From assembly GCF_003258595.1 (NCBI RefSeq), contig NZ_QHHQ01000001.1:868001-932000 (forward strand): a stretch of 64,000 bases of DNA. Reading direction: 5' to 3'. The DNA comes from Acuticoccus sediminis (GTDB lineage: Bacteria; Pseudomonadota; Alphaproteobacteria; Rhizobiales; Amorphaceae). The notes below the pieces were generated by a model. It did no database searches. It had not been told where the DNA came from and worked only from the letters and a program-made list of their open reading frames with translations. Below are positions 1-64,000 of this stretch, piece after piece. The position numbers and the translations under genes are program-made. Numbering within the stretch: the stretch's first letter is position 1; each line of letters starts with the position of its first letter.

Positions 1-552
1 CGCGCGCTGGAGCCCGCCAAGGGCCTCACCCCCGCTCTCATCACCGACGAGGTGATCGCGGAGGTGCGCGAGTTCCTCGCCAGTCCGCTGGTCGCGATGT
101 CGATCGCCATGCAGAACGAGCGCCGCCACGGCGTCTCCCAGGAGCGGATCGACGCGCTCGACAAGCAATGGCGCGCCGAGGCGGACAGCGAGCGCAAGCC
201 GCTGATCTCGGCGACGCTGTCGAGCCCGCTGTCGACCTACCTCACCCGCGTCCAGGCACGGTCCCTGGGGCGCTACTGCGAGATCTTCGTGATGGACGCC
301 TACGGCCTCAACGTCGGCCAGTCGAGCATCACGTCCGACTACTGGCAGGGCGACGAGGCCAAGTGGCAGAAGACCTACCCCAAGGGGCCCGACGCCGTCT
401 TCATCGACGAGGCCGAATGGAACGAGGAGACCCGCACCTGGCGGGCGCAGCTCTCCCTGACGGTCACCGAGCCCGGGACGGGCAGGGCGATCGGGGCGGC
501 GACCATCGAACTCAACCTCACCGAGTTGCAGCGACAGGCGTTCACGCGATGA
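1..552 (+). CDS. PDC sensor domain protein (5' partial)
   Basis: The reading frame is open from base 1, so the true start lies outside the window; at least 183 residues are present. The sequence looks like a single PDC/Cache-type extracellular sensing domain: it contains [17 protein letters not shown], then a beta-rich ending [18 protein letters not shown], as in Cache domains that bind small ligands. No output domain follows. The stop codon overlaps the start of the next gene, a chemotaxis transducer (ATGA overlap), so the two are probably co-translated and the soluble sensor may feed the transducer. That functional link is inference. Family assignment comes from motif recognition only. Confidence 0.7.
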
Positions 553-2252
553 TGGCCAATCTTTCGATATCCAAGAAGCTCTGGGTGGCGTTCGCCGCCG
601 TCATCGGCGTGACGCTGCTGTCGGCCGGCTTCACGCTCCTCCAGTCCCGTGACGTGGTGAGGGGGCTCGAGGAGAGCGGCCGCCGCGCCGCGGGCCTCGC
701 GACCGTCGAGACGTGGCGCACGACCGTCGCGGAGACGCACGAGGCGATGCTGTCGTACATCAACAGCGGCGAGGTGGCCTTCGCCGACGAAGTGCTGGCG
801 GGCTTCCGGCGCATGGAGGCGACGGAGCAGTCGGCCCGGACCGTGGCGACGCCGGGGACCGCGCTGGCCGGCAATCTGGCAGGGGTCGCGGGTCTCGTCG
901 CCGAATGGCGCCGCGACATTGCCGAGGCGCAGCTCCGCGAGATGACGGACCCGCTCACCTACGACCTCGCCCGCCTGCGCGAGATGTCGATGCAGAGCAA
1001 CCGGCTCTGGCGCGCGATCGGCAGCGGATTCGCGGACATCAGCGCCAAGACGCGCGCGGCGATCGCCGAGCAGCGGTCGCATCAGCTCCGCGAGCTGAAC
1101 TTCCAGATGTACGTCTCGCTCGGCTCGGCGGTGACGATCCTCCTCGTGTCGGTCGGCATGGCGGTGGCGATGCGTCATGGCGTGGCCCTCCCGGTGCGGC
1201 GGCTCGCGGCGACGACCTCCCGCCTCAAGGACAGCGACTGGACCGTCACCATCGAGGGGACCGGTCGCGGCGACGAGATCGGCGACATGGCCAAGGCGCT
1301 GCAGGTGTTCCGCGACCAGGGCGAGCGCAACGAGGTCATCGAGGCGGAGCGCGTTCGCGATGCCGAGGCCAAGGCGCGTCGCGCCGAGGAGATCACCAAC
1401 GCCGTGCGCGGTTTCCGCGGCCAGTCCAGCGCCCTCCTGGCCCAGCTTTCGGAGGCGGGGATCAAGCTCGACGGCGCGGCGACGTCGCTCGACAGCGTGG
1501 TCGGCGCGAGCTTCTCCTACACGCGCACGGTGAACGACGCGGCGATGGCGACCGGCCTCAGCGTCAAGAGCGTCGCGGCCGCGGTGGAGGAGATGACCGC
1601 CTCGATCCAGGACATCTCCAGCCAGCTCCAGAACGTCTCGCATCTGACGCGGACGACGACGGAGGCGACCGACACGGCAACCGGCAAGGTGGACGGGCTC
1701 AAGGCGCGCTCCGACGAGATCCACCAGGTGGTCGACCTCATCAACGGCATCGCCGGGCAGATCAACCTGCTGGCGCTGAACGCGACCATCGAGGCGGCGC
1801 GCGCGGGGGACGCCGGCAAGGGCTTCGCGGTCGTGGCGCACGAGGTGAAGCAGCTCGCCGACCAGACGGCCAAGGCGACCGAGGACATCGGCCGGGTGAT
1901 CGGCCAGGTCTCCGACGAGGTGGACGAGGTCGTCGGCGCCATCAACCTGATCAGTCGCTCGATCGCGCAGGTCAACGCGAACGCGGCGGCCGTCGCCTCC
2001 GCGGTGGAGGAGCAGTCCGCCGCGCTCGGCGAAATCTCGCGCAACGTTAACGAGGTGTCGGAGCAGACGACAGGCGTCGCCGACAACGTCCAGGGGGTTG
2101 AGAACAAGGTCGGCGAGACGCGCGACGTGGCGACGAACGTGAACCAGCTCTCGAAGGCGCTGCAGGCCTCCAGCAAGGACCTTTCGGGCAGCATCGACGA
2201 ATTCATCGGTGCCGTCGCCAACGACGATCACGGGACCCGCACCGCGATCTGA
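549..2252 (+). CDS. Methyl-accepting chemotaxis protein
   Basis: 567 residues. Membrane chemoreceptor that would signal through CheW/CheA. Visible parts: transmembrane segment near residues 11-32, a periplasmic helical region of about 155 residues, a second membrane segment near 188-208, a HAMP domain near 209-260 (ending in the [11 protein letters not shown] stretch), and a long coiled-coil signalling domain with the highly conserved hairpin tip near 404-430 ([16 protein letters not shown]). The start is ATG at 549 (a second ATG follows at 552), overlapping the stop of the upstream sensor gene by four bases. Length is normal for a two-membrane-segment transducer. The ligand is unknown. Confidence 0.9.
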
Positions 2253-2341
2253 GGCTGCGGCATAGACGCCACCCCCGGGACCCGCCTGCAGGGCCGGAGT
2301 CCCCGTCCCGGCGTTTTCCTCACGGATAAAGGAATAAAACC

Positions 2342-2367
2342 AGCCGTCGCGGGCCTCCGCGGCGGCT
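2342..2367 (+). terminator. Hairpin after the chemoreceptor gene
   Basis: An 11-bp stem with one G-U pair and a 4-base loop lies 90 bases after the chemoreceptor stop and is followed by TTTG. It fits a weak intrinsic terminator separating the chemotaxis genes from the ATP synthase genes. The T tract is short, so this is tentative. Confidence 0.4.
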
Positions 2368-2459
2368 TTGCCGGTGTCTGCGGCGTTGCGCACCAAATAC
2401 GCGTATGCTAAGCGCGCCGCTGTCCCCGGACGGGCAAGACGAACACCAGAAAGAGCGCC

Positions 2460-3014
2460 TTGGCTACATCCGAATCATCAGGCGTCGCAGAACGCTATGC
2501 ATCCGCGTTGTTCGACCTCGCGCGCGAGCAGAACGCGCTCGACTCGGTCGAGGCCGACGTGTCCACTCTCCGTCAGATGATCGCCGAGAGCGATGATCTT
2601 CGGCGCCTTCTGGAAAGCCCGATCATCAAGGCCGAGGACCAGATCCGTGCGCTCGGCGCGGTGCTGGAGGCGAACGGCATCTCCGGCCTCGTGGCCAACT
2701 TCGCCAAGCTGGCGGCCAAGAACCGCCGCCTCTTCGCGCTGCCGGGCATGCTGAAGGTGTTCGGGGAGCTGATGGCTAAGCATCGCGGCGAGACGCTCGC
2801 GATCGTCACCAGCGCCGAACCCCTGACCGACGCGCAGCTCGAGACGTTGCGCCAAGTGCTTTCCGAGAAGACCGGTGGCACCATGAAACTCGAGACGATC
2901 GTCGACCCCTCGCTCATCGGCGGGTTGATTGTTCGCCTCGGCAGCCAAATGATCGACACTTCCGTGCGCACCCGCCTCCAGGGGCTGCGCCAGGCCATGA
3001 AGGAAGCCGCATAA
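2460..3014 (+). CDS. atpH: ATP synthase F1 delta subunit
   Basis: 184 residues, the usual length. Delta forms the peripheral-stalk link at the top of F1. The N-terminal helical domain ([16 protein letters not shown]) and the C-terminal signature around [19 protein letters not shown] match the OSCP/delta family. The start is TTG at 2460, giving ATSESSG; no in-frame ATG precedes the conserved N-terminus, and a purine-rich AAAGAG lies just upstream. It is the first gene of the F1 cluster and is followed one base later by atpA. Confidence 0.93.
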
Positions 3015-3015
3015 G

Positions 3016-4572
<1,557 letters not shown>

Positions 4573-4599
4573 GCCCGCCGCCGACACCAGGACAATAAA

Positions 4600-5493
4600 A
4601 TGGCGTCTCTGAAGGACCTCAAAGTCCGCATCGCCTCGGTGAAGGCGACGCAGAAGATCACCAAGGCGATGCAGCTCGTCGCCGCCGCCAAGCTGCGCAA
4701 GGCGCAGGAGGCGGCGGTGGCCGCACGGCCCTATGCCGAGCGTATGGCCGCCGTCCTTGCCAACCTCGCGACCCTGACCGAGGGTGATCCGGAGGCGCCG
4801 GTCCTGATGACCGGCAACGGGTCCGACCAGCGTCACCTTCTGGTGGTCTGCACGGCGGACCGCGGCCTTGCGGGCGGCTTCAACTCGAACATCGTGAAGA
4901 AGGCGCTCGCCGACGCGCAGAACCTCCTGCTCGCCGGCAAGGACGTCGAGTTCCTCTGCGTCGGCCGCAAGGGCTACGACATCCTGAAGCGGGCCTACCG
5001 CGAGAAGATCATCGAGGTGATCGACTTCAAGGCGATCCGGAAGATCACCTTCGCGGAAGCGCACCTCGTGGGCGACAAGGTCATCGACCTGTTCGAGGCC
5101 GGCCGGTTCGACGTCGCGACGCTCTACTACTCGGAGTTCCGCAACGTCATCAGCCAGGTGCCGACGGGCCTGCAGCTCATCCCGGCTGCTCCGATCATCT
5201 CCGAGGGCGAGGATACGGAGCTGCACGCCGAGGGTGGCGGCGTCTACGAGTACGAGCCGGACGCGTCCGAGATCCTCGAGGCGCTGGTCCCGCGGAACAT
5301 CCGCGTGCAGATCTTCCGCGCGCTGCTGGAGAACGACGCGTCGGAGCAGGGCGCCCGCATGACCGCGATGGACAATGCGACGCGCAACGCCGGCGAAATG
5401 ATCAATCGCCTGACCCTGGAGTTCAACCGGACCCGCCAGGCCCAGATCACGACGGAGCTGATCGAGATCATCTCCGGCGCCGAGTCGCTCTGA
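4600..5493 (+). CDS. atpG: ATP synthase F1 gamma subunit
   Basis: 297 residues. Central rotor shaft of F1. The N-terminal coiled coil ([19 protein letters not shown]), the Rossmann-like middle ([14 protein letters not shown]) and the C-terminal helix ([12 protein letters not shown]) are all intact. It follows atpA by 27 bases. In the usual alphaproteobacterial order atpD would come next; here a gap with a hairpin and two methyltransferase genes intervene. Confidence 0.97.
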
Positions 5494-5505
5494 CCGCGTC
5501 GACGG

Positions 5506-5528
5506 TGACGCTGCCCCGCGCAGCGTCA
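5506..5528 (+). terminator. Stem-loop after atpG
   Basis: A perfect 9-bp stem with a 5-base loop (TGACGCTGC / GCAGCGTCA) begins 12 bases after the atpG stop. There is no T tract after it. It may be a partial terminator or an RNA-stabilising hairpin that sets the level of the genes inserted between atpG and atpD. Confidence 0.45.
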
Positions 5529-5718
5529 TCGGGCGCGTCCCGTTGCGGCCGTCCCGCCGCGACGGGGCGGCGACGCGGCGGGGGGCGCGGCACTCGGCCC
5601 TAGGCCCGAGGCCAAGTCGTTGATTGTTGCTCCTTGAGGAACGGCATATCAACGCCAAGTCACCTGCCCGGCCCCTTTCCGGAGAGCCCACGGCTTCCCC
5701 AATTCCGAAGGAGCGACC

Positions 5719-6492
5719 ATGGCCGAAAGTGCGGCAGCGACCACGTTCCACGCCCCCTCGGACGACGACTTCGACATCCGCAGCAACGAGTACGGCACGT
5801 ACGCCGTGCCCAAGGCGTACCACATGCGGGTGCTGCCGAAGGTGCTGGAGCGCGGCAAGGTCTACGAGCCGAAGACGATCCAGTATATCCGCGATAGCGC
5901 CGCCGACGGCGACATCGTGACCGGCGGCGCCTTCATCGGCGATTTCCTGCCCGCCCTCTCGAAGGCGATGGCGCCGGGGCGGCTGATCCACACGTTCGAG
6001 CCGAACCCGCTCTGCTTTGAGGCATGTCGTCGCACCATCGCGCTCAACCAGCTCGAGAACGTTCGCCTCAATGCGGTCGCGGTCGGCCACAAGCCGACCA
6101 AGCTGCCGCTGCGTGTCGAGGACTTCGAGAAGGGCGAGCCGGCCGCGGCGCAGAGCGCGATCAACGCGCGCGCCTCCGCATCTGACGCCGGCTACATCGA
6201 GGTCGACGTGAAGACCATCGACGACCTGGTCGAGCGCGGCCGGAAGGTCACCGTGATCCACCTCGACATCGAGGGGTTCGAGCGCCAGGCGCTGCGTGGC
6301 GCGGTCCGTATCATCCGCAATCAGCACCCCAAGCTCGTCGTCGAGGGCCGCCGCACGACCGTCGAGTGGCTGGAGCGGGTCTTCCCGCGCGCCGGCTACC
6401 AGATGATCGGCGCCTGGGAGAAGAACCAGATCTTCGAGGCTGCGAACCCTGCGGTTCCGCGGGCGCGGGCCGGCCAGTCGGGCAAGGACTGA
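5719..6492 (+). CDS. FkbM-family methyltransferase (first of two)
   Basis: 257 residues. SAM-dependent methyltransferase fold of the FkbM type, a family that usually O-methylates sugars, lipids or natural products. The SAM-binding region appears as TGGAFIGDFLPALSKAM, then LIHTFEPNPLCFEACRR (the FEP motif); the second FkbM hallmark is HLDIEGFERQAL. The ATG follows GAAGGAGCG. It lies inside the ATP synthase gene cluster, between atpG and atpD, next to a diverged paralogue. Substrate unknown. Nothing in the sequence shows that it acts on ATP synthase. Confidence 0.82.
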   Translation: MAESAAATTFHAPSDDDFDIRSNEYGTYAVPKAYHMRVLPKVLERGKVYEPKTIQYIRDSAADGDIVTGGAFIGDFLPALSKAMAPGRLIHTFEPNPLCFEACRRTIALNQLENVRLNAVAVGHKPTKLPLRVEDFEKGEPAAAQSAINARASASDAGYIEVDVKTIDDLVERGRKVTVIHLDIEGFERQALRGAVRIIRNQHPKLVVEGRRTTVEWLERVFPRAGYQMIGAWEKNQIFEAANPAVPRARAGQSGKD

Positions 6493-6543
6493 CCGGGACG
6501 ATGGCGCGTTTCAAGCAGAGCGGCAGGGCCGCGGGACCGCATC

Positions 6544-7353
6544 GTGACGGCTGACCTGGGGATCGGCAAGATCCGCTGGCCCTGGCCGTCCCGGCACGTC
6601 GCACCGCGCAAGGCGGCGACGTCGAAGGGGTGGCGATCGGCCGGGACGTACCGGGTGAGCTACCGCGTTGCACGCGTCGGGGGCGAACTGCACTTCGTTC
6701 CGGCCTACGCCAAGAGCCGGCCGGCCGCGGCGCGCATCCTCGCCGGAAAATACTTCGAACCCGCGACCCATACGCTGATGGAGCGTCTGCTGAAGGAGCG
6801 TCCCGGCGACATTGTCCACGCCGGCACGTTCTTCGGCGACATGTTGCCGTCGTTCTCGAAGGCATGCCCGGGGCGCGTCTACGCCTTCGAGCCGGTGCTC
6901 GAGAACTTCGTTCTCGCCAAGCGCTGCATCGAGGCGAACGGGCTCACCAACGTGCTCCTGACGAACGCCGGCCTCGGCGAGAGGATCGAGGTGGCCTGCA
7001 TCAACGTGGGCCAGGACGAGAACCACCGTGGCGGCGGCTCGACGATCGACGAGCGCGGCCAGCCGACGATGCTGACGACGATCGATTCCTTCGCGATCGA
7101 GGACCTCTCGGTGCTGCAGCTCGATGTCGAAGGGCACGAGCTGGCGGCGCTGAAGGGGGCGGCCGCGACGATCGAGGCCCAACGGCCGGTCATCCTCGTC
7201 GAAGACAAGAAACGTCAGTGCGACGAATTCCTCAAAGCGTTCGGTTATGAACGAACCGGGCGCCTTCCAGGGATCTTCGCGTGGGCGACCCCGACGGACA
7301 AGGCGCGCATCAAGCCGATCATCCGCGATTTGCGGCAGTCGGAATCCTCGTGA
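6544..7353 (+). CDS. FkbM-family methyltransferase (second of two)
   Basis: 269 residues, GTG start. It shares the layout of the preceding gene: HAGTFFGDMLPSFSKAC, then VYAFEPVLENFVLAKRC and LQLDVEGHELAALKG. The two proteins are clearly paralogous but only moderately similar, so the duplication is old. A basic N-terminus (KIRWPWPSRHVAPRKAATSK) is not part of the methyltransferase fold. The stop is 127 bases before atpD. Substrate unknown. Confidence 0.8.
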   Translation: MTADLGIGKIRWPWPSRHVAPRKAATSKGWRSAGTYRVSYRVARVGGELHFVPAYAKSRPAAARILAGKYFEPATHTLMERLLKERPGDIVHAGTFFGDMLPSFSKACPGRVYAFEPVLENFVLAKRCIEANGLTNVLLTNAGLGERIEVACINVGQDENHRGGGSTIDERGQPTMLTTIDSFAIEDLSVLQLDVEGHELAALKGAAATIEAQRPVILVEDKKRQCDEFLKAFGYERTGRLPGIFAWATPTDKARIKPIIRDLRQSESS

Positions 7354-7375
7354 GAGGAACGAATGTCGCGCCTGA

Positions 7376-8899
<1,524 letters not shown>

Positions 8900-9127
8900 G
8901 TGGCAGACGCGGACCGACCGTGTTGCGCTGCCCTCGCCGAGGTCCTCAAGGGCCCCGGCGAGGGCGCCGATCCGGCGCTGTTCGTCGACGACGACGGGGT
9001 GCTGACGATGGTCGTCGCGACCCTCCAGACCCCAGGCGGCCTCGGCTTCTTCGACCGTGCCGTTCTGTTTTGCCCGTTCTGCGGAACGGGGCTTCAGACC
9101 CAAGACCAGATCAATCGCAAGGCTTGA
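8900..9127 (+). CDS. Small CxxC protein between atpD and atpC
   Basis: 75 residues, GTG start immediately after the atpD stop, so translation is probably coupled. It contains a cysteine pair near the N-terminus (PCC) and a zinc-knuckle-like CPFCGTGLQ near the C-terminus, which could bind a metal or do redox chemistry. No signal peptide or membrane segment is visible. I do not recognise a named family. The tight packing between atpD and atpC and the coherent cysteine motif support a real gene. A link to ATP synthase is inferred from position only. Confidence 0.65.
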   Translation: MADADRPCCAALAEVLKGPGEGADPALFVDDDGVLTMVVATLQTPGGLGFFDRAVLFCPFCGTGLQTQDQINRKA

Positions 9128-9134
9128 AATCCCG

Positions 9135-9527
9135 ATGGCCACCTTCCCCTTCGAGATCGTCTCCCCCGAGCGGCTCCTCTTCTCCGGCGAGGTCGAGGCG
9201 GTGAAGCTCCCCGGCTCCGAGGGTGAGTTTCAGGTCATGGCCGGCCATGCGCCGCTGCTCGCCCTGCTCGGCCCCGGAATCATGGAAATCGCCGGCGGCG
9301 AGGGGAACGGCGAGCGCCTCTTCATCGATGGCGGCTTCTGCGACATGAACGGCGTGACCTGCACCGTGCTCGCCGAGGCGGCGACCCCGATCGAGCAGCT
9401 GTCTCCCGAGTACATGAAGGAAATGATCGAAGCCGCGCACAAGCAGGCGGCCGAGATGGAGCCCGCGGACCACGACGAGGCGCTGCGCCGCATCGCCGTC
9501 CTCCACCTGGTGCACTCCCAGCTGTAA
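9135..9527 (+). CDS. atpC: ATP synthase F1 epsilon subunit
   Basis: 130 residues. Epsilon joins the central stalk and can inhibit ATP hydrolysis. The N-terminal beta sandwich is clear (FEIVSPERLLFSGEVEAV, then GSEGEFQVMAGHAPLL), followed by a short helical C-terminus. An in-frame upstream extension to 9057 is possible, but ATG 9135 gives the conserved N-terminus and comes eight bases after the stop of the small CxxC gene. Last gene of the cluster. Confidence 0.95.
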   Translation: MATFPFEIVSPERLLFSGEVEAVKLPGSEGEFQVMAGHAPLLALLGPGIMEIAGGEGNGERLFIDGGFCDMNGVTCTVLAEAATPIEQLSPEYMKEMIEAAHKQAAEMEPADHDEALRRIAVLHLVHSQL

Positions 9528-9551
9528 TTTTTTGCGGAACCTTTCGGTCAC

Positions 9552-9578
9552 CACTACGTTACGCTTTGTAACGTAGTG
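9552..9578. promoter_or_regulatory. Perfect 11-bp stem-loop before a secreted-protein gene
   Basis: CACTACGTTAC and GTAACGTAGTG form a perfect inverted repeat around the 5-base loop GCTTT. It begins 25 bases after atpC and ends 13 bases before the next ATG, directly before its GAGGAG ribosome site. There is no T tract after it. It could be a factor-assisted terminator for the atp genes, an operator, or a translational control hairpin. Confidence 0.5.
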
Positions 9579-9591
9579 CGAGGAGTGCGGA

Positions 9592-10302
9592 ATGATCCGC
9601 TTGTTCGCGGCGGCGGCCGGACTCGCCGCAATGGCCGTTGCCGCTGCCGGCGCGCAGACGGCTCCGGACGGCGAACCGGCGTCTGAGGCACAGGCGCCGT
9701 CCAGCACGCCCGTTGCCGCGAACGTGCCCGATCCGGCGCCCGACGCGCCGGTGAAGGAAGACCCCCCGACACCGCCGGAAACCCCCGCAGCCGTCGAAGC
9801 GCCGACCGTGCCCGAGACGCCGGCCGACATCGCCGACGTCCCCACCGCACCTGAAACGCCAGCGGACGTCGAGGTTCCGACCGCGCCGGACATGCCCTCT
9901 CTCGCGGAGCCCGCGCCGGCTGAGGCTGGGGCCACCGCGCAGGCGCCGGATGCGACCGGAGAGCCAGCCGACCCGGAAACGCCGGCTGAGGCCGACGCGG
10001 CCGCGGCTCAGGACACGGCAGAGGCCGTCGAAGAGGCTGCGGCCGACCCAGATCCCGCCGAGGCCATCCCGAGCCCGACACAGACCGAGGCGCCGATTTC
10101 CGTCCAGGAGCTGCAGTCGGACTACAACGCCCGATTCGCCGACTACGACGCGCGGTTCCTCGACTACGACCTCCGTCTGGAGAGCCTCCAGCGCCGCATC
10201 TCCGAACTCGAGAAGACTGGCGAGGAGCCCGCGCCCGAGACCGCCGTCGCGGCCCCGGAGGCGCCTGCCGAGCCGACGCCCGAGGTTCCTTCGTCGCAGT
10301 AG
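9592..10302 (+). CDS. Secreted Ala/Pro/Glu-rich protein of unknown function
   Basis: 236 residues. An N-terminal signal peptide is visible (MIRLFAAAAGLAAMAVAAAG, cleavage near GAQT). Residues about 25-160 are a low-complexity Ala/Pro/Glu/Asp stretch with loose repeats of the type PETPADIEVPTA. Residues about 165-205 (YNARFADYDARFLDYDLRLE) look like a short amphipathic helix or coiled coil. The tail is again Pro/Ala/Glu rich. It is probably a periplasmic or envelope-associated disordered protein. No family recognised. Confidence 0.7.
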   Translation: MIRLFAAAAGLAAMAVAAAGAQTAPDGEPASEAQAPSSTPVAANVPDPAPDAPVKEDPPTPPETPAAVEAPTVPETPADIADVPTAPETPADVEVPTAPDMPSLAEPAPAEAGATAQAPDATGEPADPETPAEADAAAAQDTAEAVEEAAADPDPAEAIPSPTQTEAPISVQELQSDYNARFADYDARFLDYDLRLESLQRRISELEKTGEEPAPETAVAAPEAPAEPTPEVPSSQ

Positions 10303-10415
10303 ACCGGTACGGCGGGAATGGGCCTCAGGACCCGCGCGACCGGTCCTGGCATCGCCCCCGATCGACGCTCTCCCAGGCTCCCGTTGCGGGTCCGGATGGA
10401 CCGGCGGCGGTGGTG

Positions 10416-12092
10416 TCAGATGGCGGCGGCCTCGAGCTGCGGGGCGGGCATGCGGGCCGGGGCGGGCCTGCGGTCCTCCGCGTCGACGTTGGCGATCCGC
10501 TCGTCGATGACCCTCAGGACCTCGTGCGAGAAAGGCTCGAGGTGCGCATAGGGGATCAGTGACATGAAGAACGGCTCGAACGCGTGCGGGTTGCCGTTCT
10601 TCATCGCGTGGCGCAGCGTGCCCCAGAACTGGCGCTTGCCGCGGGGCGCCCGGACGCCGAGCGCCCAGCACACGCGCATCATCATCCGGGCCTGATGCGA
10701 CCAGTGCTTGTGCCGTCTGAGGTCCACCTTGATGTGCTCGAACCCCATCCGGTCGATGAGGGAGCGGACCCGGCGGTGGAAGTTCTCCGGCGTGTACGAG
10801 CGTGCGATCACCGTGCGGTAGTCGCGCAGGACGTCGACGCGCGGCCGGTCGGTATCGAAGTTGAGCCCCTGCGAGCACTGGTCGGCCATCTTCTGCTCGA
10901 CCCAGTGGCTGTGGTGCAGGTCGTGGAGCCGCCCCTCGGCCTCGAGCCTGCGGCTGAGCTGGGTACCGGGCAGCGCGAACAGGAGGCCGCAGATCGAGAC
11001 CGGGATGGCCGTGCTGTCGATGAGGTCGGCGACCGTGTCCCCGGTTCCCTCCTTCTCGCCGTCGAAGCCGACGATGAAGCCCGCGATCACCTGAATCCCG
11101 TGGGCGTAGACCTTGTCGATGCTCTCGACGATGTCGCGCCGCATGTTCTGCTTCTTGCGCATGGCCTCCAGCAGATCCGGATCCGGCGACTCGATGCCGA
11201 TGAAGACCGACATGAACCCGGCGCGGGCCATCATGGTCATCAGCTCGGGATCGTCGGACAGGTTGAGCGAGGCCTCGGTGTAGAAGTCGAACGGGTACTT
11301 GCGGGCCCGCTGCCAGGCGATCAGGTCCGGCAGGAACGCCTTCACCGCCTTCTTGTTGCCGATCAGGTTGTCGTCGACGAAATTGACCGAGCCGCGGTGG
11401 CCCAGCGCGTAGATCCGGTCCAGCTCGGCCAGCATCTGCGCGCTCGTCTTGGTACGCGGCCGGCGGCCGAACAGCTCGATGATGTCGCAGAACTCGCACG
11501 TGAAGGGGCAACCGCGCGAGTACTGCACGGCCATCTGCATGTAGTCGTCGGCGCGGATCAGGTCGAACCGCGGGACCGGGGAGGTGGTGACGTCCGCGGT
11601 GAACTTCTCGGCGTCGATGCGTGCGCGCGCCTCGCCGGAATGCCACGCCTCGACCAACGTCGACACGACACTCTCGCCCTCGCCGGTCACGACATACTCC
11701 GCGTCGTCGTAGAGCTCGGGACTGGACATGACGTCCGGGCCGCCGACGGCGATGGGCCGGCCGAGCCGGTGCGCCCGCTCGATCATGTCCAGCATGCTGG
11801 CGCGCTGCGGCATCATCCCGCTGATCATGACGAGGTCGGCGGCGGCGATGTCAGCGTCGGCGACGGGGTCGATGTTGTTGTCGATCAGGCGGATCCGCCA
11901 GTCGTCCGGGAGGAGGGCGGCGACCGTCAGCAGGCCGAGCGGCGGCATGAGCGAGCGTTTGCCCATCAACGGCATGGCGCTCTTCATCGCCCAGAACGAG
12001 TTGCCGTCGAACTCGGGGTAGACCATCAGGACGTTGGGTGCAGGTCGCGCACGCGGCGGGGCCAGGGTGGACGCGGTGTCGGTCAAGGGCAC
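10416..12092 (-). CDS. B12-binding radical SAM protein (HpnP-like family)
   Basis: 558 residues, GTG start. The N-terminal part (residues about 20-150) resembles a cobalamin-binding domain (VLMVYPEFDG, then MPPLGLLTVAALLP). The radical SAM cluster motif is GCPFTCEFCDI with Cys195, Cys199 and Cys202. The following NFVDDNLIGNKKAVKAFLP and IESPDPDLLEAMRKKQN stretches are typical of the DUF4070 group, which includes the hopanoid C-2 methylase HpnP. Such enzymes methylate unactivated carbon using SAM and cobalamin. Whether this one acts on hopanoids cannot be told; many DUF4070 members are not HpnP. It is divergent from ahcY, the SAM-recycling gene. Confidence 0.85.
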   Translation of the reverse strand: MPLTDTASTLAPPRARPAPNVLMVYPEFDGNSFWAMKSAMPLMGKRSLMPPLGLLTVAALLPDDWRIRLIDNNIDPVADADIAAADLVMISGMMPQRASMLDMIERAHRLGRPIAVGGPDVMSSPELYDDAEYVVTGEGESVVSTLVEAWHSGEARARIDAEKFTADVTTSPVPRFDLIRADDYMQMAVQYSRGCPFTCEFCDIIELFGRRPRTKTSAQMLAELDRIYALGHRGSVNFVDDNLIGNKKAVKAFLPDLIAWQRARKYPFDFYTEASLNLSDDPELMTMMARAGFMSVFIGIESPDPDLLEAMRKKQNMRRDIVESIDKVYAHGIQVIAGFIVGFDGEKEGTGDTVADLIDSTAIPVSICGLLFALPGTQLSRRLEAEGRLHDLHHSHWVEQKMADQCSQGLNFDTDRPRVDVLRDYRTVIARSYTPENFHRRVRSLIDRMGFEHIKVDLRRHKHWSHQARMMMRVCWALGVRAPRGKRQFWGTLRHAMKNGNPHAFEPFFMSLIPYAHLEPFSHEVLRVIDERIANVDAEDRRPAPARMPAPQLEAAAI

Positions 12093-12201
12093 GTATGTCC
12101 TCCCATTGCGGTCTCTGTGACGCGGGAACTAGGACCGTATGTGAACCGGCCAAGGCTGGCCAGCCTGTACCGACCGTAGGAACGAATGATGGCTTCAATT
12201 T

Positions 12202-12241
12202 GTCACCCGCCGAGGGTAGGAATTCTATCGTCAGGGGTGAC
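12202..12241. promoter_or_regulatory. Inverted repeat in the ahcY upstream region
   Basis: GTCACCC at 12202-12208 and GGGTGAC at 12235-12241 form a 7-bp inverted repeat spaced by 26 bases, in an AT-richer stretch between the divergent radical SAM and ahcY genes. It lies upstream of the predicted ahcY promoter, so it is more likely an operator for a regulator than part of an ahcY leader RNA. Confidence 0.35.
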
Positions 12242-12269
12242 ATTTCCAAATAACGATATCTTTATATCC

Positions 12270-12298
12270 TTGATCCGAGGCGCCGGTGGTCATATAGA
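12270..12298 (+). promoter_or_regulatory. Predicted sigma-70 promoter of ahcY
   Basis: TTGATC at 12270-12275 and TATAGA at 12293-12298 are spaced by 17 bases. Transcription would start about 20 bases before the ahcY ATG at 12327, leaving a very short leader with the AAGGACAAGGA ribosome site. This leaves no room for a leader riboswitch unless another promoter exists. Confidence 0.55.
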
Positions 12299-12326
12299 CG
12301 GCACAACGGAAGGACAAGGAATTCCC

Positions 12327-13742
12327 ATGGCCATTGCAGAGACCGCTCCCGCCACCGATTACATCGTCAAGGATATCGGCCTCGCCGACTACGGCCGCAC
12401 CGAGATCGATATCGCCGAGGTCGAGATGCCTGGCCTCATGGCCGTGCGCGAGGAGAACCGCGCCGCGCAGCCGCTGAAGGGCGCCCGCATCGCCGGCTCG
12501 CTCCACATGACCATCCAGACCGCCGTGCTGATCGAGACGCTGGTCGCCCTCGGCGCGGACGTGCGCTGGGCCTCCTGCAACATCTACTCGACGCAGGACC
12601 ACGCCGCCGCCGCCATCGCCGCGTCCGGTACCCCCGTCTTCGCCATCAAGGGCGAGACGCTGGAGGAGTACTGGGACTACGCCGACAAGATCCTCGACTG
12701 GGGCAACGGCGAGACCTGCAACATGATCCTGGACGACGGCGGCGACGCCACGCTCCTCGTCATGCTGGGCACCCAGGCCGAGACCGACCCGTCGGTCATC
12801 GCCAACCCGAAGAACGAGGAGGAAGAGTTCCTCTTCAAGACCATCAAGGCGCGCCTCGCCAAGGATCCGACCTTCTACTCGCGCTGCAAGGCGAGCATCA
12901 AAGGCGTCTCCGAGGAGACGACGACCGGCGTGCTGCGCCTCTACCAGATGGAGAAGCGCGGCGAGCTCGCCTTCCCGGCGATCAACGTCAACGACTCGGT
13001 GACGAAGTCGAAGTTCGACAACAAGTACGGCTGCCGTGAGTCGCTCGTCGACGCCATCCGCCGCGGCACCGATGTCATGATGGCCGGCAAGGTCGCCATC
13101 GTCTGCGGCTACGGTGACGTCGGCAAGGGCTCGGCGGCGTCGCTCGCCGGTGCCGGCGCGCGCGTCCTCGTGACCGAGATCGACCCGATCTGCGCCCTGC
13201 AGGCCGCGATGGACGGCTTCGAGGTCGTCACCATGGAAGACGCCGCACCGCGCGCCGACATCGTCGTCACCGCGACCGGCAACAAGGACGTCCTCACGGT
13301 CGACCACATGCGCGCCCTGAAGGACATGGCGATCGTCTGCAACATCGGCCACTTCGACAACGAGATTCAGGTCGCCGGCCTGAAGAACATGAAGTGGAAG
13401 AACGTGAAGCCGCAGGTGGACCTCATCGAGTTCCCCGATGGCAAGCGGATGATCCTCCTCTCCGAAGGCCGCCTCGTGAACCTCGGCAACGCGACCGGGC
13501 ACCCCTCGTTCGTGATGTCCGCCTCGTTCTCGAACCAGACGCTGGCCCAGATCGAGCTCTGGAACAACGGCGGCAGCTACGAGAACAAGGTGTACGTGCT
13601 GCCCAAGCACCTCGACGAGAAGGTGGCGGAGCTGCACCTTGCGAAGCTGGGCGCCAAGCTGACGAAGCTGTCCTCCGAGCAGGCCGCCTACATCGGCGTC
13701 GGTGCCGAAGGCCCGTTCAAGTCCGACCAATACCGCTACTGA
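12327..13742 (+). CDS. ahcY: Adenosylhomocysteinase
   Basis: 471 residues. Converts S-adenosylhomocysteine to adenosine and homocysteine, removing the product inhibitor of methyltransferases. Conserved blocks include [28 protein letters not shown], the NAD-binding [10 protein letters not shown] and the C-terminal KSDQYRY. The reading frame extends upstream to 12186, but ATG 12327 has the ribosome site and the family N-terminus. The window holds at least four SAM-dependent enzymes nearby (two FkbM, one radical SAM, later methyltransferases), but this is a housekeeping gene. Confidence 0.97.
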
Positions 13743-13749
13743 GACTGCG

Positions 13750-14868
13750 ATGATCCCACTCACGCCTCTGGCGGCCTCGCTGCCGTCCACGGTCCCCTTC
13801 GTCGGTCCCGAAGCGCAGGAGCGGGCGCGCGGCGCCCCCTTCCGGGCGCGGCTCGGGGCCAACGAGAACGCGTTCGGCACCTCGCCGCGTGCGATCGAGG
13901 CGATGGCCCGTGCCGCCGCCGAGGCGTGGCAATACGGCGATCCGGAGAACTTCGACCTGAAGTCCGCGATCGCCGAGCACTATGGTGTCCCCGCCGCCCG
14001 CATCGGTGTCGGCGAGGGCATCGACGGCCTCCTGCAGGTCATCACGCGCCTCTTCGTGACCGACGGGACCCCCGTCGTCACGTCGGCCGGCGCCTACCCG
14101 ACCTTCAACTACCATGTGAACGGTTTTGGCGGCCGCCTCGTCACCGTCCCCTACCGTGACGACCGCGAGGACATCGACGCGCTGCTCGACGCCGCGCGCC
14201 GCGAGAAGGCCGCGCTGATCTACCTCGCCAACCCTGACAACCCGATGGGGACCTGGCACGACGCCGACGCGCTGCGCCGGCTGATCGAGGACATTCCCGA
14301 GCACGCCGTCCTCCTCCTGGACGAAGCCTACGTCGAGTTCGCGCCCGCCGCGGCGCAGCTCGCGATGAGCGTCGAGCATCCGCGCCTCATCCGTCTGCGC
14401 ACCTTCTCCAAGGCATACGGGCTCGCGGGGATGCGGGTCGGCTACGCGGTGACCACGCCGGAGATGGCGAGCGCGTTCGACAAGGTCCGCAACCACTTCG
14501 GCGTCAACCGCGTCGCCCAGGCGGGCGCGCTGGCGGCGCTGCAGGACCACAAGTTCTTCCGGCGGATGCTGGCGGACGTCCACGCCGCGAAGGTCCGCAT
14601 CGGCGCCATCGCCGCCGCCCATGGCATGACCGCGCTGCCGAGCGCGACGAACTTCGTGGCGCTGGACACCGGATTCGACGGGACGGTCGCCCGGGCCCTG
14701 GTCGCGGCGCTCTCCGCCCGCGGCGTCTTCGTGCGCATGCCGTTCGTGGCGCCGCAGGACCGCTGCATCCGTGTCGCGGCGGGACCCGACGAACTGCTCG
14801 ACGTGCTGGACGCCGAACTGGGCGCGGCGCTCGCCGAAGCGACCAGCGTCGTCGCGGTCGCCGGCTAG
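13750..14868 (+). CDS. PLP-dependent aminotransferase, HisC-like
   Basis: 372 residues. Fold-type I aminotransferase of the histidinol-phosphate aminotransferase class. The PLP lysine is Lys221 in RTFSKAYGLAGMRVGY; the cofactor-ring aspartate is Asp191 in LLLDEAYVEF; NPDNPMGT is also present. The ATG is 8 bases after the ahcY stop, so the two are probably co-transcribed. Substrate could be histidinol phosphate, an aromatic amino acid or another amine; no other his gene is near, so I leave the symbol empty. Confidence 0.87.
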   Translation: MIPLTPLAASLPSTVPFVGPEAQERARGAPFRARLGANENAFGTSPRAIEAMARAAAEAWQYGDPENFDLKSAIAEHYGVPAARIGVGEGIDGLLQVITRLFVTDGTPVVTSAGAYPTFNYHVNGFGGRLVTVPYRDDREDIDALLDAARREKAALIYLANPDNPMGTWHDADALRRLIEDIPEHAVLLLDEAYVEFAPAAAQLAMSVEHPRLIRLRTFSKAYGLAGMRVGYAVTTPEMASAFDKVRNHFGVNRVAQAGALAALQDHKFFRRMLADVHAAKVRIGAIAAAHGMTALPSATNFVALDTGFDGTVARALVAALSARGVFVRMPFVAPQDRCIRVAAGPDELLDVLDAELGAALAEATSVVAVAG

Positions 14869-14932
14869 GACGGCAAGGTGCGCCCGTCGCGCGACGGCGC
14901 CCGCCCCAGGGCCACCGGGGCCGGCCGACGCG

Positions 14933-15217
14933 TCAGTTGGTGCGCAGCCGCCCGTCCGGACCGATGAGGTCCGGCGAGTTTTCACGATATTCACGGGTAT
15001 AGGTGCCGCCGGGCGTCCCGTAGGCGTCGCTGGTGCGGGTCGGCGCGGTGCTGCCGGTGCCGTAGAAGTCGGCGTTCGGTCCGCGGCCGGGCGTGATGTC
15101 GTCGTCGTAGACGACGCCGTCGAGGTAGCTGGTGCTGTTGTCGCCGAAGTCCTGGGCGGCCGCGGCGCCGCAAAGCGCCAGCAGCGCCGCCACGCCGATC
15201 ACGATCCGATGTCTCAC
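14933..15217 (-). CDS. Small exported protein of unknown function
   Basis: 94 residues. GTG start at 15217, preceded by an AGGAG site; the reading frame continues upstream but those residues are Arg-rich shadow sequence. A signal peptide is clear (HRIVIGVAALLALCGAAAAQ). The mature part is Gly/Asp/Tyr/Thr rich, with YLDGVVYDDDITPGRGP and a PGGTYTREYRENSPDL end. No family recognised. It converges with the aminotransferase gene. Confidence 0.6.
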   Translation of the reverse strand: MRHRIVIGVAALLALCGAAAAQDFGDNSTSYLDGVVYDDDITPGRGPNADFYGTGSTAPTRTSDAYGTPGGTYTREYRENSPDLIGPDGRLRTN

Positions 15218-15652
15218 GCACTCACTCCTAGGCACGCCGCGGCCCGGCGGGGACGGATCCCCCGCCGCCCGATCCGCCGCGAGTATCTCCCGAAAATCTA
15301 AGGAAGTGCTTAGGGACGGCAAGCGGGCCGGGCAGGTGCCGCGGCCCGTCGGGCGCGTGCCGCACCGCGCGGCGCACGCCTTGCGGCGCGATATATTGCG
15401 CGCGGCCCATCCTGACGCGGCGAACGCAATAATCGGCCGCATCTTCATCACTTTGCTGCGAGAATTGTGGCGCTCTCCGTTTAATTTGACTGCGTTTTTT
15501 GGAACAAGACAGTTATGAAAACTTGGTCAGCTGTCGGTAGACCGCCGGCGGGGGCCGGGACTGCACGTCGAGGGGACCGTTCGTCGTCACCGCGCTCGGC
15601 TCGTCCTGTCGCCTGAGAAGGCCGAGACGAACATGGATGGGGATGGCGCCGG
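15218..15652. other. Intergenic region upstream of the RTX gene
   Basis: 435 bases between the divergent small exported protein and the RTX gene. No convincing gene is present. A short AT-rich patch around 15478-15530, with TTGACT at 15486 and a T6 run, is a likely place for the RTX promoter, although I could not fit a well-spaced -10 box. Confidence 0.4.
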
Positions 15653-16753
15653 ATGGCCTTCAGGATTGGTAGAGGCATTTTCGACTCGCTCGAGGGCTCG
15701 GCCTCCGACGACATCGTGCTGGGCCTCGGCGGCGACGACATCGTCATCGGCGGCTTTGGCTCCGACTGGCTCGACGGCGGGGACGGGGACGACATCGTCG
15801 TCACCGGCGCGATCGTTTCCGGCTCGCTCCTCGGCGGCGCGGTGTTCGAGGACACCGACAACGACGTGGCCTTCGGCGGCGCCGGCGACGACGTGATCAT
15901 CTCGGTCGGCGGGGCCGACTACATAGACGCGGGCGAGGGCGGCGAGACGGACGGCGACCTCGTCGCCGTCAACCGGTCCGGGAACACCGCCGCGCTTCGG
16001 GCGTTCGGCATCGACAGCGCGCTCGCCCCGTCTCCGACTCCGGTGTTCGAGGGCCAGTTCGTCGTGCTGAACGACGGGACGGCGGTCACCAACGCGGAGC
16101 ATCTGCGGCTGCGCGGGACGACGATGTCCGACACCATTCTCCTCGCCAACATGACGAGCCTCGAGGAGACCGAGATCTTCGCCAACGGCGGAAACGATGT
16201 CGTCACCACGGGCGACAGCGTCGACTCGCTCTACGGCGAGGGCGGAGACGACCTCCTCTCCGCCGGAGCGGGCGCCGACAGCGTCGAGGGCGGGACGGGG
16301 AACGACACGATCCTCGCCGGGGCGGGCGGCGACTACGCCCTCGGCGGCGCGGGCAACGACCTCATCATGGGCGGCGACGGCGACGATGCCATCTACGGCA
16401 ACGCGGGCGACGACACCGTGATCGGCGGCGCCGGCAACGATACCCTCGGCGGCGCCGAGCCGTACGCCGGGACCCGGGCGTTCGACACCGACACATATGT
16501 CGGCGGCGAGGGAGCGGACCTCTTCTCCCTCATGTTCGGCGCCATCAACGAGGACGTCATCGCCGACTTCGACCGCCGCGAGGGCGACAGCATCGAGATC
16601 GGCTTCAACATCGACATCGGCCGGGACGACGTCGAGATCGAGCTGGTCGACCGGCGCGCGGGCACCTTCAACGTCACCGTCGAGGGGGAGGGGACGCACA
16701 CCTTCACCGCCGTCGGCGCCCTCGTCTCCGACGTGGCGCTCCTCGTCTTCTGA
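15653..16753 (+). CDS. RTX (hemolysin-type) calcium-binding repeat protein
   Basis: 366 residues. Two blocks of nonapeptide GGxGxDxxx repeats are visible, one near residues 20-95 (LGLGGDDIVIGGFGSDWLDG) and one near 180-270 (GGAGNDLIMGGDGDDAIYGN). Between them lies a non-repeat segment of about 85 residues (VLNDGTAVTNAEHLRLRG). There is no N-terminal signal peptide, as expected for type I secretion with a C-terminal signal. The C-terminal segment (IADFDRREGDSIEIGF, ending ALLVF) resembles such tails. No transporter genes are adjacent. Role could be a surface or secreted calcium-binding protein; no enzyme domain is seen. Confidence 0.85.
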   Translation: MAFRIGRGIFDSLEGSASDDIVLGLGGDDIVIGGFGSDWLDGGDGDDIVVTGAIVSGSLLGGAVFEDTDNDVAFGGAGDDVIISVGGADYIDAGEGGETDGDLVAVNRSGNTAALRAFGIDSALAPSPTPVFEGQFVVLNDGTAVTNAEHLRLRGTTMSDTILLANMTSLEETEIFANGGNDVVTTGDSVDSLYGEGGDDLLSAGAGADSVEGGTGNDTILAGAGGDYALGGAGNDLIMGGDGDDAIYGNAGDDTVIGGAGNDTLGGAEPYAGTRAFDTDTYVGGEGADLFSLMFGAINEDVIADFDRREGDSIEIGFNIDIGRDDVEIELVDRRAGTFNVTVEGEGTHTFTAVGALVSDVALLVF

Positions 16754-17056
16754 CCGACGACGGGGTCCGGCCGGCACCCGCCCGCCGTACGGCGGCCGAC
16801 CCACGCCGCGCGGACGTGGCGCGGAGGCGCGGCCGCGGCCGCCACGACCGGCGCCCCCGTGTCACCGCACCCGGGCCGGCGGTCGCCCCGGCGACGCTCC
16901 CGGGTCGGCGAGTGTTTGCTCACAAAGGATCCTCCTCGGCGGCCGGGAGTGCTATAGCGCAGAAAAAAGCACCGTCCGGCTCGGGCCGGCCGGGAACAAC
17001 ACGACGGGAGGTGAGCGCCGCATCGGACCGGCCCGCCGCCCGTCAGGGAGCGCGCC
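16754..17056. other. Intergenic region between the RTX and MFS genes
   Basis: 303 bases. Very GC-rich after the RTX stop, then a less GC-rich stretch (GCTATAGCGCAGAAAAAAGC near 16951-16970) that may hold the MFS promoter. No gene is supported. Confidence 0.35.
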
Positions 17057-18301
17057 ATGACCGCCGACGACGTCCTCGACAGCCGCTATTCCTGGGTGCG
17101 GCTCCTTCTCACGCTCGCGGTGGCGGCGGTCGGCAACGTCGGCATCTGGGCGGTCGTCGTGATCATGCCCGCGCTTCAGGCCGAGTTCGCCATCGACCGC
17201 GCCGACGCCTCGCTCCCGTACACGATGACGATGATCGGCTTCGCGTTCGGCAACGTGGTGGTGGGCCGCATCGTCGACCGGTTCGGCATCACGGTCGCGC
17301 TCCTCGTCGCCACCGGCTTCCTTGGGATCGGCTACGCGGCGACGGCGATCGCGAGCCACGTTCTCCTCGTCTACGCGCTGCATATCCTCATCGGGATCGG
17401 TACCGGGGCGTGCTTCGGCCCGCTCCTCGCCGACATTTCCCACTGGTTCTCGAAGCGGCGCGGCATCGCCGTCGCGCTGGTCGCGAGCGGGAACTACATT
17501 GCTGGCGCCTTCTGGCCCATGGTCCTCAGCGGCATCCTCTCGGCGAGCGGGTGGCGCGGCGTCTACGGCGCGCTCGCGATCATCGTCGTCGTGACGCTGG
17601 TGCCGCTGGGCCTCGCGCTGCGCCGGCGGGTACCGGCGGCGACGATGGCGCACTCCGACGCCCTCTCGGCGGCGCGGCGCCGGTCGGTCGACCTCTCGCT
17701 CGTCACTCTGCGCAACCTTCTCGCGGTCGCCGGCATCGGCTGCTGCGTGGCGATGTCGATGCCGCAGGTCCACATGGTCTCGCTGGCGGTCGACCTCGGC
17801 TGCGCGCCCGTCGTCGGAGCGCAGATCCTGTCGGTGATGCTGATCGGCGGCGTCATCTCGCGCATCATCTTCGGCGCGGTGGCCGACACGCTCGGCGGCG
17901 TGCGCACGCTGCTCATCGGCTCGACGCTGCAGTGCTTCGCGCTCGCGCTCTACCTTCCGTTCGACGGCGTGGTGTCGGGGCTCTTCGTGGTCAGCTTCGT
18001 GTTCGGCCTCTCCCAGGGCGGCATCGTGCCGTCCTACGCGGTGATCGTGCGGGAATACTTCCCGGCGCGGGAGGCGGGGACGATGATCGGCTTCATCCTG
18101 ATGGCGACGATCTTCGGCATGGCGCTCGGCGGGTGGATGTCCGGCTACATCCGCGACGTCGCCGGCTCGTACGACATGGCCTTCCTGAACGGCATCGCCT
18201 TCAACGTCCTCAACATGGTGATCATGCTGCTGATCCTCAGCAAGACGCGCACGCCGCGGCAGCGGGCGGTGGGGATGCCCGCGCCGGTCCAGGTGCCATG
18301 A
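17057..18301 (+). CDS. MFS transporter, monocarboxylate/oxalate-type
   Basis: 414 residues with about 12 hydrophobic segments. The loop after segment 2 carries the MFS motif as GRIVDRFGITVALL, and the middle has a cytoplasmic loop near residue 195-215 (RRRVPAATMAHSDALSAARRR). Overall spacing and the SHWFSKRRGIAVALVASGN stretch match the OFA/MCT-like branch, which carries organic anions. Substrate unknown. It stands alone between an RTX gene and a convergent globin gene. Confidence 0.85.
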   Translation: MTADDVLDSRYSWVRLLLTLAVAAVGNVGIWAVVVIMPALQAEFAIDRADASLPYTMTMIGFAFGNVVVGRIVDRFGITVALLVATGFLGIGYAATAIASHVLLVYALHILIGIGTGACFGPLLADISHWFSKRRGIAVALVASGNYIAGAFWPMVLSGILSASGWRGVYGALAIIVVVTLVPLGLALRRRVPAATMAHSDALSAARRRSVDLSLVTLRNLLAVAGIGCCVAMSMPQVHMVSLAVDLGCAPVVGAQILSVMLIGGVISRIIFGAVADTLGGVRTLLIGSTLQCFALALYLPFDGVVSGLFVVSFVFGLSQGGIVPSYAVIVREYFPAREAGTMIGFILMATIFGMALGGWMSGYIRDVAGSYDMAFLNGIAFNVLNMVIMLLILSKTRTPRQRAVGMPAPVQVP

Positions 18302-18377
18302 GCGGGCGCACGGCGTCGCGGCCCCGCGCCCGGGGCGCGAGGCGTCGCTCCGACATCACCGGCCGGCGGTGCGTCCG

Positions 18378-18848
18378 TCAGCCGAAGAGGCGGGAGAAGA
18401 AGCCCCTCTTAGGCACCGCCACCACCACCGCCTCGGCCTCAGCCTTGTGCGCGGCGTTCTTCATGACGGTGGAGACGAGGACGTAGGTCTCGGTCCACGC
18501 GTCCTTCAGCTCCGCCGTCCAGGCGTCGCCGAGACCCTTCTCGAGCGTGTAGAGGAGCGCGGCGCCGACGGCGTCGTAGTGCTCGTCCCTGACGCCGTAG
18601 GCGACGTGCTTGACGCCGAGCGCCTCGACCACGGGGACGATCGTGTCCACCTGGTGGAGGTTCGACACCGCGACGCCGAGGGTCTTCATCAGCTTCTTCT
18701 TCTGCTCCGCCATCTCGGCCGGAAACAGCGACGTCAGCTCGGGGTTCTGCTCGAACAGCCGTCCATAGAAGATGTCGGCGGCCGTCTCGGCGATCGGCGC
18801 GACCTTCTTGAAGCTCTCCTGGACCAGCGCAACTTTCTCGGGGGTCAT
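18378..18848 (-). CDS. Single-domain globin
   Basis: 156 residues. Three-over-three haem globin related to Vitreoscilla-type haemoglobin and flavohaemoglobin haem domains. LVQESFKKVAPIAETAADIFYGRLFEQNPELTSLF is the usual A-to-CD helix run (shown here in two pieces: LVQESFKKVAP and IFYGRLFEQNPEL), and VKHVAYGVRDEHYDAVGAAL holds the proximal histidine region. There is no reductase domain. ATG 18848 is preferred over the TTG at 18863 because GAAGGA lies just upstream. Last gene of a minus-strand set with a DUF3365 cytochrome, a multihaem cytochrome and a flavoprotein. Likely NO or oxygen chemistry; inferred. Confidence 0.88.
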   Translation of the reverse strand: MTPEKVALVQESFKKVAPIAETAADIFYGRLFEQNPELTSLFPAEMAEQKKKLMKTLGVAVSNLHQVDTIVPVVEALGVKHVAYGVRDEHYDAVGAALLYTLEKGLGDAWTAELKDAWTETYVLVSTVMKNAAHKAEAEAVVVAVPKRGFFSRLFG

Positions 18849-18910
18849 CCTAAAATCCTTCAATCAGAGAGGGGAGATGGACGGGCGGTGCGGTCCGCCC
18901 GCCCCCGACG

Positions 18911-19486
18911 TCAGCCGTCGATGGGAATGCGGATCACGACACCGCCCATCGTGTCGCCGAGCTCGAAATCGGTGCGCGGGGAGTCCTTGTGCGCGTTGTG
19001 GCAGGAGACGCAGGCCGGCGCGACGGCGACATCCGCGTAGACGGCGGTGAGGTAAGTCTGATCGCCGAGGGTTTCCTCAGCGTAGAATGGCTCGTCCGGG
19101 TCGTCCGCGACCGCCTGGAGCCCTTCCTTCTCCACCTCGGTGGTCGCGCCGTTCTGCTTGTTGACCGGCCACAGTGAGAGAAGCGAGTAGAAGAACTTGT
19201 CCGTCTTGTCGGCGACCAGCTCGGAGCCGAAGCGGAACATCTGCGCGGGCAGCGGCAGTGCCTTGTCGTCGTGGAAGAATTCCGACGCCTTGATCACGCC
19301 TTCTTCGTTGGCGAGCCGATTGACCACCATCTTCGTGTAGACGGTCCGGTCCGACTCCATGACCGCATGGAGCATATCGGCCACATCCTTGGCGTCGATA
19401 CTCTGGGCGACGATCGCCGTGGGCATTGCGATGCCCGCCGCGACGAGACCCGCCGCGGCCATGACCTTGAAGCGCTTTATTCCCAT
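18911..19486 (-). CDS. DUF3365 (Tll0287-like) monohaem c-type protein
   Basis: 191 residues. Signal peptide (KVMAAAGLVAAGIAMPTAIVAQ), then a PAS-like DUF3365 region (MVVNRLANEEGVIKASEFFH, FRFGSELVADKTDKFFYS) and a C-terminal haem c motif CVSCH near residue 168. Members of this family are periplasmic haem sensors or electron carriers. ATG 19486 follows AGAGGATC; a longer frame to 19633 is Arg-rich and unlikely. It sits 64 bases after the multihaem cytochrome and 62 bases before the globin, probably in one operon. Confidence 0.85.
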   Translation of the reverse strand: MGIKRFKVMAAAGLVAAGIAMPTAIVAQSIDAKDVADMLHAVMESDRTVYTKMVVNRLANEEGVIKASEFFHDDKALPLPAQMFRFGSELVADKTDKFFYSLLSLWPVNKQNGATTEVEKEGLQAVADDPDEPFYAEETLGDQTYLTAVYADVAVAPACVSCHNAHKDSPRTDFELGDTMGGVVIRIPIDG

Positions 19487-19550
19487 GATAGATCCTCTTT
19501 CGCGTTGCCGTTCGTGCAATGGCGGCACGGGGGGAGGAGAGCGAGGCCCA

Positions 19551-21092
19551 TCACTTGCCTCCCTCCGTGCGACTTCTCGCCCAGTCGATGCTCGGCACAT
19601 GGGCCGAGGGGCGCCCGTTGAAGTTCCTCTCAACGAGTTCGGGATCCGCCAGGGCGTCGATCGCGAACGACAGCCCGTGGCAGTTGAGACAGACCGGCCG
19701 GATCATCTTCTCGTTCGGCCGCAGCGTGGCGTTCTGGTTGTGCGTGACGAAGAAGCGGCCGCGGCGCAGCTCGATCTTCGGCATGTGGCAGTCGCCGCAG
19801 GTCACCCCGGTTCCGGCGGGCGCGGTGCCGTCGCGCTCGGCCTCCCAGAGGCGGAAGTGGGGCGAGGTGAAGTAGGCGCGGGTGTGCGGATCGTCGTGGC
19901 AGGAGGCGCAGGCCTCGACCGCGGCGGTGGCGAGATCCGGCTGATGCGGCGCATGGCACTGCCCGCAGGTCCCGACCGACTCGCCGTGCGCGTCCGGCTT
20001 CATCGGGATGCGCGCCTTGTCGACCGTCATCGCCGTCAGCGGGACGTCGCGGAACGGCGCGGTGAGGGCGGCGAGGACGGCGTTCTCCGGCGCCTTGCGC
20101 GGTTCGGGGAGCGCGGGGTGGAAGCGCATCGCGTGCCGGCCCTCACGGAAGGTGTCGGTCTCGCGCTTGTGGCAGTCGCGGCAGGTCTCCATGCCGGGCG
20201 ACGGGGTCCACGCCGCGGCGAGGGCGGCGCGGTCCGCCGGGTCCGCCTCGGGGGCGTGGCAGCCGCCGCAATTCACGCCGCTCGTCGCGTGCTTCGAGGC
20301 CGCCCACGCCGCGACGACGCCGGGTGTCGCGAGGCCGTCCGGTGCCACCGCGTCCCCGGCGCGCAGGATCTCGGCGAGCGCGGTCCGGGCGTCCTCCCCG
20401 GCCTCGTCCGGCGCCGTGCCGGCGTTCTCGAGGTAGGCCTTGAGGCTCGCCACCGGGTCGTCCGACAGGATCGCGGTGAGGCGCGGGTGGCTCCGCGCCG
20501 CGGCGGAGAAGGGCTGGACGGGATCGGCGGCGAAGTCGGGCTCCGCCGCGTGGCGCAGCAGGAAGTCCTCGTAGAGCGCGGTGTTGTCGTGGAAATTGTG
20601 GCAACCGGCGCTGGCGCAGGTCTCGAAGCCGTAGCCCTTGTGGGTCGGGCGGTTCTCGTAGACGTCCTGATGGCAGGCCATGCAGTAGTCCATCGGGAGC
20701 GTCACGGCGCCGACGCGGGTCTCTTCCGGGACATGCTCGGCGTGGCAGGTGATGCAGTACAGCGCGTCGAGTTCGGCGCGGCGGGCGACGTTGCGCGGGT
20801 CGCGGAACTTCTTGACCGGGTGCGAGTCGTCGGCCTCCTTCAGCTCCTCCTCGTGGCAGGTGAGGCAGGCCTTGTTCATGTCCTTCCGGACCGTCACGCG
20901 GTCGGCGAAGAAGCCGGAGGTGTGGCACGCCTCGCAGGCCACCTCGATCTGGTGGTGCGCCCCGGTGGTGCGGCCGATCAGGAAGATGTCACGCGCCCCG
21001 CCGACGTAGGCGATGGAGGCGAGCGCGCCGCCGGCGGCCAGTGTGAGGCCGACCCAGAGGCACCAGAGGAGGGCATTTCGGCTCATCCTCAT
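19551..21092 (-). CDS. Membrane-anchored multihaem cytochrome c (11 haem motifs)
   Basis: 513 residues. One N-terminal hydrophobic segment (residues about 9-30) would export and anchor it at the periplasmic face. Ten CxxCH motifs start at residues 53, 76, 113, 137, 275, 304, 376, 395, 432 and 468, and an unusual CX4CH (CASAGCH) is at 159-165. Haems 1-5 and 6-11 are separated by a haem-free segment of about 110 residues (166-274), so it may be two modules. Motifs alone do not settle the enzyme class; it could be a nitrite or hydroxylamine-type reductase or an electron conduit. It follows the flavocytochrome b gene by four bases. Confidence 0.88.
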   Translation of the reverse strand: MRMSRNALLWCLWVGLTLAAGGALASIAYVGGARDIFLIGRTTGAHHQIEVACEACHTSGFFADRVTVRKDMNKACLTCHEEELKEADDSHPVKKFRDPRNVARRAELDALYCITCHAEHVPEETRVGAVTLPMDYCMACHQDVYENRPTHKGYGFETCASAGCHNFHDNTALYEDFLLRHAAEPDFAADPVQPFSAAARSHPRLTAILSDDPVASLKAYLENAGTAPDEAGEDARTALAEILRAGDAVAPDGLATPGVVAAWAASKHATSGVNCGGCHAPEADPADRAALAAAWTPSPGMETCRDCHKRETDTFREGRHAMRFHPALPEPRKAPENAVLAALTAPFRDVPLTAMTVDKARIPMKPDAHGESVGTCGQCHAPHQPDLATAAVEACASCHDDPHTRAYFTSPHFRLWEAERDGTAPAGTGVTCGDCHMPKIELRRGRFFVTHNQNATLRPNEKMIRPVCLNCHGLSFAIDALADPELVERNFNGRPSAHVPSIDWARSRTEGGK

Positions 21093-21096
21093 CGCA

Positions 21097-23091
21097 TCAC
21101 CACGTGTAGACGCTGAGGATGTGGAATAGGATCAGCGCCGGGAGCGGCCACAGCGCCAGGATGTGGATCCAGAGCGGCAGCGCACGGGGCCTGGCGTGGG
21201 GGCCGATGAGTTCGGCCTCGCGCATCTTGTGCTCGCCGCCGGTGATGAAGCCGGAGACCGCGCCGGCCGCCAGCATGACGACGAAGCCCGCCATCAGCAC
21301 GAGGTTGAGGTTGGTGCCGAGCCGCAGTCCGGTGTGCGCCACGGCGACGAGGGCGGCGAGGAGGCCGAGCGCGATGTGCACCAGCCGCCAGGCCTGATAA
21401 CCGCCGAACCGCCGGAACCAGCCGATCCGCTTGCGCAGGCCGAGGACGGCGGCGGCGACCGTGATCCCGAGGAGCGTGTAGCCGGTCCACTGCTTGACGA
21501 TCGAGTCGAACCAGAGCGTCCGCAGCATCCGCCCGTCGAAGTAGGTGTCCGGGACGGGGACGTTCGGGATCAGCAGGATCGCCAGCGAGGCGTGGGTGGC
21601 GAGGATCGAGAAGGCGAGGACGAAGGGCCACCACTTGACCGGCTGGGGTCTCGCGGCGGCGCCGAGGAGGTCGAGGACCAGCGGCTGGCAGGTGCCGCAG
21701 ACGGTGTTGGCGCCGGTGGCGGCGCGGACGTCCGCGAGGGTCGTGGCGCCCCGGGCGACGGCGGAGCCGATGGCGCCCTTGGTGACGCCGGTGCAGTTGC
21801 AGACGATGGCGCTGGCCGGCAGGGCAGCGGCGCCCTCCGCCGTGGCGCGCCAGAGGGTGCCGGTGCGGCGCAGGCGCCAGAGGGCGAGCGGGGAGACGCG
21901 GGCCCGTCCGGCGACGGCGCGCTGCAGGCGGCTCGCCTCCGGCCAGGCGCCGACGCCGAGGGCCGCGACCAGTTTGCCGCGCTCGAGGAAGAGGCGGCGG
22001 TAGATGCCGTTCTGCGGATCGGTGAAGACGACGCTCCTGACGCCCGGGGCCTGGGCGGCGGACTCGAAGTCGCCCATGGAGAAGACGTCGGCGCCGAGGA
22101 CCTTGAGCTTGGTGGCCGGGACGGAGCCCTTGTAGGCGACCGGGGTGCCGGCGATGCTGGCGGCCGCGGTCACCGCGTGCTCGAAACCGGGGCCGACGAG
22201 GCCGTAGACGACGCCGCGGTGCTCGGCGCATTCGCCGACCGCGTAGATCGACGGGTCGGAGGTGCGCATCTCGTCGTCGACGATGACGGCGCGGCCGAAT
22301 GCGAGGCCGACCGCGGCGGGGAGCTGGATGTTGGCGCGCACGCCGGTGCAGACGACGACGGTGTCGGCGATGAGGCTCGCCCCGCTGGCGAGGGTGACGG
22401 AGACGACGCGGGAGAAGCCGTCGATGGAGGCGATGCGCTCGCCGGTGCGCACGGTGACGCCGAGCGCCTCGATGCGGGCGGCGAGCGTCCGGCCCGCGGC
22501 CTCGTCGAGCTGGCGGGGCATGAGGCGGTTCTCGTGTTCGACGATGGTGACCCGGGCGCCGCGACGGGCCATGCCGCGGGCCGCCTCGAGGCCGAGGAGG
22601 CCGCCGCCGATGACGACGACGTGGCGGGCCGACATGGTCCGGGCGACGAGGCGCTCCGCGTCGTCGAAGTTGCGGAAGGCGTAGACGCCGGGGAGGTCCG
22701 CGCCGGGAATCGCGGGGATGAAGGCGCGGCTTCCGAGGGCGAGGACGAGGCGGTGGTAGGCGACGACGTCGCCGCGCGAGGTGACGACGTGGCGCTTCTC
22801 GCGGTCGATGTCGACGACGGAGGTGCCGTCGTGGCAGGCGACGCGACCGGGCGGGGGGAAACGGTCGTCGAGGTAGACGGTGCCGACCTGGGCCTCGCCG
22901 GCGAGCAGCGGGGTCAGCTTGACGCGGTTGTAGGGGCGCCAGCGTTCGGCGTTGAAGAGGACGACGTCCCAGCCGCGGCGGGACAGCTCCTGCGCGGTGC
23001 GCACGCCGACCGGCCCGCCGCCGACGATGACGACGGGGGCGGTAGCGTTCTCCGGCGCGTTCAGGCTGTCCGAGCGGACTGCGACGTTCAT
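21097..23091 (-). CDS. NirB-like FAD/NAD(P)H oxidoreductase fused to BFD [2Fe-2S] and membrane cytochrome b parts
   Basis: 664 residues. Residues 20-400 form a pyridine-nucleotide disulfide reductase fold like the front of NirB: FAD motif VIVGGGPVGVRTA at about 21-33, second dinucleotide motif VVVIGGGLLGLEA at 158-170, and the YAVGECAEHRG block near 283. Residues 428-478 are a BFD-like [2Fe-2S] domain with Cys431, Cys433, Cys465 and Cys468. From 488 five hydrophobic helices follow, with His500, His572, His586, His643 and His657 placed as possible haem b ligands. There is no sulfite/nitrite reductase haemoprotein domain. It could carry electrons from NAD(P)H across the membrane to the downstream multihaem cytochrome; that path is inference. 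Confidence 0.85.
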   Translation of the reverse strand: MNVAVRSDSLNAPENATAPVVIVGGGPVGVRTAQELSRRGWDVVLFNAERWRPYNRVKLTPLLAGEAQVGTVYLDDRFPPPGRVACHDGTSVVDIDREKRHVVTSRGDVVAYHRLVLALGSRAFIPAIPGADLPGVYAFRNFDDAERLVARTMSARHVVVIGGGLLGLEAARGMARRGARVTIVEHENRLMPRQLDEAAGRTLAARIEALGVTVRTGERIASIDGFSRVVSVTLASGASLIADTVVVCTGVRANIQLPAAVGLAFGRAVIVDDEMRTSDPSIYAVGECAEHRGVVYGLVGPGFEHAVTAAASIAGTPVAYKGSVPATKLKVLGADVFSMGDFESAAQAPGVRSVVFTDPQNGIYRRLFLERGKLVAALGVGAWPEASRLQRAVAGRARVSPLALWRLRRTGTLWRATAEGAAALPASAIVCNCTGVTKGAIGSAVARGATTLADVRAATGANTVCGTCQPLVLDLLGAAARPQPVKWWPFVLAFSILATHASLAILLIPNVPVPDTYFDGRMLRTLWFDSIVKQWTGYTLLGITVAAAVLGLRKRIGWFRRFGGYQAWRLVHIALGLLAALVAVAHTGLRLGTNLNLVLMAGFVVMLAAGAVSGFITGGEHKMREAELIGPHARPRALPLWIHILALWPLPALILFHILSVYTW

Positions 23092-23212
23092 GCGGCGACC
23101 TCGACAAAAGGCAAAAGCTCAGTGTGGCCCGCGCGCGAGCCATCACGGTTTCAGTGCCAGTCGACATCGTTGCCGAACGTGCATCCGCCGTTGGATACAC
23201 GCGTTGGACTTA

Positions 23213-23234
23213 GCAACCCGCGTGCCAAGGTTGC
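23213..23234. promoter_or_regulatory. Inverted repeat upstream of the redox operon
   Basis: GCAACC and GGTTGC flank a 10-base spacer, 122 bases upstream of the flavocytochrome start. The size and spacing suit a dimeric regulator. I looked for an FNR/NnrR-type site (TTGAT-N4-ATCAA) in this 220-base region and did not find one. Confidence 0.35.
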
Positions 23235-23311
23235 GATTTTCTCCGATTTGAGGGTGGGGAGACGAACTGGACCAAATATAGTTCAGGATTCGCCGCGCCG
23301 GCGGTCCGTCG

Positions 23312-24475
23312 TCAGGCGGCGGCGGGGGGCGCGGCGCGGGCGCTCTTGCGGCGCAGGTGGCCGGCGGCAGCCGCGTAGCCTCCGCCGGCGCCGTCGACGA
23401 AGTGGAAGTGCCCGTCGTCGGTGTAGGACGGGACGATGCAGGTCATCAGCGCCGCGTCCTGGCGGTGGATGCCGTAGAGGAGGTCGCCGGCGGCCTCGGC
23501 GGCGTCGAGCGCCTCCATCAGCTCGAGCTCGAGGTCGGGGCCGCAGTCGGCGGTCATGTGCAGCGCGTCGCCGAACTTGCGGTAGTCGGCGTTCTCGGCC
23601 GCGACGCCGCGGTAGCTCGCCGGGTTGAAGGCGCCGACCCTGATGCGGCTCGCGAACAGCAGCCAGCCGAACGCGTTGTGGGCGGCGACGCGCGCGGCCT
23701 GGCCGATGGCGGTGCGGCCGGAGCGGCTCGCCAGTGCCTCCAGCCAGATGCCGGGCGACAGCAGCGCCGGCCGCAGCGACCCGGCGTCCACCGGGTGGAA
23801 GCGGTCGGCGTCGCCCAGCACCGCGAGGATCCGCTGCACGGCGGCGCGGAAGGCGGCCCCGCCGCCGGCGCCGGGGACGAGGATGATGGAGACCATCGCG
23901 CCGTTGCGCGGCTCGATCGGCTGCCAGCGGCAGGACAGGCCGGTGAGGTCCGGCCGGGCGCCTTCCTCCGCCGGCAGGATGGCGTCGCGCCCCGCCTTGA
24001 GCCAAGCCCCGGCGAGCGCCACGCCGCCGCCGTCGAACATCGCGTAGGCGACATGGGGCGAGGGGCGGAACATCGCGACGCGCACGTCCGTCCCGGCCTC
24101 GCGCAGGCTGGCGACGGTGACGATCGCGGTACGCAGGTCGAGGCCGATGTCGTCGCGCACCCAGGCGGCGGTCCGGGCGAGCGCCTCGGCCGCGCCGTCG
24201 CGGTCGGCGGCGGGGAGCGCGAAGACGCAGCCGTCGCCGCCGAAGGCGAACGGGAAGTGGCGCGTTCCGAGGCGGTTCATGACCGCGGAAATGGCAGCGG
24301 AGCCGGCGACGTTCACCGCCTTGTAGCGCCCCGCCTCGATCGCCCGGGTCGACCGCACGACGTCGGTCAGGCCGAGGAACCAGTCCTTCGGCACGCCGGC
24401 GTAGAGGGCCGGGTCGGTGACCCGTCCGAAGTCGGTGAACGACGGAAACTCGGTGAGCCGGCGTTGATCGAGCAT
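23312..24475 (-). CDS. DUF3095 protein, cyclase-like
   Basis: 387 residues. Conserved DUF3095 pattern: WFLGLTDVVRSTRAIEAGRY, KAVNVAGSAAISAVMN and FPFAFGGDGCVFALP. The first and last resemble the metal-binding aspartates and nucleotide-binding region of class III adenylate/guanylate cyclases, so nucleotide cyclase activity is possible, but the family is not well characterised. ATG 24475 is chosen; residues before it in the frame are Arg/Pro shadow sequence. It lies 220 bases downstream-side of the redox operon start and is read in the same direction. Confidence 0.75.
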   Translation of the reverse strand: MLDQRRLTEFPSFTDFGRVTDPALYAGVPKDWFLGLTDVVRSTRAIEAGRYKAVNVAGSAAISAVMNRLGTRHFPFAFGGDGCVFALPAADRDGAAEALARTAAWVRDDIGLDLRTAIVTVASLREAGTDVRVAMFRPSPHVAYAMFDGGGVALAGAWLKAGRDAILPAEEGARPDLTGLSCRWQPIEPRNGAMVSIILVPGAGGGAAFRAAVQRILAVLGDADRFHPVDAGSLRPALLSPGIWLEALASRSGRTAIGQAARVAAHNAFGWLLFASRIRVGAFNPASYRGVAAENADYRKFGDALHMTADCGPDLELELMEALDAAEAAGDLLYGIHRQDAALMTCIVPSYTDDGHFHFVDGAGGGYAAAAGHLRRKSARAAPPAAA

Positions 24476-24667
24476 CCTGTCCCTCGCGGGTACTCCTCCT
24501 TCAGGTACGTATCGCACCGGCTTGGGGCCGTATGTTGGCCTCGCACGGTGCAGTGGGACGCGGGCCGGGCGACAGTCTGGCACGCCGGCGGCGGGCGGGG
24601 ATTGGGGCCCGTTCCGCGCCGGGGAGCCCGGCGTTCCGGCGCTCCGGGGCGGGGCGTTCCGGCGGGG

Positions 24668-24880
24668 TCAGGAGGCCCGGACGGGGGCGTGCGCGGGGGC
24701 GCGGCCCAGTGTCTCGGCCGACGGCTCGGGCCGCAGGAGGATGACGCCGGCGAGCAGCGCGAAGGCGACGATGACGAGCTTCCACGCGTCCGAGCGGCGC
24801 TTCAGGCCGGGCAGGCCGAGCGGGCGGATGAGGTGGGCGAGGATCGCCAGCGCGATGATGGCGGAGATGATCTTGGTCAT
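24668..24880 (-). CDS. Small two-helix membrane protein
   Basis: 70 residues. Two hydrophobic stretches (KIISAIIALAILAHLI and LVIVAFALLAGVILL) separated by a basic loop (GLKRRSDAWK), with a Pro/Ala-rich tail. ATG at 24880 follows the ytoQ gene in the same direction after 70 bases. Typical of small alphaproteobacterial membrane proteins of unknown role. Confidence 0.55.
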   Translation of the reverse strand: MTKIISAIIALAILAHLIRPLGLPGLKRRSDAWKLVIVAFALLAGVILLRPEPSAETLGRAPAHAPVRAS

Positions 24881-24950
24881 GGTTCCATCGCGTCCGGGGC
24901 GCGGCGGCGGCGCCCGGGGGCACCGCCGGCGCCGCGTCCCGGCCGTCCGC

Positions 24951-25439
24951 TCAACGGACGATCGAGAGGTTGGGGCTGGGGCGCGTGAGCTCGCCGCGGG
25001 TGATGTAGCGCAGGATCGCGACGACCTGCTCGGGCGTCTCGCAGACGGCCATCGCCTCGGCGTCGACCTCCTTGAGGGCGTGGGTGTGCTCCTTGGGGTG
25101 CATGACGATGTAGGGGGTGCCGAGGGCGGCGGCGTAGCCGGCGTCGAACGCGGCGTTCCACTGCTTGTACTTGTCGCCGAAGCGCACAACGACGAGGTCG
25201 GCCTCGCCGATGAGGGTGCGGGTGCGCATGGCGTTGAGCTTGGCGCCCTTGTGGTCCTTCCAGAACGGGTTTTCCTCGGTGCCGAGGATGGCGATGCCGC
25301 AATCGTCCGAGGCGTCGTGGTCGGTGACGGGGCCGGTGAGGTCGACCGGAAGGTCGAACTCGTCGACGCCGTCGGCGATCTGGTCGCGCCAGTCGGAGTG
25401 GATTTCTCCGGCGAGGTAGACGGTGAGTTCGACGTCCAT
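24951..25439 (-). CDS. ytoQ: YtoQ family protein
   Basis: 162 residues. The sequence matches Bacillus YtoQ along its length: VYLAGEIHSDWRDQI, VTDHDASDDCGIAILG, LNAMRTRTLIGEADLVVVRFG and YKQWNAAFDAGYAAALG. The family is related to nucleoside 2-deoxyribosyltransferases, so a role in nucleoside or nucleotide-analogue handling is possible, but no activity is established that I know of. A small membrane protein gene follows in the same direction. Confidence 0.85.
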   Translation of the reverse strand: MDVELTVYLAGEIHSDWRDQIADGVDEFDLPVDLTGPVTDHDASDDCGIAILGTEENPFWKDHKGAKLNAMRTRTLIGEADLVVVRFGDKYKQWNAAFDAGYAAALGTPYIVMHPKEHTHALKEVDAEAMAVCETPEQVVAILRYITRGELTRPSPNLSIVR

Positions 25440-25759
25440 GGATCAGTCCTGTCGCAGTCGCAAGTGGGCGCGGATGATAGGCAACCGCGGGGTGTGGCGA
25501 CAGGGATAGTCTGCCGATGCGACAAGGATAGCGCGAAAATGCCCCGCGGGGACAGGGCCGGGGCCGTGCCGGGGGCGCGGGCCGGGCTGGCGCCGGGGGC
25601 GGGCGCCGGGGGCGGGCGCCGGGGGCTGGGGTTGCGGCTGGGCGCCGGGGGCTGCGGACGGGGCGCGCCGGTGCGATGCTGGCGCGGCCGGGCCGGGCGG
25701 CGGGATCCTGCGGCGCGTGCCGCCGTTGGTGGGGAGGAACCGGAACGGAGGGAGCGAGG
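25440..25759. other. Intergenic region between ytoQ and the YrhK gene
   Basis: 320 bases between divergent genes. Apart from the GC-rich repeat at 25589-25652 and an AT-richer stretch near 25495-25540 (possible promoter of ytoQ), nothing else is visible. Confidence 0.4.
25589..25652. repeat. 13-bp GC-rich tandem repeat
   Basis: GGCGCCGGGGGCG occurs three times head to tail from 25589 to 25627, and GGCGCCGGGGGC once more at 25641-25652. Simple slipped-strand repeat in non-coding DNA. Confidence 0.7.
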
Positions 25760-26068
25760 ATGACCGAGAGGCAGGACGCGTCGCGCCGCATGTTCGAGCC
25801 GCATTCCAACCAGGGGATGTCGCCGCGCGAACGGCGGATCTATGCGGCATACGAGCTCGCCTACACGCTGGTGGATTTCGGCGCGGCGGCGTCGTTCATC
25901 GTTGGGTCGGTGCTGTTCTTCTGGGAGTCGACGATGGTGGCCGGGACGTGGCTGTTCCTCGTCGGGTCGGTGCTGTTCGCGGCCAAGCCGTCGATCCGGC
26001 TGGCGCGCGAGCTGCGCAAGCTGGGCTCGGGGGCGACGGAGGACGTCGCGCGGCGGGCGGTGGAGTAG
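25760..26068 (+). CDS. YrhK-like domain membrane protein
   Basis: 102 residues. ATG 25760 follows GGAGGGAGCGAGG. Two membrane helices (VDFGAAASFIVGSVLFFW and VAGTWLFLVGSVLFAAKP) end in SIRLARELRKL, the pattern of the YrhK domain. Function unknown in the family. The reading frame can be extended upstream to 25676 but that part is Gly/Arg shadow sequence. Confidence 0.75.
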   Translation: MTERQDASRRMFEPHSNQGMSPRERRIYAAYELAYTLVDFGAAASFIVGSVLFFWESTMVAGTWLFLVGSVLFAAKPSIRLARELRKLGSGATEDVARRAVE

Positions 26069-26515
26069 CGCGCCCCGGGGGCCGGACCCGGTCGCGAGGC
26101 GGCGCGCCGCGGCCGGGGGCGCCGGTGGCCGACGGCCGTGGGCCGGGGGCGGCGGGGACCGGCCTGTCCGGGACTTGCCGGGCGTCGGCCTGCGGGTCCA
26201 CCTGCCGGTCCGGCGGCTGGCGGCTGGCGGCTGGCGGGTCCCGGCGGGCCGGTTCTTCTGCCGGTCCGGGGCGGGGCGGAGGCCCGGTGGCCTGCTGTCG
26301 GCGGGCCTGCGGGGCGGAGGGGCGGGCGGTTCCGGGCCGGGGGCCGGCCGTGCCGTGGTGCCGCCTCTTGCCTCATGCGCCGCCTCCGGTCCCGGGCGCC
26401 TGTCGCGCCCGCCTCGATCCTGCCGGGGTCTGACGGTCCGGCAGGGGGAGTATGGCGGCAGCGGGCCGGGGCGGGGATAGGCGGGTCGCCCCGGCGGGCG
26501 TCGTCCGGCTGGCGG
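26069..26515. other. GC-rich intergenic region
   Basis: 447 bases with no supported gene. Extremely G/C rich, with short simple repeats, including three copies of GGCTGGC at 26215-26235. Open frames here have Gly/Arg/Pro composition and no recognisable fold. Confidence 0.5.
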
Positions 26516-27412
26516 TCAGCCGCGGTAGACGCAGAAGTGGCGGATGCCGTCGTAGCCGAGGTAGGTCCCGGTGTTCGGGTCGAAGCTGCGGAAGCGGTTG
26601 GTGCAGTAGGCGAACCAGCCGTCGCTCCACGGGGCGTAGTCCTCGACCACGACGACCGTGTTGTTGGAGTAGAGCGGCAGGGTCGCGGCGGCGAGCACGC
26701 CGAACGCGGGCGCCCAGAACCAGGCGCTGTTGTTCCAGTAGTACCAGCCGTCGTACGCGGGCCGCCAGTAGTAGCCGCGATAGTATCGCCTGTCGCCGTT
26801 CCAGCGGGGGTAGCCGTCGTACCAGCGGCCGTGGCGGTAGTAGCGCCGGGCGCCGTTGTGGGCGTAGCGCGATCCGGGACCGCGGTTCACGTGGCGGGGC
26901 GGGGCGCGGTGGCCGCGGTAGGCGTTGCGGGTGGCGTACTGCCGGCCGGTGTTGACGCGGCGCCCGCTGGCGGTCCGGCCCCGGTAGGTCTGGCCGCGGT
27001 AGGCCTGGCGGCTGGTGGCGGTGCGGCCGCGGTAGGCCTGGCCGCGGTAGGCCTGGCGGCCGGCGGTGGTGCGGCCGCGGTAGGTCTGGCCGCGGTAGGC
27101 CTGGCGACCGGCGGTGGTGCGACCGCGGTAGGCCTGTCCGCGGGAGGCCTGGCCGCGGTAGGCGGAGCGTCCGCCGCCGGAGCGTCCGCGGTAGACGGCG
27201 CCGCCGCCCCGGTTGCCGCCGCCGCGGTAGCCTCCGCCGCCGCGATAACCGCCGCCGCCGCTGCGTCCGCGGTTCTGGACGGTGACGATGCCGCTGGGGG
27301 CGGTGCCGATCTGCGACTTGAGGGCGAGGCCCGGCGGTCCGGCGGCGTGGGCCTGGAATGGGGTGGCCATGGCGAACGCGGCCATGACGGCGACTGCGAG
27401 CATCAGTTTCAT
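26516..27412 (-). CDS. BA14K-like exported protein with Tyr-Arg-Gly repeats
   Basis: 298 residues. Signal peptide (MLAVAVMAAFAMATPFQAHA). Residues about 48-145 are Gly/Arg/Tyr rich with tandem units of the type GRQAYRGQTYRGRTT. Residues about 175-225 are Tyr/Trp/Arg rich (RRYYRGYYWRPAYDGWYYW). A hydrophobic stretch (WAPAFGVLAAATLPLY) precedes the C-terminal BA14K-like motif FAYCTNRFRSFDPNTGTYLG and ending DGIRHFC. BA14K proteins are lectin-like immunoreactive proteins of Hyphomicrobiales. ATG 27412 follows GGGAGGA. Likely envelope or surface associated. Confidence 0.82.
   Translation of the reverse strand: MKLMLAVAVMAAFAMATPFQAHAAGPPGLALKSQIGTAPSGIVTVQNRGRSGGGGYRGGGGYRGGGNRGGGAVYRGRSGGGRSAYRGQASRGQAYRGRTTAGRQAYRGQTYRGRTTAGRQAYRGQAYRGRTATSRQAYRGQTYRGRTASGRRVNTGRQYATRNAYRGHRAPPRHVNRGPGSRYAHNGARRYYRHGRWYDGYPRWNGDRRYYRGYYWRPAYDGWYYWNNSAWFWAPAFGVLAAATLPLYSNNTVVVVEDYAPWSDGWFAYCTNRFRSFDPNTGTYLGYDGIRHFCVYRG
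26978..27121 (-). repeat. Three tandem 48-bp units inside the BA14K-like gene
   Basis: The units encode 16 residues each (RTTAGRQAYRGQTYRG and two close variants, residues 98-145). Partial copies flank the array (GQASRGQAYRG before, RTASGRR after). Copy number probably varies between strains. Confidence 0.75.
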
Positions 27413-28021
27413 CCCGTCCTCCCTCGGCGGTGTGCGGGCTGACGCGGCGCGAGATGGATCGCAGGCCGGAACTCGCACGACTGAGCGGTAATTTGCTCAA
27501 TTTCCAGCTGAACGGGGTGTGAACGGAGGATTTTTTGTGGCGCGGCCGCGGCGCGCCGGGAGGCGGCGGCGCGGGGTCGCCGGAAGTGGGGCCGTCGGAG
27601 GTGGGCGGCCGTCGGAGGTGGGGGCGTGCGGAGGCGATCCCTCGGAAGGGTTGGGGAGGGGCCGGGCGCGCGGGAAACGGCGCTATGGTGTAGGTGAGCC
27701 GCTCGCCGCGCGCCCGCCGTCCGGCTTTGAGGGCGGGTGGGGCTTTCGGCCCGCGGCATCCTCGGATGCGCGCGGTACGGGGACGCCGGTTCGCGGGTCC
27801 CGGCGGAGCGGTGTGGCGGGCGTGGGCCCCCTCACGTCACGCGGGCGTCATGGCGAACGGCGCCGTCCGTCCCAACCGTCCTGCCGGCGGGTTCGGGTGC
27901 GTTACGCCCTCTCCCGGCCGGCGGCCGAAACACGCGCTCCCTGTCGGCCGGTCCGGACAGGCCTCCCCGGTGACGCGTGTGGGGGGATGGTACGCGGGGT
28001 GAGTGGGGCGGGGATAAGGTT
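27413..28021. other. GC-rich intergenic region
   Basis: 609 bases with no supported gene. The first 120 bases contain an AT-richer patch (27480-27540) that may hold the promoter of the BA14K-like gene. A 15-base direct repeat GCCGTCGGAGGTGGG is at 27591-27605 and 27608-27622. Open frames in the rest lack recognisable composition. Confidence 0.45.
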
Positions 28022-28261
28022 TCAGGCGGGCTGGAGCTTGAGGCGGAGTTCCTCGCCGGTGAGCTGGTTCAGGACGGTAAGGGTTCTGTCGTCGGACTGA
28101 AGCTGGCGGTCCGCGTCGAGAAGTTCGATGCCGTAGAGCGAGCCGTCGGGGAGGACGTCGATATTGATGTCATCGTTGATGACGAGGGTTTCCAGCTCGC
28201 CGGTCTTGTCGGTCAGGGTGATGTAGGCGGCGTTCGCGTCGGGGTCGTAGGTGATCTGCAT
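28022..28261 (-). CDS. DUF2283 protein
   Basis: 79 residues. Small beta-rich protein with the DUF2283 pattern: MQITYDPDANAAYITLTD, INIDVLPDGSLYGIELLDA. These genes often follow a DUF4258 gene in what look like toxin-antitoxin-type pairs. Here only a short remnant-like frame precedes it. Its ribosome site GAGGT lies inside the end of that upstream frame, which supports former translational coupling. Confidence 0.8.
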   Translation of the reverse strand: MQITYDPDANAAYITLTDKTGELETLVINDDINIDVLPDGSLYGIELLDADRQLQSDDRTLTVLNQLTGEELRLKLQPA

Positions 28262-28266
28262 GGGCG

Positions 28267-28374
28267 CTACCTCAGGAATTGGGCGATGACGGTGAAGACG
28301 GTGATGATGCGCCATCCGTCCAACTGTGGGCACAAGAACACAAGCTGATTGCGAGGAACCACCGGCTTGGTCAT
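28267..28374 (-). pseudogene. Possible 3' remnant of a DUF4258-type gene
   Basis: A 35-residue frame ends five bases before the DUF2283 start: it reads MTKPVVPRNQLVFLCPQLD then GWRIITVFTVIAQFLR. Its C-terminal half resembles the end of DUF4258 proteins, which typically precede DUF2283. In-frame stops lie just upstream and the DNA becomes AT-rich there, so the 5' part may have been replaced when the adjacent island arrived. It could also be a free-standing small gene. Low certainty. Confidence 0.35.
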
Positions 28375-28395
28375 TTCTACCAGACTTGCTATCTA
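28367..28395 (+). promoter_or_regulatory. Predicted promoter of the toxin-antitoxin island
   Basis: TTGGTC at 28367-28372 and TATCTA at 28390-28395 with a 17-base spacer, 60 bases before the antitoxin ATG. It spans the point where the GC-rich flank gives way to the AT-richer island. Confidence 0.45.
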
Positions 28396-28455
28396 ACGAG
28401 ATTCAGCCATGCCATCTGTGGCTGCGTGGGGTTAGGCGGAAATCGAGTGGAGGGT

Positions 28456-29163
28456 ATGATGCTTGAGGAGGAAAACGCTAGGAATGCTGCTGCGTCTTAC
28501 ACTCTTCCCCAACTCGCTCGCATTGTCGGAACTAGGCGTGCGCAAGTAAATTCTTGGGTTAATGGAAGCCCCGGAAGTCACGCTTCCCCTATCCTGAATA
28601 CTGAGTTGCGTCAAGGCGTTAAAGGTCCCATCCTAGGTTTTCTTGATTTGGTGGAAAGCGCATGGGTCGCACATTTTCGCTCGCTTGGTTATAGCGCGCA
28701 GACCATTCGGCGAGTGGCAAACAAGCTTCGTGCGCAGCAAAATACTGGGCGCCCATTCGCTTACAAAAATAAATTCTTGGCTGATGGGAAACGGATTTTT
28801 CAGGAGGTTGTAATGGAGGGAATTAACGGGGTGGAGCAAGGATTGGTCGACGTGATGTCTGATAATTTTGTAATGAAGCGCGTAATCGATCAATCTCTAA
28901 TGGATCAGATATTTTATGTGGATGACTTAGCTGCAGAATTTACGCCTCTACGTAACCATCGCAATATCGTTGTTAGGCCTAACGTTGCCTTTGGAAGGCC
29001 TGCTCTTTTAAGGTTTCGGGTTCCTACTGAGGCAATTCGGCTTGCGTATCAAGCAGAGCACGGTGATGCTGAGGCGGTGAGTCAAGATTTTGAGATACCC
29101 GTCGAGGCCGTCTTGGATGCTGTCGAATTTGAAAACGAATTAGAAGAGCGCATCCTGCATTAA
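28456..29163 (+). CDS. VapB45-like antitoxin, DUF433 domain
   Basis: 235 residues, close to the 239 or so of the mycobacterial VapB45 type. The N-terminal part (SYTLPQLARIVGTRRAQVNSW) looks like a helix-turn-helix DNA-binding region; the C-terminal part (RPALLRFRVPTEAIRLAYQ, EIPVEAVLDAVEFENELE) is a DUF433 domain, which binds the toxin in such systems. ATG 28456 follows GGAGGGT. Base composition and codon use are much more AT-rich than the flanks, a sign of transfer. The toxin gene follows eight bases after the stop. Confidence 0.8.
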   Translation: MMLEEENARNAAASYTLPQLARIVGTRRAQVNSWVNGSPGSHASPILNTELRQGVKGPILGFLDLVESAWVAHFRSLGYSAQTIRRVANKLRAQQNTGRPFAYKNKFLADGKRIFQEVVMEGINGVEQGLVDVMSDNFVMKRVIDQSLMDQIFYVDDLAAEFTPLRNHRNIVVRPNVAFGRPALLRFRVPTEAIRLAYQAEHGDAEAVSQDFEIPVEAVLDAVEFENELEERILH

Positions 29164-29171
29164 GGGTCGAT

Positions 29172-29663
29172 GTGAAAATTCGATTCGATGAGAATATGAG
29201 CCCCCGCATAGTCGCAGCACTTCGTGCATATTTGTCTTCGCGCGGTGGGTTTGAGCTTAGTCATGTTAGGGAATTCTCGCCGCCTGCAACTGGAGATCCT
29301 ACTTGGCTAAAACAGTTCTCCGACGATGATGGTCACGCAATAATTTCAGGCGATTCAAGAATACTGCAAAATTGGCCAGACCTCATCGCTTATGCGGAAA
29401 GTGGTTTGGTTTCATATTGGCCACCAAAGAAAAGCGGAGGCTGGAATGGGTATTCAAAAGCCGCGCTGTGGATTCAGTGGTGGCCGGTTATTTATGAGCA
29501 TATGAAAGACGCCCCGCGCGGGTCAATGTGGAGATTGCCAAATAGCTTCGTTCCAAACCGGGATGCCCTGACGCCGTTGAAGGATCCTCGTTTGGACACA
29601 GATCAGAAAAAAGATGGGCTAGGAATAACTACGCAGCCCAAACTTCATGAGTTCAAGCGGTGA
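29172..29663 (+). CDS. PIN-like toxin, VapC45/DUF5615 type
   Basis: 163 residues. The N-terminus MKIRFDENMSPRIVAALRAY and the later FSDDDGHAIISGDSRILQ carry the acidic residues expected for a PIN-like nuclease (Asp6, Glu7, and the DDDGHAIISGD cluster). GTKIRFDEN-type starts are typical of DUF5615/VapC45 proteins, which cleave RNA. The C-terminus adds a Trp-rich segment (AALWIQWWPVIYEHMKD). It follows the DUF433 antitoxin and shares its AT-rich composition. It converges with lepA, 21 bases away. Confidence 0.78.
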   Translation: MKIRFDENMSPRIVAALRAYLSSRGGFELSHVREFSPPATGDPTWLKQFSDDDGHAIISGDSRILQNWPDLIAYAESGLVSYWPPKKSGGWNGYSKAALWIQWWPVIYEHMKDAPRGSMWRLPNSFVPNRDALTPLKDPRLDTDQKKDGLGITTQPKLHEFKR

Positions 29664-29684
29664 TCGAACGGCGAATGGCAGACT

Positions 29685-31544
<1,860 letters not shown>

Positions 31545-31795
31545 GGCGCTTATGTAGCAGCGACCTCGGCCCCCGCAAAGCAGCGTGACACGGCGTTTCG
31601 GCGCAGGCAGGCGTGCTTTTCGCACGGGTCGGCGGCGGGGCGGGGGCAGGGCCGGCGGCGGGGCCGTCCGGGGGTGCCGGAAGCATCAGGGATCGTGATG
31701 GAAGGCATGACGATCATTCGTTTGAGTGAACGACGGCGCGCGCCTAGGTGGAGCCGGCAGGACGGCAGTGCCGCCGCGACGTGAGGAGAGTCGAG

Positions 31796-32029
31796 ATGAG
31801 CGACGTCAACGGGATCAAGGTGTCCGGCACCCGCTCCGGAACCGGGGCGCGGGTCGAGCGGACCTCCACCGGGCTGCTCGCGCTGGTGGCGGTCGTGCTG
31901 GGGGTGATGGCGGTGTCGGTGGCGTTCGACGGCGACGCGCCGAACCGCGACGGCACCCCGGACCGGGAGGTCTGGTACGGCAACAGCGCCCACCTGCCGG
32001 AGCTCTTCCCGGGCCGGCAGGCCCACTGA
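31796..32029 (+). CDS. Small single-pass membrane protein
   Basis: 77 residues. ATG 31796 follows GAGGAGAGTCGAG. One hydrophobic segment (GLLALVAVVLGVMAVSVAF) is flanked by polar ends; the C-terminus reads DREVWYGNSAHLPELFPG. It converges with the GST gene. No family recognised. Confidence 0.6.
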   Translation: MSDVNGIKVSGTRSGTGARVERTSTGLLALVAVVLGVMAVSVAFDGDAPNRDGTPDREVWYGNSAHLPELFPGRQAH

Positions 32030-32066
32030 GGCGGGCGGCGGGCCGTTCCGGCGGGGACGGGGCGGC

Positions 32067-32720
32067 TCAGGCGTCCGTCAGGCCGCGGGCGGCGTCGGCG
32101 GCCTTGAAGTGGGCGAGCTGGTCCCGGTAGGCCTTCCTGAAGGCGGGGCGGCTGCAGGCGCGCGAGACGTAGGCGCCGAGCGCCTCGTAGGGGTCGAGCC
32201 GGCCCAGTTTCTTCGGCACGCGCAGGGCGTCGGCCATCATGAGGTCCGCCACGGTGAAGCGCGAGGCGGCGAGCCATTCGCGCTCCTTGAGGACCGCCTC
32301 CAGGCGGTCGAAGCGCTGCGCCATCCAGCCGGCGAGGGGGTTTTCCGGCGGATCGGACAGGTTGATGAACCACCACGGCACGGTGACCATCTCGACCGAG
32401 TTCAGCGCGGCGACGAGCCATTGCTGCGTCTCGGCCCGGCCCTTCGGGTCGCGCGGCATCAGCGCCTCGCTGCGCTCGGCGATGTGCAGGAGGCAGGCGC
32501 CGCTCTCGAACACGCGCACCTCGCCGTCCTCGAGGAAGGGGACCTGCCCGAACGGCTGCCTGGCGATGTGGTCGGGGCCGCGGTCCTCGAACGGGACGGT
32601 GGCGACGGAGTAGGGGAGGCCCGCCTCCTCGAGGGCCCAGCGGAGCCTGAGGTCGCGCACGAAGCCGCGCGGGCCCTTCGGGACCCAGTCGAAGGTCCAG
32701 ATCGTCATCTGCTCGGGCAT
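32067..32720 (-). CDS. Glutathione S-transferase family protein
   Basis: 217 residues. Thioredoxin-like N-terminal domain with the cis-Pro and ES motif (FGQVPFLEDGEVRVFESGAC) and an all-helical C-terminal domain with ASRFTVADLMMADAL. Probable detoxification or glutathione conjugation enzyme; substrate unknown. The next minus-strand gene upstream is a methyltransferase about 90 bases away. Confidence 0.88.
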   Translation of the reverse strand: MPEQMTIWTFDWVPKGPRGFVRDLRLRWALEEAGLPYSVATVPFEDRGPDHIARQPFGQVPFLEDGEVRVFESGACLLHIAERSEALMPRDPKGRAETQQWLVAALNSVEMVTVPWWFINLSDPPENPLAGWMAQRFDRLEAVLKEREWLAASRFTVADLMMADALRVPKKLGRLDPYEALGAYVSRACSRPAFRKAYRDQLAHFKAADAARGLTDA

Positions 32721-32811
32721 GGTGGCGTGTCCTCGAACGTTCCAGTCTGAATCCGGCGCCGCTCCTCCACGGGGCGGACCGGGTCGCCGGCGGGGCGGTG
32801 CGGAGGGGCTG

Positions 32812-33666
32812 TCAGGCCGCGCGCACGGCGACGAGGCGGCCGACCCGCAGCGAGCCGACGCGCAGGTTGTGCTCCATGGCGCGGGAGGCGGCGACGCGCT
32901 TCGCCAGGACCTCCGGGGCGAGGCCGTCCAGCGACCGGCCCTCGTCCGCCGCGGCGCCCCAGCGCGCGATGATGCCCTGATGGAAGCGCTGCCCGAGCTC
33001 GGATTCGTCGACGAACTCGCCGGGCGAGAGGCCGAGCGCGCGCAGGCGGGCGAGCGCCGCGTCCAGCGGCTCCAGCGCCGACATCGACGCGTCGGTCGCC
33101 CAGGCGAGCGGCCAGCGCAGCTCGCCCTCGCCCGAGAAGATCTCGTGCAGCGCGAGCCGGCCGCCGGGCGCCAGCGCCCGCGCGAGCTCGCCGAAGAGGC
33201 GGTCCTTCTCGGCGATCTGCATGGCGACGTGCTGCATCACGACGACGTCGAAGGCTCCGGTCTCGACCGGCATCGACAGCGCGCTGGCGTTGATGACGGT
33301 CATCCGCGGCGACAGGCCGACGAGCGCGTTGAGACGCTCCGCGGTGCCGGCGAGCGTCTCCGACAGCTCGACGGAGGTCACGGTCGCGCCGTAGCGGTCG
33401 GCGAAGCGCCGTGACGACCCGCCGACGCCCGCCCCGACGTCGAGCACGCGGTCGCCGGCGCCGATCCCGCCCTGCAGGGCGAGCGCGTCGGTCGCGGCGA
33501 GGCCGCCCATGTGGATCATGTCGAACGCGTGGAGGTCCTCGGGCCGGGCGGCGGCGGGGTCGATGCCGGCCTCGCGCAGCGCGCTGACGGCGCCGTCGTA
33601 GCTGACGGCGAGTGTGGACCAATGCGCGGCGACCTTGCGGCCCTGGTCTGTGATCGCGTCGGTCAT
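32812..33666 (-). CDS. Class I SAM-dependent methyltransferase
   Basis: 284 residues. SAM-binding motif VLDVGAGVGGSSRRFADRYG near residue 75, then VTSVELSETL, and ALAPGGRLALHEIF as motif III. The overall pattern resembles small-molecule methyltransferases such as sarcosine/dimethylglycine or ubiquinone-type enzymes; the exact substrate cannot be read. ATG 33666 follows AAGGGA. The frame continues far upstream, but that part is Arg/Pro shadow sequence. Confidence 0.87.
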   Translation of the reverse strand: MTDAITDQGRKVAAHWSTLAVSYDGAVSALREAGIDPAAARPEDLHAFDMIHMGGLAATDALALQGGIGAGDRVLDVGAGVGGSSRRFADRYGATVTSVELSETLAGTAERLNALVGLSPRMTVINASALSMPVETGAFDVVVMQHVAMQIAEKDRLFGELARALAPGGRLALHEIFSGEGELRWPLAWATDASMSALEPLDAALARLRALGLSPGEFVDESELGQRFHQGIIARWGAAADEGRSLDGLAPEVLAKRVAASRAMEHNLRVGSLRVGRLVAVRAA

Positions 33667-34077
33667 CGGGTCCCTTCCGGTCGGTCTCGCGCGTCGTGCG
33701 CCTCGGTGCCCGGCGCCACACTGCCATAAGGCGCGCCAATGGCAAGTGCAGCGAGATGCGGTCTGGCGGCGCCGGCCCGGCGGTGTTCCGGGCGGGCGGC
33801 GCGGGCCCGGCCGCCCGCCGCCGCCACGCGCCGCAGCAGGCCGGACGCCCGCCCGGGGCCGCCGAAAAGGCGAGGGAGACTGCGGGATACGCCGGCGCAT
33901 GCGACGGTGCACAAAAATCTCCGTCATCGTACCTTTAGGTTGGGTGGCACCGTTTCATTCCTGAAGATTGTGTGGTCTGTTGATCGGGCCATGGTCATAA
34001 GCTTCGGCAGTCGCGTCCGCAGTCGCCGCAGGCAAACAAACCCAACGAGGCCATGGCGCACAGGAGAGGAAACTGTG
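33667..34077. other. Divergent intergenic region
   Basis: 411 bases between the methyltransferase and sorbosone dehydrogenase genes. The left 230 bases are very GC-rich and hold no gene. The right part (33905-34060) is AT-richer and likely carries the promoter of the dehydrogenase; I could not place well-spaced boxes with confidence. Confidence 0.4.
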
Positions 34078-35328
34078 ATGCCAAGGACGATCGATGTAGG
34101 CCGCGCCGTGCTGATGGCGGGCGCGGCGGCGCTGTGGATGGCCACCGGTCCGGCGTTCGGCCAGGCGGACCCGCCCGCCCCGGCCACCGTCAACAACCCG
34201 GCCCCCGCCGACGGACCGCTGCAGGGCCGCCCCGAGACCGCCGGCGCCCAGCGCCTCGCGCCGCTCTCGGCGCCGCCCTTCGCCACGGAGGAGGCGGACC
34301 TGCCGCTCGACAAGATCACCGTTCCGGAAGGCTTCGAGGTCGAGGTCTATGCGAGCGGCATCAAGAACGCCCGCTCGCTGCGCGTCGGCGAGAAGGGGAC
34401 GGTCTTCGTCTCCAACTGGCAGGGCAACAAGCTGTGGGCGATCACCGACGACGGCGGCAAGCGCACCGCCCAGGTGATCTACGAGGGGCTCGACTGGCCG
34501 AACGGGATCGCGGTGCACGACGGCACGCTCTACGTCGCCGAGCACACCAAGATCTCGAAGGCGGAGAACATCGAGGACCAGCTGAAGGACCCGCCGCCGC
34601 TGGTCTCGATCTACGAGGACCTCGGCGAGCCGCGGCCGCACGGCTGGCGCTTCCTCGCGGTCGGGCCGGACGAGAACCTCTACGTTTCCAACAGCGCGCC
34701 CTGCAACATCTGCATGCCGGAGCCGGGCTTCGGCGAGATCCGCAAGGTGGGCCTCGACGGCTCGGGCGCCGAGCCGGTCCTGCGCGGCATGCGCAACACC
34801 GTCGGCTTCGACTTCCACCCGAAGACCGGCGCGCTCTACTTCACCGACAACAACCGCGACTGGCTGTCGGAGGACCTGCCCAACGGCGAGCTGAACCGGA
34901 TGACCGAGCCGGGCAAGCAGCACTTCGGCTTCCCCTTCTGCCACCAGGGCGACCTCGCCGATCCGGAGTTCGGCTGGGGCTACGACTGCGCCGACTTCGA
35001 GCCGCCCGTCGCCAAGCTGGGGCCCCACGTCGCCCCGCTCGGCATGCGCTTCTACACCGGCGAGATGTTCCCCGAGCGCTATCGCGGCGCGATCTTTGTC
35101 GCCCGTCACGGGCCGTGGAACCGCACGAAGAAGATCGGCGCGGACATCCTCGCCGTGTTCCTCGACGAGAACGGCGACGTGACCTCGATGGAGCCGTTCC
35201 TGGAGGGGCTGATCGAGGACAACGAGTATATCGGCCGGCCGGTCGACGTCGAGGTGATGGCCGACGGCTCGCTCCTCGTCAGCGACGACTGGAACGGGGC
35301 GGTCTACCGCGTCTCCTACACGAAGTAG
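34078..35328 (+). CDS. Sorbosone-dehydrogenase-type PQQ-dependent sugar dehydrogenase
   Basis: 416 residues. Signal peptide (AVLMAGAAALWMATGPAFGQA), then a six-bladed beta-propeller of the soluble glucose/sorbosone dehydrogenase type: ITVPEGFEVEVYASGIKNAR, GLDWPNGIAVHDGTLYVAEH, FDFHPKTGALYFTDNNRDW, FVARHGPWNRTKKIGADI. Periplasmic sugar or aldose oxidation with PQQ is expected. ATG 34078 follows GGAGAGGAAACTGTG. A dihaem cytochrome c follows 163 bases later and is the likely electron acceptor. Confidence 0.9.
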   Translation: MPRTIDVGRAVLMAGAAALWMATGPAFGQADPPAPATVNNPAPADGPLQGRPETAGAQRLAPLSAPPFATEEADLPLDKITVPEGFEVEVYASGIKNARSLRVGEKGTVFVSNWQGNKLWAITDDGGKRTAQVIYEGLDWPNGIAVHDGTLYVAEHTKISKAENIEDQLKDPPPLVSIYEDLGEPRPHGWRFLAVGPDENLYVSNSAPCNICMPEPGFGEIRKVGLDGSGAEPVLRGMRNTVGFDFHPKTGALYFTDNNRDWLSEDLPNGELNRMTEPGKQHFGFPFCHQGDLADPEFGWGYDCADFEPPVAKLGPHVAPLGMRFYTGEMFPERYRGAIFVARHGPWNRTKKIGADILAVFLDENGDVTSMEPFLEGLIEDNEYIGRPVDVEVMADGSLLVSDDWNGAVYRVSYTK

Positions 35329-35491
35329 GCGGACGCCGCACGGAGGCCGGCGCCGGGCACCCCGCCCGGCGTCCGGCCCGACGCTGGGGCCGGGTGCCCG
35401 CGGGACCCTTCGGGGGCGGCGGCCGGTCCCGGACCGCGGCGGCGCGCAGCCCCCGGTCGACGCGGCGCGGACGGCCGCGCCGGAGCCATGG

Positions 35492-36076
35492 ATGGAACAC
35501 GTGAAGCGATTGATGATGCTCGCCGGCCTCGGCACCCTCCTCGCCGCCGGACCGGCGGCGGCCGACCTGAAGCTCTTCCCCGAACGGCAGGCGACCTGCG
35601 AGGGGTGCCACGGCGAAGGCGGCGTCTCCGAGATGGCGGAGATCCCCTCGCTGGCGGGGCTGCCGGAATACTACGCCCTCCTCCAGCTGGTGGAGTTCCG
35701 CGACGGCAACCGCGACTCGCCCGAGATGGAGGCGACGGTCGAGGGGATGAGCAACGACGACCTGAAGGCGGCGGCCGCCTTCGTCGCCTCCTTCGGGCCG
35801 CCGCCGACGCAGGGACCGGGCGACGAGGCGCTGATGGCGCGCGGCGCGGAGCTGTCGTCGCAGAACGGCTGCGGCCGCTGCCACGGCGCCGACTACCGCG
35901 GCGGCCAGCAGATGCCGGCGCTGCGCAACCAGCGCGCCGACTACGTCGAAAAGGCCCTCCACGACTACAAGACCGAGCGGCGCATCGGCGAGCGCGCGGC
36001 GATGGTGGAGATCGCCGCCAATCTCTCCGACGAGGACATCGCGGCGCTGGCCCACTACTTCGCGCACCAGCCGTAG
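35492..36076 (+). CDS. Dihaem class I cytochrome c
   Basis: 194 residues. Signal peptide (LMMLAGLGTLLAAGPAAADL), then two cytochrome c domains with haem motifs CEGCH near residue 36 and CGRCH near residue 126; each is followed by a helix ending in a methionine-type ligand region (VEGMSNDDL; MVEIAANLSDEDIAALAHYF). Layout is like cytochrome c4. Probably takes electrons from the PQQ dehydrogenase just upstream. Confidence 0.88.
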   Translation: MEHVKRLMMLAGLGTLLAAGPAAADLKLFPERQATCEGCHGEGGVSEMAEIPSLAGLPEYYALLQLVEFRDGNRDSPEMEATVEGMSNDDLKAAAAFVASFGPPPTQGPGDEALMARGAELSSQNGCGRCHGADYRGGQQMPALRNQRADYVEKALHDYKTERRIGERAAMVEIAANLSDEDIAALAHYFAHQP

Positions 36077-36300
36077 TCGCCGCCGCCGGCCCGGCGTTCA
36101 CCCGGGGACCGGGGCCGGAGAACCGGGGGCCGGGGGCGGCCGCCGGGTGGCCGTGCGAGCGGGGCCGCCCCGGTCGGGGGCGGCGGGAGCGGGGTGCCGT
36201 CGGCGCGGGGCGCGGCGCCGCTGGTCCGGGGGATTGTGCAGCGGGGGAAATGTGGTGCTACACCTTCCGCAAGCCGGGGACACGGCAGGGAGGACACGAC

Positions 36301-37347
36301 ATGGACAATCCGCGCTGGGTGCAGCGTCCCGAGGGCGCGAACTGGGGCGACTTCAGCCCCGACGACCAGCTCGGTCGGCTCAACCTCATCACCCCCGAGA
36401 AGGTGCGCCAGGGTGTCGCCGAAGTCCGGGAGGGGGTGACCTTCTCGCTCAGCCTGCCGCTCGACTACCCGGGCGGCAACCTCCTCAACCCGCGCCGCTA
36501 CCCGCCTGTCCTGCGCCCGACGATGCGCGAGACGATGCCCAACTTCAACGCGGCGATCGGCGATCAGGTCACCGACGTCGTGTGCGACGACCTCGTCATC
36601 CTGCATCTGCAGTATTCGACCCAGTGGGACGCGCTCTGCCACGTCGGCTCGCGCTTCGACGCCGACGGCGACGGCGTGGCCGAGAAGGTCTACTACAACG
36701 GCTTCCGCGCCGACGAGGACATCAGGGGGCCGAGCTCGCTCGCCGACTGCGGCATGGGCGACGGGACGAGCCGGGAGAGCACCTCGGGCGCCACCCGGCT
36801 CGGCATCGAGGGGATGGCCGCGCACGGCGTGCAGGGCCGCGCCGTCATGGTCGACCTGCGGGCACACTACGGCGACGCGCGCACCTTCGTCGGCTACGAC
36901 GAGCTGATGCGCGTCATGGAGGCGGACGGCGTCGAGGTCGAGACCGGGGACATGGTGTGCCTCCACACCGGCTTCGGGCAGCGCGTGCTGGAGATGAGGA
37001 AGACGCCCGACGCCGAGGCGCTCCACTCCCTCTGCGCCGTGCTCAACGGGCGCGACGGCAGGCTGCTGAACTGGATCTCCGACAGCGGGCTCGCGGTGCT
37101 GATCGCCGACAATTACGCCGTGGAGGGGCTACCCGCGCAGGAGGGGCACGAGACGCCGTGCGCGCAGATGCCGCTCCACGAGCACTGCCTGTTCAAGAAC
37201 GGCATCCACCTCGGCGAGCTGTGGCACCTGACGCCGCTGGCCGAGTGGCTGCGCGCGCGCGGGCGCTACCGCTTCCTCTTGACGGCGCCGCCGCTGCGCC
37301 TTCCGGGTGCGGTCGGAAGCCCCGCCAACCCGATCGCCACGGTCTGA
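36301..37347 (+). CDS. Cyclase family protein (putative metal-dependent hydrolase)
   Basis: 348 residues. Cyclase/kynurenine-formamidase fold: the metal motif appears as LQYSTQWDALCHVG in place of the usual HxGTHxDxPxH, and MVCLHTGFGQ and LHEHCLFKNGIHLGELW are also present. The altered motif is common in this larger (about 350-residue) subgroup. ATG 36301 follows AGGGAGGACACGAC. The AtuA-type gene follows 34 bases later, so they probably form one operon. Confidence 0.83.
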   Translation: MDNPRWVQRPEGANWGDFSPDDQLGRLNLITPEKVRQGVAEVREGVTFSLSLPLDYPGGNLLNPRRYPPVLRPTMRETMPNFNAAIGDQVTDVVCDDLVILHLQYSTQWDALCHVGSRFDADGDGVAEKVYYNGFRADEDIRGPSSLADCGMGDGTSRESTSGATRLGIEGMAAHGVQGRAVMVDLRAHYGDARTFVGYDELMRVMEADGVEVETGDMVCLHTGFGQRVLEMRKTPDAEALHSLCAVLNGRDGRLLNWISDSGLAVLIADNYAVEGLPAQEGHETPCAQMPLHEHCLFKNGIHLGELWHLTPLAEWLRARGRYRFLLTAPPLRLPGAVGSPANPIATV

Positions 37348-37381
37348 GGCGGCGGCGGGCGGGCCAGCGAGGGGGACGGGC

Positions 37382-38713
37382 GTGACGCGGACGGTGCGTT
37401 TGGGGGCGGGCGCCGGGTTCTCCGGCGACCGGATCGATCCGGCGGTGGAGCTCGCGGAGAAGGGCCGCCTCGACTACCTGGTGTTCGAGTGCCTGGCGGA
37501 GCGCACCATCGCGCTGGCGCAGCAGGCGCGGCTGGGCGACATCGAGGGCGGCTTCGACCCGCTGCTCGAGGCGCGCATGCGCGCGGTGCTGCCGGCCTGC
37601 GCCGCCGGCAACGTGCGGATCGTCACCAACATGGGGGCCGCGAACCCCGTCGCCGCCGCGTCGCGGGTGCGGGCGATCGCGCGCGAGCTGGGGCTCAACC
37701 CCGTGGTCGCGGCAGTCACGGGCGACGACGTGCTGGACGTCCTCCGGCGGGCGGACCCGATGCTGGAGGAGCTGGCCGCGCCGCTCTCCTCGCTGGGCGA
37801 CGCGGTCATCTCGGCCAACGCCTACCTCGGGGCCGGGCCGATCGCCGAGGCGCTGGGGGCCGGGGCGGACATCGTCGTCACCGGGCGCGCGGCCGACCCG
37901 GCGCTCTTCCTCGGGCCGCTGGTCCACGAGTTCGGCTGGGCGATGGACGACTGGACGCGGCTCGGCCGGGGGACCGTCGCCGGGCATCTTCTGGAATGCG
38001 CGGCGCAGATCACCGGCGGCTACTTCGCCGATCCGGGCCGCAAGGACGTGCCCGATCTGGCGCGCATCGGCTTTCCCATCGGCGAGGTGGACGCGGACGG
38101 CGGCCTGACGATCGGCAAGGTGGCCGGGTCCGGCGGGCGGATCGACGCCGCGACGGTGACCGAGCAGCTCCTCTACGAGGTGCACGACCCGGCCGCCTAC
38201 CTGCAGCCCGACGTGGCGGCGGACTTCTCCGCCGTGACCGTCCGCGAGGCCGGGCCGGACCTCGTGCGCGTCGAGGGCGGGGACGGTCGGGCGCGCAGCG
38301 GGCTCTACAAGGTCTCGGTCGGCTACCGCGACGGGTTCATCGGCGAGGGGCAGATCTCCTACGCCGGCACCGGGGCGGAGGCGCGCGGGCGCCTCGCGCT
38401 GGAGATCCTGAGGGAGCGGATGGCGCTCACGGGGATCGCCTGCCGCGAGGTGCGGGGCGAGCTGATCGGCGTCAACAGCGTGTTCGAGGGGGCCGCCGCG
38501 CGCGGGGAGCCGGCGGAAGTGCGGGTCCGCTTCGCGGCGCGCACGGACGACCGCGAGGCGGCGGCGCGCATCGGCCAGGAGGTCGAGGCGCTGTACCTGT
38601 GCGGCCCGGCGGGCGGCGGCGGCGTCACGAGGGGCGTGCGCGAGGTGCTGGCGATCGCCTCGGCGCTGGTCCCGGAGAACGATGTCGCGCCGCGCGTGAC
38701 GGTGGTCAACTGA
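37382..38713 (+). CDS. AtuA-family protein (DUF1446)
   Basis: 443 residues, GTG start preceded by GAGGGGG. Matches the acyclic terpene utilisation AtuA family: LGAGAGFSGDRIDPAVELAE, LDYLVFECLAERTIALAQ, IVTNMGAANPVAAASRV, VVTGRAADPALFLGPL and HEFGWAMDD. In Pseudomonas AtuA acts in citronellol catabolism, but family members occur in many catabolic clusters and activity is not established. Followed by an AtuA-related small protein. Confidence 0.88.
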   Translation: MTRTVRLGAGAGFSGDRIDPAVELAEKGRLDYLVFECLAERTIALAQQARLGDIEGGFDPLLEARMRAVLPACAAGNVRIVTNMGAANPVAAASRVRAIARELGLNPVVAAVTGDDVLDVLRRADPMLEELAAPLSSLGDAVISANAYLGAGPIAEALGAGADIVVTGRAADPALFLGPLVHEFGWAMDDWTRLGRGTVAGHLLECAAQITGGYFADPGRKDVPDLARIGFPIGEVDADGGLTIGKVAGSGGRIDAATVTEQLLYEVHDPAAYLQPDVAADFSAVTVREAGPDLVRVEGGDGRARSGLYKVSVGYRDGFIGEGQISYAGTGAEARGRLALEILRERMALTGIACREVRGELIGVNSVFEGAAARGEPAEVRVRFAARTDDREAAARIGQEVEALYLCGPAGGGGVTRGVREVLAIASALVPENDVAPRVTVVN

Positions 38714-38725
38714 CGGGGGCGAGAC

Positions 38726-39031
38726 ATGCGGCTGGGTGAGATCGCGCACGCGCGCGCCGGCGACAAGGGCAACACCTCGAACCTCTCCGTCATCGCCTAC
38801 GACAAGGCGGACTTCGCGCGGCTGGAGCGCGAGGTGACGGCGGAGCGGGTGAGGGCGCACTTCGGCGCGATGGTGACCGGGGAGGTGACGCGTTTCGCGC
38901 TGCCGCAGCTCGGCGCGCTCAACTTCGTGCTGAAGGGCGCGCTGCGCGGCGGCGTCACCCGCTCGCTGGCGCAGGACGCGCATGGCAAGTGCCTGTCCGG
39001 CGTGCTCCTCGACATGGAGTTGCCGGAGTAG
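38726..39031 (+). CDS. AtuA-related small protein
   Basis: 101 residues. HARAGDKGNTSNLSVIAYD and LPQLGALNFVLKGALRGGV match the small partner that is fused to, or follows, AtuA in many bacteria. It begins 12 bases after the AtuA stop. Probably a subunit or partner of AtuA. Confidence 0.85.
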   Translation: MRLGEIAHARAGDKGNTSNLSVIAYDKADFARLEREVTAERVRAHFGAMVTGEVTRFALPQLGALNFVLKGALRGGVTRSLAQDAHGKCLSGVLLDMELPE

Positions 39032-39065
39032 GGCGCCGGCCGGGCCGCCTCCGGGAGGCGGGGTG

Positions 39066-39629
39066 TCAGGCGGACGGGGCGAGCGTGCGGATGACGCGCG
39101 CCGGATTGCCGCCGGCCAGCGCGTTCGCCGGAACGTCCCGCGTCACCACCGCGCCCGCGGCCACGACGGAGTTCTCGCCGATGGTGACGCCGCCGATGAT
39201 CGTCGCCCCGGCGGCGATCCAGACGTTCCGCCCGATGACGATGGGCTCGGCGACGGTAACGGACCGCCGGCCGGCCGGCTCGACCGGATGGCCGGACGTG
39301 ATGATGCTGACGTTGGGGCCGATCATCACCTCGTCGCCGATGGTGACGCCGCCGAGGTCGTAGAGCGTGCAGTTCTGGTTGATGAAGACGTTGCGCCCGA
39401 TGGTCGTGTTCCTGCCCCCGGTCGCGAAGAAGGGCGGCAGCAGGAGGACGCTGTCGTCGACCGGGCGGCCGATGATCTCGCCGAGGAGGGCGCGGACTTC
39501 GGCGGCATCGTCGAATGTCAGGCGGTTGAGGCGCGCGGTGAGCGCCATGACGCGCCTCGTCTCCGCCACCATGGCGGCGGACTCGGGCGTGCGTGCATGA
39601 ACGACGGTGGCGCCGGGCCGATGAGACAT
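39066..39629 (-). CDS. Maltose/galactoside acetyltransferase-like protein
   Basis: 187 residues. Left-handed beta-helix acyltransferase: N-terminal helical part, then hexapeptide repeats (GGRNTTIGRNVFINQNCTLY, IGDEVMIGPNVSIITSGHP, VIGRNVWIAAGATIIGG, IGENSVVAAGAVVTRDVP). The catalytic-type histidine is in TSGHPV. Acetyl-CoA-dependent acetylation of a sugar is expected. It converges with the AtuA gene set. Confidence 0.88.
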   Translation of the reverse strand: MSHRPGATVVHARTPESAAMVAETRRVMALTARLNRLTFDDAAEVRALLGEIIGRPVDDSVLLLPPFFATGGRNTTIGRNVFINQNCTLYDLGGVTIGDEVMIGPNVSIITSGHPVEPAGRRSVTVAEPIVIGRNVWIAAGATIIGGVTIGENSVVAAGAVVTRDVPANALAGGNPARVIRTLAPSA

Positions 39630-39925
39630 TCGCTGAGGTCCTCCCGTGCGCGTCGCCGGACGAGGGGCGCCGGCGCGCCCCTCTGGCTACAGGGCCGGAC
39701 GGGGGCGTTCCAGCGCCGCCTGTGCCTGCGGCGGTCCCCGGCCGCGGTCCGTCCACGCGCGGGCGCGGTCGACGGGGCCAAGTCCCGGGCAAGGCAGGGG
39801 ACTCCTGTTGATGGTTAAGATTTGCTTTGGATTTCCCTCCTAGTCTGGCGGGGTGCCCATGGACGAGGGCCCGGGACTCGAGTGTTGTTGGCCAGTCAGG
39901 GCGTGATGTGTCAGGGGATTCCGCG

Positions 39926-40345
39926 ATGTTGGACTGCATCGACGATGCGCGCATCCGCGAGCGCGCTTACACGATCTGGGAGAAGGCCGGCCGGCCCGGT
40001 GGTCTCGAGCAAGACCACTGGCTGCGCGCCGAGAGCGAGCTTCGGGCCGAGCGCCTGATCGCCCTCGCCGCGACCGCGATCGCCGCGGACTGCCCGCCGA
40101 AACGGGCCGAGCCCAGGGCCGCGCAGGCGAGGCCCGCCGAGGCGAAGGCGGCCGAGGGGAAGGCGGCGAAGGCCAAGGCGGGGAAGGCTCCCGCCAAGGC
40201 GGGCGGCGCCAAGGGGGCAGCGAAGCCGGCGGGCGCGAAGGCCGCCGCCAAGGCGGACAGGGCGGACATGCCGGGCGAGGCGTCCCGGCGCAAGCGCCGC
40301 GCACCCTCGGCGGACGACGCCGACGCCGGGGCGACCGCCCACTGA
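39926..40345 (+). CDS. DUF2934 protein with Ala/Lys-rich tail
   Basis: 139 residues. The N-terminal 45 residues are a DUF2934 domain (IRERAYTIWEKAGRPGG, QDHWLRAESEL). Residues about 65-139 are Ala/Lys/Gly repeats like histone H1-type tails (KAAKAKAGKAPAKAGGAKG), which may bind nucleic acid. Such proteins are common in Hyphomicrobiales. Start ATG 39926 is chosen to fit the domain. Confidence 0.75.
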   Translation: MLDCIDDARIRERAYTIWEKAGRPGGLEQDHWLRAESELRAERLIALAATAIAADCPPKRAEPRAAQARPAEAKAAEGKAAKAKAGKAPAKAGGAKGAAKPAGAKAAAKADRADMPGEASRRKRRAPSADDADAGATAH

Positions 40346-40434
40346 GGCGGGCCGCGCTCCTCCCCGGAACGGGAGAGGGGCCGGGTCCCGTTCGCCACGC
40401 CGGGTCCCGCGCCCGATGGAGCGCGGGGCGTGGC

Positions 40435-41199
40435 CTAGTGCTGTTTCAGGTAGTCCTGCAGGGTGGTCTCGCCGCCGGGGCTCGCGCCCGGGCGGTTGTC
40501 GCGGATCCAGGATTCGGGTGAGAGCCACGTGGCGCGCAGGACGTCCTGGCGCGGCAGGTCGGTGAAGACGGCGAGCGGCAGCGCGTCGTCGGGGCCCGAC
40601 CAGTCGCCGACCTCGCCGCCGATCTGCACCGGCCGGCCGTTCCGGCCGGGCTGCACGCGCCGTCCCATCGCGGCGATGACGAAGAGGTAGCCGTCCTTCT
40701 CGTAGCCGGTGGACGTGAAGGCCCAGCCCTCGTGGCGGAAGCGGTCGTCGCGCTGCCAGCCGGCCTCCTCGGCGGCGCCGTCGAAGAGGTCCGTCATCGT
40801 CGTCTCGGCGTGCGTGCGGGCCTCCATCGAGTTGAGCGGATGTTCGGGGCGCAGGAGGTAGAAGGCGGAGCGGGTCGGACCGTGCAGCGCCTGCGCCATC
40901 TCCCGCAGCGAGGCGATCATGTCGTAGAAGACGAGGTTGGTCTCCGGCGGGACGAGGTCGCCCCAGGTGACGGTGCCGACCGAGGCGGGCAGGACCGGCG
41001 CCCCCGGCGGGCCGCCGCGGAACCAGTCCGGCCGGCCGCCGTAGGCCGGGGGCAGGAACGCGAGCGCGGTGCCGGCGGCGAGGAAGGCCGCGAGGACGAG
41101 GCCGGCGAGGAAGCCGGTGGCGGCGTGGCCGCGGCGGCGCGGCGTCGCGGGCGGCATGCGATACCGGGTGGCGTCGGGAGGGGGCGTCGGCGCAGTCAT
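40435..41199 (-). CDS. Membrane-anchored protein of unknown function
   Basis: 254 residues. One membrane helix near residues 25-48 (ATGFLAGLVLAAFLAAGTALAFL), then a periplasmic domain with VTWGDLVPPETNLVFYDMIA and FTSTGYEKDGYLFVIAAMGRR. No family recognised. ATG at 41199. It shares the minus strand with tadA, about 150 bases upstream. Confidence 0.55.
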   Translation of the reverse strand: MTAPTPPPDATRYRMPPATPRRRGHAATGFLAGLVLAAFLAAGTALAFLPPAYGGRPDWFRGGPPGAPVLPASVGTVTWGDLVPPETNLVFYDMIASLREMAQALHGPTRSAFYLLRPEHPLNSMEARTHAETTMTDLFDGAAEEAGWQRDDRFRHEGWAFTSTGYEKDGYLFVIAAMGRRVQPGRNGRPVQIGGEVGDWSGPDDALPLAVFTDLPRQDVLRATWLSPESWIRDNRPGASPGGETTLQDYLKQH

Positions 41200-41355
41200 G
41201 GCGCGGTCTTGGAGCCTCGGCGCGGCAAAGTCATGGCGGCGCGGCCAATCGAATGCGGGGAACGCTGATATGACGCGGGCGCGTGGCTCGGCCAGCACCC
41301 TCGGCGTGTGCCGGGCCGGAAGCGGCGGGGTTTTCGCGGTCGCGGCGGGGCGGCG

Positions 41356-41784
41356 TCAGCGGCGGGCGCGAAAAAACGCCTCGAGGAGGCGGGCGGCCTC
41401 GGTTTCGGCGAAGCCGCCGTACACTTCGGGTCTATGATGAACCGTCGAATGGGTGTAGAGGCAGGGTCCGCTCTCCACGGCACCGCCTTTCGGGTCGAGC
41501 GCTCCGAAATAAAGTCTCCGGATCCTTGCGAAACTGATCGCTGCGGCACACATGGCGCAGGGCTCCAATGTGACGTACAGATCGCAATCGAGAAGCCGTT
41601 CGGATCCGATGACCCGAGCGGCGGATCGGATTGCGATGATTTCGGCATGTGCTGTGGGGTCCAGGTCGGCGAGGGTGCGGTTGCCGGCCGACGCTAGGAT
41701 CGCACCGTCCTTGACAATCACCGCCCCGACCGGCACTTCGCCGCGCTCCGCCGCCAGGCGTGCCTCGGCCAGCGCATGCTCCAT
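41356..41784 (-). CDS. tadA: tRNA adenosine(34) deaminase
   Basis: 142 residues. Zinc deaminase motifs HAE at residues 46-48 and PCAMC with Cys76 and Cys79. Makes inosine at the wobble position of tRNA-Arg(ACG). Length and the GALDPKGGAVESG segment fit TadA rather than a general deaminase, and the divergent rluB-rsmD neighbours are the usual alphaproteobacterial context. ATG 41784 has no strong ribosome site. Confidence 0.92.
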   Translation of the reverse strand: MEHALAEARLAAERGEVPVGAVIVKDGAILASAGNRTLADLDPTAHAEIIAIRSAARVIGSERLLDCDLYVTLEPCAMCAAAISFARIRRLYFGALDPKGGAVESGPCLYTHSTVHHRPEVYGGFAETEAARLLEAFFRARR

Positions 41785-41805
41785 GAACGTCACGAAGGTT
41801 TGACG

Positions 41806-44247
41806 ATGTCCGACACGTCCCCCCCTGAGGCCAGCGATCCGGAACCCGGTATGGCGAAAGGCGACCGAGTCGCCAAGGTGATCGCACGGGCGGGCGTGGC
41901 CTCGCGCCGCGAGGCGGAGGCCATGATCGAGGCCGGGCGCGTGTCCGTCAACGGTGTCACCCTCGACACGCCGGCGGTGACGGTGACCGAGAGCGACGTG
42001 ATCAGCGTCGACGGGCAGCCGATTCCGCAGCGCCTGCGCACGCGCGCCTTCATGTTCCACAAGCCGCGCGGCCTCGTCACCACCAACCACGACCCCGAGG
42101 GCCGGCCGACGGTGTTCGATGCGCTGCCGGGGTCGCTGCCGCGCGTGGTCACGGTGGGGCGTCTCGACATCAACACCGAGGGGCTGCTCATCCTCACCAA
42201 CGACGGCGGCCTGGCGCGGGTGCTGGAGCTGCCGGCGACGGGGTGGACGCGCAAGTACCGCGCGCGGGTGCACGGGCCGATCGACAAGGAGAAGCTGGCG
42301 AGCCTTGCCGAGGGGACGGCGGTCGACGGCGTCCTCTACGGTCCGATCCACGTGACGGTGGACCGCGACACTGGCGACAACTCGTGGCTGACGGTGGCGC
42401 TGTCGGAAGGCAAGAACCGCGAGGTGAAGATCGTCCTCGGCTCGCTGGGGCTGCAGGTCTCGCGGCTGATCCGCGTGTCGTACGGGCCGTTCCAGCTCGG
42501 CGAGCTGCCGCGCGGCGAGGTCGTGGAGATCCCGACGCGACAGCTGAAGGACCAGCTCGGGCCGCGTCTGGCGGCCGAGGCGGAGGCGGACTTCGAATCC
42601 CCGGTGGCGGCGACGGTGCTCAAGGCGAAGCCGGCGCGCCCGGGACGCGGCGAGAAGCCGGGCGGGGGCGGCCGACGGGACGACGCGCGCGCCGGCGCCG
42701 GTCGCCGCGACGACACGCGCTCCGGCGGGAGCAAGGGCTTCTCCGGGAGCAAAGGTTTTGGCGGGCGCGACGGGCGTCCGGGCGATGCGCGGGGCGGCAG
42801 CCGCGGGCCGGCGAACGACGGCGCGCGGTCGCGTCCGGGCGCGCGCGTGCTCGACGAGTCCGGCAGCCGCGCCTACTCGGACTATCGCCAGAGTCATGAA
42901 CGCGACGAGCGCTGGTCGGACCGCGACGACCGCCGGGGCCGGGACGAGGGCCGCGGCCGCGACGATCGCGGCGGCGCCCGTGGCGGCTTCGGTCGCGACG
43001 AGCGGCGCGAACACGGATCGCGCGGCGGCTCGGACGGCGGCGAGCGGCGCGAGTACGGCTCGCGCGGCGGCTCGGACCGTGGCGAGCGGCGCGAGTACGG
43101 CTCGCGCGGCGGCTCGGACCGTGGCGAGCGGCGCGAGTACGGCTCGCGTGGCGGCTCGGACCGCGGCGAGCGGCGGGAATACGGCTCGCGCGGCGGCTCG
43201 GACGGTGGCGAGCGGCGCGAGTATGGCTCGCGTGGCGGCTCGGACCGCGGCGAGCGGCGGGAATATGGCTCGCGTGGCGGCTCGGATCGCGGCGAGCGGC
43301 GCGAGTATGGCTCGCGTGGCGGCTCGGACGGTGGCGAGCGGCGCGAGTATGGCTCGCGTGGCGGCTCGGACGGTGGCGAGCGGCGCGAGTACGGCTCGCG
43401 GGGCGGCTCGGACCGCGGCGAGCGGCGGGAATATGGCTCGCGCGGTGGGTCGGACCGTGGCGAGCGGCGCGAGTACGGCTCGCGCGAGGGCGGGGAGCGG
43501 CACGAGCGCCGGTCCGACGATCGCCCGCGCGGCGGGCGTCCGGACAGCGGCCGGCGCTTCGAGCCGCGTGGCGGCAGTGGTCCGCGTTTCGGCCAGGGCG
43601 ATCGGCAGTCCCGCCCCGATCGGGGCGGTTCGAGCGGCGGCGGCTGGAGCCGTGGCGGTGAGGGCCGGGACCGGCCGGGCGGCACCGGCGGCCGGTCCTT
43701 CGGCCGCGATGGCGGGGGATCGGCGCGTCCGGAGCGCAGCTGGACGCCGCGGCGCGACGGCGACGGCGAGCGCAAGGGGTACGAGCCGCGCGAGGGACGC
43801 ACGGGGCGTTCCGAGGGCGGACGGCCGCCCCGGCACGACGGCGCGCGCCCGCGCTTCGGCGGCGAGGGCAAGAGCGGCGGCCGCAGCTGGGGCGACAAGC
43901 CCGGCGGCCGCGGCAAGGATGGTCCGCGCGGTCAGTTCGGCGGCGAAGGTTCGCGGTCGCGCGGTCCCGGCGAGCGTGGCCCGCGCGACGGCGCCTTCCG
44001 CAAGCCGGGCGGCCCGAAGCGCAGCAGCGCGCCGCGCGGCGGCGAGGGCGGCGAGGCGCGCACCGGACCGCGCGGCAAACCGGCCGGTGGCGACCGTGGC
44101 GAGCGCCGCAGCGAGGGCCGCAAGTTCGAGCCGAAGGGGGCGAGGCCGCCGCGGCACGACAAGCCGCAGGGGCCGCGTCCCGATCGTCCGGGGCGCTCCT
44201 CCTACCGCCCGTCCGGCGGCGGCCGTCCGAAGCCGACGCGGACCTGA
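41806..44247 (+). CDS. rluB: Ribosomal large subunit pseudouridine synthase B with a long repetitive tail
   Basis: 813 residues, against about 250-300 for plain RluB. S4 RNA-binding domain near residues 18-65 (RVAKVIARAGVASRREAEAM), then the RsuA/RluB catalytic domain with Asp121 in GRLDINTEGLLILTNDG. From about residue 270 the protein is Arg/Gly/Asp/Ser rich and disordered, with 11 tandem 14-residue repeats at residues 405-558. RluB modifies 23S rRNA. Long basic tails occur on alphaproteobacterial RluB, but this is at the large end. ATG 41806. Divergent from tadA; rsmD follows. Confidence 0.92.
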   Translation: MSDTSPPEASDPEPGMAKGDRVAKVIARAGVASRREAEAMIEAGRVSVNGVTLDTPAVTVTESDVISVDGQPIPQRLRTRAFMFHKPRGLVTTNHDPEGRPTVFDALPGSLPRVVTVGRLDINTEGLLILTNDGGLARVLELPATGWTRKYRARVHGPIDKEKLASLAEGTAVDGVLYGPIHVTVDRDTGDNSWLTVALSEGKNREVKIVLGSLGLQVSRLIRVSYGPFQLGELPRGEVVEIPTRQLKDQLGPRLAAEAEADFESPVAATVLKAKPARPGRGEKPGGGGRRDDARAGAGRRDDTRSGGSKGFSGSKGFGGRDGRPGDARGGSRGPANDGARSRPGARVLDESGSRAYSDYRQSHERDERWSDRDDRRGRDEGRGRDDRGGARGGFGRDERREHGSRGGSDGGERREYGSRGGSDRGERREYGSRGGSDRGERREYGSRGGSDRGERREYGSRGGSDGGERREYGSRGGSDRGERREYGSRGGSDRGERREYGSRGGSDGGERREYGSRGGSDGGERREYGSRGGSDRGERREYGSRGGSDRGERREYGSREGGERHERRSDDRPRGGRPDSGRRFEPRGGSGPRFGQGDRQSRPDRGGSSGGGWSRGGEGRDRPGGTGGRSFGRDGGGSARPERSWTPRRDGDGERKGYEPREGRTGRSEGGRPPRHDGARPRFGGEGKSGGRSWGDKPGGRGKDGPRGQFGGEGSRSRGPGERGPRDGAFRKPGGPKRSSAPRGGEGGEARTGPRGKPAGGDRGERRSEGRKFEPKGARPPRHDKPQGPRPDRPGRSSYRPSGGGRPKPTRT
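43018..43479 (+). repeat. Eleven tandem 42-bp repeats inside rluB
   Basis: Eleven head-to-tail 42-bp units encode SRGGSDRGERREYG (or the SDGG variant) without frame loss. Synonymous third-position differences (GGCTCGCGT versus GGCTCGCGC, GAG-TAC versus GAA-TAT) separate the copies, so the array is not a recent single expansion; the amino-acid sequence seems to be kept. Confidence 0.93.
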
Positions 44248-44331
44248 CCTGCCGATGCGCGTGACGACGACCGGCCGCCGTTGCGGCGGCCGTGCTCCGT
44301 CGCCCGCGCGGGCGCGGCGGGGCGCGGTCTG

Positions 44332-44892
44332 ATGCGGGTCGTCGGCGGCCGGCATCGCGGCACGGCGCTTCACGCCCCCCGGGGCGACGCCACGCGGCCG
44401 ACGACGGACCGGCTGCGCGAGACGATCTTCAACATCCTCGCCCACCGTTTCGACGATCCGGTGCAGGACGCGCGCGTCCTGGACCTCTTCGCCGGGACGG
44501 GCGCGCTCGGCATCGAGGCGCTGTCACGCGGGGCGACCTTTGCGCTCTTCGTCGAGACGGGGGCGGAGGCGCGGGCCGTGATCCGGCGCAATGTCGAGGC
44601 GGTCGGCGCGCTCGGCGTGACCCGGGTGTGGCGCCGCGACGCGACCAAGCTCGGGCCGTGCCCGGTGCCGCCGTTCGACGTGGTGTTCGCCGATCCGCCC
44701 TACGGCCACGGCCTCGGCGAGGCGGCGCTCGGGGAGGCGCTCGCCAGCGGGTGGCTCGCCGACGGCGCGATCGCGGTGCTGGAGGAGCGCGCGGACGCGA
44801 TGCCCGCCGCGATCGAGGGCTTCGAGGAGCCGTTCGTGCGCGAGGCCGGCGAGAGCGCGGTGGGCTTCTTCGTCCGCACGGCGCGCGCGTAA
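44332..44892 (+). CDS. rsmD: 16S rRNA (guanine(966)-N(2))-methyltransferase
   Basis: 186 residues. N-terminus RVVGGRHRGTALHAP is typical; SAM motif VLDLFAGTGALGIEALSRGA and catalytic DPPY (FADPPYGHG) are present. ATG 44332 overlaps no gene and lies 85 bases after rluB. Housekeeping rRNA methylation. Confidence 0.95.
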   Translation: MRVVGGRHRGTALHAPRGDATRPTTDRLRETIFNILAHRFDDPVQDARVLDLFAGTGALGIEALSRGATFALFVETGAEARAVIRRNVEAVGALGVTRVWRRDATKLGPCPVPPFDVVFADPPYGHGLGEAALGEALASGWLADGAIAVLEERADAMPAAIEGFEEPFVREAGESAVGFFVRTARA

Positions 44893-45266
44893 ATCCGGGC
44901 AGCCCCTTCCGCGGGCTCCCGAAGAGATCATCATCCTTTTCCCAGCTCGCTCCCTCTGCGCGGTGCTTACGCAATCCGGGGCGGGAGCCTGATCGTCGGA
45001 GCCGCCGTCGCGCCCCCTGAACGGCGGCGGCCGGGACCCGGTGCAAGGGGCCGGAGGCCGGCGAAGCCGCTTGCCCTTGCACCGGGTCCTGGCTGCTGCC
45101 AGGGGGCAAGCGCGACGGTGGCTCCGACGGTCAGGCGGGCTGATCGTTGGTGAGCCCGAGCCCGCCGGAGGCCGCGGCCTTCCCGCCCGCTCCCGAATTC
45201 TCCGGTATCGTTCCGTCCCCTCTGTCGCGGCTCGTCATCACCGGGGCCGCCCGAATCCGGCGCCGG
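44893..45266. other. Intergenic region between rsmD and the nitrile hydratase genes
   Basis: 374 bases between convergent genes. The middle is occupied by the large inverted repeat listed separately. The left flank includes TCATCATCCTTTTCCC after the rsmD stop. No gene is supported. Confidence 0.5.
44988..45135. repeat. Large imperfect inverted repeat (148 bp)
   Basis: Outer arms of 25 bases (44988-45012 and 45111-45135) pair with two mismatches; a CCCCCTG/CAGGGGG step follows; inner arms of 16 bases (45034-45049 and 45074-45089) pair perfectly around a loop of 24 bases. It lies between the convergent rsmD gene and nitrile hydratase operon. It could be a two-way terminator or a small mobile hairpin element. 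Confidence 0.75.
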
Positions 45267-45623
45267 TCAGCGGCCGGGGAGGGTGATGGGCTGGCCGTGG
45301 GGGGTGGCGTCGGCGGCGTCGCGCCAGCGTTGCTGTTCGGCGGTGAGGTCGCCGTCCGGGGCGATGGGGGCGAGGGCGCGTTCCAGGGCGCGGACGAAGG
45401 CGACGTAGTCGGCGGTGCCGTCCTCGGGGGCGGGGTGGCCGCGGCGGAGCTCCTCGCCGTAGATCGCGGCGAAGGCGGCGGGGTCGATGAGGCCGCGCTC
45501 GAGGAGGTGGGCCCTGAGGGCGAACGCGGTCGCCTCCCACGGGGCGGCGAACGCGGGGGCGTCGTCCTTCGCGAGGTCCGCGAGGGTCGGGACCGCGTCG
45601 GGGCCCCTGGCCGGGGCGCTCAT
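45267..45623 (-). CDS. Nitrile hydratase accessory protein
   Basis: 118 residues. FAAPWEATAFALRAHLLERG and the following region match the small accessory/activator protein that aids cobalt loading and alpha-subunit swapping in Co-type nitrile hydratases; it resembles the beta-subunit N-terminus. The ATG overlaps the beta-subunit stop (ATGA). Last gene of the operon. Confidence 0.85.
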   Translation of the reverse strand: MSAPARGPDAVPTLADLAKDDAPAFAAPWEATAFALRAHLLERGLIDPAAFAAIYGEELRRGHPAPEDGTADYVAFVRALERALAPIAPDGDLTAEQQRWRDAADATPHGQPITLPGR

Positions 45624-46231
45624 GCCGCGGGTTCCAGGTAGGGTTCCCAGAGGTCGGCGCAGACGTCGCTCGCGGTGGTGTCGGGTCCCCAGAGCTCGCT
45701 GGCGGGGAACATCACCGTGTAGAGCGGGGCGGGGTTCTCGCCCTCGCCGTGGGCGTTGGTGTCCGGGAAGACGAAGGAGCCGTGGACGGTGACGACCGTG
45801 CCGGTGTGGCCGCGGACGTAGGCGGGGGCGCGGGTGTGGGTCGCCGGGTGCATGGGTCTGACGCGCACCCTGTCGCCGACGGCGTATGCCGGGGCGGGGC
45901 CGGGACGGTCGGTCGGCCCGCCGCGCGCCATGGCGGGGCGCACGTTCTCGCGGGTGAGGACGCGGGACGGCTGGTCGAGGTCGATCTCGGCGACGAGGCG
46001 CTCCAGCGCGCCGAGCCAGATCCCATAGTAGCCCGCCGTGTAGTAGGTCACGTGCGGCAGCGTCTCGCGCAGGTAGCGGGAGTGGTCGAGCGTCCAGCGG
46101 CCGGTGGCGCCCATCGCGAGGGTGAGGCCGAAGACCTCGCGCTCCCACTGGGCGTGGAAGACGGGCTCGTTCGCCTCCGGCACGACGGGGCCGAAGCCGT
46201 GGGCGCCGCCGAGGTCCTGCGGGCCGTTCAC
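45620..46231 (-). CDS. nthB: Nitrile hydratase beta subunit
   Basis: 203 residues, GTG start at 46231. [54 protein letters not shown] and the C-terminal SH3-like barrel ([32 protein letters not shown]) match the beta family. It pairs with the alpha subunit to hydrate nitriles to amides. It overlaps the alpha-subunit stop by four bases. Confidence 0.92.
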
Positions 46232-46845
46232 GCCGGCTCTCCGGCCGGGGCGAGGGCGACGCCGGTACCGATCATCGAGTCGCGGGTGACGAGGGCGGCG
46301 AGTTCCTCCTCCGACAGGCCATCGGTGCCGTCCGGGCGCATCGGCACGACGAGGTAGCGCACCTCGGCGGTGGAGTCCCAGACGCGGATCTTCGTGTCGG
46401 CGGGGATCGAGACGCCGAAGTCGTCGAGGACGCCGCGCGGGTCGGCGACGGCCTTCGCGCGGTAGGGGGCGGACTTGTACCAGACCGGCGGCACGCCCAG
46501 CACGGACCACGGGTAGCAGGAGCAGAGGGTGCACACGACCATGTTGTGCACCTCGGGCGTGTTCTTGAGCGCCACCATGTGCTCGCCCTGGCGTCCGGTG
46601 AAGCCGAGCTCGGCGATGGCGGCGGTGGCGTCGGTGAAGAGGCGCTCGGCATAGGCGGGGTCGGCCCACGCCCTGGCGACGACCCTGGCGCCGTTCTGCG
46701 GGCCGACCTCGTTTTCATAGAGGGTGATCAGCTCGTCGATGGCGCCGGGGTCGACGTGGCCCTTCGCCTCCAGCAGCGACTGGAGGGCGCGCACCCGCAC
46801 CTCCATCTCGGAGAGGTGGCTGTGATCGTGGTCGTGGTCGTCCAT
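46228..46845 (-). CDS. nthA: Nitrile hydratase alpha subunit, cobalt type
   Basis: 205 residues. The metal-binding loop is VCTLCSC (Cys105, Cys108, Cys110), where Thr marks the cobalt type; the cysteines are oxidised in the mature enzyme. The N-terminus is His/Asp-rich ([13 protein letters not shown]). [17 protein letters not shown] and [20 protein letters not shown] are conserved. It starts two bases after the class I amidotransferase-like gene. Confidence 0.95.
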
Positions 46846-46847
46846 GG

Positions 46848-47609
46848 TCAGGCGGCTTCCTTGGTGCGGGCGGACTGGGCGGCGCGGCAGGCGTCGGCGA
46901 AGGCCTCGAAGATGGCCTTCGAGGCGGGGTCCGTGCGGACCCAGTGCTCGGGATGCCACTGGACGCCGAGCGCGAAGGCCCTGGCGCCGGTGACGCTGAC
47001 GGCCTCGACGGTGCCGTCCTCGGCGAGGGCCTCGACGGTCAGGCCGTCGGCGATCCGGTCGATCCCCTGCCGGTGGACCGAGTTCACGAACACCGGGCCG
47101 TCGCCGAGGATCGCGGCGAGGCAGCCGCCCCTGGCGACGGTGACGTCGTGGCGCAGCGCGAAGCGCGCGTCGAGGTCCGGCTGCGGCGGCGAGCGGTGGT
47201 CGTTCCGGCCCTCGACCTCGTGCAACTCTGCGTGGAGGGATCCGCCGAGCGCGACGTTGAGCTCCTGCACGCCGCGGCAGATGCACAGGAGCGGCAGTCC
47301 GCGGCGCAGCGTCTCGCGGATCAGCGGCAGCGTGGTCCGGTCGCGGGCCTCGTCGTAGGGTCCGGCCTCTTCCGTCGCCTCGGCGCCGTAGAGCGGCGGG
47401 TGGACGTTGGAGCGCGATCCGGTGACGAGCACCCCCGAGGCGACGTCCAGAAGCGGTGCCGGATCAAGCGTTTGCGCGATCACCGGAAGTTGGACCGGCA
47501 TGCACCCGGAGACGGCGACCGCGGTGACGTACGTCGACGGCGTACCGGACCATGACGCATCGTTATGCGTGATCGCATCTGAGGTTACGACGACCAGGGG
47601 CGGGGCCAT
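46848..47609 (-). CDS. Gamma-glutamyl-GABA hydrolase-like (peptidase C26) protein
   Basis: 253 residues. Class I glutamine-amidotransferase fold with nucleophile Cys111 in [17 protein letters not shown] and the His-Glu pair in [10 protein letters not shown]. Family members such as PuuD hydrolyse gamma-glutamyl amides. As first gene of the nitrile hydratase operon, it takes the place where an amidase is usual; it may process the amide or a gamma-glutamyl-linked substrate. That role is inference. Confidence 0.87.
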
Positions 47610-47662
47610 TCAGCTTCTCCTTCGGACCGACGAAAGGCCGTCAAGTCCGGCGACTTAGCAAC

Positions 47663-47691
47663 TTGACAGCGTGGATGGGGACTTGTCTCAC
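47663..47691 (+). promoter_or_regulatory. Possible TRAP operon promoter
   Basis: A consensus TTGACA at 47663-47668 lies 103 bases before the substrate-binding protein start. At 17 bases spacing the -10 position reads TCTCAC, a poor match, so an activator might be needed or the start may differ. Confidence 0.25.
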
Positions 47692-47770
47692 GCGTCTCAT
47701 TCAGACTACACGTCGCGCTCAAAATTCGCACCAGCGTTCAACGGTAGCGCGCGTTTGTGGGGAGGATTGG

Positions 47771-48853
47771 ATGGATCGCCGTTCGTTTTTGATGGGCTCC
47801 GGCGCTGTCGCGGCCGGAACGACCCTGGCGTCTCCGGCTATTTCGCAAGGCCGCAAAGAGTGGAAAATGGTCACCACGTGGCCGAAGAACTATCCGGGTC
47901 TCGGCACCGGTGCGCAGCGCACCGCCGACCGGATCTCGAGGCTGACGGACGGGCGCATCACGGTCAAGCTCTTCGCCGCCGGCGAGCTCGTCCCGGCGTT
48001 CGAGGCGTTCGACGCGGTGTCCAACGGGACCGCCGAGATCTACCACGCCGCCGACTACTACTTCCAGGGCAAGCACCCGAGCTTCTCCTTCTTCACGACC
48101 GTGCCGCTGGGCCTCCTCGCGAGCGAGATGAAGGCCTGGGTCATGCACGGCGGCGGCTGGGAGCTCTGGAACGAGCTGTCCAACCAGTTCGGCGTGAAAC
48201 CCTTCCCGTGCGGCAACACCGGCACCCAGATGGGCGGCTGGTTCCGGGGCGAGGTCAACACCCTCGACGACCTCAAGGGCCTGAAGTTCCGCATGCCGGG
48301 CCTCGGCGGCGAGGCGCTGCGGCAGCTCGGCGTCAACGTCGTCGCGCTGCCGGGCGGCGAGATCTTCCAGGCCCTGCAGACCGGCGCGATCGACGGCGCC
48401 GAGTGGGTCGGCCCGTGGAACGACCTCGCGTTCGGCTTCTACCGCATCGCCAAGAACTATTACTACCCCGGCTTCAACGACCCGGGCGCTCAGGTGAGCT
48501 GCGGCGTCAACATGGCCGCGTACAACGAGCTGTCCGACCAGGACAAGGCGGCGATCGAGGCGGCCTGCCTCGCCGAGGACAACTACGGCTATGCCGAGTT
48601 CATGGCGAAGAACGGCCAGGCCCTCACCACGCTCGTCACCCAGCACGGCGTGCAGCTGAAGGAATTCCCGGACGAGATCTTCGCCGCGTTCGCCGAGGCG
48701 TCGGACAAGGTCGTCGACGCCACCGGCAACTATGACGCACTGGCCAAGAAGGTCCTGGAGAGCTACCGCAAGGCGCGGACCGAGTATGGCGACTGGACCC
48801 GCGTGTCGGACCAGGCCTACGCCAACGCCCGTCAGCGCGCCTACGGAGGCTGA
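47771..48853 (+). CDS. TRAP transporter substrate-binding protein
   Basis: 360 residues. Twin-arginine-type leader (MDRRSFLMGSGAVAAGTTLA) for export, then a DctP-type periplasmic binding protein: KMVTTWPKNYPGLGTGAQRT, LKGLKFRMPGLGGEALRQLG, FQALQTGAIDGAEWVGPWND. The pattern is close to the 2-oxo-acid-binding TakP branch, so a keto or hydroxy acid ligand is plausible. Small and large permease genes follow, making a complete TRAP system. Confidence 0.92.
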   Translation: MDRRSFLMGSGAVAAGTTLASPAISQGRKEWKMVTTWPKNYPGLGTGAQRTADRISRLTDGRITVKLFAAGELVPAFEAFDAVSNGTAEIYHAADYYFQGKHPSFSFFTTVPLGLLASEMKAWVMHGGGWELWNELSNQFGVKPFPCGNTGTQMGGWFRGEVNTLDDLKGLKFRMPGLGGEALRQLGVNVVALPGGEIFQALQTGAIDGAEWVGPWNDLAFGFYRIAKNYYYPGFNDPGAQVSCGVNMAAYNELSDQDKAAIEAACLAEDNYGYAEFMAKNGQALTTLVTQHGVQLKEFPDEIFAAFAEASDKVVDATGNYDALAKKVLESYRKARTEYGDWTRVSDQAYANARQRAYGG

Positions 48854-48949
48854 GTCTCACTCCGCGCCGGCTCCGGCCGGCGGCGACATGTCACGGACGG
48901 CGCGGCGGCCCTCACCGGTCCCGCGCCGCGTTTTGTTTCAGGTGAAGGG

Positions 48950-49492
48950 ATGGAACTTCTCGCCACGGCCATCGACAACACCAACCGGGCGATCGGCAAG
49001 GTCGTCTCCTGGCTGGCCCTTGCGATGGTACTCGTACAGTTCGGCGTCGTCGTGGCGCGGTACGTCTTCGGTGTCGGCAATCTGTGGGCGCAGGAGTCGC
49101 TCGTCTACATGCACGGCTTCCTGTTCATGCTCGCGGCGGCCTACACGCTGTCGGAGGACGGGCATGTCCGGGTCGACATCATCTACCGCGACGCGTCGAT
49201 CCGATACCGGGCATGGGTCAATCTCCTCGGTTCCATCTTCCTCCTCATCCCCGTCTCCATCATCATCGTCACGACGAGCTGGAGCTACGTCGCGAGCTCG
49301 TGGCGCATCCTGGAGTCCTCGCGCGAGGCCTCCGGCATCCCGGCGGTCTTCCTCCTGAAGACCGCGATTCCGGCGACGGGCATGCTCCTTGCCGCGCAAG
49401 GGGTGACCATCATCATCCGATCCGCGCTGGTTTTGTCAGGGCACAGGCTGCCCCCGGTCGAGCCCACGGTCGAACCGATCAAGGGCGCCTGA
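48950..49492 (+). CDS. TRAP transporter small permease (DctQ type)
   Basis: 180 residues with four membrane segments (WLALAMVLVQFGVVVARYVF first). The QESLVYMHGFLFMLAAAYTL and DGHVRVDIIYRD motifs are typical of DctQ subunits. It links the binding protein to the large permease, whose ATG follows one base after its stop. Confidence 0.9.
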   Translation: MELLATAIDNTNRAIGKVVSWLALAMVLVQFGVVVARYVFGVGNLWAQESLVYMHGFLFMLAAAYTLSEDGHVRVDIIYRDASIRYRAWVNLLGSIFLLIPVSIIIVTTSWSYVASSWRILESSREASGIPAVFLLKTAIPATGMLLAAQGVTIIIRSALVLSGHRLPPVEPTVEPIKGA

Positions 49493-49493
49493 C

Positions 49494-51110
49494 ATGGATC
49501 TCGCCAACTACCTCGACGTCGCCATGTTCGGCGCGGCGATCGTGCTGTTGCTTTCGGGCTTCCCGGTCGCCTTCACCCTCGCCGGAACGGGCCTGATCTT
49601 CGCCGGGCTCGGCGTCCTCAACGGCGTCTTCGACTTCTCGTACGTGAACGCGCTGCCGCAGCGCATCTACGGCACGATGACGAACGAGACGCTGATCGCG
49701 GTGCCGCTGTTCGTCTTCATGGGCGTCACGCTGGAGCGCAGCCGCGTCGCGGAGGAGCTCCTCTCCACCATGGGCCAGCTCTTCGGGCCGATGCGCGGCG
49801 GCGTGGGTATCGCGGTCTGCATCGTCGGCGCGCTGCTGGCCGCCTCGACCGGCATCGTCGGCGCCACCGTCGTCACGATGGGCCTCCTGTCGCTGCCGAC
49901 GATGCTGCGCTACGGCTACTCGCCGGCGCTGGCCTCTGGCACGATCGCCGCGTCGGGCACGCTGGGGCAGATCATCCCGCCCTCGATCGTCCTCGTGATC
50001 CTGGGCGACCAGATCTCCAACGCCTACCAGGAGAGCCAGCGCGTCCTGCAGGAGCAGGCGTGGGCCAACGGCGATTTCTCGTTCGTGCCGGGGCCGCCGG
50101 TCTCGGTCGGCGACCTCTTCGCCGGGGCGCTGGTGCCGGGCATCCTGCTGGTGCTCTGCTACATCGTCTACATGATCGTCGTGGCGTTCCTGTTCCCGAA
50201 GCTGGCCCCGCCGGTCCCCCGCGACGACGCCAACCCCATCACGCTGAAGCGGATCGGCCACGCCCTGGTGCCGCCGATCGTGCTGATCGTCGCCGTGCTG
50301 GGCTCGATCCTCGCCGGCATCGCGACGCCGACCGAGGCGGCGGCGATGGGCGGCGTCGGCGCGCTCCTCCTCGCCGGCTACCGCCTCGACGAGGACCGGC
50401 CGCTGATGATCTACGCCGCGGCGGCCGCGCTCGTCGGCCTTCTGGTGCTGGTGGCGACGATGGACCTGCGGATCTCCCGCACGGAGATCTCCGAGGCCGA
50501 CATGATCGGCATCTACGCCGCGGCGGCGCTGCTGGTGGTCCTCGCCCTCGGCATCCTGGTCTCGCTGGTGCGCGTCGCGCGCTCAGGCGTCCTGACATCC
50601 ATCGTGCGCTCGACCACCGAGATCTCGGCGATGGTGTTCGTCATCCTGATCGGCGCGGCGCTCTTCAGCCTGGTGTTCCGCGGCCTCGGCGGCGACGACA
50701 TGGTCGCCGAGGCGCTGCAGGGCATCCCGGGCGGCGCGCTCGGGGCGATGATCACGGTCATGCTGATCATGTTCGTCCTGGGGTTCTTCCTGGACTTCCT
50801 GGAGATCGTCTTCGTCGTCGTGCCGCTGGTCGCGCCGGTGCTCCTGATGCTGCAGATGCCCGACGGGTCGACCATGAACCCGATCTGGCTCGGCATCATG
50901 ATGGCGGTGAACCTGCAGACCTCGTTCCTGACGCCGCCGTTCGGGTTCGCCCTCTTCTACCTCCGGGGCGTCGCGCCACCGCAGGTCTCCACCATGGCGA
51001 TCTACCGCGGCATCATCCCGTTCGTGTTCATCCAGATCGGCATGCTGGTCGCGCTGTGGTACCTGCCGCAGCTCGCCACCTGGCTGCCGACGGCGATGTA
51101 CGCCGACTGA
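49494..51110 (+). CDS. TRAP transporter large permease (DctM type, enlarged)
   Basis: 538 residues, about 100 more than the usual 430. Conserved DctM blocks: LFVFMGVTLERS, ASTGIVGATVVTMGLLSLPTM, ASGTLGQIIPPSIVLVILGD, ATPTEAAAMGGVGALLLAG and FLTPPFGFALFYLRGVAPP. Additional length lies in a loop near residues 180-205 (NAYQESQRVLQEQAWANGDF) and two extra hydrophobic segments near 305-365. Longer DctM proteins of this kind accompany TakP-like binding proteins. Sodium-coupled uptake expected. Confidence 0.92.
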   Translation: MDLANYLDVAMFGAAIVLLLSGFPVAFTLAGTGLIFAGLGVLNGVFDFSYVNALPQRIYGTMTNETLIAVPLFVFMGVTLERSRVAEELLSTMGQLFGPMRGGVGIAVCIVGALLAASTGIVGATVVTMGLLSLPTMLRYGYSPALASGTIAASGTLGQIIPPSIVLVILGDQISNAYQESQRVLQEQAWANGDFSFVPGPPVSVGDLFAGALVPGILLVLCYIVYMIVVAFLFPKLAPPVPRDDANPITLKRIGHALVPPIVLIVAVLGSILAGIATPTEAAAMGGVGALLLAGYRLDEDRPLMIYAAAAALVGLLVLVATMDLRISRTEISEADMIGIYAAAALLVVLALGILVSLVRVARSGVLTSIVRSTTEISAMVFVILIGAALFSLVFRGLGGDDMVAEALQGIPGGALGAMITVMLIMFVLGFFLDFLEIVFVVVPLVAPVLLMLQMPDGSTMNPIWLGIMMAVNLQTSFLTPPFGFALFYLRGVAPPQVSTMAIYRGIIPFVFIQIGMLVALWYLPQLATWLPTAMYAD

Positions 51111-51170
51111 CCGGGTATCGGTGGCCGGCGGCTCCAGCCCGCCGCTGCGGCCTCCCGGACGCGGCGGCGC

Positions 51171-51449
51171 TCAGACGATGATGCCGTCCGCCACGAGCTG
51201 AAGCACCGCGCGCGGTCCCCTGGCGGGGGCGGGCGCGGCCGCTGTCTCCGCCCCCGGTGCCCGCGCAGGGTGCGCGGCCGTGGGGCGGGCGGGAGCGGGA
51301 CGGTCGAGCGGAACGGGCTCGAAGTCGGCGTCGACGATCGCCCGCGCCTGCGGCCGCGGAGCGGCCAAGGCGATCCGGGGCTCCCCGGTATGATGCATGC
51401 CCAGACGTGGCATCGGCGTCCATCCCATCCGGTCCGCAGGCACGCGCAC
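51171..51449 (-). CDS. Doubtful small protein
   Basis: 92 residues from a GTG, or about 76 from an internal ATG. The middle (GEPRIALAAPRPQARAIVDADFEPVPLD) looks more protein-like than a shadow frame, and the end (AVLQLVADGIIV) is hydrophobic; the centre is Ala/Pro rich. No family or convincing ribosome site recognised. Could be chance. Confidence 0.3.
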   Translation of the reverse strand: MRVPADRMGWTPMPRLGMHHTGEPRIALAAPRPQARAIVDADFEPVPLDRPAPARPTAAHPARAPGAETAAAPAPARGPRAVLQLVADGIIV

Positions 51450-51843
51450 GCCCCCGTCGAGGCGTGATCTTCAACGCCTCCACCCGTGAGGGACCATCGA
51501 TGCGAGCGGACCTGCCGTTGGCGGCCGGCTGCCGAGACGGCGCGGCCTGTGTCGGTAAAGTGCGCGAGCGGCTAACCGAATGCAACCGCGGCGCGATCCG
51601 AACGATGCGCCCGCCCTATCACTTCGGCGCCGCGAAACTAACCCAAAGGGTATGAAAACGCCGCCGCAGCAGCGGGATCCGGGGCGGGGCTGACGTCAGG
51701 GGCGACGACGGGCGTATTGCTGTTATGGCGGCGCCGTTGGGGCGGCGGACGGGAGGGGGCGACCACGCGGCCGTAGCGGCGGCGGCGCGGCCGCATGCGA
51801 GGGTGTTCCCCCTCGCGCTCCCCCGCCTCGCCGGCCGGCAGGC

Positions 51844-51893
51844 TTTGGGGATGATCCGGTGCTCGGCTGCGCCTGCGCTCCGGTCACCCCAAA
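51844..51893. repeat. Inverted repeat (hairpin 1 of a cluster)
   Basis: TTTGGGG-a-TGA-t-CCGG on the left pairs with CCGG-TCA-CCCCAAA on the right across a loop of about 20 bases, with two single-base bulges. Confidence 0.5.
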
Positions 51894-51912
51894 CCCTCCT
51901 CCACGCTGGGTC

Positions 51913-51999
51913 GGCTCGCGGCGGCGTCAAGCGCCCGTCCTCGCCATGCTCGCTGCGCTGCGCGTGGCTCCGGGCGAACGCTTGACCCCGCCGCGAGCC
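51913..51999. repeat. Inverted repeat (hairpin 2 of a cluster)
   Basis: Two 21-base arms (51913-51933 and 51979-51999) pair with one mismatch around a 45-base loop. The arms read GGCTCGCGGCGG then CGTCAAGCG on the left and the complement on the right. Confidence 0.65.
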
Positions 52000-52100
52000 T
52001 CGGGCCTCGGGAGGCTCCCTCGGAGCCTTGTCAGGGCGACGCCTCTCCGGGCGGGTCCTCGCCGGGGAGACCGACATGCTGCAGCCGGCGGTCGCGGCGG

Positions 52101-52126
52101 CCGATCCGCCGCCGGCGGCGGATCGG
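52101..52126. repeat. Perfect 26-bp palindrome (third of a cluster)
   Basis: CCGATCCGCCGCC followed directly by its reverse complement GGCGGCGGATCGG, with no spacer. It lies 177 bases before the next gene. Confidence 0.7.
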
Positions 52127-52302
52127 GTTCGAGGGCGACGTGCCGAGCGCGGTCGCGCCGCCGAAGGGTGGGCGCTTCGACGTCGGTTGCCCGATCGGCG
52201 GGGGGAACCGCCGCGCGAAGTCTGCGGGGCCGGCTCGCCATGCCGGGTCGCATCTGGCAGCCTGTCGCCTTGGGGTGTCGGAGCGGAGGAGGCTGTCGCG
52301 GC

Positions 52303-53256
52303 GTGACGATCGGGATTGGCGCGGCGGGACCGCGGGCGGGCCTTGCGGTCTATCGGGCGCTGGCCGCCGCCGAACGCGTCGCCGTGGGCGCCATCGGCGG
52401 CTTCGCGGCGTTCGCGGCGATCACTGCGGACGGACGGCTCGTCCGGGCGGAGACGCAGCGCGGCGGCTCGGCGACGCTCTTCACCGCCGGCGAGACGACC
52501 GGGGTGGAGCCGCCGCCGGACGTGGCACAGGCGCCCTTCGCGGCGGTGATCTCCTCCGGGCCGGACCGTCCGGTGCCGCTCGCGCAGTTCCTGGCGGCGG
52601 ACGCGGCCGTCGGGCTCGTCACCGGCCACCGCCTTCCCAATACCATCGGTCCGGACGGGCGCGCCGTGAACGCCGCGGTGCTGGCGGAGATGGCGGGCGG
52701 TGCGCCGGCCGCGGCGGCGCTCTCGGCGGTCCTGTCGCCACTCCCGGACGTCGACGCGGGGCTGATCGCGCTGGGGCCGGGGCGGGGGATCGCCGCGCTC
52801 GACAGCCGCCTCGTCACGCAGCGGCCGGACCTCGGCGCGGCGGGCGGGGCAGAGGACGGCGCGGCGGTCCGGATCCTGCACAACGCGATCCGCCCGCGCC
52901 TCCACCTCGCGCCGCTGCTGGTGGAGATCGCGCTCGGCGTCATGGTGCCGGCGGCGGCGGTGGGCGCTGTGACGGTCAAGGCCGGGACGCCGCTGGTGCT
53001 GGCGGAGGCGCGGCGCGTCGTCGTCGGCAGGAACGGCGCGGCGGAGTGGATCGAGACCGACGTTGCCGCCCACCTCCGTGGCCGGCACAATTGCGCGGCC
53101 GTCCCGCTGGGCACCCCCGTGGTGCGCGACGGACGGCTGCTCGGACTGACGACGATGGAGCCGGATACCGTGGTCGAGAACGCAAAGCTCATCAGCCTCG
53201 GCGGCCGGACGGCGGTCGCCGTCCCCTACGCCGCGGCGGCGGGCGAGGGGTCGTGA
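52303..53256 (+). CDS. Conserved protein paired with an ArgE-type deacylase
   Basis: 317 residues from GTG 52303 (VTIGIGAAGPRAGLAVYRAL). Coherent blocks include VGAIGGFAAFAAITADGRLV, GGSATLFTAGETTGVEPPP, AVGLVTGHRLPNTIGPDG and HNCAAVPLGTPVVRDGRLLG. I believe it belongs to a conserved uncharacterised family (possibly DUF6963), but that is from memory. It may be an enzyme of the Ntn or cyclised-substrate type; no catalytic residues can be named. The next gene overlaps its stop (GTGA), so the two products probably act together. Confidence 0.68.
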   Translation: MTIGIGAAGPRAGLAVYRALAAAERVAVGAIGGFAAFAAITADGRLVRAETQRGGSATLFTAGETTGVEPPPDVAQAPFAAVISSGPDRPVPLAQFLAADAAVGLVTGHRLPNTIGPDGRAVNAAVLAEMAGGAPAAAALSAVLSPLPDVDAGLIALGPGRGIAALDSRLVTQRPDLGAAGGAEDGAAVRILHNAIRPRLHLAPLLVEIALGVMVPAAAVGAVTVKAGTPLVLAEARRVVVGRNGAAEWIETDVAAHLRGRHNCAAVPLGTPVVRDGRLLGLTTMEPDTVVENAKLISLGGRTAVAVPYAAAAGEGS

Positions 53257-54452
53257 GCGTGGCCGGACCCGAAGCCGGGAGCCCGGGTTGCGGCGGAAGG
53301 CCGAGCGCGGAGGCGCTCGGGATCCTCGACCGCCTGATCGCCTTTCCTTCCGTGGTGACGGCGGAGCGATACACCGACATCGCAGAGTACGCCGCCGAGC
53401 TTCTGGCCGGTCACGGGGCGGAGGTGCACCGCCTGCCGAACCGGACCGGGACACGCACGGGGCTCTTCGCCCGGGTCGGTCCGGCGGGGCCGGGGGGCGT
53501 GCTGCTGTCGGCGCACCTCGACGTGGTGCCGGTGGCCGGGCAGGGCTGGACCACCGATCCGTTCCGGATGACCGAGCGCGACGGCAAGGTGTACGGGCGC
53601 GGCACCACGGACATGAAGGGTTACGCGGCGCTCGCCCTCGCGGCGGCGGTGAGGGCGTCCCGCATGGAGCTGTCGCGGCCGCTGAAGCTTTCGCTCTCCT
53701 ACGACGAGGAGATCGGCTGCGTCGGCATCGCCGAGATGATCGGCGCGCTGGAGACGACCATCGGCAGGCCCGACCACGCGGTGATCGGCGAGCCGACCGG
53801 GCTCGAGGTCGCCGTGGGGCACAAGGGCAAGGCGTCCTACCGTGTCGTCTGCCGGGGCGAGGCGGGCCACTCCTCCGACGCGCCGCGCTTCATGAACGCG
53901 CTGCACCTCGCGGCCGACGTCGTTGCCATCCTGCGCGCCGAGCAGGAGCGGCTGACGCGGGAGGGGGCGCGGGACGAGGCCTACGGCGTCGCGACATCGA
54001 CGATCCATGTCGGCACGCTGCAGGGCGGCTCGGCACTCAACATCGTCCCGTCCGAAGCCGTGCTGGAGTTCGAGATCCGGCACCTGGCGGGCGAGCCGCC
54101 GGCCGCCATCCTGGCCCGGATCGAGGAGGCGGCGTCGCGGGTCGTGGAGCAGGCGAGGAAGACCCACCCGGCGGCCGGCATCGAGATCGTGCCCATCGGG
54201 GCCTACCCCGGCCTCGACGCCGACCCCGCCGGGGCGACGGCGAAGCTGCTGCAGGCGGCCGGGGCGGGGGCCCCGCCGATCAAGGTGAGCTTCGGGACGG
54301 AAGCCGGGTTCTTCCAGGCGGCCGGGGTCCCGTCGGTGGTCTGCGGGCCGGGCAGCATCGACCAGGGCCACAAGCCGGACGAGTTCATCGCCCTCGGCCA
54401 GCTCGCCGCCGGCGAGGCGATGCTGGAGCGGGTCGTCGCCTCCCTGCGCTGA
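53253..54452 (+). CDS. argE: Acetylornithine deacetylase-type M20 hydrolase
   Basis: 399 residues, GTG start overlapping the previous stop (a second GTG lies at 53259). Dinuclear zinc M20 peptidase fold: LSAHLDVVPVAGQGW, YGRGTTDMKGYAALAL, SYDEEIGCVGI with the catalytic Glu, VIGEPTGLEVAVGHKGKASY and dimerisation-domain GHSSDAP. Closest to ArgE, removing an N-acyl group from ornithine or a related amino acid. Context with an uncharacterised partner rather than arg genes means the substrate may differ. Confidence 0.85.
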   Translation: MSVAGPEAGSPGCGGRPSAEALGILDRLIAFPSVVTAERYTDIAEYAAELLAGHGAEVHRLPNRTGTRTGLFARVGPAGPGGVLLSAHLDVVPVAGQGWTTDPFRMTERDGKVYGRGTTDMKGYAALALAAAVRASRMELSRPLKLSLSYDEEIGCVGIAEMIGALETTIGRPDHAVIGEPTGLEVAVGHKGKASYRVVCRGEAGHSSDAPRFMNALHLAADVVAILRAEQERLTREGARDEAYGVATSTIHVGTLQGGSALNIVPSEAVLEFEIRHLAGEPPAAILARIEEAASRVVEQARKTHPAAGIEIVPIGAYPGLDADPAGATAKLLQAAGAGAPPIKVSFGTEAGFFQAAGVPSVVCGPGSIDQGHKPDEFIALGQLAAGEAMLERVVASLR

Positions 54453-54570
54453 GGGGCCGTTCCCCGTCCGGTGCATCCGGTGGCCGCGCGCGCGATGGGG
54501 GCTTCGGGGCGGCGTCACATCGGCGCACGGCGCGGGTCACCCCTCCGCCGGCTGCATGTGCGGCGGCGAA

Positions 54571-54591
54571 TTTTGTTCATATCTGACAAAA
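54571..54591. promoter_or_regulatory. Inverted repeat before the MhqO/MhqD-like pair
   Basis: TTTTGT and ACAAAA are spaced by 9 bases, 156 bases before the ring-cleaving dioxygenase start, in an AT-rich patch of a GC-rich region. A MarR-type operator is possible by analogy with MhqR, but no regulator gene is adjacent. Confidence 0.35.
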
Positions 54592-54746
54592 CGTCGCGAA
54601 CGATCGGGCCTAATAGAATGTCGCGGGGACATGGATCATCCGCGCGGTGCCCGTCGTCCTGGCGCGGCTATTTGTAGACCTTTGCGTCGGGGCCGGCCGG
54701 TTGTGCCGGGGCCACCGGCAGCATGACTTCGGCAAGGAGGCCGGGC

Positions 54747-55661
54747 ATGACTGGGATCATCGGCTTGCACCACGTCACGGCCATCTGCGGGTCGCCGCAG
54801 GAGAATGTGGACTTCTACGTCAGGACGCTGGGCCAGCGTCTGGTGAAGAAGACCGTCAACTTCGACGACCCCGGCACCTATCACCTCTACTACGGCGACG
54901 AGGCGGGCTCCCCCGGCACGATCCTCACCTTCTTCCCGTTCGTCGACGCGGGCCCCGGCCGCGCCGGTCCCGGCATGGCCGAGACGGTGGCCTACGCGGT
55001 CGCTCCCGGCGCGTTCGACCGCGCGATGGAGCAGCTGGCGCTGTCCGCGGTGGACTTCGAGGGGCCGGCCGAGCGCTTCGGCGCCCGCGTGGTGGCGCTG
55101 CAGGACCCGGACGGGATGCCGGTCGAGATCGTCGAGACCGACGGCGCGCCGGACGTGGCGCACACCTTCCACTCGGTGACGCTCCGCCTCGCCGACCCGG
55201 AGCCCACGGCGCGGCTTCTGACCGACATCTTCGGCTACCGCGAGGTTGGCGAGGAGACGGTCGGCGGCGTCTCGCGGCTGCGGCTCCAGGCGGCGGACGG
55301 CGGCCCCGGCGGCATTGTCGACCTGCGGCGCGATCCGGGGCGGTCGATCGGCCGGCAGGGCGCGGGGACGATCCATCACGTCGCCTTCCGGGCGCACGAC
55401 AACGCGGACCAGCTCGCCTGGCAGGAGCGGCTGCGGACGGCCGGGTTCGATGTGACCCCGGTGATCGACCGGCAGTACTTCAATGCCATCTACTTCCGTG
55501 AGCCGGGCGGCGTGCTGTTCGAGATCGCGACCGATCCCCCGGGCTTCGCGGTCGACGAGGCGCCCGAGACGCTGGGCGAGGCGCTGAAGCTGCCGCCGCA
55601 GTACGAGGGCTATCGCCGGCGGATCGAGGAGATCCTGCCGCCGATCAAGGTTCCGGCATGA
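54747..55661 (+). CDS. Ring-cleaving dioxygenase / glyoxalase-type protein (MhqO-like)
   Basis: 304 residues. Two VOC (glyoxalase/extradiol dioxygenase) domains: first with IIGLHHVTAICGSPQENVDF and YHLYYGDEAGSPGTILTFFP, second with VAHTFHSVTLRLADPEPTARLL, TIHHVAFRAHDN and FREPGGVLFEIATDPPGF. Matches the MhqO family linked to hydroquinone and quinone detoxification in Bacillus. ATG 54747 follows AAGGAGG. Overlaps the next gene by four bases. Confidence 0.87.
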   Translation: MTGIIGLHHVTAICGSPQENVDFYVRTLGQRLVKKTVNFDDPGTYHLYYGDEAGSPGTILTFFPFVDAGPGRAGPGMAETVAYAVAPGAFDRAMEQLALSAVDFEGPAERFGARVVALQDPDGMPVEIVETDGAPDVAHTFHSVTLRLADPEPTARLLTDIFGYREVGEETVGGVSRLRLQAADGGPGGIVDLRRDPGRSIGRQGAGTIHHVAFRAHDNADQLAWQERLRTAGFDVTPVIDRQYFNAIYFREPGGVLFEIATDPPGFAVDEAPETLGEALKLPPQYEGYRRRIEEILPPIKVPA

Positions 55662-56347
55662 GTGCTAAAGGCACCCCCGGGGACGTCCACGGCGCCGGCC
55701 GGCTCGTCCGGTTCGGGCCGTCCGGCGCGGGGGCGCGCAGGGCGGTGATCGGTCTCCACGGGCGCGGGGCGGGGGCGGAGGACATGGGCGGCCTCGTCCA
55801 GAGCCTCGGCTTCCCGGACCTTCCCGTGTTCGCCCCGGAGGCGGCCGGCCGCACCTGGTGGCCGACGAGCTTCCTGGCGCCGACCGCGACCATCAAGCCC
55901 CACGTCGAGGCGGCGGTCCGTGCCGTCGACCGGGCGCTCGCAGTGGCCGAGGAGGAGGGCTACCGGCCCCGCGACATCGTCCTGCTCGGCTTCAGCCAGG
56001 GCGGCTGTCTGGCGCTCGAATATGCCGCGCGGCGGGGATATCCGTTCGCGGCCGTGTTCGGGCTCTCTGCGGGGCTGATCGGGACCGCTGACGCGGCGGG
56101 ACCGTCGAGCGCCGACCTCTACGGCCACGCCCCCAAGCGGTTCGACTACGACGCGGACCTGACCGGGCTGCCCGTCCGCATCAGCGTCCACGCGCAGGAT
56201 CCGCACATCCCGCTGCGGCGGGCGCGCGACAGCGCCGACGTCTTCACCGCCGCCGGGGCCGCGGTCGAGCTCGCGGTCGAGCCCGGCGTGGGCCACGGCC
56301 TGACCGAAGGCGACGTCGTCGCCCTGCGCGCCGCGCTCAACGCCTGA
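55658..56347 (+). CDS. Alpha/beta hydrolase, MhqD-like carboxylesterase
   Basis: 229 residues. Serine nucleophile Ser113 in LLGFSQGGCLALEYAARRG, oxyanion region IGLHGRGAGAEDM, Asp in SVHAQDPHIP and His in GVGHGLTEGD. Phospholipase/carboxylesterase family. Coupling with an MhqO-like dioxygenase by an ATGA overlap mirrors the Bacillus mhqD/mhqO association in quinone resistance. Confidence 0.86.
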   Translation: MSAKGTPGDVHGAGRLVRFGPSGAGARRAVIGLHGRGAGAEDMGGLVQSLGFPDLPVFAPEAAGRTWWPTSFLAPTATIKPHVEAAVRAVDRALAVAEEEGYRPRDIVLLGFSQGGCLALEYAARRGYPFAAVFGLSAGLIGTADAAGPSSADLYGHAPKRFDYDADLTGLPVRISVHAQDPHIPLRRARDSADVFTAAGAAVELAVEPGVGHGLTEGDVVALRAALNA

Positions 56348-57002
56348 GCAGGCGGCCCGCTCCAGCGACAACCGCCGGAGCGTCGAGAGACGGAGGACGC
56401 GGGCATTGGACGCCGCCCGCGACCTCCGTGCCGATCGCCGCACCCGTCTGCGCGATCACAGGGTCCGGCTCCGACATGCCGGAATTTTGCCGGCCGGCTC
56501 CCGGTAGACGGGCCTCCGGTCCGGCCTCGCCGCGAACCCACGGCCGAACGCTCCATCCCCTTCTTCGTCATCTCCCGCCGAACGCCGTCCCGGGTCGATC
56601 GTGCGGGCGGGCGCAGCGTCGCCGTGCGCTACTCGGCGGGCCCGGGACGAAATCCGCGGAATCGTGAGAGTAATTCCGCGCGAATTGTCATATCGCAATG
56701 CGGCCGCGACCGGATTGATCTCCAATAGAGCAAAATATACCGCTTCGATCCGCTCGAAGAGTGCGACCGCCTCGAGGGTGAGGGACGAAGCGGTTCCTGG
56801 CGTACGCGAACATTGGGACCCGGTTCATGCTCCAGAGAAGCAGGCGGCTTGCCGGTTCGCTCCCGGGCCGGACGGCGGGGCCGGGCACTCCCGGCGGCCG
56901 ATCCGCAGCGGCCGCCGGTTCCGAGGCATGCGAACGGTACCGGGGTCATAACGAGGGTTGCGGCCAGGCCGTCGAAAAGAGATTTGAAGCGGTGCCCGGC
57001 CT
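56348..57002. other. Intergenic region before the M24 gene
   Basis: 655 bases. The first 300 are GC-rich without a supported gene. An AT-richer stretch at 56665-56760 contains TTGATC at 56715 and TATACC about 15 bases later, a possible but short-spaced promoter. No recognisable small gene was found. Confidence 0.4.
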
Positions 57003-58223
57003 ATGAAATATACAATTGCCGAGCAGGAAGAAGGGTGTAGCACAGGAGTGTCGAACGAGTTGGCGCGTGCCGACGGACGTCGTATCCGTCGTGATGAATT
57101 GCCGTTCGACGAGGCCCTGCTGCGCAAGCGAATTGCCTCCGTGCAACGTGAAGTCGTGGCGCGGGGCCTCGAGGCCGTGCTGCTCTTCGACCCCGAGAAC
57201 ATCTTCTGGCTGACCGGCTACCAGACCCTCGGCTACTTCAGCTTCCAGGCCATGCTGGTGCCGCGCGAGGGGCTGCCGACTCTCGTCACGCGGACCGAGA
57301 ACGCCGAGCTGGCGGACGCCCTCCCGACCATCGGCGAGGTCTTCAGGATCGAGGCCAGCGACGATCCCGTCGTCGTGCTGTGCGGGCACATCCCCTTCAG
57401 CGGACGGGTCGGGCTTGAGACGAGCTCGCGGTACCTGAGCGTTCAGAACTACCGCAAGATGATGCGCACCGTGCCGCTCGACTTCGAGGACTTCGACGGT
57501 GTGATCGAGGCCCGCCGGCGGGCCAAGGTGCCGGCGGAGATCGACCGGATGCGCCTCGCCGCCGGCACCGTCGAGGCCGGGATGCGCGCCGCCCTTTCGA
57601 CCGTGCGGGCCGGCGCGACGGACAACGACGTCGCCGCCGCGCTCTATCAGGGGTCGATCGCGGCGGGGAGCGAGTTCGTCTCCATGCCGCCGATGGTGCT
57701 GTCCGGCCGGCGCACCGGGTACTGCTACGCGCCCTGGCGGCGCAAGGTGATCGAGCGCGGCGACGTCGTGGTGATCGAGGGGGCCGGCTGCGTCGACCGC
57801 TACCACGCGATGATGGCGCGCACGGCGGTCGTCGGTCCGCCGACGGACGAGCAGGCGGAGGCCGCGGAGGCGCTGATCGCGCTTCTGGAGACCGCCGTCG
57901 CGGCGATCCGCCCCGGGATCACAACCGGCGAGGTGGATCTGATCTGCCGCGAGACGATGGACATGTACGACGTGGAACCGCTGCTCGACAGCCGCACGGG
58001 CTACGGCATCGGCATCGGCTTTCCGCCGAACTGGGCGGAGGGGCACATCTACTCGATCCGCCCGCAGGAGAGCACCACGCTGCGCGAGAACATGACGTTC
58101 CACCTCGTGCCGACGGTCTTCCGCGAGGACTTCGGCATGGTGATCGGCGACAGCGTGCGGGTGACGTCCAACGGCTGCGAGGTGCTGACGCACTTCCCGC
58201 GCGGCCTCGCCGTCATCGACTGA
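57003..58223 (+). CDS. M24-family protein without metal ligands (creatinase/ectoine hydrolase-like)
   Basis: 406 residues with the pita-bread fold of Xaa-Pro peptidases. The five metal-ligand positions appear changed: the first Asp region reads VVVIEGAGCVDRYHAMMART, so Glu259 and Met replace the two Asp; GYGIGIGF replaces GHGIG; FHLVP replaces the ExP; and the final Glu is Asp in GDSVRV. This matches metal-free members such as creatinase and the ectoine hydrolase DoeA, which open C-N bonds. An XRE-cupin regulator and a hydantoinase follow, supporting cyclic-amide or compatible-solute catabolism. Confidence 0.8.
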   Translation: MKYTIAEQEEGCSTGVSNELARADGRRIRRDELPFDEALLRKRIASVQREVVARGLEAVLLFDPENIFWLTGYQTLGYFSFQAMLVPREGLPTLVTRTENAELADALPTIGEVFRIEASDDPVVVLCGHIPFSGRVGLETSSRYLSVQNYRKMMRTVPLDFEDFDGVIEARRRAKVPAEIDRMRLAAGTVEAGMRAALSTVRAGATDNDVAAALYQGSIAAGSEFVSMPPMVLSGRRTGYCYAPWRRKVIERGDVVVIEGAGCVDRYHAMMARTAVVGPPTDEQAEAAEALIALLETAVAAIRPGITTGEVDLICRETMDMYDVEPLLDSRTGYGIGIGFPPNWAEGHIYSIRPQESTTLRENMTFHLVPTVFREDFGMVIGDSVRVTSNGCEVLTHFPRGLAVID

Positions 58224-58423
58224 GGCGCGGGCCGTCCGCGCCGGGGCGTCGTCTCGGGCGCGCCGCGACGGCCGATGGCATCGGCCGCGGCGAAGAGGGG
58301 AAAGGACGCCGTGAGGCCGATCGCGCTTGCCCTGACGTGGTTCAACGCCGAAGGTCCCGTTCCGGAATTGCTCGGTGTTTCATCACGGTGAACAGGAACC
58401 CCGGAGGGAGCGGCTTGACACGG

Positions 58424-59044
58424 ATGAGCGATATGCCTCTTTCCGAAGACGCCCACCTCGACCGTCTGGTCGGGAGCAAGATCCGTTTGCTACGGACCGC
58501 GCAAGGCCTCTCCCTGCAGGAGCTCGGCGATGGGACGGGGCTGTCGGTGGGGTATCTCAGCCAGCTCGAACGGGGCCTCTCCTCGCCGTCCCTGCGCGTC
58601 CTCAGCCTCGTCAGCGCGACGCTGGGCGTGTCGATCGGGGCGCTCTTTCCGTACCTGCCGGAGCGCGAGACCGAGCCCGACGGGCCGGTGATGCAGCGCG
58701 ACCGCCGGCCACGGCCCATCATGTGGCGCAACGGGATCACCAAGGAGATTCTGACGCCGGGAAATCCGGCCTCGGAGGTCAACCGCCGCCTGGTCGAGAT
58801 CGTCATCGAGCCGGGCGGCACCACCGGCCGCGCGCCGGTGTCCGGCGACGGGGAGGAGGTCGGCGTCATCCTCGGCGGCAGCCTGCGCCTCACCGTCGAC
58901 GGCTTCGACTACACGTTGCGCGAGGGCGACGGGTTCAGCTTCTCCAGCTCCGCGGACCATACGTTCACGAATCCGACCGACAGGCCGGTCCGGGTCCTGT
59001 GGGTCAACTCCCGCGACCGCAGGCGCCCGCCGCCGGGCGCATGA
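58424..59044 (+). CDS. XRE-family regulator with cupin domain
   Basis: 206 residues. N-terminal helix-turn-helix (IRLLRTAQGLSLQELGDGTG, LSVGYLSQLERGLSSPSLRV) and C-terminal cupin (EVGVILGGSLRLTVDGFDYT, GDGFSFSSSADHTFTNPTD). Such regulators control catabolism of the pathway whose ligand the cupin binds. ATG 58424 is used; a TTG at 58415 with a nearer GGAGGGAG site is an alternative. Located between the creatinase-like and hydantoinase genes. Confidence 0.86.
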   Translation: MSDMPLSEDAHLDRLVGSKIRLLRTAQGLSLQELGDGTGLSVGYLSQLERGLSSPSLRVLSLVSATLGVSIGALFPYLPERETEPDGPVMQRDRRPRPIMWRNGITKEILTPGNPASEVNRRLVEIVIEPGGTTGRAPVSGDGEEVGVILGGSLRLTVDGFDYTLREGDGFSFSSSADHTFTNPTDRPVRVLWVNSRDRRRPPPGA

Positions 59045-59431
59045 CGCCCCGGCGCCGCCAGTCCGGGCGGCGACGGCGTGAGACCTCGGTGAAACGTCCG
59101 CCAGCTGCGCGCAGCCATTCTGTAAACGACGCCGGATTGGGTACGTCATTGGGATCGCTGCCGATCAATGCGAGTTTAGTCCGTTTTTCGGTATGCATGC
59201 GTATTCGAACGATCGTTGCCGTACGAACGAGAATTGCGCTTGAGCGTTCATTGCAATGAAAATAATATTGAACCATGAAACCGCGTCTCTGAGTCCTGTC
59301 CTCGGCGCCGACGCTCCGGCCGGCGCCGGTCGTGCCGCGTCGCGTCCGTTTGTCCGGTCCTTGTTCCTGACGGTGGCGCCCAAGCGCGTGGCGGTGCCGT
59401 CGTCCCCTATCCTGCAGCGCAGCTGACACCC
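59045..59431. other. Intergenic region before hyuA
   Basis: 387 bases. It contains the promoter listed next and an AT-rich stretch near 59190-59280. An open minus-strand frame (59004-59495) has a plausible-looking start, MVQYYFHCNERSSAILV, but turns into Arg-rich shadow and is not called. Confidence 0.4.
59240..59268 (+). promoter_or_regulatory. Predicted promoter of the hydantoinase gene
   Basis: TTGAGC at 59240-59245 and TAATAT at 59263-59268 are spaced by 17 bases. Transcription near 59275 would leave a leader of about 155 bases before the TTG start at 59432. Confidence 0.5.
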
Positions 59432-61528
59432 TTGCCTTCGACCACAACGCCTCAATCCGACGCGCCGGTTCTCGACGACCCGGAACCTCTCTCACCCAGG
59501 GGCGGCCCCTTGCGCGTGGGCATCGAGGTCGGCGGAACGTTCACGGATCTCGTCGCGTCGGGGCCGGACGGGCTGATCTTCGCCCGGGTCCCGACGACGC
59601 CGGAGGAGCCGGAGCAGGGCGTCATCGCCGCCCTCCGGTGCGCCGGCATCGAACCCGGCGCCATCACCGAGTTCTCGCACGGCTCCACCGTCGCCACCGA
59701 CGCGGTGCTCGAGCGTAGGGGAGCCCGGCTCGCGCTGCTGATCACCGAAGGGTTTCGCGACATCCTGCTGCTCGGCCGTCAGGGCCGCGAGGTGATCTTC
59801 GAGCCGGCCCACCGGAAGGCCGAGCCGCTCGTCGCCCGTGGCGACACGCTCGAGGTGCCCGAGCGCATCCTCGCCGACGGCAGCGTCTCCACCCGCCTCG
59901 CCACCGAACTCTTCGCGCCCCGCCTCACCGCCTTCCTCGAGGCGGGCGGGTTCGACGGGGTCGCGATCTGCCTCCTCAACGCCTTCGTGAACCCGTCGCA
60001 CGAGCACGACCTCGCCGCCTTCATCAAGGCGCGCTGGCCGTCGCTGCGCGTCACCACCTCGTGCGACGTGGCGCGCGAGTTCCGCGAGCACGAGCGGGCC
60101 AGCACGACGACCCTCGCAGCCTACGTCCAGCCGGTCCTCGAGACCTATCTCGGCGAGATCGAGACGCACCTGAGGACGGCCGGCTTCACCGGTCCGTTCT
60201 CGATGATGCAGTCGCACGGCGGGCGCGCGCCGGTGGAGACCGTCCGCCGCAACGGGGCGAGCGCGCTGTTCTCGGGACCCGCCGCCGGCGTGACCGGCGC
60301 GGTGCGCCTCGCCGGGCTCTCGGGGCACCGGGACATCATCACGCTCGACATCGGCGGAACCAGCGCGGACGTGTGCCTCGTCGAGAACGGGCGGCCGGAG
60401 ATCGCCTCGCACTCGACCATCGCCTCGCTGCCGGTGCAGCTGCCGATGGTCGACGTCACCACCATCGGGGCCGGGGGCGGGGCGATCATCTTCGTCGACG
60501 ACGCGGGGATGCTGCGTGTCGGCCCGCACAGCGCCGGGGCGAATCCGGGGCCGGCCTGCTACGGCCGCGGCGGCACGCGGCCGACGGTGACGGACGCGCA
60601 CGTCGTCTGCGGCCGCATCGCCGCCGACGCCCGTCTGGCGAGCGGCCCGCCGCTCGACGTCGCCGCCGCGCGCGCCGCCTTCGCCGAGATCGCCGACACC
60701 CTTGCCCTCTCTGTCGAGGAGGTGGCCGAGGGCGCCGTGAACATCGCCGTCGCCAACATCGTCACCGCGATCGACTTCATCAGCACGCGGCGCGGGCGCG
60801 ATCCCCACGACTACGTGCTCGTCCCCTACGGCGGTGCCGGGCCGCTGCACGCGGTGGCGGTCGCCGACTCGCTCTCCATCGAGACCGTCCTGGTGCCGCC
60901 GCGCGCGGGGGCGATCTCGGCGTACGGACTGCTGACGGCGGACCACAGCCTGTTCGCCTCCCGCACCAGGCGAATCAGCGTCGAGGAGGGGGCGAGCGAG
61001 ATCGTCCACGAGATCATCGACGAGCTGAAGACGGAGCTGAACGCCGACGCCGACCGGATGGCACTCGGCCCGATCCGCCGCTGCGACGTGACGCTCGACA
61101 TGCGCTACGTCGGCCAGGCCTTCGAGATCGCGGTGCGCCTGTCGGAGGAGCTGGCGGCCGGGTCCACGCCGGCCCTGCTGCGCGCGGCCTTCGAGAATGC
61201 CTACGGCGCCGCCTACCGCCTCGGTGGGATCCCCGCGATCAAGGTGGTGGAGGTGGTGACCACCCGCGTCGCGCTGCACATCACCGAGGGGATGGCACCG
61301 ACGCTGGCCTGCACGGGCCCCCACGTCGCGGCCGACGGGGAGGTCGTCAGGGTGTTCGGCGGCGGGCGCCACCACGAGGCGAGGCGCCTGCCACGCCGCG
61401 CCGTCGGCCCGGACGGTCTCGCCGGGCCGCTGGTCCTCGACGACCAGACGACGACCGTCTTCGTCCCGGGCGGGTGGGCCGCCTCGATGGACCCGGTCGG
61501 CAACCTTATCCTCGGCAAGATCGGATAG
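59432..61528 (+). CDS. hyuA: Hydantoinase/oxoprolinase A subunit
   Basis: 698 residues. ATP-dependent N-methylhydantoinase or 5-oxoprolinase A-type subunit: GIEVGGTFTDLVASGPDGL, SHGSTVATDAVLERRGARLA, TLDIGGTSADVCLV, YGGAGPLHAVAVADSL. The start is TTG 59432; GTG 59516 would give the conserved GIEVGG almost at the N-terminus and is an alternative. The usual B subunit is not next to it; a divergent AraC regulator follows instead. Ring-opening of a hydantoin, pyroglutamate-like or other cyclic amide is likely. Confidence 0.88.
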   Translation: MPSTTTPQSDAPVLDDPEPLSPRGGPLRVGIEVGGTFTDLVASGPDGLIFARVPTTPEEPEQGVIAALRCAGIEPGAITEFSHGSTVATDAVLERRGARLALLITEGFRDILLLGRQGREVIFEPAHRKAEPLVARGDTLEVPERILADGSVSTRLATELFAPRLTAFLEAGGFDGVAICLLNAFVNPSHEHDLAAFIKARWPSLRVTTSCDVAREFREHERASTTTLAAYVQPVLETYLGEIETHLRTAGFTGPFSMMQSHGGRAPVETVRRNGASALFSGPAAGVTGAVRLAGLSGHRDIITLDIGGTSADVCLVENGRPEIASHSTIASLPVQLPMVDVTTIGAGGGAIIFVDDAGMLRVGPHSAGANPGPACYGRGGTRPTVTDAHVVCGRIAADARLASGPPLDVAAARAAFAEIADTLALSVEEVAEGAVNIAVANIVTAIDFISTRRGRDPHDYVLVPYGGAGPLHAVAVADSLSIETVLVPPRAGAISAYGLLTADHSLFASRTRRISVEEGASEIVHEIIDELKTELNADADRMALGPIRRCDVTLDMRYVGQAFEIAVRLSEELAAGSTPALLRAAFENAYGAAYRLGGIPAIKVVEVVTTRVALHITEGMAPTLACTGPHVAADGEVVRVFGGGRHHEARRLPRRAVGPDGLAGPLVLDDQTTTVFVPGGWAASMDPVGNLILGKIG

Positions 61529-61538
61529 CGGGCGGCGC

Positions 61539-62591
61539 TCAGGCGTCCTGCTCGGCCGGGCTGTGGCGCTGGCGGTAGCTTGCGGGCGTCGACCCGGTCC
61601 ACTGCTTGAACGCGCGGTGGAAGTTGGGCGCGGAGGCGAAGCCGAGGTCCTGGCTGATCGCCTCGAGGCTCTTCGACCCGTGCGTCAGCTCGCGGATCGC
61701 GATGTCGCGGCGCAGGCCGTCCTTGATCCCCTGGAATGACGCCCCGTCCGCCGCGAGCTTGCGGATGAGGGTGCGCGACGTGATGTTCAGCGACCGCGCC
61801 GCGTCCTCCAGCTTGCAGCTCATCCGCGCCGAGCGGTGCAGAAGCTCGCGCACCCGGAGCTGCAGCGCATGCTCCTTGTAGTCGGTGAAGATCCAGTCCC
61901 GCGGGGCGCGCACGAGGAAGGCGTGCATCTCCGCCGCCGTGCGCGTCACCGGGAGGCTGCCGAGGGCGCGGTCGAAGCTGATCGAAGAATACGGCTCGTC
62001 GAAGCCGATCGCGGCGGGGAAGATGACCGGGTAGTCCTCCGCGAAGTCCGGCCGCGGGAAGGCGAAGCCGACGTCCCGCAGCGGCAGCTCGCGCCCGGCG
62101 AGCCAGGAGACGATGCCATGCGTCAGCTTCAGGAGGAGCATGTGGCCGAAGCGGTTCGGCACGAGGCCCTCGAACCGCGGGATGAGGCTGACGCGGATCT
62201 CGTTGGCGTCGCGCTCCAGCTCCACGCGGTAGTCGTCGAGGAGCATGTTCCAGAAGCCGGTGAAACGGTAGATCCCGGTGCGGATCGACGACGCCTCCAG
62301 GAGGACGGTGCAGAGGTATTTCAGGGTGCCGGAGCGGATGGGGCGGCTCCAGAGCCCCATCATCTCGTCCCCCGTCTCGGCGGCGACCTGCTGGTATAGG
62401 CTGACGATCTGGTCGTGCGTGACGCGGGCGAGCTCGGGGTCGGTTTCGGGGATCGAAAGTCCGGCCTGTTCCAGGAAGTTGGCGAGCATGTCCGGGCCGC
62501 ACTGCGCCCGCAGCGTGGCGAGCCAGTCCTCCACGAAGGCGTAGGACACCGTGGAGAGGTGGACGATCCTGCGAGCCGACGGCGTGACCAT
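61539..62591 (-). CDS. AraC-family transcriptional regulator
   Basis: 350 residues. N-terminal arabinose-binding-like domain of the OruR/ArgR-related type (FTGFWNMLLDDYRVELERDA, FPRPDFAEDYPVIFPAAIGF) and a C-terminal double helix-turn-helix (SLNITSRTLIRKLAADGASF, AISQDLGFASAPNFHRAFKQW). It converges with the hydantoinase and diverges from the acyl-CoA dehydrogenase gene, so it may control one of them. Confidence 0.9.
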   Translation of the reverse strand: MVTPSARRIVHLSTVSYAFVEDWLATLRAQCGPDMLANFLEQAGLSIPETDPELARVTHDQIVSLYQQVAAETGDEMMGLWSRPIRSGTLKYLCTVLLEASSIRTGIYRFTGFWNMLLDDYRVELERDANEIRVSLIPRFEGLVPNRFGHMLLLKLTHGIVSWLAGRELPLRDVGFAFPRPDFAEDYPVIFPAAIGFDEPYSSISFDRALGSLPVTRTAAEMHAFLVRAPRDWIFTDYKEHALQLRVRELLHRSARMSCKLEDAARSLNITSRTLIRKLAADGASFQGIKDGLRRDIAIRELTHGSKSLEAISQDLGFASAPNFHRAFKQWTGSTPASYRQRHSPAEQDA

Positions 62592-62713
62592 GGTTCGTTC
62601 AAGGTGGTGCAGTTTGGCAGTTTTTGCAAATTGCGCGTCTGAAACAGCGATAGTGCCGGCCCGGGGTTCATTACTATGTTCCGGCCAGAATCGTGATAGC
62701 GGGGGAGGCGGCC

Positions 62714-64000
62714 ATGGTCTTTTCGGCGCCCGTGAAGGACATGGTGTTCAACATCGAGCACCTCTCAGGCTGGGCCGAATTGTGCCATCTGCCGCAGTTT
62801 CAAGACGTCGAGCTGGAGACGGCCGGCGCGATTATCGAAGAGTGCGCCCGCTTCGCCGAAGAAGTGCTTGCCCCGCTGAATGCCTCTGGCGACCGGGCGG
62901 CCTCCCACTTCAACGGCGAGTCCGTTGTACTTCCGGAAGGCTTTAAGGAAGCCTACGAACAGTTCGTCGACACCGGTTGGCAGAGCCTGCAGCACCCGGT
63001 CGAGTTCGGCGGCCAGGGCCTGCCGCGCGCCGTCGGAGCCGCCTGCGGCGAGATCTTCAACGCCGCGAACATGAGCTTCGCTTTGTGTCCGCTTTTGACA
63101 GACGGCGCGATCGACGCGCTGCTGACCGCGGGCTCCGACGAGCAGAAGCAGACCTACCTCCACAACCTCGTCGCCGGCCGCTGGACGGGCACGATGAACC
63201 TGACCGAGCCGCAGGCCGGCAGCGACCTCTCGCTCCTGCGCACGCGGGCCGAGCCGCGCGGGGACGGCAGCTACGCCATTTCCGGCACGAAGATCTTCAT
63301 CACCTACGGCGACCACGAGCAGGCCGAGAACATCGTCCACCTGGTCCTCGCGCGCATTCCGGGTGCGCCGGCGGGGGTGAAGGGGATCAGCCTCTTCCTG
63401 GTGCCGAAGTACTTCGTCAACGCCGACGGCTCCCTCGGCGGCCGCAACGCGGTGCGCACGGTGAGCATCGAGCACAAGCTCGGCATCCGCGCGAGCCCGA
63501 CCGCGGTCCTCGAATACGAGGGCGCGACCGGCTATCTGATCGGCGAGGAGAACCGCGGCCTCGACATCATGTTCATCATGATGAACTCGGCGCGGTTCGC
63601 GGTCGGCATCCAGGGCATCGCGGTGGCCGAGCGGGCCTACCAGCAGGCGCTCGGCTACGCCAGGGAGCGGGTGCAGAGCCGCCCGGTTGACGGCTCGTCC
63701 AACGAGAGCGTCGCCATCATCCGCCACCCCGACGTGCGCCGCCTGCTGACCCGCATGCGCGCCGTCACCGAAGGCTGCCGGGCGCTCGCCGCCGCGACGG
63801 CCGGCTGGCACGACCTCGCCCGCCACGCGGACGACCCCGACCGGCGTGCCGAGGCGAAGGCGGTCGCGGAGTTCCTGGTGCCGCTGGTGAAGGGCTACTC
63901 GACCGAGATGAGCGTGGACGTCGCCTCCTGCGGCATCCAGGTGCACGGCGGCATGGGCTTCATCGAGGAGACCGGCGCCGCGCAGCACTACCGCGACGCG
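62714..64000 (+). CDS. Acyl-CoA dehydrogenase, long form (3' partial)
   Basis: ATG 62714 follows GGGGGAGGCGG; 429 codons remain open to the window edge, against about 590-600 for the long-form family (DmdC/AidB-like). Visible: TEPQAGSDLSLLRTRAEP, ISGTKIFITYGDHEQAENIV, GVKGISLFLVPKYFVN, EHKLGIRASPTAVLEY and IGEENRGLDIMFIMMN. FAD-dependent alpha,beta-oxidation of an acyl-CoA or methylmercaptopropionyl-CoA-like thioester. Divergent from the AraC regulator. Confidence 0.92.
   Translation, partial: MVFSAPVKDMVFNIEHLSGWAELCHLPQFQDVELETAGAIIEECARFAEEVLAPLNASGDRAASHFNGESVVLPEGFKEAYEQFVDTGWQSLQHPVEFGGQGLPRAVGAACGEIFNAANMSFALCPLLTDGAIDALLTAGSDEQKQTYLHNLVAGRWTGTMNLTEPQAGSDLSLLRTRAEPRGDGSYAISGTKIFITYGDHEQAENIVHLVLARIPGAPAGVKGISLFLVPKYFVNADGSLGGRNAVRTVSIEHKLGIRASPTAVLEYEGATGYLIGEENRGLDIMFIMMNSARFAVGIQGIAVAERAYQQALGYARERVQSRPVDGSSNESVAIIRHPDVRRLLTRMRAVTEGCRALAAATAGWHDLARHADDPDRRAEAKAVAEFLVPLVKGYSTEMSVDVASCGIQVHGGMGFIEETGAAQHYRDA

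Follow-up and report, generated by a model that had tools for sequence, protein, structure and literature searches.

The window (the whole stretch of DNA analyzed, 64,000 nucleotides) carries on its minus strand a four-gene operon that, judged from its leader and its relatives, is almost certainly under NasT/nitrate control; our confidence in this point, high before, was raised further because linkage to nas genes was found. We give even chances to the reading that this NasT-regulon operon encodes an NAD(P)H-driven transmembrane redox system removing NO, and possibly nitrite, from nitrate/nitrite assimilation. By analogy, the best reading is a system that would resemble Bjgb-Flp of Bradyrhizobium but reach further, into the periplasm. 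The link to nitrate is strong; the chemistry, and the periplasmic substrate most of all, is what we infer. On the sequence level, the evidence comprises the gene set and its conservation, a NasT-type leader, co-occurrence with NasT, nas linkage in five relatives and a globin pocket of NO-dioxygenase-like type. The operon and its leader consist of the following features:

23211-23228, minus strand: sigma-54-type -24/-12 promoter, 136 nt upstream of the P0001 start codon (ATG), with an upstream scan score of 16 of 16
23179-23200, minus strand: hairpin P1 of the ANTAR/NasT type, hexaloop AACGGC, C:G closing pair
23161-23176, minus strand: hairpin P2, hexaloop AACGAT, C:G closing pair
21097-23091, minus strand: P0001 (664 aa), NirB/Flp-type FAD-NAD(P)H reductase with Rubredoxin_C and BFD [2Fe-2S] segments, fused to a cytochrome b
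19551-21092, minus strand: P0002 (513 aa), 11-haem cytochrome c with N-terminal membrane helix
18911-19486, minus strand: P0003 (191 aa), mono-haem sCache_heme protein (DUF3365/Tll0287-like) without axial Cys
18378-18848 (from its ATG), minus strand: P0004 (156 aa), single-domain globin

An initial annotation had described 18378-23091 as four minus-strand genes with intergenic gaps of 4, 64 and 62 bases, which the open reading frames and translations confirmed. Its description of the first product as a fused flavo-[2Fe-2S]-cytochrome b protein was upheld by the Pfam domains and two His-X13-His pairs, and that of the others as an 11-haem cytochrome, a DUF3365 protein and a globin by the haem-motif count and Pfam. 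It had also asked whether the genes co-occur elsewhere and might prove unlinked in relatives. In the order (397 genomes searched), the full-length fusion is present in 10 genomes, and each of them has the four genes side by side and in the same succession, so that they are not unlinked in these relatives. The ten are not independent cases because three loci of one genus (L038-L040) have downstream neighbours in common; flanking genes otherwise vary between genera. Plasmid-borne copies were not found at E ≤ 1e-20.

In one genome collection, 467 relatives of the 11-haem cytochrome were found, and the loci of the best 80 were typed, so that the following frequencies apply to close relatives only. 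Type A (44 loci) has the FAD/[2Fe-2S]-cytochrome b fusion and in 40 loci a globin; one of the four loci without globin lies near a contig end. Type B (33 loci) combines GPP34 with cytochrome b, fused in 31, and has no globin, while three loci (L099, L109, L116) belong to neither type. No description of a GPP34-cytochrome fusion was recognised among the GPP34 papers listed. All matched elements lie on one strand in 44/44 type A loci, and FAD head and cytochrome b form a single open frame in 42 of them (L079 is split, L122 starts at a contig end). The core of cytochrome b, P0002 and P0003 is also present in the 33 type B loci, which have neither FAD nor globin nor leader hairpins, and NasT is missing from 29 of the 30 genomes concerned; therefore, this core need not be nitrogen-specific.

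The sigma-54-type promoter and two ANTAR (NasT-type) hairpins before the operon are new in this analysis. For the promoter scan, we assumed consensus and weights from general knowledge; the score of 16 of 16 was reached in none of 200 shuffles. Promoter and both hairpins together match the Rfam narK RNA (RF03032) over 23161-23226 with 41.3 bits (E 2.7e-6), below the gathering score of 43.2. Both hairpins form in a fold of 69 nt; in a fold of 120 nt P1 forms and P2 is pulled into another pairing. A hairpin pair was defined as two leader stem-loops, each with a hexaloop bearing A1 and G4 and a C:G closing pair, following the ANTAR motif definition in PMC7496416. Forty-one leaders were scanned, the window's own and those of 40 type A loci; the other four of the 44 start too near a contig end. 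Such a pair occurs within 300 nt in 24 of these 41 leaders (shuffles 0.0) and is lacking there in 17, versus 0/33 in type B. A terminator overlapping P2 is clear in L046 (z -8.28) and was recognised by reading in L047 and L041; in the window leader it is not clear. Applied to five nas leaders, the strict rule gave one hairpin in four, none in one and a pair in none; RF03032 matches the nas leader of genome G058 with 30.0 bits. Other candidates were discarded. FNR/NnrR-type boxes (TTGN8CAA) were found upstream in 1/22, 1/19 and 2/33 leaders of three groups, versus 4.7, 2.9 and 2.8 expected; a guanidine-II (mini-ykkC) riboswitch, suggested by the loops, is absent from the Rfam result, and narK RNA/ANTAR fits better; and another RF03032 match of the own genome, at C2:609535-609594, falls within a coding gene.

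NasT is present in 39 of 44 type A genomes (absent from five) compared to 1 of 30 type B genomes and 29 of 190 genomes of the class, the own genome included; type B was counted over 30 genomes, fewer than its 33 loci, since some genomes contain two or three. The own NasT gene is located at C1:1557386. Among the ten genomes of the order, six have an ANTAR gene, and hairpin pairs precede the operon in five of these six and in none of the other four. Moreover, the operon lies beside or among nas genes in 5/44 type A and 0/33 type B loci:

L110 and L114: nasT-nasS-operon-nirB-nirD-nasA
L107: nasT-nasS-operon-nrtABC
L094: operon-nasT-nasS-nrtABC
L048: nasTS divergent, nasT ending about 0.35 kb before the operon

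No match to NasT, NasS, NrtA, NirD or NasA was found in the loci of the order (L035-L044), the window's copy included; in the own genome, a nasTS-nrtABC-nirBD-nasA cluster, identified by reading, lies about 0.67 Mb from the operon. Leader RNA, NasT co-occurrence and nas linkage thus lend independent support to the nitrate/nitrite/NO setting suggested in the initial annotation. Hmp and NirK were counted in 37 genomes, i.e. the own genome and 36 of the 44 type A genomes. Hmp exceeds its curated cut-off in three of them, the own genome not being among these, and stays below it or is absent in the other 34. In the search for denitrification, which covered NirK, this enzyme exceeds its curated cut-off in two (35 do not reach it) and gives a weak match in 30, and NirK denitrification was rejected as the usual setting.

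The closest described relative is the narK-bjgb-flp-nasC operon of Bradyrhizobium. According to PMC4724949 and PMC6759348, Bjgb-Flp likewise pairs a single-domain globin with an NAD(P)H flavoprotein, belongs to the NasT regulon, has predicted NasT hairpins in its leaders and detoxifies NO during nitrate assimilation, as proposed here. Flp is described as cytoplasmic, however, and cytochrome b, multihaem cytochrome and sCache protein are absent from that operon; bjgb and flp are co-transcribed with narK and nasC, whereas none of the five nas-cluster genes named above adjoins the window copy. A globin and an NAD(P)H flavoprotein in one NasT-regulon cluster, as in Bjgb-Flp, are found here by gene order, leader and NasT alone. 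PMC6759348 reports that under denitrifying conditions a nasT mutation raised narK-bjgb-flp expression instead of lowering it, contrary to the aerobic result of PMC4724949. The initial annotation had stated that no described system with this gene set was known. This stands for the four-gene set itself, of which no account was recognised among the papers listed from an openly licensed PMC library, but has to be amended by Bjgb-Flp as a partial relative with another layout.

Globin is the sole Pfam domain of P0004 (2.2e-17), and no FAD/NAD reductase domain was detected by Pfam in the chain. Compared with E. coli Hmp, the operon globins keep the haem pocket (TyrB10 40/40, GlnE7 40/40, HisF8 39/40, TyrG5 39/40), which P0004 shares. 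They differ in that GluH23 of the proximal triad is kept in 0/40, and in P0004 no reductase is fused, the reductase of the operon belonging to another flavoprotein family. The globin probably removes NO in the cytosol. P0004 ends in a short basic-aromatic tail, found in 24 of 40 operon globins, which may dock the globin to the membrane. This tail would also suit an unlikely alternative, in which a Bjgb-Flp-like cytosolic NO dioxygenase has a reductase that is merely membrane-anchored, and the arm of cytochrome b, 11-haem protein and sCache protein acts as a general outlet for electrons or as a redox valve, with excess reductant going to acceptors in the periplasm, metals or O2. The type B loci, with this arm but without globin, FAD and leader hairpins, point in the same direction, as does superoxide formation by sCache_heme proteins, described in PMC12889525. 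Against this, a single leader precedes the type A unit, all of which is on one strand, and its FAD head and cytochrome b share one open frame in nearly all loci.

The reductase part of P0001 contains Pyr_redox_2 (1.2e-60), Rubredoxin_C (1e-15) and Fer2_BFD (1.3e-13), i.e. the FAD/NAD, Rubredoxin_C-like and [2Fe-2S] segments of NirB. The NirB model TIGR02374 is matched with 394 bits, below the cut-off of 578, over model positions 1-469 of 794; a sirohaem/4Fe-4S catalytic domain does not appear among the matches listed (25 of 26 Pfam rows), and a membrane cytochrome b takes the place of that half. This C-terminal part (about residues 480-664) matched no Pfam family above cut-off, DUF4405 coming closest (E 0.024), and was recognised as a cytochrome b because of two His-X13-His pairs (H572/H586 and H643/H657), which do not vary among 45 type A and 33 type B proteins. 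Its AF2 model (pLDDT 87.8, pTM 0.83) had no PDB fold match at E ≤ 0.001. NADPH oxidase and ferric reductase flavocytochromes, which we take to have a similar plan, with an NAD(P)H-FAD head in the cytosol and a di-haem path on paired His in the membrane, gave no sequence or fold match to P0001, which differs by its NirB-type head with [2Fe-2S] cluster and would hand electrons on to a multihaem c cytochrome.

P0002 matches multihaem c families in Pfam and contains ten CXXCH and one CX4CH motif, as do 78 of 79 family members, the other one having eleven CXXCH. Its model (pLDDT 77.6, pTM 0.73; membrane helix at residues 5-29) had no PDB fold match. Profile similarity to octahaem nitrite reductase (E 1.1e-9), NrfA and HAO is local, around several haem motifs; P0002 differs from these enzymes by its eleven haems, its N-terminal membrane helix, the lack of an overall fold match and the lack of a CXXCK haem, found in 0/79 family proteins. 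As eleven invariant and two nearly invariant non-motif His face eleven haems, every haem may be closed, leaving no catalytic site. These data bear on the idea of a periplasmic nitrite/hydroxylamine reductase, in which NAD(P)H electrons exit via cytochrome b, the 11-haem protein reduces nitrite towards ammonium for assimilation and the globin clears leaked NO. The NirB-like reductase half, the local similarity, the NasT-type leader and the nas linkage, with the operon directly before nirB in L110 and L114, speak for it; the confinement of that similarity to haem motifs, the possibly closed haems, the missing CXXCK and fold match and the presence of NirBD in the own genome and in L110/L114 speak against it, and we regard it as improbable. 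Also, the end point of the electrons on periplasmic nitrite, hydroxylamine or NO, tentatively put forward in the initial annotation, stays hypothetical; P0001 lacks the sirohaem half of NirB, and P0002 a CXXCK haem.

Multihaem conduits can run in both directions, and a periplasmic donor might reduce P0002, with NAD(P)H being made or the globin reduced. However, reducing NAD+ with electrons from c haems is generally an uphill reaction, the operon contains no periplasmic dehydrogenase, and the regulation fits nitrate/nitrite use; inward flow is very improbable. Electrons quite likely flow outward into the haem chain.

P0003 matches Tll0287-like (DUF3365, PF11845; 2.1e-18), has a signal-like N-terminus by reading and an invariant CXXCH in its family alignment. 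No Cys beyond CXXCH occurs after residue 30 in 76/76 family proteins. PDB sequences gave no match, although Tll0287 has been solved according to PMC12889525. There, stand-alone sCache_heme proteins with a CXXCH haem, like P0003, are given redox roles, not NO binding, and a tested protein without axial Cys bound NO tightly; the P0003 family differs in that the axial Cys ligand of redox-type sCache_heme proteins is lacking throughout and that, in this sample, it is linked to cytochrome b and the 11-haem protein. Hardly credible is that P0003 serves as a periplasmic NO/redox sensor wired via P0002 and cytochrome b to the cytoplasm. The DUF3365 family does include NO sensors when fused to signalling domains, but Pfam found no such domain in P0003, the operon contains no regulator, and eleven haems with an NAD(P)H reductase would exceed a sensor's needs. 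NO as the periplasmic substrate is possible, with less than even chances.

In the preferred reading of an NAD(P)H-driven system for NO removal, NAD(P)H would reduce FAD and then the [2Fe-2S] cluster of P0001. From there, one branch would hold the cytosolic globin ferrous, which would convert NO and O2 to nitrate or, without O2, slowly reduce NO. The other branch would run via a stacked pair of b haems to the 11-haem cytochrome; this in turn would supply the sCache protein, at whose open-site haem NO in the periplasm might be bound and reduced. Its fullest form remains tentative and rather doubtful: a two-sided, NAD(P)H-powered NO disposal machine across the inner membrane, switched on by a nitrate/nitrite RNA antiterminator, in which one flavo-iron-sulfur head serves both a globin acting as NO dioxygenase in the cytosol and, with the fused di-haem cytochrome b and the 11-haem protein as wire, an sCache haem whose open site reduces periplasmic NO or nitrite. 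If true, the core of cytochrome b, 11-haem protein and sCache protein would be a new modular periplasmic reductase, which other marine bacteria also possess, there combined with a GPP34 head. Nitrite and NO escape during nitrate assimilation, and the operon, if read correctly, would be a route by which a range of alphaproteobacteria, roseobacters included, deal with this leak. Also, one group of stand-alone DUF3365/sCache_heme proteins gains defined gene partners, and the family of the 11-haem cytochrome becomes testable by a simple inducer, nitrate.

Extra nasT-linked globins numbered 11, excluding four genomes whose globin is the operon's own, and flavoproteins 42-44% identical to the FAD part of P0001 are located in the nas clusters L151, L153 and L154.

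The four genes of the operon (window 18378-23091, minus strand) are separated by gaps of 4, 64, and 62 bases and lie in a genome of 7.76 Mb; the closest named relative in the analysis was Acuticoccus yangtzensis (locus L045, 72% identity of P0002). The first product, P0001, combines an N-terminal part consisting of a NirB/Flp-type FAD-NAD(P)H reductase, Rubredoxin_C, and a BFD [2Fe-2S] domain with about 185 subsequent residues of membrane helices. The NirB model TIGR02374 was matched only over the first 469 of its 794 positions and with a score below the cut-off, and no sirohaem family was among the Pfam matches listed for P0001. P0002 is an 11-haem cytochrome c with a membrane helix at the N-terminus, P0003 a mono-haem DUF3365/Tll0287-like protein whose N-terminus, by reading, appears signal-like, and P0004 a single-domain globin whose best PDB matches, 3wfw and 3s1i among them, are haemoglobin-like proteins. 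Two further reading frames were noted nearby:

Window 15653-16753: 366-aa protein with many glycine/aspartate repeats, presumably RTX-like, two genes downstream of the operon
Window 26516-27478: 320-aa low-complexity ORF with YRGxxxxGR-type repeats

In the taxonomic order, P0001 was matched at E ≤ 1e-60 in 219 of 397 genomes; among the matches listed, its C-terminal end was covered in only 10 genomes (E below 1e-190), while the remaining ones ended by residue 486. The initial annotation had described the four genes as one operon, and their co-occurrence in other genomes was confirmed, as all 10 genomes with full-length P0001 carried the four genes consecutively and in unchanged order. The flanks of these 10 loci vary between genera, and L038-L040, three loci from one genus, have downstream neighbours in common. 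Scanning named genomes with a P0002 alignment yielded 467 relatives, of which the best 80 were retained (44 type A, 33 type B, and three untyped loci). The 20-kb stretch holding the operon copy L036 also bears a glycine riboswitch aptamer (18553-18663; 56.7 bits).

Type A loci are characterized by the FAD head, which shares a single open reading frame with cytochrome b in 42 of 44 loci; in L079 (938-2886) it is in two pieces with a seemingly broken frame, possibly due to an assembly error. The P0003 family (P3) was present in 44/44 type A loci and the globin in 40/44, or, where the downstream sequence extends for 2 kb or more, in 39/42. An extra mono-haem class I cytochrome was observed in 23/44, mostly between P3 and globin and mostly in roseobacters (L046:11208-11669, L051, L059, and 20 more). 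In type B, a GPP34 (GOLPH3-like) domain is fused to, or located near, cytochrome b and the 11-haem cytochrome in L049, L084, and 31 more loci, with one called ORF in 31/33:

L049:7816-8988: GPP34-cytochrome b fusion (GPP34 Pfam match 7.4e-37)
L084:11189-11845: GPP34 and cytochrome b unfused, GPP34 being a separate downstream gene

The ORF as called in L058 begins late. Some genomes hold two or three type B copies, e.g. L049, L055, and L112 in one genome. P3 was found in 30/33 type B loci and a globin in 0/33 (0/26 with at least 2.5 kb of downstream sequence). In the P0002 tree, the A/B split is one change (support 100/100). FAD head and globin are thus present or absent nearly in step, with cytochrome b, the P0002 family (P2), and P3 as common core.

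Upstream of P0001, a sigma-54-type site reached 16 of 16 in our own weighting (equalled in 0/200 shuffles), followed by two hairpins, one with the hexaloop AACGGC and one with AACGAT, both closed by a C:G pair. The two hairpins fit the two-hairpin ANTAR target as defined in PMC7496416, and the Rfam narK RNA matched the leader slightly below its gathering score (41.3 bits, E 2.7e-6). A strict hairpin rule, which is imperfect since in five nitrate assimilation (nas) leaders it never gave a pair but a single hairpin in four and no hairpin in the fifth, detected pairs within 300 nt upstream for 24/41 leaders of type A (shuffle expectation 0.0) versus 0/33 of type B. Sigma-54-like sites scoring at least 14 were present in 13/41 versus 0/33. 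In L046, the sequence of the second hairpin coincides in part with a strong terminator (z -8.28), as would be required for attenuation; the window's own leader has no clear terminator.

The RNA antiterminator NasT was present in 39/44 type A genomes versus 1/30 type B and 29/190 class genomes (own included), a contrast that ancestry may partly explain, as many type B loci stem from MAGs of quite different lineages. Among the 10 order genomes with the operon, six have an ANTAR gene, five of them with leader hairpins (the sixth, G220, had none under the strict rule); the four lacking the gene showed none. The operon lies beside or within nas genes in 5/44 type A loci:

L110, L114: nasT-nasS-operon-nirB-nirD-nasA
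L107: nasT-nasS-operon-nrtABC
L094: operon-nasT-nasS-nrtABC
L048: nasTS divergent, immediately upstream of the operon

No nasTS, nrtA, nirD, or nasA was found at the 33 type B or the 10 order loci. In the own genome, a nasT-nasS-nrtABC-nirB-nirD-nasA cluster (names by reading) lies about 0.67 Mb from the operon.

According to PMC4724949 and PMC6759348, Bradyrhizobium narK-bjgb-flp-nasC encodes a single-domain haemoglobin and an NAD(P)H flavoprotein that serve to remove NO during nitrate assimilation, with NasT hairpins predicted ahead of narK and bjgb; narK is activated by NasT in aerobic assimilation, and narK-bjgb-flp is up in a nasT mutant under denitrifying conditions. Our operon shares the globin and flavoprotein functions and the kind of leader, but differs in the flavoprotein, which continues into a membrane cytochrome b and is linked to an sCache haem protein as well as to an 11-haem cytochrome. 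We therefore read it as a putative NasT-regulon NO-disposal system with one cytosolic and one periplasmic arm. This reading is weakest as regards the periplasmic substrate, because, as type B shows, the core also occurs away from NasT and globin. Searches of the openly licensed PMC literature listed no paper that was recognisably about this gene set or about a GPP34-cytochrome b fusion.

Regarding the periplasmic arm, the 11 motif histidines of P0002 are invariant across both types, as are 11 non-motif histidines, with two more nearly so, which is sufficient to close every haem; a CXXCK motif occurred in 0/79 P2 proteins. In cytochrome b, none of H572, H586, H643, and H657 varies among 45 type A and 33 type B proteins, and H621 is conserved in type A (1.00 versus 0.12). 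The domain was modelled with AF2 (pLDDT 87.8, pTM 0.83), and the model matched no solved fold. After residue 30, P3 has no cysteine besides CXXCH (76/76). As reported in PMC12889525, a membrane-bound sCache_heme member without axial cysteine binds NO tightly and a stand-alone member with cysteine does not, redox roles being assigned to stand-alone members; P3, stand-alone and cysteine-free, would thus be intermediate.

Compared with E. coli Hmp, the globins of the window and 39 loci retain TyrB10 (40/40), GlnE7 (40/40), HisF8 (39/40), and TyrG5 (39/40), and GluH23 in 0/40. Hmp itself exceeded the cut-off in 3/37 type A genomes; the own genome is not one of these three. A short basic-aromatic C-terminal tail (e.g. 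KKGFFARMFG, KKPFWKFWA), through which the globin may attach to the membrane, was found in 24/40:

Window 18381-18410, minus strand: basic-aromatic C-terminal tail of the globin

By reading, a second single-domain globin, distinct from that of the operon, lies within 7 kb of nasT in at least 11/37 type A genomes.
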